Below are positions 1-24,062 of a DNA stretch of 24,062 nucleotides, piece after piece. The notes under the pieces were generated by a model that saw only the letters and a list, made by a program, of their open reading frames with translations, was not told where the DNA came from and made no database searches. The translations under genes were made by a program, and so were the position numbers. Numbering within the stretch: position 1 is the stretch's first letter; the number at the start of each line of letters is the position of its first letter. The stretch comes from a virus. Where the stretch lies: IMG/VR virus record IMGVR_UViG_3300032246_001613, positions 1 to 24,062 of that record; one strand, 5' to 3'.

Positions 1-578
1 ACTTTGCGTACTTCTGCGCGAATTGGTGCGGCCTCGTCGTTAAGTTGTATAACGAGCTTCTGGTTGGCTTCAATGTCTTTGGTAAGAGCAACTCGATCGC
101 GGGACTGACTTTTACGGATAGCGTTGGCTTTGTCTGCTCCTTTTTCGTCTTGGCTTCGTACCATGACTTGGTCCACTGCCTCATCCATCTGTTTAAGTTG
201 CTTACGGTTACTCTCAATATTTTCTTTCGCGGTTTTAATCTTTTCGTCATATATGGCTATCTTTGATTGTACATCTCCACTAACTAAATTTTGGTCATTG
301 TGTGCTTTGGAAAGGAATCCAAAGATGCCCATTGAAGTGATCAGCATTAACACTACCACTGCAATGATCATATAATACTTTATGAAACGTGGAGCACGTT
401 CCCAATTGGCCTTGAGCCAACTTGCGCATACTAGTTTGGCTACTTCTAAGGAGGCTCCCATTACAATAATAGGAATCACTGCCGCAGAAAATATTGCGGT
501 AAGACCTACTACAGAATAGTAGATCGCTACCGCAGATATTGTTAAACCAGTTAATAGGAGTAAGTATGCGAGTATCAT
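1..578 (-). CDS. Membrane-anchored coiled-coil protein, truncated at window edge
   Basis: This reading frame starts at the ATG whose complement is at 576-578 and runs off the left edge, so about 192 residues are visible and the C-terminus is missing. An AAGGA sequence lies 4 nt before the ATG. The first ~90 residues hold three hydrophobic segments (about 2-20, 22-45 and 68-90). From about residue 95 the protein becomes charged and rich in E, K, Q, D and R, with a heptad-like pattern typical of a coiled coil. It begins 7 nt after the stop of the upstream virion-like gene. The layout suggests a protein inserted in the inner membrane with a long soluble helical arm, or a virion protein. I do not recognise a named family and give no function. 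Confidence 0.75.
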   Translation of the reverse strand, partial: MILAYLLLLTGLTISAVAIYYSVVGLTAIFSAAVIPIIVMGASLEVAKLVCASWLKANWERAPRFIKYYMIIAVVVLMLITSMGIFGFLSKAHNDQNLVSGDVQSKIAIYDEKIKTAKENIESNRKQLKQMDEAVDQVMVRSQDEKGADKANAIRKSQSRDRVALTKDIEANQKLVIQLNDEAAPIRAEVRK

Positions 579-585
579 CCAGTCC

Positions 586-1167
586 TTAATCGAATAAAGT
601 TGATTCGTCGATTAATGTTACTGCTACTGTACCAAATGTTTGACCAGCAGTCATACCTGTTGTTGTCACATTAAGTTTGGCCTGTGTACCTTCTTGTAAT
701 GTAGGATCGTAAACACGAGTGGTTGCTGAAGTCACATCACGGATGCCTTTTGAAATTGCATCTTGTAGTGCAATCGCAGTAGTTGTGATTGCTGTTGAAC
801 CGTCAATAGCTGTTCCTGTAACTGGAATAAAAGCTGGACGCTCATAGTTCACAGTAAATGCTAAACTAGTTGCTTGTGCATCGCCGTTAGCTTCTGTTAG
901 CGTGATATCACGTATTTGGCAATCTGCAAGACCAGTTAAGCGGTTTGCTATGTTGCGAAAACGCATATTGCCTCTTGCACGGGCTTTAGCTTTGATCAAT
1001 GTTGTTGGCAAGTTAGCTGTGCTAAAACTATCCCACGAGTTTGGGGTTACACCACCGTTATCGTCGCCGTCTGCGGTTGGGTAATATGTAGTATTACTCA
1101 TTGTAATTACTACTCTGTACATCTCAGCTTGTAGCTGATCTACTGCATTTTGAAATCCTGATGGCAT
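586..1167 (-). CDS. Putative virion structural protein
   Basis: This 193-residue protein is rich in T, A, N and V, has few charged clusters, and looks beta-rich, as many phage structural proteins do. It has no signal peptide or membrane segment. The start is supported by an AGGAG sequence 8 nt upstream and by a GATAAATA late-promoter element at 1192-1199, so it is probably a late gene. The downstream membrane/coiled-coil gene follows after 7 nt and is likely co-transcribed. I do not recognise a specific family. The structural role is inferred from composition and promoter class only. Confidence 0.65.
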   Translation of the reverse strand: MPSGFQNAVDQLQAEMYRVVITMSNTTYYPTADGDDNGGVTPNSWDSFSTANLPTTLIKAKARARGNMRFRNIANRLTGLADCQIRDITLTEANGDAQATSLAFTVNYERPAFIPVTGTAIDGSTAITTTAIALQDAISKGIRDVTSATTRVYDPTLQEGTQAKLNVTTTGMTAGQTFGTVAVTLIDESTLFD

Positions 1168-1191
1168 TATTATGCTCCTATTAATATCATA

Positions 1192-1199
1192 TATTTATC
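1192..1199 (-). promoter_or_regulatory. T4-type late promoter element (GATAAATA)
   Basis: On the minus strand this reads GATAAATA, one base from the T4 late consensus TATAAATA. It lies 24 nt before the ATG of the virion-like gene, leaving room for its AGGAG ribosome binding site. Confidence 0.6.
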
Positions 1200-1250
1200 A
1201 GCAATTAGCCCTAATGTCATATTCTACACTAGGACCATGCTGAAAGCAAG

Positions 1251-1598
1251 TTATTTGAACACAATTAATGCCAAAAGTGCGGCCTGCACAAAGAACCCAA
1301 ATCCAATGGTTACAATGTTAAGCAAGTCCTTTTGAATAGTTGCTTTGATAAACAAACAAAACAATCCTGCCCAAACAAACAATACCAAATCTACAGGAGG
1401 CATCTTTTCAGTTAATCCTGTAAGGACTGCAATCATAGTTGGGATTGTGGCTAGATGCATTAGGATAACTGCTACCCAACCTATTGTTTCTGCACTTACA
1501 TGCGGCGCATGTTCTTTAATCGATTTAACCCACAAATCTAAATTAAGAAGATCACTAACGGTATGTTTAATTCGTTCTGTTATAATTGTTAAAGTCAT
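1251..1598 (-). CDS. Three-TM membrane protein, putative holin
   Basis: This 115-residue protein has an amphipathic N-terminal part (about 1-35) followed by three hydrophobic segments near residues 38-60, 70-86 and 92-113. It starts 8 nt after the stop of the endolysin gene with a good AGGAG ribosome binding site. Small multi-TM proteins next to an endolysin are typically holins, which form the lesion that triggers lysis. The holin call rests on size, topology and neighbourhood, not on a recognised family. It could instead be another small membrane protein such as an antiholin. Confidence 0.6.
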   Translation of the reverse strand: MTLTIITERIKHTVSDLLNLDLWVKSIKEHAPHVSAETIGWVAVILMHLATIPTMIAVLTGLTEKMPPVDLVLFVWAGLFCLFIKATIQKDLLNIVTIGFGFFVQAALLALIVFK

Positions 1599-1606
1599 GT
1601 TGTCTC

Positions 1607-2137
1607 CTAATTATAAAAAATATGACGGCCGATTTTGGCCACAGGTTGTTTGCCCCATTTAGGGTTGATGTAATCTCCATGGAAGTAAAGCGCATTTTTA
1701 ATTGAAGGCAACCTGAATCCTTCTAACAACACTTTTTTGGCTACTTCCATACTTTCTGTATACACTGGACCATTCATAGGCTTTTTAGCACTAGGGCCTT
1801 CGCAGTACCAGCTGAACTGGCAAAGCACTTTTTCGTATACTATATTTTTTTGATATACCACACCACAGATGTCACTTGGGAATTGTCCGCTTTCTGCTCT
1901 GTTGATTGTTACTTGGGCTACTGCTACTTTGCCTTCAAAAGGCTCGTAACCTGCTTCGTGATATATGTTGCGAGCTAGACAGTCTAACTGTTTTTGTCTG
2001 ATGTCTGCTGTAATTGTACTCACGTTTTCGCGAGCATGTTTTAGGGTGTCCAGTTTATAATTTACTGCCTTAACCCCTGCTAGTCCTACTAGCATCATTG
2101 CTAAAATAAAGACTACTGTTTTGATAATGCGTATCAT
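1607..2137 (-). CDS. SleB-type cell wall hydrolase (endolysin) with N-terminal membrane anchor
   Basis: This 176-residue protein matches the SleB/CwlJ cell wall hydrolase family (Hydrolase_2). The hallmark block starts near residue 53, with C-L-A-R-N-I-Y-H-E-A containing the catalytic-type Glu, then EGKVAVAQVTINR, then a SDICGVVYQ block. It is expected to cleave the glycan part of peptidoglycan. Residues 4-24 form one hydrophobic segment with basic residues before it and no clear cleavage site. This fits a signal-anchor (SAR) endolysin exported by the host Sec system and held at the membrane until release. A clear AAGGAG ribosome binding site precedes the ATG and overlaps the stop codon of the upstream 49-aa ORF. 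The putative holin follows directly. Confidence 0.88.
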   Translation of the reverse strand: MIRIIKTVVFILAMMLVGLAGVKAVNYKLDTLKHARENVSTITADIRQKQLDCLARNIYHEAGYEPFEGKVAVAQVTINRAESGQFPSDICGVVYQKNIVYEKVLCQFSWYCEGPSAKKPMNGPVYTESMEVAKKVLLEGFRLPSIKNALYFHGDYINPKWGKQPVAKIGRHIFYN

Positions 2138-2150
2138 TGTAATTTCTCCT

Positions 2151-2300
2151 TTACGCTGGATCAGGAATCGCTAGTTCCGTCATTTTAAAATATGGCTCTG
2201 ATACATCTCCTTGTGCGTTAAAAGCCTTACTGCTTATTTGTACTCCAAACCTTTTGAGGTACAATATATAGTTATGCCAGGACGAACAGTATAAAAACAT
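2151..2300 (-). CDS. Small ORF (49 aa) ahead of the endolysin
   Basis: An ATG-started frame of 49 codons fills the gap between the basic protein and the endolysin. Its TAA stop is the start of the TAAAGGAG sequence that serves as the endolysin ribosome binding site, so translation of the two would be coupled. The peptide has an aromatic, partly hydrophobic first half and a polar second half ending in IPDPA. No strong ribosome binding site precedes it, though it starts only 12 nt after the upstream stop. It could be a real lysis-regulating peptide or simply an open stretch. I recognise no family. Confidence 0.45.
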   Translation of the reverse strand: MFLYCSSWHNYILYLKRFGVQISSKAFNAQGDVSEPYFKMTELAIPDPA

Positions 2301-2311
2301 AAGTTTAACCG

Positions 2312-2695
2312 TTATCTGCGCATTTTACTAATATCAACTGCTTGTTCATCACTAAAAACAGGTACAGCATTGCTTTTATGCATGGTCGCAATGCCTTTTA
2401 CCATAGTTCCTGTGTAGATTTTTGGTGGTGGAAGTGTTGCTACACCACCGCCGGAATCTCTGCTAGGAATTCTAGGAGCATCTGCTCCGCGATACATAGG
2501 CTTAGGAGAACTATAAACTTCACTTGTAAGTGCTCGTTTACGTTTTTTATCTTCTGCTTCGATAGCCCAACGCTTTTGTAGCTCTTTCCAACTTTCGTCC
2601 AATTCTCTAGCCTTTCTTGCATGTTCTGCTGATGCGAATTTCTTTTTACCTTTTTTCTTGCCTGTGGTACTGAGCCACGGACCTTCCAAATGCAT
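2312..2695 (-). CDS. Basic conserved phage protein of unknown function
   Basis: A 127-residue protein starting M-H-L-E-G-P-W-L-S-T-T-G-K-K-K-G-K-K-K. An earlier TTG in frame at 2713 would give six more residues, but that codon sits inside the likely ribosome binding site TTGGAG, so I prefer the ATG at 2695. The N-terminal half is very basic and helical, the middle is proline-rich, and the end reads V-P-V-F-S-D-E-Q-A-V-D-I. From memory this type recurs in marine phages and some bacteria without a known role. It is the first gene of the lysis cassette and lies just behind a near-consensus sigma70 promoter. Confidence 0.75.
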   Translation of the reverse strand: MHLEGPWLSTTGKKKGKKKFASAEHARKARELDESWKELQKRWAIEAEDKKRKRALTSEVYSSPKPMYRGADAPRIPSRDSGGGVATLPPPKIYTGTMVKGIATMHKSNAVPVFSDEQAVDISKMRR

Positions 2696-2726
2696 ACTCA
2701 AAATAATCTCCAAAAGTTATAACATT

Positions 2727-2762
2727 AACTAGTATTATACAGTTATCTGTACTTAAAGTCAA
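2727..2762 (-). promoter_or_regulatory. Near-consensus sigma70 promoter for the lysis cassette
   Basis: On the minus strand TTGACT (2757-2762) is followed after exactly 17 nt by TATAAT (2734-2739). The predicted start is near 2727, about 32 nt before the ATG of the basic protein. The motif AAGTTATAA at 2714-2722 lies just downstream of the start and recurs in the nrdA promoter region. This is a host-type promoter, unlike the late elements seen elsewhere in the window. Confidence 0.8.
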
Positions 2763-2773
2763 GTATTTTTGGT

Positions 2774-3100
2774 TTAAACTCGAAACGATTCACCGCATCC
2801 ACAGCGATCGCGTTCATTTGGATTGACAAAATCAAATCCTTCGTTGAGTCCATTGCGAACCCAATCTATAGTTAGCCCGTCTAGGTAAGCCAAACTTTTT
2901 GCATCAACTAATACTATAAAATTTGGTTGGCCAAAATTAGTAACGCCTACTTCAGCTTCATACTTATCCACATATTCTATGGTGTATGCTAGTCCACTAC
3001 AGCCTGTAGTCCTTACACCTAACCGAATACCTACACCGTGGCCTCGCCGTTCTAGATTTTGTTTAATTTTTTTAGTGGCTGTTTCGGTTAAAGTAATCAT
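2774..3100 (-). CDS. iscA: A-type iron-sulfur carrier protein (IscA/HesB family)
   Basis: This 108-residue protein has the full length and the three ligand cysteines of A-type carriers: C34 in T-T-G-C-S-G, and C100 and C102 in the C-terminal C-G-C-G-E-S-F. These proteins receive Fe-S clusters (or iron) and pass them to apo-proteins in the cytoplasm. The ATG overlaps the stop of the 2OG oxygenase gene by 4 nt (ATGA), so the two are translationally coupled. It is the last gene of the iscU - oxygenase - iscA set. HesB/IscA-like genes are known from marine T4-like phages. Which of IscA, SufA or ErpA it resembles most cannot be settled here. Confidence 0.93.
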   Translation of the reverse strand: MITLTETATKKIKQNLERRGHGVGIRLGVRTTGCSGLAYTIEYVDKYEAEVGVTNFGQPNFIVLVDAKSLAYLDGLTIDWVRNGLNEGFDFVNPNERDRCGCGESFRV

Positions 3101-3717
3101 AAAATTATCAATTCTTCAGGGCCGCCTTTGCCTAAAGTACCCTTGACAAAATAGTTAAAAGCCAAACAATATCGTGTGCTGTCAGATCGATTAGTTTCTG
3201 CTCTGTGAAACAAATTACTAGGAAATATCAGTATTTGTCCTTCTTCTGGAGTAACTCTGAAAGTTTTAGAGTTGAATGAATTGTATTCCTTGACACCAAT
3301 ATCAAGCATACCTAATTGCAAGTTATCGTTGGATTTTTGAAAAACCAAATCCCCAGAGTTAGGAGTTACTTCAATATACAATACTCCGCTGATCAGAGAA
3401 TTGATATGAAAGTGTGCAAAATTATAGTCACCCGGAGGATGTTCCATTATCCAGGAGTTTTTTAAAACTAAATCCACTCCATCAGCAGGACTGTAAATTT
3501 TATGCCCAAAGTCTTGAACATGCTTGTCTACTGTTTTTCTTAGATCTTCCAAACCAGGTTCGTTTAGAATATATTTGTTGACAGATATGTTAGCACTGCC
3601 GCCGTCTATTCTTTCAAATTGAATTTGTTTGACTATGTCTTTGACTGTGTTGGTGATAACAATTTCACTAGAATATAACGGTATTGGAAACAAAGATGCT
3701 AATTTTGTTTTATCCAT
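3097..3717 (-). CDS. Putative 2-oxoglutarate/Fe(II) oxygenase
   Basis: This 206-residue protein fits the phage 2OG-Fe(II) oxygenase family 5 pattern. A histidine pair H102-x-H104 comes before the S-G-V-L-Y-I strand. G-D-L-V-F follows, then E-G-Q-I-L-I-F-P-S with a distal H171 and R182, which would bind 2-oxoglutarate. Such enzymes hydroxylate or oxidise proteins, sugars or small molecules using Fe(II) and O2. The substrate is unknown. The gene overlaps iscU upstream by 8 nt and iscA downstream by 4 nt, so it is embedded in the iron-sulfur operon. That placement suggests a link to iron supply or sensing, or to modification of an operon partner, but this is inference. Confidence 0.8.
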   Translation of the reverse strand: MDKTKLASLFPIPLYSSEIVITNTVKDIVKQIQFERIDGGSANISVNKYILNEPGLEDLRKTVDKHVQDFGHKIYSPADGVDLVLKNSWIMEHPPGDYNFAHFHINSLISGVLYIEVTPNSGDLVFQKSNDNLQLGMLDIGVKEYNSFNSKTFRVTPEEGQILIFPSNLFHRAETNRSDSTRYCLAFNYFVKGTLGKGGPEELIIL

Positions 3718-4090
3718 GCCTATCCTTGTAATCTTTTACAGCGGCCTTTATGGCATCTTCTGCTAGAATTGAACAATGTATCTTAACTGGAGGTAGTGCT
3801 AGTTCTTGGGCAATTTCGGAGTTTTTAAGATTGAGAGCATCATTAATGTGCATACCCTTAACCCACTCTGTAACCAACGAGCTACTGGCGATTGCTGAAC
3901 CACATCCATATGTCTTGAAACGAGCATCTCTAATAATACCATCTTCGTCTACCTTTATTTGTAGTTTCATAACGTCACCACAAGCAGGAGCACCGACCAT
4001 ACCTGTACCAACTGTTGGATCGTTTTTTTCGAACGATCCAACATTGCGGGGATTTTCGTAGTGGTCGATTACTTTATCGCTGTATGCCAT
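3710..4090 (-). CDS. iscU: Iron-sulfur cluster scaffold protein IscU
   Basis: A complete 126-residue IscU. All key residues are present: C37 and D39 in G-A-P-A-C-G-D, C63 in Y-G-C-G-S-A, and H105-C106 in K-I-H-C-S. IscU builds [2Fe-2S] clusters with the cysteine desulfurase IscS, which is not in this window and would have to come from the host. The stretch L-P-P-V-K at 99-103 is the known recognition motif for the Hsp70 HscA, so the protein looks able to use the host transfer chaperones. It is the first gene of iscU - oxygenase - iscA. There is no ribosome binding site; a late-type CATAAATA ends only 4 nt before the ATG. Confidence 0.95.
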   Translation of the reverse strand: MAYSDKVIDHYENPRNVGSFEKNDPTVGTGMVGAPACGDVMKLQIKVDEDGIIRDARFKTYGCGSAIASSSLVTEWVKGMHINDALNLKNSEIAQELALPPVKIHCSILAEDAIKAAVKDYKDRHG

Positions 4091-4094
4091 ACAG

Positions 4095-4102
4095 TATTTA
4101 TG
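4095..4102 (-). promoter_or_regulatory. T4-type late promoter element of iscU
   Basis: On the minus strand this reads CATAAATA and is followed by CTGT and then the ATG of iscU. With the T4 geometry, transcription would start at or within a base or two of the ATG, giving a leaderless iscU mRNA. The element fits in the 15-nt gap after the H1-like gene. Confidence 0.6.
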
Positions 4103-4105
4103 ATG

Positions 4106-4300
4106 TTATTTTACTTCTTTTCGTGCGTTTTTAACTGCCGTGACATCGTTACGTGCTTCTTTGCACAACTTAGCCAATTCTTGTAAGTGTTTGCGAACAC
4201 GAGTACCCGCGGCTCCTACTTCTTTGTCGTAGAACTTTTCGAAATCTGATTCCATTGCTTCTACTATTGCTGTGAATTCTGAATATTTGTTTGTAGCCAT
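4106..4300 (-). CDS. Histone H1/Hc1-like DNA-binding protein
   Basis: This 64-residue helical protein is strongly like the bacterial and chlamydial H1-like (Hc1) family. It has an N-terminal acidic-helical part, then G-A-A-G-T-R-V-R-K-H-L-Q-E-L-A-K-L-C-K-E-A-R, then a lysine-rich tail. Hc1-type proteins bind and compact DNA. In a phage it could cover phage or host DNA or dampen host transcription. The start has an AAAGGAG ribosome binding site. A sigma70 promoter with ideal spacing lies just upstream and a perfect palindrome sits at its +1, so early and controlled expression by host polymerase is likely. The role in infection is inferred. Confidence 0.78.
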   Translation of the reverse strand: MATNKYSEFTAIVEAMESDFEKFYDKEVGAAGTRVRKHLQELAKLCKEARNDVTAVKNARKEVK

Positions 4301-4318
4301 TTAATTTCTCCTTTAGGC

Positions 4319-4333
4319 AAGTACTGAGTACTT
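4319..4333. promoter_or_regulatory. Palindromic operator candidate at +1 of the H1-like gene
   Basis: AAGTACTGAGTACTT is a perfect palindrome with 7-bp arms around one base. It begins at the predicted transcription start and ends a few bases before the AAAGGAG ribosome binding site, a classic position for a repressor site. The binding protein is unknown. Confidence 0.5.
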
Positions 4334-4368
4334 ATACCTAGTGTACAGGGGTTAAAAATAAAGGTCAA
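4333..4368 (-). promoter_or_regulatory. Sigma70 promoter of the H1-like gene
   Basis: On the minus strand TTGACC (4363-4368) is followed after 17 nt by TACACT (4340-4345), five of six and four of six matches to consensus with ideal spacing. The predicted start is near 4333, about 33 nt before the ATG. Confidence 0.7.
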
Positions 4369-4379
4369 GCGGTTTTGAA

Positions 4380-4640
4380 TTAATTTGGGCCGGGACCAAC
4401 AAATACATTTGGGCTTCCGCCCTGTACCGCTTGTCCAGAAGATGAAATATCAGAAAATCTACCAACTTGTTTGGTGGCTTTGCCGGCAAACACTGTAGTG
4501 GATCCTGACACAATGGCTACACCCTTGGCGGTTGTCGAAGAAACAACAGCGATGGGCTGATCATTAACAAACACAGTATTTTCTCCGGATACTATTGCTG
4601 ATCCGCCAATGGTATCCAAATTCATACGAGCGGCTTTCAT
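4380..4640 (-). CDS. PAAR-type spike tip protein
   Basis: This 86-residue, glycine- and valine-rich protein has the repeating beta pattern of PAAR proteins. Near the start it reads A-A-R-M-N-L-D-T-I-G-G-S-A-I-V-S-G-E-N-T-V-F-V-N, and matching G-S-x-x-V-F-G/A/V units recur near residues 46-54 and 74-82. PAAR proteins cap the baseplate spike (like T4 gp5.4) and pierce the outer membrane. The ATG overlaps the stop of the upstream gene as TAATG, so the pair is co-translated and probably acts together at the tail tip. I see no toxin extension. Confidence 0.78.
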   Translation of the reverse strand: MKAARMNLDTIGGSAIVSGENTVFVNDQPIAVVSSTTAKGVAIVSGSTTVFAGKATKQVGRFSDISSSGQAVQGGSPNVFVGPGPN

Positions 4641-5371
4641 TACTTAACTCGAACTTCGTTCACTGTTTGCAGGCCTTCTGCTTTAGCGGCGTCTGCTGTT
4701 TCTTTTGGAAAGAACGAAGCTACCTTTGCTTTGGCATCGATATATGCACCTTTCAGTGCTCCGCCCACTTTAGTTTGTAGAAACCAAGTTGTTGCTGTTT
4801 TGAGTGCGGCTGTGCCTGTTTCGGTAATTGTATTAAGTACATAATCAGTGGCCGCGATTTGCCCATTGAAACTTCCAATATCTACTATGTTTTGTTTTAA
4901 CGTTACATCAAACTGTGCAGGAGTTACTTCTATTGGTTTTTTGCCGCCTTCTTCTCTAGCCGCGTTTGTTGCTAATTGTTGGAAGCTATTATTTTTTTGC
5001 TGATCAAGATATGCCAACTGTTGTGTAATAAGTTGACGACCCATCGTGCCTTGAATGGCGGCCGCACCGGTGACTAGTGATTGTATTGCTTCAGTAAGCT
5101 GTTGTATACTGGAATTGATCGTACCAGTTTTACTATCGATATTTTTCAAATATGTAGAGATATTTCCTTGACTAACAGCCATAGAACACATAGCCGCTAT
5201 TGGCGAATTAGGAACATTGGCTCCTATTGAACTCCAATTAGCATAAAGATAGGCTTTGTTTTCGGCACGTTCAGCACTCCAAAGGGTAGTAAATGCTGTG
5301 ATAGCTAACGGCGTATCGTCTGCAATTACAAACGTGCCTGGACCGCCTGTGAAACTTGCTGTTGTTGTCAT
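4640..5371 (-). CDS. Putative virion (tail/baseplate) protein
   Basis: This 243-residue protein has no membrane segment. It is rich in A, T, Q and S and mostly helical, with a stretch near residues 75-145 that could form a coiled coil. It is translationally coupled (TAATG) to the PAAR spike tip gene and has its own late-type element CATAAATA at 5392-5399 plus an AGGAG ribosome binding site. The pairing with PAAR suggests a tail-tip component or a cargo/adaptor carried at the spike. I recognise no family, so the role is inference from context. Confidence 0.62.
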   Translation of the reverse strand: MTTTASFTGGPGTFVIADDTPLAITAFTTLWSAERAENKAYLYANWSSIGANVPNSPIAAMCSMAVSQGNISTYLKNIDSKTGTINSSIQQLTEAIQSLVTGAAAIQGTMGRQLITQQLAYLDQQKNNSFQQLATNAAREEGGKKPIEVTPAQFDVTLKQNIVDIGSFNGQIAATDYVLNTITETGTAALKTATTWFLQTKVGGALKGAYIDAKAKVASFFPKETADAAKAEGLQTVNEVRVK

Positions 5372-5391
5372 TTAATAACTCCTAATAGCAC

Positions 5392-5399
5392 TATTTATG
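5392..5399 (-). promoter_or_regulatory. T4-type late promoter element (CATAAATA)
   Basis: It reads CATAAATA on the minus strand, 20 nt before the ATG of the PAAR-linked gene. It overlaps the stop codon of the preceding gene, so the late unit starts at the end of the nrd operon. Confidence 0.6.
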
Positions 5400-5685
5400 C
5401 TAGTTTTATACCTGTCGTGTTTTGAATATATGTATCCGATGCATCTTTGCCGCATGGAGCAAGTACCATAATAGTAGCACGAGAAATCTGTATGTTTGCA
5501 TCGGGTTCTGTAGTGAACAAGAAGGGAACGAGGGCAATGCCCTTTTGTCCTGCGGTTAGTACCAAGGGCTTGCTTACTGTAATGGCCATTGGATTTTCTT
5601 CAACTAGTTTAGCGACAATTTCCTCGCCCGCAGTTGTTTTTATTGTTACTACTTCGCCTACTGTAATACCTTTGTTGATTAGCAT
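5395..5685 (-). CDS. Small beta-rich protein at the end of the nrd operon
   Basis: This 96-residue protein starts 2 nt after the glutaredoxin stop, with an AAGGA ribosome binding site inside the glutaredoxin gene. Residues 8-45 alternate like a small beta barrel (V-G-E-V-V-T-I-K-T-T-A-G-E-E-I-V-A-K-L), which resembles the Sm/Hfq-like fold strand 1-2 pattern. That comparison is weak. Its position suggests co-expression with the reductase, but I cannot assign a function. Confidence 0.65.
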   Translation of the reverse strand: MLINKGITVGEVVTIKTTAGEEIVAKLVEENPMAITVSKPLVLTAGQKGIALVPFLFTTEPDANIQISRATIMVLAPCGKDASDTYIQNTTGIKLA

Positions 5686-5687
5686 GT

Positions 5688-5930
5688 TTATCCTTTGAGT
5701 GTGTTAAAAAATTCTTCGTCTTTGCCTGCTAGGCCTTGATAGCCGCCTGGTAGGAGAACGCCGTCCTTAAAAATCTGTGGTACTGAACGCAAACCCTGAT
5801 CCATTAGGAACTCTCGTGCATCCGGTTCATCTTCCATCATAATTGTTCTAAACGGAATACCTTTACTTTCTAGTAATGCTTTTGCTCTGTCACAAAACGG
5901 ACAGTTTTGTTTTGAATATACTGTAATCAT
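5688..5930 (-). CDS. Glutaredoxin
   Basis: An 80-residue glutaredoxin with the redox motif C-P-F-C at 10-13, the conserved cis-proline segment S-V-P-Q-I-F, and the late glycine pair G-G used for glutathione or partner binding. It would reduce the C-terminal cysteine pair of the phage NrdA, which ends C-E-S-C-K-L, and so recycle the reductase. It starts 9 nt after nrdB with a GAGAG ribosome binding site. The single-domain size fits phage glutaredoxins of nrd operons. Confidence 0.93.
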   Translation of the reverse strand: MITVYSKQNCPFCDRAKALLESKGIPFRTIMMEDEPDAREFLMDQGLRSVPQIFKDGVLLPGGYQGLAGKDEEFFNTLKG

Positions 5931-5939
5931 ACTTCTCTC

Positions 5940-7040
5940 TTATAACGCTGGTAATTCGTCATAGTCTAATGAATCGCTCATTACTCCTATAACGTAGTTT
6001 GTGCTTTCACTTTCTTGTAGTGCTGTTTGTTTACTGCTTGTGTTAACGTGCTTGTTAAACCATGGGATAGGTGTAGACTTAGGAGCAGGGTTGTTGTACT
6101 TAATACCAATTTCCTTTAGTGCGCTCACTGCTGTATAGTCTACGAAGTCACGTAGAATGTTAGCGTTTAATCCAATTACAGGACCTAGTTTAAACAAATA
6201 GCTGGCCCATTCTTTTTCTTCGCGTATAACATCCATATACAAATTATACACTTCTTGTTCGCATTCTGCTTTCACTTCGGCGAAACGAGAATCTTCCTTG
6301 ACAACCTGATTAATCAAATAAGCTGTCCAACCTTTGTGTAGCAGTTCGTCTTGTAGAATCAAACTGATAATGTTGCCGTTACCGATAAAGATTTTATTCT
6401 CCACCATGGCCAAGCTGGTGGCAAAACTCACCATGAACCTGAACGCTTCTAGTGCATAACTAGCGTGTAGTGCCATATAAATTGCTTTGATATGTGTACG
6501 TTCGTTGATCTTTTCGCCTGCTTCTTTACGACAGTTAATCAGATGTAATGCATCATAATAATCGCCTACACTTGATGCCATGTCTACTATTTCTTTAGTG
6601 TCATGGATAGTATTAAAAACTTCTTTAGGCACATTATAGATGTTACGAATAATATGACTGTAACTACGACTATGAATATTAGTTTCAAAGAATGTCCAAT
6701 TGTATACTAGTGCTTCTAGTTCTGGCAAACTTACTACCGGAGTAAAGATTTGGCTTGGGCCGCGTCCTTGCAAACTGTCAAGAGCAGTTTGGCGGAGCAA
6801 GTTACTAGTGAAGATATGTTTAACTGCATCAGATGCATCCTTAAAGTCGCTGGCATCTTTGCTAAGACTGATTTCTTCAGGTACCCAGAAAAAGCCACGT
6901 GCAGTAGTTTCGAAGTCTGCAATCTTTTTGTACTTAACTTCTTCAAAACGCTGGATGGTAACTGGGCCAGCTGGATCTAGAAACATCTTACGATTCAAGT
7001 AGTCTGTCTTTGTGTGTAAATTATATTGTTGTTTGCTCAT
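5940..7040 (-). CDS. nrdB: Class I ribonucleotide reductase small subunit NrdB
   Basis: This 366-residue beta subunit makes and holds the diiron-tyrosyl radical cofactor. By alignment to E. coli NrdB, the visible ligands are D88, E119, H123, E198, E232 and H235, with the radical tyrosine Y127 in H-S-R-S-Y. The C-terminus ends D-Y-D-E-L-P-A-L, the usual docking tail for NrdA. One oddity is the E119-H123 spacing, which is one residue longer than E115-H118 of E. coli; all other ligand spacings match exactly. The start overlaps the superoxide dismutase gene by 20 nt. Confidence 0.96.
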   Translation of the reverse strand: MSKQQYNLHTKTDYLNRKMFLDPAGPVTIQRFEEVKYKKIADFETTARGFFWVPEEISLSKDASDFKDASDAVKHIFTSNLLRQTALDSLQGRGPSQIFTPVVSLPELEALVYNWTFFETNIHSRSYSHIIRNIYNVPKEVFNTIHDTKEIVDMASSVGDYYDALHLINCRKEAGEKINERTHIKAIYMALHASYALEAFRFMVSFATSLAMVENKIFIGNGNIISLILQDELLHKGWTAYLINQVVKEDSRFAEVKAECEQEVYNLYMDVIREEKEWASYLFKLGPVIGLNANILRDFVDYTAVSALKEIGIKYNNPAPKSTPIPWFNKHVNTSSKQTALQESESTNYVIGVMSDSLDYDELPAL

Positions 7041-7572
7041 TAATATGTTCCCAATTCATTATCTTCCATTGATTCTTCAAATAACTTTTCTTTTCAGATT
7101 GATAGTCTAATGCCCATGCATGTTCCCACCAGTCTACTAAAACTACAATGTCTTTTTTAATTGCATGATTAGTTATAGTTTTAATCTTACCGTCCTTAGC
7201 AAGATAGACCCAACCACTGCCTTGTATAGCCATTGCTACTTTTTCAAACTCATCTTTGAACTTTGCAAATGTTTTGTAATGTGTGTTAATCAACTCTGCT
7301 ACTTTACCTGTTGGTTCATTACTATCTTTTGGATCCCGGTACTGCTGAAACAGGATATTATGTAAAAATACACCAGCTTCATTAAACACAGGATCACCTT
7401 CGCCTGCATTATAACGTTTGGCATACGTCTTGGCAAGATGTTCATAATGATATTCTAAGGTCGCCTTAGAGATAGCAGGATTCAAATCATTCATACCATA
7501 TGGTAGAGCATCTATTTTTAGTGATGCTGGTCTACCTTCAGTGATGAATTGTCTAATAAAACTGTACGTCAT
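7021..7572 (-). CDS. Iron/manganese superoxide dismutase
   Basis: A 183-residue Fe/Mn SOD with metal ligands H42 (E-Y-H-Y), H71 (F-L-H-N), D147 and H151 (D-W-W-E-H-A-W), and the conserved G-S-G-W core at 118-121. It converts superoxide to O2 and H2O2 in the cytoplasm. The usual second histidine cluster after H42 (H-H in E. coli) is replaced by L46-A47. By alignment, H136 falls where MnSOD has Gln146, resembling the His-type SOD subfamilies. The ATG overlaps the nrdA stop by 4 nt and the gene overlaps nrdB, so it is a built-in part of the reductase operon. A role protecting the radical cofactor, or managing its metal, is inferred. Confidence 0.92.
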   Translation of the reverse strand: MTYSFIRQFITEGRPASLKIDALPYGMNDLNPAISKATLEYHYEHLAKTYAKRYNAGEGDPVFNEAGVFLHNILFQQYRDPKDSNEPTGKVAELINTHYKTFAKFKDEFEKVAMAIQGSGWVYLAKDGKIKTITNHAIKKDIVVLVDWWEHAWALDYQSEKKSYLKNQWKIMNWEHINEQTTI

Positions 7573-9911
7573 AATTTACACGACTCACAATCATCTTCTA
7601 GATCATCATATTGATAACCGTTAATCTGAACTCCGTTAATTTGTGTCTGTTCAGGCGCTATTTCGGCAACTTGTTTACTACCTTGTTTATTAATCAAACT
7701 GTAGTAGAACGTTTTTAATCCCCACAACTGTGCTTGCATCAAGTTCTTAGCAATCAACGTAGTTGGAACTTTACGATCTGCAAAGTGCGCTGGATTATAG
7801 AAAGTGTTTGTACTAATACTTTGATCAACGTAGGCGGCCAAGACTGCACTTGTTTTTAAATAACCGTCGCAGTTTTTTTGATCCCACATAAGTTGATATT
7901 TGTTTTTAAGTTTATGATACTCAGGAACAACTTGTACAAACGATCCTGCTTTTGATTCCTTAACACTGATAAGGCTCATAGGCATTTCAATTCCATTAGT
8001 GCTGTTTATAACAACACTACTGCTTTCGACTGGCGCAATAGCCATTAGTGTAGCATTGCGAACTCCGTACTGTTTCATGTTAGTACGTAATGTCTCCCAA
8101 TCAAGTTCTGGTGTAAAGTCTGCTAGTTCGTTAGCACCTTTGGCACGTAGTTCCCAAGGGAAGGTGCCTTGTCCGTAGCGTGTCTTCTCACTATGTAAGC
8201 AAGCGCCACGTTCTTTGGCTAATTCAACTGTTGCTTCCGTTAGGTAAAATGCCTGATGTTCCATCCAACTCTTAACATCTTGTAGTGCGTCTTTGTCGCC
8301 GTACTTGAGTCCGCGCTTGGCATGCCAGTAGGCTAGATTAGTAACACCAATACCTAATGGTTGTATTTCATCATTGCTCAGCTTAGACTGTATAGATAGG
8401 AAGTCTTGGTAATCAAGTATGTTGCATAGACTACGCTGTAAAATGCGGCAAGCACGGCGCATGTCTTCTGGATTACGGAATGCTCCCCAGTTGATCGAGC
8501 CGAGTGTGCAAAGAGCAATGCGGCCATCAGCATCATCAAGACGCTTAAAAGATTTAGTAGGTAATAGGATTTCACAGCATAAGTTACTTTGATAAATTGT
8601 GTGGTACTCAGGATCGAATGGTCCTTGATTCATTACGTTGTCGATAAACACTAGATAGATACGTCCTGTATCAGTACGCTCTTTCAGTATGCCTGATTTG
8701 AATACTTCTTCAGCACTCATAGTCTTGGTACGTAAGTCTTTACGTTTTTCATATTTGACATATAGCTGTTCAAATAGTGCAGTATCTTTATAAAATGCTT
8801 CGTACAAGTCTGGAACTTCGTTTGGGTCAAAGAAAGTTATAGCTTCCTTATTTCGAAATCGTCTCCAGAAGAAGGCAGACAATACCACTCCATAGTCCAT
8901 ATGTCGAACCCTAGTTTCTTCTGTTCCTTGGTTATTCTTAAGAACAATAAGGTCATCAAACTGATGATGCCAAATGGGATAAAATACAGTAGCACTTGCA
9001 TTGCGTATGCCTCCTTGACTACAACTACGTAAGTCGCCAAACCATTTCTTTAAGAATGGTATCATACCAGTATGCATGATCTCTCCGCCACGGATAGGAC
9101 TACCTAGTGGACGTAAGCGACCAATTTCTAAACCAATGCCAGCACGTTTACTGGCATACTTGGCCATCATCTCGCCAGAGGCAAAAATGGAATCCAAATC
9201 ATCATCACTACGAATAAGAACGCAACTACTAAATTGCTTAGTAGGAGTTCCAAGACCAGCCAAAACGGGAGTAGCCAAAGTAAACAAACCATCTGAAGCG
9301 GCATTGTAATACTCTTTAATAAAACGCATCCTAGCACTGTTAGGTTCTTCTTTGTGGAACACAGTAGCGGCCGCGACCATATATCTAATTTGTGGAGTTT
9401 CATAAATTTCCTTTGTGGCACGATTACGCACCAAGTATTTTTCAATCAACTGCTCAATTGCCGCGTAACCATACTGTTCATCTTTTTCATGATCCAGCAT
9501 ATCATCCATTCGATTCCAGTCGTCTTCGCTATACCATTCTAATAGCTCTGGAGTATATAATCCTATATCAACATTTCGTTTCACAATAGAAAAAAGGCTT
9601 GGAGGTGTGTATGTACCGTACACATCTTTACGAAGCATACTCAATCGTTGCTTGCCAGCTACATATTGGTAATTGGTATGTCCTACGTCTGGGTTCTGCT
9701 CGACGTCTATAAGATCTACTATAGCCCTTAAAGTGATGCCATCGATTTCTGTTGTAGTTATGCCGTCATAGAAATGTAGCTGAGCTTTGATCTCTATCAT
9801 TGATTGGCTAACGTCTGCAATGCCTTGGCACACCTTAGCCACTTGCGCTTGCCATTTTTCAATATGTAATGGCTCTTTATTTCCGCTTCTTTTGATTACT
9901 GTAATGTTCAT
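7569..9911 (-). CDS. nrdA: Class I ribonucleotide reductase large subunit NrdA
   Basis: This 780-residue alpha subunit reduces ribonucleoside diphosphates to deoxy forms for phage DNA synthesis. An ATP-cone regulatory domain covers about residues 1-90. The catalytic set is visible: C230 (F-S-S-C), N443-x-C445-x-E447 (S-N-L-C-C-E), C468 (L-C-T-L-G-S), and the radical-path pair Y-Y in K-T-F-Y-Y near the end. The C-terminal C-E-S-C-K-L is the shuttle pair reduced by glutaredoxin. An in-frame TTG at 9929 would add six residues, but I choose the ATG at 9911 because the protein then starts M-N-I-T-V-I-K-R as usual. It heads the operon nrdA - sod - nrdB - grx. Confidence 0.95.
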   Translation of the reverse strand: MNITVIKRSGNKEPLHIEKWQAQVAKVCQGIADVSQSMIEIKAQLHFYDGITTTEIDGITLRAIVDLIDVEQNPDVGHTNYQYVAGKQRLSMLRKDVYGTYTPPSLFSIVKRNVDIGLYTPELLEWYSEDDWNRMDDMLDHEKDEQYGYAAIEQLIEKYLVRNRATKEIYETPQIRYMVAAATVFHKEEPNSARMRFIKEYYNAASDGLFTLATPVLAGLGTPTKQFSSCVLIRSDDDLDSIFASGEMMAKYASKRAGIGLEIGRLRPLGSPIRGGEIMHTGMIPFLKKWFGDLRSCSQGGIRNASATVFYPIWHHQFDDLIVLKNNQGTEETRVRHMDYGVVLSAFFWRRFRNKEAITFFDPNEVPDLYEAFYKDTALFEQLYVKYEKRKDLRTKTMSAEEVFKSGILKERTDTGRIYLVFIDNVMNQGPFDPEYHTIYQSNLCCEILLPTKSFKRLDDADGRIALCTLGSINWGAFRNPEDMRRACRILQRSLCNILDYQDFLSIQSKLSNDEIQPLGIGVTNLAYWHAKRGLKYGDKDALQDVKSWMEHQAFYLTEATVELAKERGACLHSEKTRYGQGTFPWELRAKGANELADFTPELDWETLRTNMKQYGVRNATLMAIAPVESSSVVINSTNGIEMPMSLISVKESKAGSFVQVVPEYHKLKNKYQLMWDQKNCDGYLKTSAVLAAYVDQSISTNTFYNPAHFADRKVPTTLIAKNLMQAQLWGLKTFYYSLINKQGSKQVAEIAPEQTQINGVQINGYQYDDLEDDCESCKL

Positions 9912-9925
9912 TTCGTCCGCTTTAT

Positions 9926-9973
9926 ACAAGTTATAATGTGTAGGCAGTATTTAGTGGTTAGGTTATAACTTGT
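9926..9973. promoter_or_regulatory. 11-bp inverted repeat flanking the nrdA-proximal promoter
   Basis: ACAAGTTATAA (9926-9936) and TTATAACTTGT (9963-9973) are exact reverse complements separated by 26 bp. One arm overlaps the TTGACA -35 element and the other lies between the predicted start and the nrdA ATG. This is a plausible paired operator. The core AAGTTATAA also occurs just downstream of the lysis-cassette promoter at 2714-2722. Confidence 0.5.
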
Positions 9974-9976
9974 CAA
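9941..9976 (-). promoter_or_regulatory. nrdA-proximal promoter: TTGACA plus CTAAATA
   Basis: On the minus strand a perfect -35 TTGACA (9971-9976) is followed after 17 nt by TAAATA (9948-9953). The same bases form a late-type CTAAATA element (9948-9954). As a sigma70 -10 it is weak (three of six). The site could therefore serve host polymerase early and the late phage polymerase later. The predicted start leaves a ~30-nt leader. Confidence 0.5.
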
Positions 9977-9989
9977 TCTTATTGCTAGT

Positions 9990-10042
9990 CCTGGTTTTCG
10001 ATAACGATTTCACATAGATACAAGCCTGTTTTTCAAACCAGG
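9990..10042 (-). other. nrdA leader with two mutually exclusive RNA pairings
   Basis: In the minus-strand RNA, CCUGGUUU (10042-10035) can fold locally in CCUGGUUUGAAAAACAGG (10042-10025). It can instead pair over 37 nt with AAACCAGG (9997-9990). The two pairings share one arm. No U-run follows, so this is not a simple terminator. It may be an attenuator-like or translation-control element, or chance. Confidence 0.3.
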
Positions 10043-10059
10043 TGGCATATCTTTTATAT

Positions 10060-10095
10060 AAATTTAATTATATACGCATTTATAGACAGTGTCTA
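10060..10095 (-). promoter_or_regulatory. Distal sigma70 promoter of the nrd operon
   Basis: On the minus strand TAGACA (10090-10095) is followed after 17 nt by TATAAT (10067-10072): five of six and six of six matches. Transcription would start near 10060 and give a ~150-nt leader before nrdA. The -10 sits in an AT-rich inverted repeat (TATATAA/TTATATA). Confidence 0.7.
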
Positions 10096-10096
10096 T
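10082..10096. promoter_or_regulatory. Palindromic operator candidate over the -35 of the nrd promoter
   Basis: ATAGACAGTGTCTAT is a perfect palindrome with 7-bp arms around one base, and it covers the -35 hexamer. A bound protein would block the promoter. It does not match the NrdR box consensus as I know it. Confidence 0.45.
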
Positions 10097-10104
10097 CAGT
10101 TTGA

Positions 10105-12171
10105 TTAAAGCACAGCTGAATACGAGTATAGCAATACTGCGTTGTTATCGCCCGAGCTGGTATTTGAATATGAAATATTCAAACTTTTATTTAAAATCTG
10201 TGCGCTGAAGGTTAATAGTGCTTCTTCGCTAGATGCGCCAGTCCAATCATACTCGTCTGTTAATTGAACGGCACTATTAACAACATCAACCATAACAGTT
10301 AACTGGCCTCGACGACTCTGTTGTCTAAGTGTACTTCGATACACGTAATTGATAACATAGCCTACACCGTCCGTTGGTAAAGGTAAACGGAACACAAATG
10401 AGTTGTTACTGTTATTAATAATAACTTGTCTAATGCCGTAGCTGTTATAAGAAACTAAGCCGCCAATCTCTGGATAGTATGGTACACTAAAAGTAAGTGT
10501 GCCATTTGGTGTTGTGTTTGGAACCCCGCTTATAGATAAAGTTGTTCCGTTTAGAACGTTGGTGACAGTTTGACTACTTGTAAATCCTGTGCCGCTGATA
10601 ACCATTCCAATAGCAATACCGGAAGTAGTAGTTACTTTTAATGTTGTTCCGCTTGAGCCAGTTGGATTGTACGTTGTACTAACGCTTGGAATATTAGTTG
10701 ATAAGTCATTTGTTCTATCACTTTGATCGTTCTGACTTGCATTACCTTGTACAGCAAAATATATTTGTGGATACTGTGCAGATGTAATGTTACTGCCGCC
10801 ATTATTACCAACGTTAAGCAAACGCGAATCTCTAGTTGTATTTCCAAATCCGTTATAAATGTATACTGCGTGTTGTTTAACATTTTCAAACAAGCACGAT
10901 GTTATATTGTTATAACAAGGGCCTGTCAATTGCCCTACGGATGCTAAGTCACTATTTTGACCAAATGCGAATCCTGTACGTGTATCAGACACATACATAT
11001 TCCTAAATGTATTATATTGTATATCATTGTTCGATGCCACAGCATAACCAAAACCAGTTATGTTAACATTTTCAAAAGTATTACGCTGGCAAGTTACTAA
11101 TTGGCTAAATGCTGTTAGGTAAATGCCGATACTTGTCTCATAAAATGATTGTGCCCATGCACCTTTAATTAACAAGTTAGTAAATGTACTATCTCGAACA
11201 CCATCGAGTCTTAAACCATATTGATCATTAGTATTATTGAACAACGTCATATTACTAATTTCAATGTTGCGTGGCTGATTCAAATAAGTCATTGCAGGTG
11301 CGCTAGGTGCAGTGAACGTTAGTGTTCCGTTCGGTGTCGAATCTGCGGCCGAACTGATAGTAATTGTATTAGAGTCGTCAATACTGATCACAGTATGTGA
11401 TGTTGTAAAACCTGTACCAGTAATAACCATACCAGGAACAATACCAGTCGTACCAGTCAATGCGTCGAATCTTGTTAGTTTAATTGTTGTTCCTGCCGAT
11501 CCAACTGGATTATATGCGGCTTGTACAATGCGTGGCATTAAGCCTATATTCCAATTTCCAGGAGTAGCAGTATCATTTACAAATTGAAATACTGGACCTG
11601 GAGTGCTGTGTAAGTTATTAAATTTTATTACAGTTTTTTCTCTACCTGCACCAGTAATAGTTGTATAACTTGGAACATATATTGTTCCAGAAATTACAAA
11701 AGTGCCCGCCGGAAAATGCAAGGTAACTCTGGTGTTAAGGTCAGAAATGTTAATTGAATTTAAAAACAACTGATTGACTGCTAGCTGAATTGACGCAGTA
11801 TCATCTGTTGTCCCATCCCCTGCCGCACCAAAATCAACTACACTAACTTGTACTTCATCTAGCTTAGTTTGAATATCTCGAACGAACGGATAATTAGCAC
11901 CGGCAGTACCAGTAACAATCGAATAGTCATTTTTCTTGTACTGATAGGTAATTAAGTCAAGAATATTACCATTCGATCCTAAATCATTTTGTGTTAGAAT
12001 CTTTGTGTTACCTACGTATGGTGCGCCTTCTGCAACTGAGCCATTACCAATCCATAGGTTTTGTGCATCGATACTCCATGCTAATTCACCCGAAGCTAAT
12101 TGCGGTAAACCACTACCTGAATTCTCTTTACCGCGTCTTACTTGGATTCTTGAGATTTGCACTACAGCCAT
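10105..12171 (-). CDS. Tail fibre / tailspike with pectate-lyase-type beta helix
   Basis: This 688-residue protein has three visible parts. The N-terminus (about 5-45) reads R-I-Q-V-R-R-G...L-A-S-G-E-L-A-W...L-W-I-G-N-G-S, the short domain common at the head of phage fibre and tropism-determinant proteins. From about residue 108, V-S-V-V-D-F-G-A-A-G-D-G-T-T-D-D-T is the signature of the pectate lyase superfamily beta helix, which continues with N-rich coils to about 460. Two copies of a ~65-residue module interrupt or follow the helix (220-288 and 501-564). It probably binds or digests host surface polysaccharide. A GATAAATA late element and an AGAGGAT ribosome binding site precede it. Confidence 0.85.
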   Translation of the reverse strand: MAVVQISRIQVRRGKENSGSGLPQLASGELAWSIDAQNLWIGNGSVAEGAPYVGNTKILTQNDLGSNGNILDLITYQYKKNDYSIVTGTAGANYPFVRDIQTKLDEVQVSVVDFGAAGDGTTDDTASIQLAVNQLFLNSINISDLNTRVTLHFPAGTFVISGTIYVPSYTTITGAGREKTVIKFNNLHSTPGPVFQFVNDTATPGNWNIGLMPRIVQAAYNPVGSAGTTIKLTRFDALTGTTGIVPGMVITGTGFTTSHTVISIDDSNTITISSAADSTPNGTLTFTAPSAPAMTYLNQPRNIEISNMTLFNNTNDQYGLRLDGVRDSTFTNLLIKGAWAQSFYETSIGIYLTAFSQLVTCQRNTFENVNITGFGYAVASNNDIQYNTFRNMYVSDTRTGFAFGQNSDLASVGQLTGPCYNNITSCLFENVKQHAVYIYNGFGNTTRDSRLLNVGNNGGSNITSAQYPQIYFAVQGNASQNDQSDRTNDLSTNIPSVSTTYNPTGSSGTTLKVTTTSGIAIGMVISGTGFTSSQTVTNVLNGTTLSISGVPNTTPNGTLTFSVPYYPEIGGLVSYNSYGIRQVIINNSNNSFVFRLPLPTDGVGYVINYVYRSTLRQQSRRGQLTVMVDVVNSAVQLTDEYDWTGASSEEALLTFSAQILNKSLNISYSNTSSGDNNAVLLYSYSAVL
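10480..10671 (-). repeat. Second copy of the fibre module
   Basis: It encodes residues 501-564 of the fibre: Y-N-P-T-G-S-S-G-T-T-L-K-V through T-P-N-G-T-L-T-F-S-V-P. It matches the first copy at 11308-11514 over its whole length, with a shorter middle. Confidence 0.75.
11308..11514 (-). repeat. First copy of the fibre module
   Basis: It encodes residues 220-288: Y-N-P-V-G-S-A-G-T-T-I-K-L, then G-M-V-I-T-G-T-G-F-T-T-S-H-T-V, ending T-P-N-G-T-L-T-F-T-A-P. The shared core G-M-V-I-x-G-T-G-F-T identifies the duplication with 10480-10671. Confidence 0.75.
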
Positions 12172-12192
12172 AATAATATCCTCTATATAGGA

Positions 12193-12200
12193 TATTTATC
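12193..12200 (-). promoter_or_regulatory. T4-type late promoter element of the tail fibre
   Basis: It reads GATAAATA on the minus strand, about 21 nt before the fibre ATG, and touches the stop codon of the nuclease gene. Confidence 0.6.
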
Positions 12201-12915
12201 AGTTTTGATTGTAGTACTGTTCCACCCTATTCCACCATTGCTTTTCCCAATGTTCGAACATATCCGGAGTTAAGATAAACTCTTGGTACGCAGGTTCTCC
12301 CCAAGTCATAGGCTTAATTTCGGGAGGTTTCACACACATAAACACAACACCTTTTTGAATATTAGTTCCGTGTACTTTGTTGTGTGCTAGTGCATAAGCT
12401 ACCATTTGTAAGTAATAGTCTTCAATCCACTCTTGCTTCTTGGGCTTGTTAGTCTGCTTATGGTCCATAATAGCGGCCTCACCTAAGTGCAAGCCTACAC
12501 AGTCTGTGGTGCCCGCATACAATCCAGGGTAGTAAAGTCCAACTTCAACACCCCATATTTCGTCTACGTTTTTAAGCCCGTGTTCGATAATATGATTAGC
12601 CATCTTGTGGCTTTGTATACTATATGGATTAGTGCCTGGAGGATTAATAACGCCTTGTGTAATATAGTCTTCGAGGAACTTATGCATACGTGTTCCACGG
12701 CCTGCGGCTTCGGTCACAATTTCTTGTGCTTTCTTTTCACCAACAGACTTTTTCCAATTGAGTAAGGCTTGCACCTTTTCCCATGGTTTGGTCTTGTCTA
12801 GGATTGTTGTGACGCTGGGCAGTTTGCCTCCGTCTGGCGTGGCGTATAGTCGCTTGCCTTCTACACTTTCCCTGTTCAAAGGAGTGTAGTCATATCTTTC
12901 TTTGAGTAATGTCAT
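12199..12915 (-). CDS. PD-(D/E)XK exonuclease-like protein (RecB/Cas4 type)
   Basis: This 238-residue protein has the core of the PD-(D/E)XK nuclease superfamily. In order: R-G-T-R-M-H-K-F-L-E with H78, E124 in W-G-V-E-V, G-T-T-D138, the D151-H-K153 pair, and the motif-IV-like Y-Y-L-Q170-M-V-A-Y. It most likely degrades DNA, for host DNA breakdown or recombination, as similar genes in T4-like marine phages are thought to do. It has no ribosome binding site: its ATG coincides with the predicted start of a perfect-consensus sigma70 promoter, so the mRNA should be leaderless and made early. Confidence 0.85.
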   Translation of the reverse strand: MTLLKERYDYTPLNRESVEGKRLYATPDGGKLPSVTTILDKTKPWEKVQALLNWKKSVGEKKAQEIVTEAAGRGTRMHKFLEDYITQGVINPPGTNPYSIQSHKMANHIIEHGLKNVDEIWGVEVGLYYPGLYAGTTDCVGLHLGEAAIMDHKQTNKPKKQEWIEDYYLQMVAYALAHNKVHGTNIQKGVVFMCVKPPEIKPMTWGEPAYQEFILTPDMFEHWEKQWWNRVEQYYNQN

Positions 12916-12950
12916 AGCGCAATTATACTATCAATTGCGCTGTGTGTCAA
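12915..12950 (-). promoter_or_regulatory. Perfect-consensus sigma70 promoter giving a leaderless mRNA
   Basis: On the minus strand TTGACA (12945-12950) is followed after exactly 17 nt by TATAAT (12922-12927), a full consensus match. Seven bases after the -10 comes the A of the nuclease ATG (12915). Confidence 0.85.
12916..12941. promoter_or_regulatory. Inverted repeat across the spacer and -10 of the nuclease promoter
   Basis: AGCGCAATT (12916-12924) and AATTGCGCT (12933-12941) are exact reverse complements around an 8-nt centre. The arms flank and enter the -10 box, so a bound dimer would shut the promoter. It is a candidate operator for a very strong promoter. Confidence 0.55.
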
Positions 12951-12953
12951 CTA

Positions 12954-13310
12954 TTATTGTGCTCGTTTTGTGGCCGCCATTGCTGTTTGATCTAGCACAT
13001 CCTTACCTGGTTCGCCTTGAACTTCTGGATCGGTTTCATTATCGAGTTCACGTTGTTTGCCTGTGTTAATGACAATGCCGTCTTTATCGAATTTTTTAAT
13101 CAGTTTGGCTTGTTTGATCTGTTGCATGACTTGATCGTTTGGATCGTTCCAACGTGCTACAAATCTTTGATATTCAACGCCTGGTGCGCCGTCTTGTGCA
13201 ATTTCATGACTCAATGCGCTCCAACGCATTGGAGCGACTGCTTGAGTATTGTCTGCGTTAGCCTGTATAGACTGTAATGCTACTAATAACGGGTCTAAAT
13301 TTTCAGTTAC
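12954..13310 (-). CDS. C-terminal extension in the -1 frame, reached by frameshift
   Basis: An open frame of 118 codons begins right after the A-run at 13311-13319 and ends at 12954. Its first ATG is only at 13229, but the 27 codons before it already look like protein (V-T-E-N-L-D-P-L-L-V-A-L-Q-S-I-Q-A-N-A-D), continuing into A-P-M-R-W-S-A-L-S-H-E. No usable ATG, GTG or TTG and no ribosome binding site exist in that part. The natural reading is that this is the C-terminal domain of the upstream 353-residue protein. It would be joined either by -1 ribosomal frameshifting at A AAA AAG or because one A is missing in the sequence. Its function is unknown. Confidence 0.65.
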   Translation of the reverse strand, partial: VTENLDPLLVALQSIQANADNTQAVAPMRWSALSHEIAQDGAPGVEYQRFVARWNDPNDQVMQQIKQAKLIKKFDKDGIVINTGKQRELDNETDPEVQGEPGKDVLDQTAMAATKRAQ

Positions 13311-14368
13311 TTTTTTTTTGATTGAGCCAACATCATGCCTAGTTTACGGCTGTATTGTGATTCTCTCATTTCTCTGCCTGCAGGGCCTGCTTCAGCACCT
13401 GGCATTTCTTCGCCCGGCATTGGTTCTTCGCCTGGAGCCATACCTAGACCTTCTTCGCCTGGTACTGCTGGAACTTCGCCTGGAGCCGCACCTGGTGTTG
13501 CACCCATCATTTCACCGCCGCCTTGTCCTGATACAATGCCAAGGCCTGAACTTAATGAACCGCGAGTCTTTTCTAACGATGCATAAATTTCTTCTAGTGC
13601 TGGACGAATCGCCTGTGTGTATTGTTCGGCAACATCAGAACCTAATTCTTCTCTTATAGAGTCTATTAATTGTAGGAATTGTTCAGCTTTCATAGCTGAC
13701 ACATCATCTAACCAGCCTGTGATACGATCAACCATGTCTTTGGTAGACATGATAATTTTGGCTTTTTCTTCTTCGCCTTCTTGTAGATATACAATGTGGT
13801 TAGCAACATTTTCGCTTAGGTCATAACGTAGAACTAATTCACTTGCTAATTCGCTTTGATCACTCTCGCCTAGGTTGATGCGTCGGATAGCGTCAGCGAT
13901 CCAACTACTTGGAACTGAATGTTCCTTAGCTTTTAAGGCTAGCTTGCCTAAATAAATGTTATGGTCCATACTTTCCTCTGCTTTTTGTTTTTTATCTTTG
14001 CCGCCTTTTGCATCTTTACCTAAGCGGCCTGCGATTACATCACCGCGTGTAACTTTGTCGTATGGTTTAGCATTGTTGGCTAAATTACCATCGCCCTTGC
14101 CTTCTTCCATAGAAGCTTCACGCTCTAAAATCTCTTGATTGATAACATCATGTAGCATACGTACTTTTTGATACTTTGGGCTAGTAGAAACGCTATCGAA
14201 GCTTTCACTAACCTCGAACTGGCTCATTTCAGTGCGCATTTTATTGCGGGCATCTTCCAATTGAGCATCACTAAAATTTTCAAGGTTTAGTTTGTACCCT
14301 AACTGACGAGCCATATTTTCGTTAAGTTTTTTACTTGTAACTGGTTGAGAAAGTTCTCTAATGTTCAT
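13307..14368 (-). CDS. Large conserved phage protein, possibly internal to the capsid
   Basis: This 353-residue protein starts M-N-I-R-E-L-S-Q-P-V-T-S-K-K-L-N-E-N. The first ~100 residues are helical and charged, residues ~100-135 are basic and glycine-rich, ~140-290 are helical, and ~295-340 form a low-complexity tract of P, G, E, M and A. It ends S-K-K-K-stop directly at an A-run. From memory, proteins with this N-terminal helix pattern are conserved in T4-like marine phages without a firm role. L-N-E at 15-17 fits a prohead-protease cut site. A perfect T4 late promoter TATAAATA lies 26 nt upstream with a TAGGAT ribosome binding site. Confidence 0.72.
   Translation of the reverse strand: MNIRELSQPVTSKKLNENMARQLGYKLNLENFSDAQLEDARNKMRTEMSQFEVSESFDSVSTSPKYQKVRMLHDVINQEILEREASMEEGKGDGNLANNAKPYDKVTRGDVIAGRLGKDAKGGKDKKQKAEESMDHNIYLGKLALKAKEHSVPSSWIADAIRRINLGESDQSELASELVLRYDLSENVANHIVYLQEGEEEKAKIIMSTKDMVDRITGWLDDVSAMKAEQFLQLIDSIREELGSDVAEQYTQAIRPALEEIYASLEKTRGSLSSGLGIVSGQGGGEMMGATPGAAPGEVPAVPGEEGLGMAPGEEPMPGEEMPGAEAGPAGREMRESQYSRKLGMMLAQSKKK
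13310..13319 (-). other. Slippery sequence A AAA AAG followed by TAA
   Basis: In the zero frame the gene ends TCA AAA AAA AAG TAA. The heptamer A AAA AAG (13316-13310) is the same slippery heptamer used by E. coli dnaX. A -1 slip skips the TAA and enters the 118-codon frame, giving a ~471-residue product. I see no strong stimulatory hairpin or well-placed internal Shine-Dalgarno, so a homopolymer length error is the main alternative. Confidence 0.5.
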
Positions 14369-14393
14369 GATTATATCCTAAGCTATCATCTAA

Positions 14394-14401
14394 TATTTAT
14401 A
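14394..14401 (-). promoter_or_regulatory. Perfect T4 late promoter (TATAAATA)
   Basis: It reads TATAAATA on the minus strand, identical to the T4 late consensus, 25 nt before the ATG of the 353-residue gene. It overlaps the end of the preceding gene. Confidence 0.75.
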
Positions 14402-14873
14402 CAAAAGACCAACGAAATAGCTTGGAGATTTCCTCTTTGTATTGATTAGCTTTCCAAGTGCTGTCTTCTAACTTATTTAACAGAATCAAGTAACGTTCAT
14501 ATTCTTTTGTCTGCTTGATATTATGCTCGTATACCATGCTTCTGTAATGGTTGCTCCAGTACTTGTTATCTAATAATTTGATTTCGTTATACTTTTCAAT
14601 TCTAGTATTGCTCAGGGCTTTGGCCGCAATAAGCGCACAGGTCCTAAGATTGAATTGGCCATGTATATCGGATCCTGTGCGCCTGTTATAAATGCACCAA
14701 TTACCCTGCTTGTCTTGTCTAACAAGATAATCCTTATATGCTACACTACCGTCGGGTAATGGGATCAACGGCACTATCTTTTTGAATTCAATATTCAGCA
14801 CATCGGCTAATTTGGTTATATTAGCCGGGCTTGTTGTTTTCTTTTGTTTAGGTCTAAATTTTGTTTTGGTCAT
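14397..14873 (-). CDS. Conserved phage protein of unknown function
   Basis: This 158-residue basic protein has a lysine-rich start (K-F-R-P-K-Q-K-K) and a central beta part (D-G-S-V-A-Y-K-D-Y-L-V-R-Q-D-K-Q-G-N-W-C). Its helical C-terminal half contains N-L-R-T-C-A-L-I-A-A-K-A and a W-rich end, K-L-F-R-W-S-F-V. It overlaps the upstream 69-residue gene by 20 nt and belongs to the run that starts with the nucleotidyltransferase. I recall similar unannotated proteins in marine T4-like phages but no function. Confidence 0.7.
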   Translation of the reverse strand: MTKTKFRPKQKKTTSPANITKLADVLNIEFKKIVPLIPLPDGSVAYKDYLVRQDKQGNWCIYNRRTGSDIHGQFNLRTCALIAAKALSNTRIEKYNEIKLLDNKYWSNHYRSMVYEHNIKQTKEYERYLILLNKLEDSTWKANQYKEEISKLFRWSFV

Positions 14874-15063
14874 TGGCTACTACTTTAGGATTTACCATCC
14901 CTACTTTAGTTACCAGACTTTTGCGGATCAGAGCCTCGATCCTGAACTGTTCTTGCTCGCTTAGACTGGAAAGCAAGATAGGAGTTTTCAGCTTGTTTAA
15001 AATAACAGCTTCTTCGTTGGTAGTAAAAACACCAAACTCTCCTAATAGCTCGTTTATTCTCAT
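14854..15063 (-). CDS. Small protein with capsid-targeting-like leader
   Basis: This 69-residue helical protein begins M-R-I-N-E-L-L-G-E-F-G. The first nine residues match the pattern M-x-x-x-[EQ]-[LIF]-[LIV]-x-E seen at the start of T4 scaffold gp22 (M-L-K-E-Q-L-I-A-E), and L-G-E is a fit for the prohead protease site. The ATG overlaps the upstream stop by 4 nt. The mature part after the leader has no recognisable domain. A head-internal location is inferred from the leader alone. Confidence 0.7.
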   Translation of the reverse strand: MRINELLGEFGVFTTNEEAVILNKLKTPILLSSLSEQEQFRIEALIRKSLVTKVGMVNPKVVANDQNKI

Positions 15064-15725
15064 AGACCTGATAACAACTTAATACGTGATACTTCTGCCG
15101 ATTCTTCTAACTTTTGAAATTGACTGGGTCTTGGGTTGTTTGTATTATACGGCATGTGTTGTGCTGGAGCATATTTTTGATTTGTGTTACCGGGCAAATG
15201 AGACAGTCCAGTAATCTCTGAGAAATCACGTGGACTAACTTTAAAAACTGTACCTGTGGCTAGTGCAAGATATTTTTTGCCGTTCGCTTCAATATATCGT
15301 TCTTCAAAATCAGGTGCTGATCTTGCAATCAATTCAGGAGTGATGTCACCGCTGGCTTTTTCTAAAGGAGTACCTTTAATATTACCATTATCCATTACCA
15401 TTGGACGCAATGGGTTTGCTATGCTGACCTTAGGAATTTGTCTTGGAACAGGTTCTTCTTGTACTTTGAGATCTTGGCCAGGCTGTATTTGTTGATCTGG
15501 ACTAACAGCACTACTAGTGTTGCTTGTCTGGGTATTAGCTGTTGGTTTGCCGTCAGGGCCTTTGGTAATCATATTACTAGGAATTTCACTAGTGACACCG
15601 TTTGGCATAGTAACATCGACGCTACCAGGTTTATCGCCTTGTGCAGGATTTACTTTTGTTATCTTGCCTGGAGTACCTTGTCCGGGTATTGGGCCATCTT
15701 CGTATACAATTTCTTTAACTTTCAT
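15060..15725 (-). CDS. Proline/glycine-rich protein with capsid-targeting-like leader
   Basis: This 221-residue protein begins M-K-V-K-E-I-V-Y-E-D-G, which fits the shared leader pattern. Residues 10-110 are rich in P, G, T, Q and S and probably disordered. Residues ~130-170 form a more ordered part (R-Y-I-E-A-N-G-K-K-Y-L-A-L-A-T-G-T-V-F-K-V), and the C-terminus is helical. It overlaps the nucleotidyltransferase gene by 11 nt upstream and the 69-residue gene by 4 nt downstream. I recognise no family. Confidence 0.7.
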   Translation of the reverse strand: MKVKEIVYEDGPIPGQGTPGKITKVNPAQGDKPGSVDVTMPNGVTSEIPSNMITKGPDGKPTANTQTSNTSSAVSPDQQIQPGQDLKVQEEPVPRQIPKVSIANPLRPMVMDNGNIKGTPLEKASGDITPELIARSAPDFEERYIEANGKKYLALATGTVFKVSPRDFSEITGLSHLPGNTNQKYAPAQHMPYNTNNPRPSQFQKLEESAEVSRIKLLSGL

Positions 15726-16416
15726 ATGTGTTTTCCAAACTTAATTGGTTATCCTTTAATTTAGTGATCCGTTTGTGTATTGCATCAATCTTGCCACGAC
15801 TACGTAGTAATTTAAATGCTAGGTTCTCTACACTAAACTCGCCACCTCGGGCTAGGCCAGCTTGCCGCAATCTCTTTAAATCTGCCGCAACACTCTCTAG
15901 TGTATTTAAGTCATTTGACTTGAGAGCTTTGTTAATCATAACAGCATAACTGCGGGCTTTTTGACGTACTTCTTTGTCTGTTACTTCCGGAGTCTTATGC
16001 TCAGGCTTAGTGATCCATTGATTGTTTAGTACACTGTATATGCCAGCAGAATGATGTGTTTGTTTGGCATCCTGCACATACACTTCCACATCAATACCAT
16101 GCAACTGTATTTTGTGTTTGAAATTGTAGTTGTTCTTTTTAGCATCAAACAGTTCACGTATAACAGGATCATCTGGCATGACTACTATCAAGTGTAGATC
16201 CACATCACTGTATTCGCTGTAACCGTAACTGGCATTGGATCCACTGATGGTTATGTCTTTTAAATTAAGTTGGGGAAGCGCAATAAACTGCACAAAATCT
16301 TTGGCAATGGCCATGAGTTTACGGCGGACATCCTGTTTTAAGAATGTGCCGGTCCATAGCTTGGGATTTAGTGTGCTGTGATAGGTAACAGCTTTGACAA
16401 ATTCGTTTATGCGCAT
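15715..16416 (-). CDS. Nucleotidyltransferase (DNA polymerase beta superfamily)
   Basis: This 233-residue protein has the core of a minimal nucleotidyltransferase: I-S-G59-S60-N-A-S-Y-G-Y-S-E-Y-S-D71-V-D73-L-H-L, and a third acidic position near D109-V-E111 in the next strand. Such enzymes move an NMP to RNA, protein or a small molecule; the target is unknown. The C-terminal ~90 residues are helical and basic. The N-terminus M-R-I-N-E-F-V-K-A is close to the shared leader, identical in its first five residues to the 69-residue protein downstream, but lacks E9. No ribosome binding site is present; TTAAATA ends 4 nt before the ATG. Confidence 0.83.
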   Translation of the reverse strand: MRINEFVKAVTYHSTLNPKLWTGTFLKQDVRRKLMAIAKDFVQFIALPQLNLKDITISGSNASYGYSEYSDVDLHLIVVMPDDPVIRELFDAKKNNYNFKHKIQLHGIDVEVYVQDAKQTHHSAGIYSVLNNQWITKPEHKTPEVTDKEVRQKARSYAVMINKALKSNDLNTLESVAADLKRLRQAGLARGGEFSVENLAFKLLRSRGKIDAIHKRITKLKDNQLSLENTYES

Positions 16417-16433
16417 TCAGTATTTAACTGAAT
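16415..16433. promoter_or_regulatory. Late promoter TTAAATA inside a 7-bp inverted repeat
   Basis: The minus-strand TTAAATA (16421-16427) lies between ATTCAGT (16415-16421) and ACTGAAT (16427-16433), which are exact reverse complements. Transcription would begin at about the ATG of the nucleotidyltransferase gene (16416), so this looks leaderless. The repeat could be an operator. Confidence 0.5.
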
Positions 16434-16780
16434 TACAATCCTAGGAACTTTAATAAGTGTGGCAGATTCATGGTGTTGATCCAACCAGCGCCTGCCGCAA
16501 ATGCCATGGCGGTCAGTGCGTACTTGACCCATTTGTCTTTGGTTGTTTGTAGGTCTTTGATTTTGTCAGCGAGATCAGCATGTTGACTGTTGCTGGCTTC
16601 AGCCATTTCACACAGCTTCTTGTCCAACAAGTCACGGGTGTTGTCTAAACAATCGTGCATATCTTTGACGTCACTCTTAAGGTCGTCAATTTTTTCTTCT
16701 ATTGCATGTACTTTGGTTTCTACTATTGCTACACGCTCAGGTAGCATAGCTAATTGCGCAACTGCTTCTTTTGTGGCCAT
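16433..16780 (-). CDS. Coiled-coil protein with C-terminal membrane segment
   Basis: This 115-residue protein has a long heptad-like helix at about 15-82 (V-E-T-K-V-H-A-I-E-E-K-I-D-D-L-K-S-D-V) and one hydrophobic segment near 86-103. This layout resembles XhlA-type lysis-associated proteins, but the match is by architecture only. It could be a second lysis factor or a membrane-bound phage protein. A GGAG ribosome binding site precedes the ATG. The ~100-nt leader from the late element at 16884-16891 contains a GACTCG-GAG-CGAGTC hairpin (16808-16822). Confidence 0.68.
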   Translation of the reverse strand: MATKEAVAQLAMLPERVAIVETKVHAIEEKIDDLKSDVKDMHDCLDNTRDLLDKKLCEMAEASNSQHADLADKIKDLQTTKDKWVKYALTAMAFAAGAGWINTMNLPHLLKFLGL

Positions 16781-16883
16781 CTTGGCTCTCCAATGTTTTA
16801 AGTCAGGGACTCGCTCCGAGTCATGTGCCTAATGTATGATTGAATGCCTAAGTGTTTACGTGAGTTAAATTTGCCTACAATGT

Positions 16884-16891
16884 TATTTATT
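16884..16891 (-). promoter_or_regulatory. T4-type late promoter element (AATAAATA)
   Basis: It reads AATAAATA on the minus strand and overlaps the stop of the preceding gene. It would give a leader of about 100 nt for the coiled-coil membrane protein. Confidence 0.5.
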
Positions 16892-17291
16892 ACTTTTGGT
16901 GAAAAACAATATTTCGACTAGGGCCATCTGTGACGAACACCGCATAGTTCTGTTCCAACTGCTCAGTTAAACTAGCAATGTATGGAACTCCAGTAAACAG
17001 TTCTTTCAAATGTCCTACTGGGTCTTCGTCAACTTCAAAAACATAATCATGTTCTGTATAAAAATCAAATCGCCACATTTTGACAATGGTATCAAATTCA
17101 AAACCCACAAGACTGCCTTTAACTTCCACTATATCTGGACCATGTCTATAAGTTATGTTGGCACGTATTCCGATTGTTTGTACAATAGTGTTGAAATTTT
17201 GTTCTTGCCATCGTGCAAGTTCCTTACCAGGTTCGTTGCGAAACTGCCCAGTATGAGTTATGTCTATAGTTGTGTATAGCTTGTATTCCAT
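16890..17291 (-). CDS. Conserved phage protein of unknown function
   Basis: This 133-residue protein starts M-E-Y-K-L-Y-T-T-I-D-I-T-H and is mixed alpha/beta with many aromatic residues. It contains E-L-A-R-W-Q-E-Q-N-F-N-T and W-R-F-D-F. From memory, close relatives are common in T4-like marine phages and unannotated. It lacks a ribosome binding site, and a TTAAATA late element ends 5 nt before the ATG, which puts the predicted +1 on the A of ATG. It stands alone between the terminator at 17324-17348 and the next late promoter. Confidence 0.72.
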   Translation of the reverse strand: MEYKLYTTIDITHTGQFRNEPGKELARWQEQNFNTIVQTIGIRANITYRHGPDIVEVKGSLVGFEFDTIVKMWRFDFYTEHDYVFEVDEDPVGHLKELFTGVPYIASLTEQLEQNYAVFVTDGPSRNIVFHQK

Positions 17292-17296
17292 AGTGT

Positions 17297-17303
17297 TATT
17301 TAA
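17297..17303 (-). promoter_or_regulatory. Late promoter element TTAAATA with ATG at +1
   Basis: On the minus strand TTAAATA is followed by ACACT and then ATG (17291). In T4 late promoters transcription starts about six bases after the element, which is exactly the A of this ATG. Confidence 0.55.
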
Positions 17304-17323
17304 CTACGTACTTAATGCAGGCC

Positions 17324-17348
17324 AACAAAAAAGGACCCGAAGGTCCTT
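17324..17348 (-). terminator. Rho-independent terminator
   Basis: In the minus-strand RNA the stem AAGGACC pairs with GGTCCTT around a UUCG loop (17331-17348) and runs into a stretch of U. It closes the stand-alone virion-like gene ending at 17386. Confidence 0.9.
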
Positions 17349-17385
17349 AGTTGCTTCCCATCCCTGAGAATAAACTTAATTACTA

Positions 17386-17910
17386 TTAAGCGTATGTACC
17401 AACTGTCGCGCCAACGAAAATTGCGCCAGCCGCTGTAGGTAAAGAACCAGTAACTGCTACAGTTGTAGCTGTACCTGCCGCACCAGCACCGCTTCCTGCC
17501 GCTGTTCTGTTGTCTAAGAAACTCTTGATAGCGGCTTCTAAAGCACCGTATGTCTTAGCTTGAACGTTGCTTGATGCTTCTGCACCGTTAATTGTATCAC
17601 CAGAAACTAACAATGTTACTGCTGTTGCTGTTGGGATACCAACGTAGTAGATTTCACCAAACGCTTGAACAGTACGGATAATTTGACTGAATACGCTGTT
17701 GTTGTTAACGTAAGTTGTGTTAGCGAAAGAACCACTTGCATTACCGTCTTGGTATAGCATGTTGTTCAATGTACCGCCAGACAATGTTACTGTGATAGCA
17801 CGTAGGTTACGTGTACCAAAGTTACTGAAATAACTGTCTGTACCGTATGAATCAATTTGTGGCATTGCCTGGTAGTTACCGGCAACTGTTGTGTTTAATA
17901 ATGATGGCAT
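17386..17910 (-). CDS. Stand-alone virion-like protein, probably abundant
   Basis: This 174-residue protein is rich in T, A, G, N and V, with a beta-type pattern and no signal or membrane segment. It is monocistronic: a late element CTAAATA at 17970-17976, a strong AGAGGAG ribosome binding site, and a textbook terminator at 17324-17348. This kind of isolation is usual for highly made structural proteins, such as head decoration or tail components. I recognise no family, so the structural role is an inference from composition and expression signals. Confidence 0.68.
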   Translation of the reverse strand: MPSLLNTTVAGNYQAMPQIDSYGTDSYFSNFGTRNLRAITVTLSGGTLNNMLYQDGNASGSFANTTYVNNNSVFSQIIRTVQAFGEIYYVGIPTATAVTLLVSGDTINGAEASSNVQAKTYGALEAAIKSFLDNRTAAGSGAGAAGTATTVAVTGSLPTAAGAIFVGATVGTYA

Positions 17911-17969
17911 AATAATCTCCTCTGAATATGCTTATCAAATACTCACTACTCTGTGAGCCTTTGTAATTT

Positions 17970-17976
17970 TATTTAG
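17970..17976 (-). promoter_or_regulatory. Late promoter element CTAAATA
   Basis: It reads CTAAATA on the minus strand, 59 nt before the ATG of the stand-alone virion-like gene, giving a leader with a strong AGAGGAG site. Confidence 0.55.
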
Positions 17977-17997
17977 CCGTTTTGAAAAAAATGGTAC

Positions 17998-18924
17998 TTA
18001 TAGGGCTAATTTTTGGGAGATAGCCTTAAACCAGTCTATGCTACCTTCTTTGAGAAAACGCTCGGGATACTTCTTCTGCATATCGCCCTTAAACTGTGCT
18101 AGACGTGGGTTATCTATGCCTTGTGGTATATGGGTTAAAATACGATCTACTGTGGCCAACCAGTCTTGGTTTGCTTGTGGGTTAGCAAATAAATGCTGTG
18201 CTATTTTGTGTATGTCACGTTCTACTACTTCGCCGTTGGCACGATTCTTCAATGAACCACCCATGCCATAGTAAAGGAAAGTACGCTCTAAATGATTAGG
18301 CACACTGTTAGCTAGACTGGCAAGGGCAAACTGCTGATCCTGTCCGTCCCATTCGTAATCTTTGGCGTAATCATGTTCATGATGTTTAACTGTTGTAGCC
18401 GCGTGTTCTGTAGTTGGAAAGTCTACTTGATAGTATGTAGGTAAACTAGTGCCCAGCGCAGGTACATCTACTTGTTCACCTGATGGTATACCCAAATGTA
18501 CTTGTTCGCCTGTTTGAGTAACTGCTTCAAATTGCTTTTTAAGATACTGTGCAAATGCCATACGTATTTGCCCATCATCGGCATTGGCTTCCAGTCCTAG
18601 TTTAGGAGCAACTTCTTTACTGCTGATATGGATATCAATATCGCCTGCGTCTTTTTTAACACTGCCTAATTTATAGTATGGATGGCTCTGATGCCAACTG
18701 CCAGCACTGCCGCTGGTCCAATGTCCTTTAGTACCTAATGCATTTAATACAGGCTGAATTTGTTTAACTATGGTTTCATACTGGCCACGTGGAATACGCA
18801 CGATTACACCGCGGATCATTTCAGGCTTGATTTGTTTCTTTGGCTTGGCACTAGCACCTAAACGTTCTGCGTTTAATTGTTCGATACCATACAAGCCAGC
18901 TGGCTCTAGTGCAAAACCACTCAT
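17998..18924 (-). CDS. Nucleotidyltransferase-fold protein (second in the window)
   Basis: This 308-residue protein carries a nucleotidyltransferase-like signature: T-S71-G72-S73-A-G-S-W, then a spaced D-A-G-D95-I-D97-I-H-I, and a third acidic position near D168 in Y-Y-Q-V-D-F-P. This is similar in logic to the nucleotidyltransferase at 15715-16416 but not closely related by eye. The C-terminal ~110 residues are helical with several W/F-rich turns. It starts in a 4-nt overlap with the upstream 84-residue gene. Substrate and role are unknown. Confidence 0.62.
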   Translation of the reverse strand: MSGFALEPAGLYGIEQLNAERLGASAKPKKQIKPEMIRGVIVRIPRGQYETIVKQIQPVLNALGTKGHWTSGSAGSWHQSHPYYKLGSVKKDAGDIDIHISSKEVAPKLGLEANADDGQIRMAFAQYLKKQFEAVTQTGEQVHLGIPSGEQVDVPALGTSLPTYYQVDFPTTEHAATTVKHHEHDYAKDYEWDGQDQQFALASLANSVPNHLERTFLYYGMGGSLKNRANGEVVERDIHKIAQHLFANPQANQDWLATVDRILTHIPQGIDNPRLAQFKGDMQKKYPERFLKEGSIDWFKAISQKLAL

Positions 18925-19175
18925 GGCTTCTTGCTTTCCTGGATCTTTTTAATGCCACGCTTAAATTTGGCACTGTCGCCACTGCGGATAGCATTAACGA
19001 ATCGGCGTTCGAGTTCTGCTGATGTTTCAATGTCGTAATTTTCACGAATCAAAACCAGCAAGTTAACTGCGCTTTCTATAATATTCGAGCCGCGGCTTTC
19101 AATGATCAAATCGGTATCTCGTTTGACTCCTAAGTCGCTTAACTCTTGTAAAATACTACGGGTGCTTTTACGCAT
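18921..19175 (-). CDS. Small helical phage protein paired with the nucleotidyltransferase-like gene
   Basis: This 84-residue, fully helical protein starts M-R-K-S-T-R-S-I-L-Q-E-L and contains S-N-I-I-E-S-A-V-N-L-L-V-L-I and L-E-R-R-F-V-N-A-I-R. It overlaps the next gene by 4 nt and has a late element AATAAATA at 19197-19204. The L-Q-E at 9-11 could be a prohead-protease site, but the leader pattern is imperfect. The tight pairing with the nucleotidyltransferase-like gene is compatible with a binding partner or antitoxin-like inhibitor, which is speculative. Confidence 0.68.
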   Translation of the reverse strand: MRKSTRSILQELSDLGVKRDTDLIIESRGSNIIESAVNLLVLIRENYDIETSAELERRFVNAIRSGDSAKFKRGIKKIQESKKP

Positions 19176-19196
19176 ACTTTGTGTTCTCTCTTACTC

Positions 19197-19204
19197 TATT
19201 TATT
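19197..19204 (-). promoter_or_regulatory. T4-type late promoter element (AATAAATA)
   Basis: It reads AATAAATA on the minus strand, 21 nt before the ATG of the 84-residue gene, with GAGAG between. Confidence 0.5.
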
Positions 19205-19253
19205 TGATTGTAACATTTGTTTAAAAGGAAATCAAGAGGGTTGGATTTAATAT

Positions 19254-19266
19254 TAGTGTAACACTA
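19254..19266. promoter_or_regulatory. 13-bp palindrome upstream of the plus-strand island
   Basis: TAGTGTAACACTA is a perfect palindrome with 6-bp arms around one base. It sits 5 nt before the ACTAAATA late element and is a candidate operator. Confidence 0.35.
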
Positions 19267-19271
19267 GGCGA

Positions 19272-19279
19272 ACTAAATA
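19272..19279 (+). promoter_or_regulatory. Late promoter element of the plus-strand island
   Basis: It reads ACTAAATA on the plus strand, about 51 nt before the ATG of the 61-residue gene. It is one of only two late elements pointing right in this window. Confidence 0.5.
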
Positions 19280-19292
19280 CTCAGTAGAAACC

Positions 19293-19334
19293 ATGAGTAA
19301 CTACACACATTTTACACAGAGGATCACAAAATGA
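19293..19334 (+). CDS. Possible 13-residue leader peptide
   Basis: ATG at 19293 opens a 13-codon frame (M-S-N-Y-T-H-F-T-Q-R-I-T-K) whose TGA overlaps the ATG of the next gene as ATGA. No good ribosome binding site precedes it. It may couple translation of the island, or be chance. Confidence 0.25.
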   Translation: MSNYTHFTQRITK

Positions 19335-19516
19335 CAACTTTATCAAGCAAAATGCTATCTCTTATGGAGAGACTAGCAGAAATGTTCCCTAAGGCAGGCT
19401 ATCAAAGCCGTTTGGAACAATATATCAACAGCAAAAACCCAACCAATGCGGCAGAAGTGGACTACTGGCAACGTCAGTATGATTCAGAAGCGCAATACTG
19501 GAGCCGTGGATTATGA
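19331..19516 (+). CDS. Small helical protein, first gene of the plus-strand island
   Basis: This 61-residue protein has an amphipathic N-terminal helix (L-S-L-M-E-R-L-A-E-M-F) and a polar, aromatic second half (Y-I-N-S-K-N-P-T-N-A-A-E-V-D-Y-W-Q-R-Q-Y). It resembles the small DUF3563-type bacterial proteins in size and pattern, but that is a weak comparison. An AGAGGAT ribosome binding site precedes the ATG. Its stop overlaps the next start (ATGA). Function unknown. Confidence 0.72.
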   Translation: MTTLSSKMLSLMERLAEMFPKAGYQSRLEQYINSKNPTNAAEVDYWQRQYDSEAQYWSRGL

Positions 19517-19632
19517 AATCAATCTTAAACACAATATGGCAGGTACTAGTATCAGTAGGTGAAGCTCGTCATGCGGCTTATCTTGCCCGTCAAGGTCGAG
19601 TAGCAGAAGCCAAGGCTATATACGGAAGTTAA
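19513..19632 (+). CDS. Small protein (39 aa) in the plus-strand island
   Basis: ATG at 19513 overlaps the upstream stop as ATGA and gives 39 residues: an amphipathic helix (S-I-L-N-T-I-W-Q-V-L-V-S-V) followed by a basic alanine-rich helix ending A-K-A-I-Y-G-S. The overlaps on both sides and the alanine-rich helical pattern support a real gene. Function unknown. Confidence 0.65.
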   Translation: MKSILNTIWQVLVSVGEARHAAYLARQGRVAEAKAIYGS

Positions 19633-19633
19633 T

Positions 19634-19732
19634 ATGGCAGAAGCTATTGCAAAATTTGAAGCCAAGTATGGCGAGAAATGTGCGGCATGGGCTATTGCGG
19701 CCATAGTCGCATACTTGTTTATAGCAAGATAG
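19634..19732 (+). CDS. Small membrane peptide (32 aa) in the plus-strand island
   Basis: ATG at 19634, one base after the preceding stop, opens a 32-residue frame. The first half is charged (A-I-A-K-F-E-A-K-Y-G-E-K). The second half is a short hydrophobic segment (A-A-W-A-I-A-A-I-V-A-Y-L-F-I-A) that could span a membrane, ending with R. Small single-TM phage peptides often act on host membrane processes, but nothing here shows which. Confidence 0.6.
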   Translation: MAEAIAKFEAKYGEKCAAWAIAAIVAYLFIAR

Positions 19733-19795
19733 TCATTATACTATGTTTTTTAACAAAAGGCATATATAATAACTGTAACAGCAAAAGTTGTTACA
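19715..19795 (+). promoter_or_regulatory. Weak sigma70-like signals and inverted repeat before the phasin-like gene
   Basis: Two weak options are visible: TTGTTT (19715-19720), 16 nt, TATACT (19737-19742); and TATAAT at 19765-19770 with a poor -35. TGTAAC and GTTACA (19774-19779, 19790-19795) form an inverted repeat in the leader. This suggests a separate start for the last two island genes. Confidence 0.35.
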
Positions 19796-19826
19796 ACACA
19801 CAAACATTACACACAGGAGATTTAAA

Positions 19827-20033
19827 ATGTTTAATCAAGCAATTGACGCCATTCAAAGTGGCAAGAAGACAATCGTTAACACATTTGTTACCGATAAAGA
19901 AATCCAATCAAAATTGGTCACATTAATCGAAGCACAAACTAAGTTTTATCAAGGTTGGGTTGACACAACTTTAACACTTGCACAAACTCTAGCTTCAAGT
20001 GCTAAAAACACAGTTTACAAAGGAGCAAAATAA
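19827..20033 (+). CDS. Phasin-like small helical protein
   Basis: This 68-residue protein starts at the ATG that follows an ACAGGAG ribosome binding site; an in-frame ATG 39 nt earlier has none. The sequence is an all-helical, weakly amphipathic repeat (F-N-Q-A-I-D-A-I-Q-S-G-K, L-I-E-A-Q-T-K-F-Y-Q-G-W-V-D-T-T-L-T-L-A-Q-T) that resembles phasins, which coat storage granules, though it is shorter. It overlaps the next gene by one base (TAATG). A phasin-like fold is inferred; the role is not known. Confidence 0.6.
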   Translation: MFNQAIDAIQSGKKTIVNTFVTDKEIQSKLVTLIEAQTKFYQGWVDTTLTLAQTLASSAKNTVYKGAK

Positions 20034-20299
20034 TGGCTTTTGAAACTCCAAAACTACCAGAAGTTAAGTTCAGCAAAAACGGATATGAAATTCGTGCAGA
20101 CATCCTAGCACTAGCTAAAGATGCTGTTCTAGAAGAATATCATATGAAGTTTAAAGGCTGGGAAATGTCAGTTGCTAAGGACGAGAAAACAGGTCAAGTC
20201 GTTAGCACAGTTGCAATGCCAGAGTTTCCAGGAATGGAAAAGATTATGGAAGCGGCTGAAAAGTTCTATGGTTTCGTAAATAGCGGAACCAAGAAGTAA
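20033..20299 (+). CDS. Conserved small phage protein, last gene of the plus-strand island
   Basis: This 88-residue protein starts M-A-F-E-T-P-K-L-P-E-V-K-F-S-K-N-G-Y-E-I. A helix (I-R-A-D-I-L-A-L-A-K-D-A-V-L-E-E-Y) is followed by a short beta pair and a C-terminal helix. The ATG overlaps the upstream stop (TAATG) after the AAAGGAG-type site. A strong terminator follows 37 nt after the stop. Close relatives seem frequent in marine phages by memory, without known function. Confidence 0.68.
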   Translation: MAFETPKLPEVKFSKNGYEIRADILALAKDAVLEEYHMKFKGWEMSVAKDEKTGQVVSTVAMPEFPGMEKIMEAAEKFYGFVNSGTKK

Positions 20300-20335
20300 G
20301 CATAGCTTGTTCGCCAGAATAGCGTAACATTCACT

Positions 20336-20355
20336 AGCACCTTCGGGTGCTTTTT
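20336..20355 (+). terminator. Rho-independent terminator of the plus-strand island
   Basis: AGCACC pairs with GGTGCT around a UUCG loop and is followed by a run of T. It also separates the island from the convergent metallopeptidase gene. There is no U-run in the opposite direction. Confidence 0.9.
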
Positions 20356-20362
20356 ATTTGGT

Positions 20363-20773
20363 TTAGCCTATTGCGTCTTGTTCAAACAAGTCAGGATGCT
20401 CTTTACCCCAGTTACGCATGATAATGGCGGCTTGTGCATTAGCTTCATTTTCTTGTGGACTACCAGTTGCACCTGCATTTTCATCTACTAACTGATCTTG
20501 TAAGTCTTGTTTGTAATGTACAAGCTCATGTGCCAATGTACGACACACATCCATGATGTGACGATTCTTTACAGTGACATCAATATGTTTTTCGCCTGGC
20601 ATGTATCCGCCAAAGCTCTTACGGTCAACACTTGTGTTACTGTCAAATATAAAATCAAACTTTGGTAGTGTTTTTAATTCTAATGACTCGGCCGCAAAAC
20701 GCACAAACTCATGTAGTATTTTAAATGTACTACGCTTGTCTAAACTTTCAGTTAGTATCTGTGTTACTTTCAT
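20363..20773 (-). CDS. Zinc metallopeptidase-like protein with capsid-targeting-like leader
   Basis: This 136-residue protein has a clear H-E-L-V-H zinc motif (T-L-A-H-E-L-V-H-Y-K-Q-D) near 84-95 and a downstream E-N-E-A-N-A-Q-A-A that can supply the third ligand, as in gluzincin-type peptidases. It begins M-K-V-T-Q-I-L-T-E-S-L, an exact fit to M-x-x-x-[EQ]-[LIF]-[LIV]-x-E, and L-T-E is an ideal prohead-protease site. It may be packed in the head and injected to cut a host protein, or may act in assembly. It overlaps the upstream gene by 4 nt. Confidence 0.75.
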   Translation of the reverse strand: MKVTQILTESLDKRSTFKILHEFVRFAAESLELKTLPKFDFIFDSNTSVDRKSFGGYMPGEKHIDVTVKNRHIMDVCRTLAHELVHYKQDLQDQLVDENAGATGSPQENEANAQAAIIMRNWGKEHPDLFEQDAIG

Positions 20774-21159
20774 ACGCCGTATTTGTTACGTTTAATTTTA
20801 GCTACTGGACTTGTTGTCATTGTGCCGCTGGCTTCTCTACTTTTATCGTCTGCAACTCGTGTGCCTTTAACGCCCATTAGTTTATCTGCCATCTTGACTA
20901 CTTCTTCGTCTTCAGGAGTAAAACCAACAATGGTCAAGTTTTCAGCCCAACCACTTTCTTGTTCAAAATCTACATGTCCAGCCGCATCTGCACGGGCGGC
21001 CGCTATGGCTAGTCCATAACGATACTGCATATACGGATCAGTATTACGTAGTTGACGTTGTACCCAAACACCAGGCAAAGCCGCATCTACATCGGCACCA
21101 ATGCCAACAAACGATCCGTGTGCTTTTGCGCCTTCAGGTAAGAATTCTTTTGCTCTCAT
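20770..21159 (-). CDS. Conserved phage protein with capsid-targeting-like leader
   Basis: I start this gene at the ATG 21159, giving 129 residues that begin M-R-A-K-E-F-L-P-E-G-A; an upstream in-frame ATG at 21195 lies across the promoter. The first nine residues fit the shared leader and L-P-E-G fits the T4 protease rule. The body contains P-G-V-W-V-Q-R-Q-L-R-N-T-D-P-Y-M-Q-Y-R-Y-G-L-A and ends basic. I recall similar proteins in T4-like marine phages, none with a known role. CTAAATA ends 5 nt before the ATG, so the mRNA should be leaderless. Confidence 0.72.
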   Translation of the reverse strand: MRAKEFLPEGAKAHGSFVGIGADVDAALPGVWVQRQLRNTDPYMQYRYGLAIAAARADAAGHVDFEQESGWAENLTIVGFTPEDEEVVKMADKLMGVKGTRVADDKSREASGTMTTSPVAKIKRNKYGV

Positions 21160-21164
21160 ATCTA

Positions 21165-21177
21165 TATTTAGTAAATA
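21165..21177. promoter_or_regulatory. Palindromic bidirectional late promoter
   Basis: TATTTAGTAAATA is a perfect palindrome. On the minus strand it gives CTAAATA, 5 nt before the ATG at 21159. On the plus strand it gives GTAAATA, 7 nt before the ALAS ATG at 21185. The two genes start only 25 nt apart and neither has a ribosome binding site, so both transcripts would be leaderless or nearly so. Confidence 0.6.
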
Positions 21178-21184
21178 GCATATT

Positions 21185-22399
21185 ATGATAAACAAAGAAC
21201 CCTTTCAAAAACTAATTACAGAACTTAAAGAAAACGGCAAATATCGTGTGTTCAACGATATTGTACGTGAAAACGGCAAGTTTCCCCAAGCTATCTGGTA
21301 CGGGCCTTACAACATTAAAAACATTGTAAACTGGTGCAGTAATGATTACTTGGGCATGGGTCAACACAAAGTTGTCTTAGATGCCATGCACACAGCACTG
21401 GATCATACTGGAAGCGGTTCTGGTGGTACACGTAACATCGGCGGCACTAGCCATTATCACGTGGCCTTAGAGCATGAGCTGGCAGGATTACATAAAAAAG
21501 AAAAAGCAGTATTGTTTAGCAGTGCTTATGTGGCCAACGAATGGACACTAATTGCCTTAGCTAAGATTATTCCAAACATTGAGTTTATTAGTGATGCTAA
21601 CAATCATAACAGTATCATTGTAGGCATAAGTCATAGTAAGGCTAAGAAAGTTGTATTCAAACACAACGACTTAGAAGATCTAGAACAGAAACTTAAGATT
21701 AGTTTTGCACAAGGCAATACACCCTGTGTAGTATTTGAAAGTGTATACAGTATGGACGGAGATTGTGGCCATATCAAAGAGATATGTAAGTTAGCTGAAA
21801 AGTACAAGGCAATTACCTATATTGATGAAGTACATGCTGTAGGCTTGTACGGTGCTACTGGCGGCGGCAAAGTAGAAGAGCTTGGACTTGAAAACAAAAT
21901 TGACATAGTCAATGGTACCTTGGGAAAGGCCTATGGAGTTCAAGGAGGCTATATTGCCTGTGATAAGATTGTAGCTGATGCTATCCGTAGCGTGGCCGCG
22001 GGCTTTATCTTTACAACTAGCATGAGTCCAGTTAGTTGTGCTGGTGCTATGGCGGCCGTTAAGTATCTTAAGGATCATCCTGAGATCCGTGAAAAACATC
22101 AAGAACGTGCTCGTAAACTAAAACATCGTTTGGGTGTTGCTGGAATTTCTGTTATGGATTGTGCTACAGAACACATTGTTCCTGTACTTGTTGGTGATGC
22201 TAAAAAGTGTAAAGCAATGAGCGATGCACTATTAAATGACTTTAACATCTATGTACAGCCAATCAATTATCCTACAGTTGATGTGGGAACGGAGCGGTTG
22301 CGTTTTGCACCTACTCCGTTTCATGATGATGGTATGATTGAAGACTTGGTTAAAGCTCTGGTGGCTGTGTCACAACCGGGCTATCTGAAGTTAACTTAA
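21185..22399 (+). CDS. hemA: 5-aminolevulinate synthase (ALAS)
   Basis: A complete 404-residue ALAS, which condenses glycine and succinyl-CoA to 5-aminolevulinate, the first step of heme and other tetrapyrroles in alphaproteobacteria. Signature blocks in order: [10 protein letters not shown] (50-59), [14 protein letters not shown] (76-89), E-S-V-Y-S-M-D-G-D, the PLP-phosphate/pyridine site D214-E-V-H-A-V-G, and the Schiff-base lysine K248 in G-T-L-G-K-A-Y-G, the same number as in Rhodobacter ALAS. The related KBL/BioF enzymes lack this combination. The last 50 nt overlap the convergent cupin gene. No ribosome binding site is seen. Confidence 0.93.
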
Positions 22400-22739
22400 A
22401 TATATCGTTTTCTATTTCAGCAGTACCTGATTCAAATATCATACAGTCTGTTGTCAATGCTTCTAATTGATGCGGCTGTAATGGTTGGCTAGTAAATACA
22501 TCACCTTCCTTTAGCATACGCTGTTTTGCTTCGCCGGTAGTTACATCTATCCAGCGTACAGCAAAGTTACCAGAGTTAACAAACCAACTTTTAACTTTTA
22601 TTTTATTGAATAAGATCGGAGTTGTTGCTCCAACATGACTGAATACTAATATCTTACCACAATGAGTGTCTGTGCTTGCCCAAACAATTTCTGTGCCCCA
22701 TGGAGTTTCCACAGGGCCAGTTTTACGAATCGATGTCAT
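22350..22739 (-). CDS. Cupin-fold protein
   Basis: This 129-residue protein looks like a small single-domain cupin of the sugar-phosphate isomerase type. Beta strands and a central [18 protein letters not shown] match the second cupin motif, with the single H in place and the first motif weakly kept. The metal site may be incomplete, since the usual H-x-H pair is not visible. It has a strong AGGAGG site 8 nt before the ATG, preceded by extra TAGGA units. It converges on and overlaps the ALAS gene by 50 nt, so late mRNAs of the two would be antisense at the 3' ends. Confidence 0.75.
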
Positions 22740-22750
22740 ACGGAATGCCT

Positions 22751-22770
22751 CCTAGTCCTAGTCCTAATCT
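22751..22770 (-). repeat. Tandem TAGGA units before the cupin gene
   Basis: On the minus strand three units (TTAGGA, CTAGGA, CTAGGA) run into AGGAGG. They give several overlapping Shine-Dalgarno-like sequences ahead of the cupin ATG. Confidence 0.5.
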
Positions 22771-22780
22771 ACTTATGCTA

Positions 22781-22870
22781 TTATACAGGGCTATAAGGAT
22801 TTCTTGGACGATCGGTGCCATCGTCTTCAGGATAGACTGGATAGTCATTGGGATTAGTCGTCACTAGCAT
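22781..22870 (-). CDS. Possible small proline-rich protein (29 aa)
   Basis: ATG at 22870, inside the end of the nuclease gene, opens a 29-codon frame reading M-L-V-T-T-N-P-N-D-Y-P-V-Y-P-E-D-D-G-T-D. It is rich in P, D, Y and R and overlaps the nuclease stop by 17 nt. The composition is regular enough to be a real peptide, but there is no ribosome binding site and a rival 41-codon frame overlaps it (22723-22848). It may instead be a remnant of a longer tail lost by frameshift. Confidence 0.33.
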   Translation of the reverse strand: MLVTTNPNDYPVYPEDDGTDRPRNPYSPV

Positions 22871-23675
22871 TTGCGCCACACTTAGCACGTTTGGCTTTGG
22901 TCAATGCACCAAAGTCTACAGGCCATTCTGCACCAGGAGCTAGTTCTTTAGCGTTCTTAGGGAAAGCAAAGTTAATGCCAGCTGTCTTTTCAATTTGTGC
23001 AATTGGCATACGGAATGGAACTAAGTTGTTACCTAAGTTAGGATATGGTACAACATGCGGGAACGCCCATCCTGCAATTTCTCCTGTAGCTTGATTGATA
23101 ACAATCTTGTAGAAGCCGTGTGGTACAACTACACCCGCACCAATCTTCTTATCTGTAGCATCATACACACCGCCAGCGATGATGGTGAATGTTTGATTGC
23201 GTTGTACTGCCCAACCGCGAACTGAAGTTTCTAACAGTTTCCAAATGCCACGATTGAGTGAACCAGCTTGTGGGCTCATGTTGGTCATTAGGAAAGATTC
23301 AAACTCTACTTGTGGATCCCATGACAGGTCTCCGTCTGGAGCCATGTGTCCTTTATCGTAACCTGTAGCCGCATAGTCGTCTGGACGAGCGCCGTTTGGT
23401 ACACTTTGATCCGGAGCAAACGCATTAGTACGAGCAACACATCCTAGTGCATTAGGAGGAGTCAACGTATAAGCAACATAGTTTGGTAATTTAGCAGGAG
23501 CGTCATAAGCAACTAGATAAGCCTGACGGCAAATTGGTTGTAGTTGACGTGCTGTTTGTGCGAATCCATAAGGTTGATGAACAGCACAGGCTTGTACTGG
23601 ATTTGGAGCTCGTTGTGTCCAAGCATTAGCTAGTCCGCTAACGGCAATTAATAGGACGAATAATAGTTTTTGCAT
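22854..23675 (-). CDS. Secreted DNA/RNA non-specific endonuclease
   Basis: This 273-residue protein belongs to the Endonuclease_NS (Serratia nuclease/NUC1) family. The catalytic block is D107-K-G-H110-M-A-P, a D-[RK]-G-H variant with H110 as general base. The metal-binding N141 is in S-L-N-R-G-I-W-K-L-L-E. Residues 1-18 form a signal peptide (hydrophobic core, cut after A-N-A), so the enzyme is exported to the periplasm or outside. Four or more cysteines could form disulfides there. A GATAAATA late element lies ~27 nt upstream of the ATG. It may degrade DNA in the periplasm late in infection, from rival phages or the lysing cell. Confidence 0.9.
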   Translation of the reverse strand: MQKLLFVLLIAVSGLANAWTQRAPNPVQACAVHQPYGFAQTARQLQPICRQAYLVAYDAPAKLPNYVAYTLTPPNALGCVARTNAFAPDQSVPNGARPDDYAATGYDKGHMAPDGDLSWDPQVEFESFLMTNMSPQAGSLNRGIWKLLETSVRGWAVQRNQTFTIIAGGVYDATDKKIGAGVVVPHGFYKIVINQATGEIAGWAFPHVVPYPNLGNNLVPFRMPIAQIEKTAGINFAFPKNAKELAPGAEWPVDFGALTKAKRAKCGANASDD

Positions 23676-23701
23676 AATAGCACCTTGTAATTAAGTGCTA
23701 G

Positions 23702-23709
23702 TATTTATC
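23702..23709 (-). promoter_or_regulatory. T4-type late promoter element of the nuclease gene
   Basis: It reads GATAAATA on the minus strand, 26 nt before the nuclease ATG and 2 nt before the stop of the fibre gene, with an AAGGTG site between. Confidence 0.6.
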
Positions 23710-23710
23710 G

Positions 23711-24062
23711 TTATGCGCCGCGTATCATACAGCCACTGAAATGCGAAATTGCCGATCCAGCTGTGGTAGTTCTGCTGGCACCACTGGTTTGCTGAATATA
23801 AAGTTCAAAGTTGTCTGTAGTACCATTGGCATAAGCAATGTCAGATATCTGCATCGAATAGAAGTTGGCACCTTGTTCAGTTCCAGATTCGTTAGTACCA
23901 CGTGAATATTCTGACCCGTTCTTGTACAACACTAGCATGACTTCGCCGGTACCAGCTGTGCCGCTGATACGAATTGTAGCATTGAATTGATAGTAGCCCT
24001 CAAGTGTAGGCGTGAATGTGTAAGTACTGTCGCCAAAACAATTATCAGTATCAAAAGTCTCG
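23711..24062 (-). CDS. C-terminus of a tail fibre with C1q-like beta domain, truncated at window edge
   Basis: The frame is open from the right edge to the stop at 23711, so 117 codons of a longer gene are visible; the first internal ATG is not a likely start. The sequence has the pattern of C1q/TNF-like jelly-roll ends of phage fibres: Y-T-F-T-P-T-L-E-G-Y-Y-Q-F-N-A-T, then L-V-L-Y-K-N-G-S, then D-N-F-E-L-Y-I-Q-Q-T-S-G, ending S-H-F-S-G-C-M-I. Such trimeric tips bind receptors. The rest of the protein lies outside the window. Confidence 0.72.
   Translation of the reverse strand, partial: ETFDTDNCFGDSTYTFTPTLEGYYQFNATIRISGTAGTGEVMLVLYKNGSEYSRGTNESGTEQGANFYSMQISDIAYANGTTDNFELYIQQTSGASRTTTAGSAISHFSGCMIRGA

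Follow-up and report, generated by a model that had tools for sequence, protein, structure and literature searches.

What is known of frameshifting in phage structural genes comes mainly from tail chaperones and from the coat proteins of other phages. Frameshifted C-terminal extensions have been described for gene 10A/10B of T7 and T3 and for coat or tail proteins of the Lactobacillus phage A2 and the Listeria phages A118, A500 and PSA (PMC5009743). Here we analysed a 24,062-nucleotide stretch of viral DNA (the window), in which the minus strand carries two overlapping reading frames, ORF1 and ORF2, that are likely joined by ribosomal -1 frameshifting. As in the T7/T3 10A/10B group, a virion protein would have a minority longer form, made by a shift close to the 3' end of its gene. 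The present pair differs from that group in its protein family, in its probable origin from T4-superfamily phages, in its extension, which is predicted to be winged-helix-like whereas theirs is Ig-like, and in the fact that the ORF2 partner exists elsewhere as a separate gene.

What the present locus has in common with the lambda G/GT pair is a -1 (or -2) shift that is conserved and placed close to the 3' end of a probable late gene. However, neither lambda product is found in the virion whereas homologues of the present proteins are, the pair is not located beside a tape measure gene (its neighbours are an exonuclease gene and small virion-type genes) and no sequence relation to G/GT was found. 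E. coli dnaX has the identical heptamer A_AAA_AAG, as pointed out in the initial annotation of this DNA and borne out here, together with a downstream hairpin, which is also seen in many relatives of the window. In contrast to dnaX, the shift here leads to a longer product, a Shine-Dalgarno (SD) stimulator is absent and the run consists of nine A. A few bacterial dnaX genes are reported to have, as here, a zero-frame stop codon directly after the site (PMC5009743).

The mechanism itself is of a known kind. In the literature searched, there was no report of frameshifting in this protein family or in T4-superfamily virion genes. Likewise absent from these papers were the gene family with its spread through uncultivated phages and the way in which recoding and a separate start replace one another. 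The family, with at least 560 relatives, extends over hundreds of uncultivated phages from freshwater and the sea, and in most members automated gene calling will break up or shorten the product. Replacement of a start codon by an A-run, or the reverse, provides an unusual natural test of the reasons for which a phage would join two proteins through recoding.

Architecture of the junction

Positions of the features discussed here are presented in Table 1. The minus-strand junction reads GCT CAA TCA AAA AAA AAG TAA, which forms the 3' end of ORF1, and the C-terminal residues of ORF1 are A-Q-S-K-K-K. An X_XXY_YYZ heptamer in the zero frame is thus located just before the zero-frame stop (A_AAA_AAG TAA, 13316-13307). 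The initial annotation had described a 353-residue gene ending S-K-K-K-stop at a run of nine A, where a -1 slip directly before TAA enters a 118-codon frame, and a fused length of about 471 residues; the minus-strand sequence (14368-13307) agrees with this in every respect, and 353 and 118 add up to the proposed length. The nine-A run also has the length of the A/T homopolymers (about nine) associated with transcriptional slippage of the Thermus dnaX type. No SD stimulator is present at the usual upstream distance, the sole AGG-like motif being 18-21 nt 5' of the heptamer and therefore too far. The peptide expected across the ORF1-ORF2 junction is, for example, VTENLDPLLVALQSIQANADNTQAVAPMR after K.

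Table 1. Features of the ORF1-ORF2 locus, with positions in the window
Feature	Position	Strand	Basis or remark
T4-type late promoter match, TATAAATA	14394..14401	(-)	33 nt upstream of ORF1 start
ORF1, 353 aa, virion structural protein by homology, short zero-frame product	13307..14368	(-)	PHROG 14154; hhalign to Rak2-like ORF1
Run of nine A	13311..13319	(-)	tandem heptamers A_AAA_AAA / A_AAA_AAG; then G13310
Slippery heptamer A_AAA_AAG, zero frame	13310..13316	(-)	sequence
TAA stop of ORF1	13307..13309	(-)	abuts heptamer directly
ORF2, 118 codons, -1 frame, putative C-terminal extension, predicted winged-helix-like fold	12954..13310	(-)	conserved in all relatives
Strong distal hairpin, ~75 nt 3' of slip site	13208..13250	(-)	window, L001, L002, L003, L006
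Exonuclease gene, conserved downstream neighbour	12199..12915	(-)	phrog_298 E 4.4e-51; gene order

ORF2 opens with the codon GTA at 13310 and stops at 12954. Its first ATG is codon 28 (13229-13227), and neither an ATG, GTG or TTG before this codon nor an SD motif is present in the window, so that the junction shows a coding -1 overlap without a start of its own. The other two frames contain 8 and 11 stops across the same span, so that the open frame of ORF2 is no accident. Among relatives, substitutions at codon positions 1, 2 and 3 number 85, 51 and 138 in codons 1-27 and 298, 202 and 541 after codon 27. The excess at the third position, seen also in codons 1-27, indicates that the part of ORF2 before the ATG is translated too, in line with the earlier suggestion that these 27 codons are coding and have neither a start nor a ribosome binding site. 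No stops or frame breaks were seen in ORF2 of the relatives.

Conservation of the junction and natural controls

Relatives were collected from the uncultivated phage contigs of IMG/VR. A first scan gave 11 relatives of ORF1 with 59-87% identity, all of which have TCA AAA AAA AAG TAA at the junction and -1 frames of 109-120 codons. Profile searches led to 29 distinct sequences including the window, down to 37% ORF1 identity, and all of these have TCA AAA AAA AA[G/A/C] TAA with a -1 frame of 102-127 codons. Wider scans, from each of which 80 relatives were kept, gave at least 560 relatives and 174 distinct junctions.

Junctions were assigned to a slip class when the A-run was at least 6 nt long, the -1 frame of ORF2 was open through the run and no SD motif with a start was located within 20 nt of the stop. 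This class comprises 147 of the 174 distinct homologous junctions and extends down to 37% ORF1 identity to the window; site and frame are thus kept across divergent relatives, together with a bias towards the codons TCA and AAG, which supports the programmed -1 frameshift proposed in the initial annotation. The run is exactly nine A in 128 of the 147 slip junctions and at least nine in 141, and the codon preceding it ends in A in all 147, even where the amino acid is changed (TCA, ACA, CCA, GGA). Five relatives from one clade have only A6G. Two members of the slip class, L021 and L166, carry an SD-like motif before an in-frame ATG/GTG further in, 41 and 29 nt past the stop, respectively.

The run is lost in 22 junctions, and each of these has an ATG for ORF2 4-15 nt past the ORF1 stop, with an SD-like motif detected by scan in 19 of them, usually in the context TAAGGATA...ATG. 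These separate starts are found in frames 0, +1 and -1 alike. In a sister pair, L157 has a broken run (TCAAAAAAGAAATAG) together with an SD motif and ATG, whereas L207 has TCA-A9-G-TGA and no start. Such natural controls, in which loss of the run is matched by gain of a start, make an accidental overlap untenable. An independent start for the second frame, which the frameshift reading had been expected to fail on, is absent in the slip class and present in every relative without the A-run. Alignment of the relatives, as advised earlier, reveals no in-frame fusion of ORF1 and ORF2 among the 174 distinct junctions; the A-run with its -1 relation is kept in 147 and separate starts are used in 22.

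Junction states were placed on a tree of ORF1 from which the last 12 residues had been removed. Slip and separate-start states require 5 changes on this tree as compared to a mean of about 18 when shuffled. When Rak2-like phages serve as outgroup, slip junctions are widespread, with separate starts nested among them, the rooting and the polarity of the changes being provisional. No relative was present in bacterial and archaeal genome contigs, and our searches did not find a cultured phage with the frameshifted form.

In four relatives (L109, L118, L119 and L120) the run is 10-11 A long and ORF2 lies in the +1 frame, which would need a +1 or -2 shift; TCA-A11 and TCC-A10 variants of this group have the same frame relation. 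A second, divergent cassette (ORF1, -1 ORF2 and exonuclease) is present as L055 (G001:C1:53000-57000, 1166-2511, minus strand) on the 85.9-kb contig of L005, with an identical SKKK slip site and in opposite orientation. Either the phage has two such loci or the contig is chimeric.

Codon choice and RNA structure around the slip site

Codon bias was analysed in 57 representatives whose ORF2 sequences are less than 60% identical. The Ser codon before the run is TCA in 51 of 51 cases as compared to 34% elsewhere, and the run closes with AAG as its final Lys codon in 48 of the 57 as compared to 29% elsewhere in ORF1, both comparisons ignoring residual relatedness. Since TCA also completes a second in-frame heptamer, A_AAA_AAA, its preference is undecisive between ribosome and polymerase.

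Stimulatory downstream structures are frequent in prokaryotic -1 frameshifting, although not universal (PMC4066793). Among the 29 closest sequences, 23 have a hairpin directly 3' of the slip site, with z below -2 in 22. These proximal hairpins differ in sequence between subclades and contain covarying pairs. Pairing is seen in 82.5% of cells as compared to 75.2% when shuffled and 30-48% in slid versions, and neither this pairing nor the covariation score of 0.218 (0.113 when shuffled) was reached by any of 500 shuffles. A stable hairpin adjoining the site is absent in the window (z +0.55) and in L001, L002, L003, L006 and L008. In the whole family, mean z is almost the same in the 147 slip junctions (-1.45) and in the 22 separate-gene junctions (-1.46), which means that the hairpin belongs to one clade; a universal hairpin stimulator is therefore not supported.

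The distal hairpin of the window holds the first ATG of ORF2 (13229-13227) in its loop. It is built on a CGCTCCAATGCGTTGGAGCG core with an outer helix that varies among relatives, and is kept in the subclade without the proximal hairpin.

Ribosomal or transcriptional slippage

The conserved junction is best explained by ribosomal -1 frameshifting, which likely gives rise to a less abundant, longer version of a virion protein that ends in a winged-helix-like domain. ORF1 would be transcribed late, and most ribosomes would terminate at the TAA to give the 353-residue protein. A fraction would slip by -1 with A_AAA_AAG in the P and A sites and read 118 more codons, and the resulting 471-residue form would carry the winged-helix-like domain at its C-terminus. 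The ORF2 domain would in this way be brought into the particle attached to ORF1. The long form is presumably the minority product and may be placed in the head or inside the particle, and it is plausible that slips set the ratio of the two forms in this phage gene, as had been suggested.

Judging from the junction sequences, it is probably the ribosome and not RNA polymerase that slips. A hairpin 3' of the site would be unable to form with the polymerase on the A-run and thus favours the ribosome. In E. coli, A_AAA_AAG is far more shift-prone than A_AAA_AAA or A_AAA_AAC (PMC5009743). Efficient bacterial transcriptional slippage has been reported for runs of nine A or T (PMC5009743), and the A6G of five relatives, being shorter than this, also counts for the ribosome. 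A point against ribosomal frameshifting is that the A-run is held at nine, beyond the need of the heptamer; the missing proximal hairpin in the window and five close relatives, the hairpin z-scores of the whole family and the missing SD stimulator likewise count against it.

Transcriptional slippage would give the same protein: the polymerase would stutter on the nine A's, and ORF2 would be in frame in those mRNAs that carry ten. The run of at least nine A in 141 of the 147 junctions, which is the length reported for efficient slippage, and the A-ending codon kept before it despite amino acid changes are as expected from a stuttering polymerase, and the relatives with 10-11 A and ORF2 in the +1 frame would be served by slippage in either direction. 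However, a -2 ribosomal shift like that of phage Mu (PMC5009743) could also account for that +1-frame group, the run shows a strong preference for AAG rather than AAA as its final codon though a longer run would help the polymerase, hairpins are present 3' of the site in the closest clade and five relatives have six A's only. We therefore consider polymerase slippage unlikely, though deserving of attention. Similarly, there is some small chance that the nine-A run is kept mainly for slippage by a phage-modified late RNA polymerase, or that polymerase and ribosome both slip. In that case, the balance between the two virion proteins would be determined by the late transcription machinery, the same mixed mRNAs would also account for ORF2 expression in the +1-frame subclade, and switching between slippage-linked and separately started genes would come easily to the lineage.

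Other explanations

Ribosomal frameshifting was also weighed against separate translation of ORF2, whether initiated internally or by ribosomes that stop and restart at the overlap. A separate start is indeed what the Rak2-like phages use, and ten slip junctions end in TGA, so that the first ORF2 codon is GTG where the stop abuts the run. However, the stop is TAA or TAG in the other 137 of the 147, where the overlap codon is therefore no GTG start. L001 has no ATG, GTG or TTG in ORF2 until codon 96, the first ATG of the window is placed at codon 28 in a hairpin loop without SD, and separate translation would leave the conservation of the A-run without a reason. This makes it very improbable.

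The initial annotation had regarded a miscounted homopolymer, with really ten A and one continuous frame, as the main rival. Homopolymers are the usual spot for sequencing and assembly errors, and the record is a single metagenome contig. However, the -1 relation recurs in 147 distinct junctions from many metagenomes and in no relative is there an in-frame fusion, which excludes such an error for practical purposes. Forms with A10 still run directly into TAA, and these, together with runs of six with the same -1 relation, represent variation unlike sequencing errors; a lost run, moreover, is replaced by SD and ATG. There is hardly any chance that ORF2 is a decaying or unused remnant with a functionless site, since, although it is less conserved than ORF1 (20-66% as compared to 39-90% identity to the window), its frame is open in all relatives, substitutions are concentrated at codon position 3 on both sides of codon 28, and the run is held against drift, with lineages lacking it having gained a start.

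Protein identity and homologues in Rak2-like phages

Residues 189-272 of ORF1 match PHROG 14154, annotated as 'virion structural protein' under head and packaging (E 1.3e-7), and all 9 of the 9 members of phrog_14154 match ORF1 (best 1.8e-9). A sequence search of the PDB gave nothing relevant. The ORF1 model has a low pTM of 0.29 and was used solely for finding remote phage homologues; the structure-based matches led to the cultured jumbo phages Vibrio 2.275.O, Salicola SCTP-2, Agrobacterium Atu_ph07 and the Rak2-like phages. Comparison of ORF1 with Rak2-like ORF1 by hhalign gave 96.9% (E 1.3e-10), including the GREMRES-YSRKLG end.

In 121Q, PBECO4, GAP32, CBB, BF, Munch and XaC1, the ORF1 homologue is followed by a gene of 107-111 aa and then by the exonuclease. 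The window is similar to the Rak2-like phages in having the ORF1 homologue, a short ORF2-like gene and the same exonuclease in this order, with 46% identity between its exonuclease and that of GAP32. In contrast, the Rak2-like pair consists of separate genes that lack the A-run, the second having its own ATG and an SD, which in most of these phages is GGAGG-type. The upstream neighbours in the window (69 and 158 aa) have no detectable similarity to their positional counterparts in GAP32. CBB_298 and CBB_299 are the separate homologues of ORF1 and ORF2, and both were identified in the CBB virion by ESI-MS/MS, with 10 unique peptides and 35.8% coverage for CBB_298 and 2 unique peptides and 20.0% coverage for CBB_299 (PMC5259590 Table 4).

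A PHROG search with ORF2 gave no match, and hhalign of ORF2 against phrog_15050, the 'virion structural protein' family of the second Rak2-like gene, gave in a single comparison a weak 28.7% (E 6e-4). Because this profile link is weak, the homology of ORF2 is also based on where the gene lies, on its size and on a C-terminal V..MA..A motif common to both. The winged-helix-like fold predicted for the window ORF2 is consistent with homology to the Rak2-like gene. When the ORF2 model (pLDDT 73) was used as query, winged-helix proteins came out on top in both Foldseek and VIA, none of them significant (best PDB E 0.21, VIA Z 4.9).

ORF1 residues from about 86 to 133 (window 14113-13970) form a hypervariable cassette, in which unrelated linker modules are swapped between close relatives. 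Over 26 residues, the module present in the window is about 85% identical to one that recurs in cyanophage 'cytidyltransferase' proteins (phrog_764). A shared linker module explains the cyanophage matches to ORF1 residues 83-116, which were therefore rejected as whole-gene homologues.

Late expression and genomic setting

Either TATAAATA or ATAAATA is located at most 60 nt upstream of ORF1 in 162 of the 174 relatives, and none of 870 control windows contains TATAAATA. In the T4-like cyanophage S-PM2, the late motif is NATAAATA (PMC2984593), and the 356-kb contig of L027 encodes a T4-type gp23. The late promoter motif and the gp23 on this contig suggest that ORF1 probably belongs to the late genes of a phage in the T4 superfamily.

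Where ORF2 homologues have a gene of their own, they tend to carry M[KR][VIF]x[ED][LI]xE at the N-terminus. In the window, starts of the form M[KRN][IV]x[EQ][LIF] are present on the minus strand in 14854-15063, 15060-15725, 15715-16416 and 20363-20773 and at 14368 (ORF1). T4 internal head proteins have a short conserved capsid targeting sequence (PMC3012670), and the N-terminal motif is possibly a shared capsid-targeting-like tag. It is tempting to speculate that fusion to ORF1 replaces such a tag of ORF2.

The window also carries metabolic cargo, located at 7021-7572 (-), 21185-22399 (+), 7569-9929 (-), 3710-4090 (-) and 2774-3100 (-). A Fe/Mn superoxide dismutase and a class I/II PLP aminotransferase-fold enzyme were identified by Pfam, and ribonucleotide reductase and IscU/IscA-like iron-sulphur genes were assigned by translation only.

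Follow-up and report, generated by a model that had tools for sequence, protein, structure and literature searches.

An apparently working 5-aminolevulinate synthase (ALAS) gene, intact and maintained by selection, is carried by a freshwater phage of the jumbo type, known here from a 24-kb virus fragment of 24,062 nucleotides (hereafter, the window). Enzymatic activity is predicted from the sequence of the protein, and the mRNA of this gene (alaS) is predicted to be nearly leaderless, as it would start from its own conserved, palindromic promoter of the T4 late type (Table 1). The reading favored here, which we regard as fairly probable, joins a functional viral ALAS (vAlaS), a near-leaderless late message, the delivery of part of the heme to a heme oxygenase (HemO) and a ferredoxin-dependent bilin reductase (FDBR), and a beta- or gammaproteobacterial host that uses the C5 route.

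Table 1. Features annotated in the 24,062-nucleotide window.
Feature	Position	Strand	Evidence
alaS (vAlaS), 5-aminolevulinate synthase, complete, 404 aa, ATG start, PLP lysine K248	21185..22399	+	
T4-late-type -10 element TAAATA, 7 nt upstream of the ALAS start codon	21172..21177	+	
Inverted TAAATA (ATTTA on the + strand), partner half of the palindrome, 5 nt upstream of the divergent gene's start codon	21165..21170	-	pattern match 21157-21170
Small phage gene divergent from ALAS, ATG at 21159	20770..21159	-	no family match
Cysteine-dioxygenase-like protein; gene convergent with ALAS, with a 50-nt overlap at the ALAS 3' end	22350..22739	-	phrog_7851, E 5e-16
iscU, Fe-S scaffold	3710..4090	-	TIGR01999, 224 bits (cut-off 192)
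iscA-type Fe-S assembly protein	2774..3100	-	TIGR00049, over cut-off
NrdB, class I ribonucleotide reductase beta	5940..7040	-	PF00268
NrdA, ribonucleotide reductase alpha	7569..9929	-	PHROG 84, Pfam

The original prediction described a complete ALAS with its catalytic lysine at position 248, and both the open reading frame and the comparisons with known enzymes agree with it. In the NCBIfam profile search, the model TIGR01821 (5-aminolevulinate synthase) matched residues 6-396 with 558.4 bits, against a curated cut-off of 338.55 bits. The best matches among solved structures were the bacterial ALAS 7x98 (E 1e-127) and the Rhodobacter capsulatus ALAS 2bwn (E 1e-124), whose crystal structures, at ~52-53% identity, already span the window protein and share with it all tested catalytic and substrate residues. 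These residues, comprising the PLP Schiff-base lysine K248 and R21, N53, T82, N84, H141, D214, H217, T364 and R373 (window numbering) of the PLP, glycine and succinyl-CoA sites, are all present in the window copy and were invariant in 134/134 distinct viral sequences. The dN/dS values between the window gene and its nearest relatives ranged from 0.05 to 0.07 (~0.06), with a median of 0.069 over 200 pairs, which indicates strong purifying selection on the protein. The start codon is also credible, since the N-terminus MINKEPF, with close variants, is common to the viral relatives and aligns with bacterial ALAS. No PHROGs family was found for this protein.

It is hardly conceivable that the protein is instead another alpha-oxoamine synthase, of the KBL (glycine C-acetyltransferase), BioF, SPT or CqsA type, acting on a different acyl-CoA. 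These enzymes share the same fold family, and their models do match the window protein; however, every one of these matches fell below the cut-off of its own model and 240-400 bits under the ALAS score. Moreover, R21 and the residue accommodating succinyl-CoA (T83 in R. capsulatus numbering) are invariant, and the phylogenetic tree, in which a grouping with KBL or BioF had been proposed as an observation that would refute ALAS, placed the window protein with ALAS and left KBL and BioF as a far outgroup (outgroup branch 99). The identification as KBL or BioF was thus rejected by both profile scores and tree.

At least 584 contigs bearing ALAS relatives were found in IMG/VR. The tree contained 117 proteins, including viral rows from two viral scans (a close and a more distant set), 45 bacterial ALAS, and KBL/BioF. 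In this tree, 67 viral ALAS formed one clade (SH-aLRT 99) on a stem of 0.58 changes per site, excluding all 45 bacterial ALAS; three rows from viral contigs sat among bacteria or near the base. The best bacterial ALAS found in searches are ~58% identical to the phage enzyme. A phage-only clade with such a long stem points to an old ALAS shared by phages and evolving separately. Contamination by bacterial DNA was considered and rejected, given this clade, the virus record itself, and phage neighbors syntenic with phage contigs of 265 and 356 kb. Annotation of these neighbors likewise agrees with the earlier description of the gene as lying between phage genes.

This type of ALAS is not new, and agrees with the viral alaS (valaS) that Wegner et al. 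(2024) described from phages of marine and fresh waters (PMC11480375). These authors demonstrated that the CB_2 phage enzyme rescues an E. coli strain auxotrophic for 5-ALA and produces 5-ALA, and reported hemO and PcyA/X genes near valaS, including three-gene cassettes and active HemO/PcyA (PMC11480375). The window enzyme resembles those of CB_2 and TP6_1 in the reaction catalyzed, the conserved residues, the aquatic phage setting and the phage-only clade, and the valaS phages described there harbor hemO and a PcyA/X-type FDBR in a "broken cassette" (PMC11480375). To the prior work, the present analysis adds the linkage with iscU, the overlap of clpS and hemO, the late promoter and its distance from the start codon, and an affinity of iscU outside the alphaproteobacteria. 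Thus, the window copy mainly contributes scale and context, with one old phage ALAS lineage tightly linked to iscU and clpS-hemO-FDBR. Among annotated phage records, only KBL/BioF-like matches below 36% were retrieved, several of them from bacterial or unverified records.

In the literature, a missing heme-regulatory residue has been cited as a sign of escape from feedback. The window ALAS differs from the R. capsulatus ALAS 2bwn and from 7x98 in the lack of a His at position 342 and in a shorter C-terminal tail, and the His342/Cys400-type pair is equally absent from the vAlaS of CB_2 and TP6_1 (PMC11480375). The pair of His342 and C-terminal Cys, the latter being counted, loosely, whenever the tail had any Cys, was found in 0/134 viral and in 16/109 bacterial ALAS. 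Since it occurs in so few bacterial enzymes, its absence is the usual state and does not set phages apart, and the loss of this site as a phage adaptation is not supported.

A late-type promoter before ALAS had also been predicted, and the TAAATA element found there proved to be unusual and conserved in relatives. The distance between TAAATA and the start codon of ALAS is 4-8 nt in 87 of 128 distinct viral upstream regions, compared with 0/108 bacterial ones. Just upstream, an inverted ATTTA was observed in 69 of these 87 viral promoters (at 1-7 nt, with one exception), versus 7/112 background TAAATA sites. In two whole relatives, TAAATA is overall rarer than nearly all permutations of the same hexamer, and is enriched at two distances before genes, 4-7 nt and 16-30 nt. 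In addition, the 356-kb relative encodes a homologue of gp55 (E 5e-9 with T4 gp55 and 7e-14 with that of the SAR11 pelagiphage HTVC008M). Both marks of a T4-type late promoter were therefore found, namely a TAAATA core whose enrichment is confined to set distances upstream of genes, and gp55 in a relative, and they are those of the T4 late promoters themselves (TATAAATA, gp55). The spacing, on the other hand, distinguishes these phages from T4: TAAATA-N4-7-ATG is in excess in this phage group and in HTVC008M, whereas T4 presented 16 occurrences against 20 in the control, with no excess. The tested cyanophages displayed no clear excess of TAAATA near ATG over the control.

Transcription from gp55 promoters starts ~5 nt after the TAAATA box. 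With the box 7 nt before the ATG, the ALAS message would then begin ~0-3 nt from its start codon. Furthermore, the start codons of ALAS (21185) and of the divergent gene (21159) are separated by only 25 nt, too short a distance for a leader with a Shine-Dalgarno site on either side. Divergent leaderless pairs were considered as the rule at alaS and rejected, since a leaderless gene was found on the other side of ALAS in only 3/109 loci, though the palindrome itself is common. With the gene starts deposited for HTVC008M, TAAATA is found at a distance of 3-8 nt in 17 genes (exactly 5 nt in 12), and a Shine-Dalgarno-like site is present in 2/17; eight further genes have TAAATA 16-30 nt away, and such a site is present in 8/8. 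Examples of the two spacing classes can be seen at 21157-21187 of the window and at 18916/18943 of HTVC008M (KC465899).

It is moderately probable that aquatic T4-related phages and HTVC008M possess a large class of late genes with TAAATA-N4-8-ATG and leaderless or nearly leaderless messages, which would include alaS and the window iscU (TAAATA 4 nt before its ATG), along with a second class in which TAAATA at 16-30 nt is combined with a Shine-Dalgarno site. The start-codon promoters would sometimes be overlapping divergent pairs. A previous search for late promoters in pelagimyophages, which relied on methods developed for cyanophages, was unsuccessful (PMC7029224), a failure that the placement of TAAATA on the start codon could explain. 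In a literature search of partial coverage, no earlier report of such near-leaderless late promoters was found. If real, these messages would be general among a large group of phages, marine and freshwater, and would alter both the prediction of late genes and the view of how phages compete for host ribosomes.

The presence of IscU and IscA in the window, which had been reported from the reading frames, was confirmed by profile search, with the iscA-type protein scoring 133 bits against TIGR02011, under the cut-off of 151. Several larger phage contigs show the same order, iscU - nrdB/nrdA - ALAS. Two of these, of 265 kb (G006) and 356 kb (G007; L303-L318, L272-L274), carry ~30 tRNA genes each and can be taken as jumbo phages; their tRNA sets include tRNA-Glu (UUC), which vAlaS may also spare there. 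Rfam and tRNA scans of the 24-kb window gave no matches.

One ALAS over the cut-off was found in each of the 23 large relatives, together with iscU in 16/23 and hemO and FDBR in 15/23 each. In these 15, hemO and FDBR are adjacent and lie past iscU on the side away from ALAS, and iscU and the hemO-FDBR pair were both found in 15/15 relatives whose contigs are long enough to reach them. The absences of hemO, FDBR or iscU are explained by expected positions that fall off the contig (coordinates as read). Within the 24-kb window, neither hemO nor FDBR gave a match, and by synteny with the relatives the pair would be expected several kb beyond its left end, the distance from alaS to hemO-FDBR being about 25-33 kb in close relatives. 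Among more distant ALAS-bearing viral contigs, hemO was found in 11/15, and the ALAS contigs without hemO may be mere contig ends. Other phage tetrapyrrole genes are known from the hemO-pcyX and hemO-pebS cassettes of marine phages and from pelagiphage Mosig, whose hemO is distant (32%); in contrast to these cassettes, the annotated phage records gave no ALAS beyond KBL/BioF-like matches.

Upstream of the bilin genes, the order hsp20-clpS-hemO-FDBR was observed in 22 of the 23 loci read (e.g., L272:5442-9426), usually preceded by dnaK in the freshwater group. In several loci, the hemO start codon lies within the last part of clpS and has a good Shine-Dalgarno site. The main text of the viral alaS paper makes no mention of clpS (PMC11480375). 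Since clpS is also found in jumbo phages in which hemO was not detected, such as PA5oct, the neighborhood need not be functional, and the idea of ClpS as a heme-specific partner is weakened. Curli-type genes (CsgG, CsgB/CsgA-like) were also noted near hemO-FDBR in G006 (L277:5450-8957), and are likewise annotated in HTVC008M.

In the favored reading, an RNA polymerase of the gp55 type would start, in the late phase, at the TAAATA promoter 7 nt before the ALAS start codon, producing an almost leaderless mRNA from which vAlaS would keep up 5-ALA production late in infection. The extra heme would go in part to the linked heme oxygenase-bilin reductase pair and for the rest to host respiration. 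In a C5 host, vAlaS would make glutamyl-tRNA reductase dispensable for 5-ALA and so save glutamyl-tRNA, an advantage that the literature puts forward as a model. The earlier proposal that the phage raises heme or tetrapyrrole supply late in infection stands in part: with a real, maintained ALAS, a late-type promoter and an active homologue (PMC11480375), extra 5-ALA at this stage is a straightforward expectation from the sequence, but the proposal is incomplete, since the hemO and bilin reductase of the relatives suggest that part of the heme may become bilins rather than serve respiration. Aquatic phages with an entry enzyme of the tetrapyrrole pathway may sustain both heme and bilin synthesis in infected cells.

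A bilin branch as the main destination of vAlaS, leading from 5-ALA through heme and biliverdin (by HemO) to phycocyanobilin or phycoerythrobilin (by a PcyA/PcyX-like FDBR) for uses such as light sensing, buffering of the redox state or the release of iron, is conceivable but rather unlikely. The hemO-FDBR pair of every relative whose contig reaches it, its hemO in most of the more distant phages, and the known three-gene cassettes with active HemO/PcyA (PMC11480375) argue for it. However, alaS lies tens of kb from the pair in close relatives, has its own promoter while hemO is translationally coupled to clpS, so that the genes do not form one co-regulated unit, and some ALAS contigs lack hemO, though possibly only through contig ends. 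Far less probable is that the host is forced off the C5 route and onto the Shemin route, with phage ClpS aiding the Clp protease in removing host glutamyl-tRNA reductase and vAlaS taking over the supply of 5-ALA. The conserved hsp20-clpS-hemO-FDBR order and the clpS/hemO overlap would suit such a switch, as would two published properties of glutamyl-tRNA reductase, its being a substrate of Clp in Salmonella and chloroplasts and its binding to plant ClpS1 (PMC7966870), but in plants the reductase was degraded no more slowly when ClpS1 was missing (PMC7966870), and the clpS of jumbo phages such as PA5oct suggests that this gene may be just an old neighbor.

Regarding the host, the original prediction took ALAS as a pointer to an alphaproteobacterium, and proposed that, in a host with its own ALAS, the phage enzyme together with IscU/IscA would boost iron cofactors for respiration and for the phage ribonucleotide reductase, the oxygen-dependent reductase encoded by nrdB. 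We consider this doubtful. It is in keeping with the alphaproteobacterial type of the ALAS, with iscU, iscA, nrdA and nrdB all being in the window, with the TAAATA-near-ATG promoter class shared by the window iscU and alaS, and with the assignment of some valaS phages to alphaproteobacteria (PMC11480375). The phage TP6_1, by contrast, was assigned to a gammaproteobacterial host (PMC11480375, PMC7674155). Against the alphaproteobacterial reading, a phage-only, long-stemmed ALAS clade holds no host marker and says little about the present host. In the IscU tree, the phage clade (100/97) fell outside the alphaproteobacterial clade (93/92), among bacteria without ALAS; ALAS is absent from 39 of the 40 genomes whose IscU is nearest, and the sole exception falls in the alphaproteobacterial clade. 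The window NrdB is 63% identical to that of Xanthomonas phage X1, and its nearest relatives are those of Xanthomonas and Stenotrophomonas phages. The claim of an alphaproteobacterial host is thus unsupported, and these gene affinities suggest that a beta- or gammaproteobacterial host with the tRNA-Glu (C5) route is more likely, bearing in mind that the origin of a gene is weak evidence for the host that the origin of iscU need not be that of the present one, and that IscU is in any case uncommon in alphaproteobacteria. These findings are evidence that the host of a valaS phage need not be an alphaproteobacterium. The methanotroph marker pmoC gave no match in the relatives, nor in the control genomes, and so carries no information on the host.

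Other genes of the window were also noted. An iron/manganese superoxide dismutase-type protein is encoded between nrdB and nrdA (7021-7572, - strand), in which the usual metal-ligand motifs EYHY, FLHN and DWWEH are present by eye, and which has a homologue only in G008 among the relatives read. A 2OG-Fe(II) oxygenase gene (3097-3717, - strand) separates iscU from iscA, which adjoin in the relatives read. Next to ALAS, the cysteine-dioxygenase-like gene has homologues in 29 related viral loci, and a DNA/RNA non-specific endonuclease (22854-23675, - strand), found in 33 related viral loci around ALAS, has an apparent signal peptide, MQKLLFVLLIAVSGLANA, and is possibly exported.
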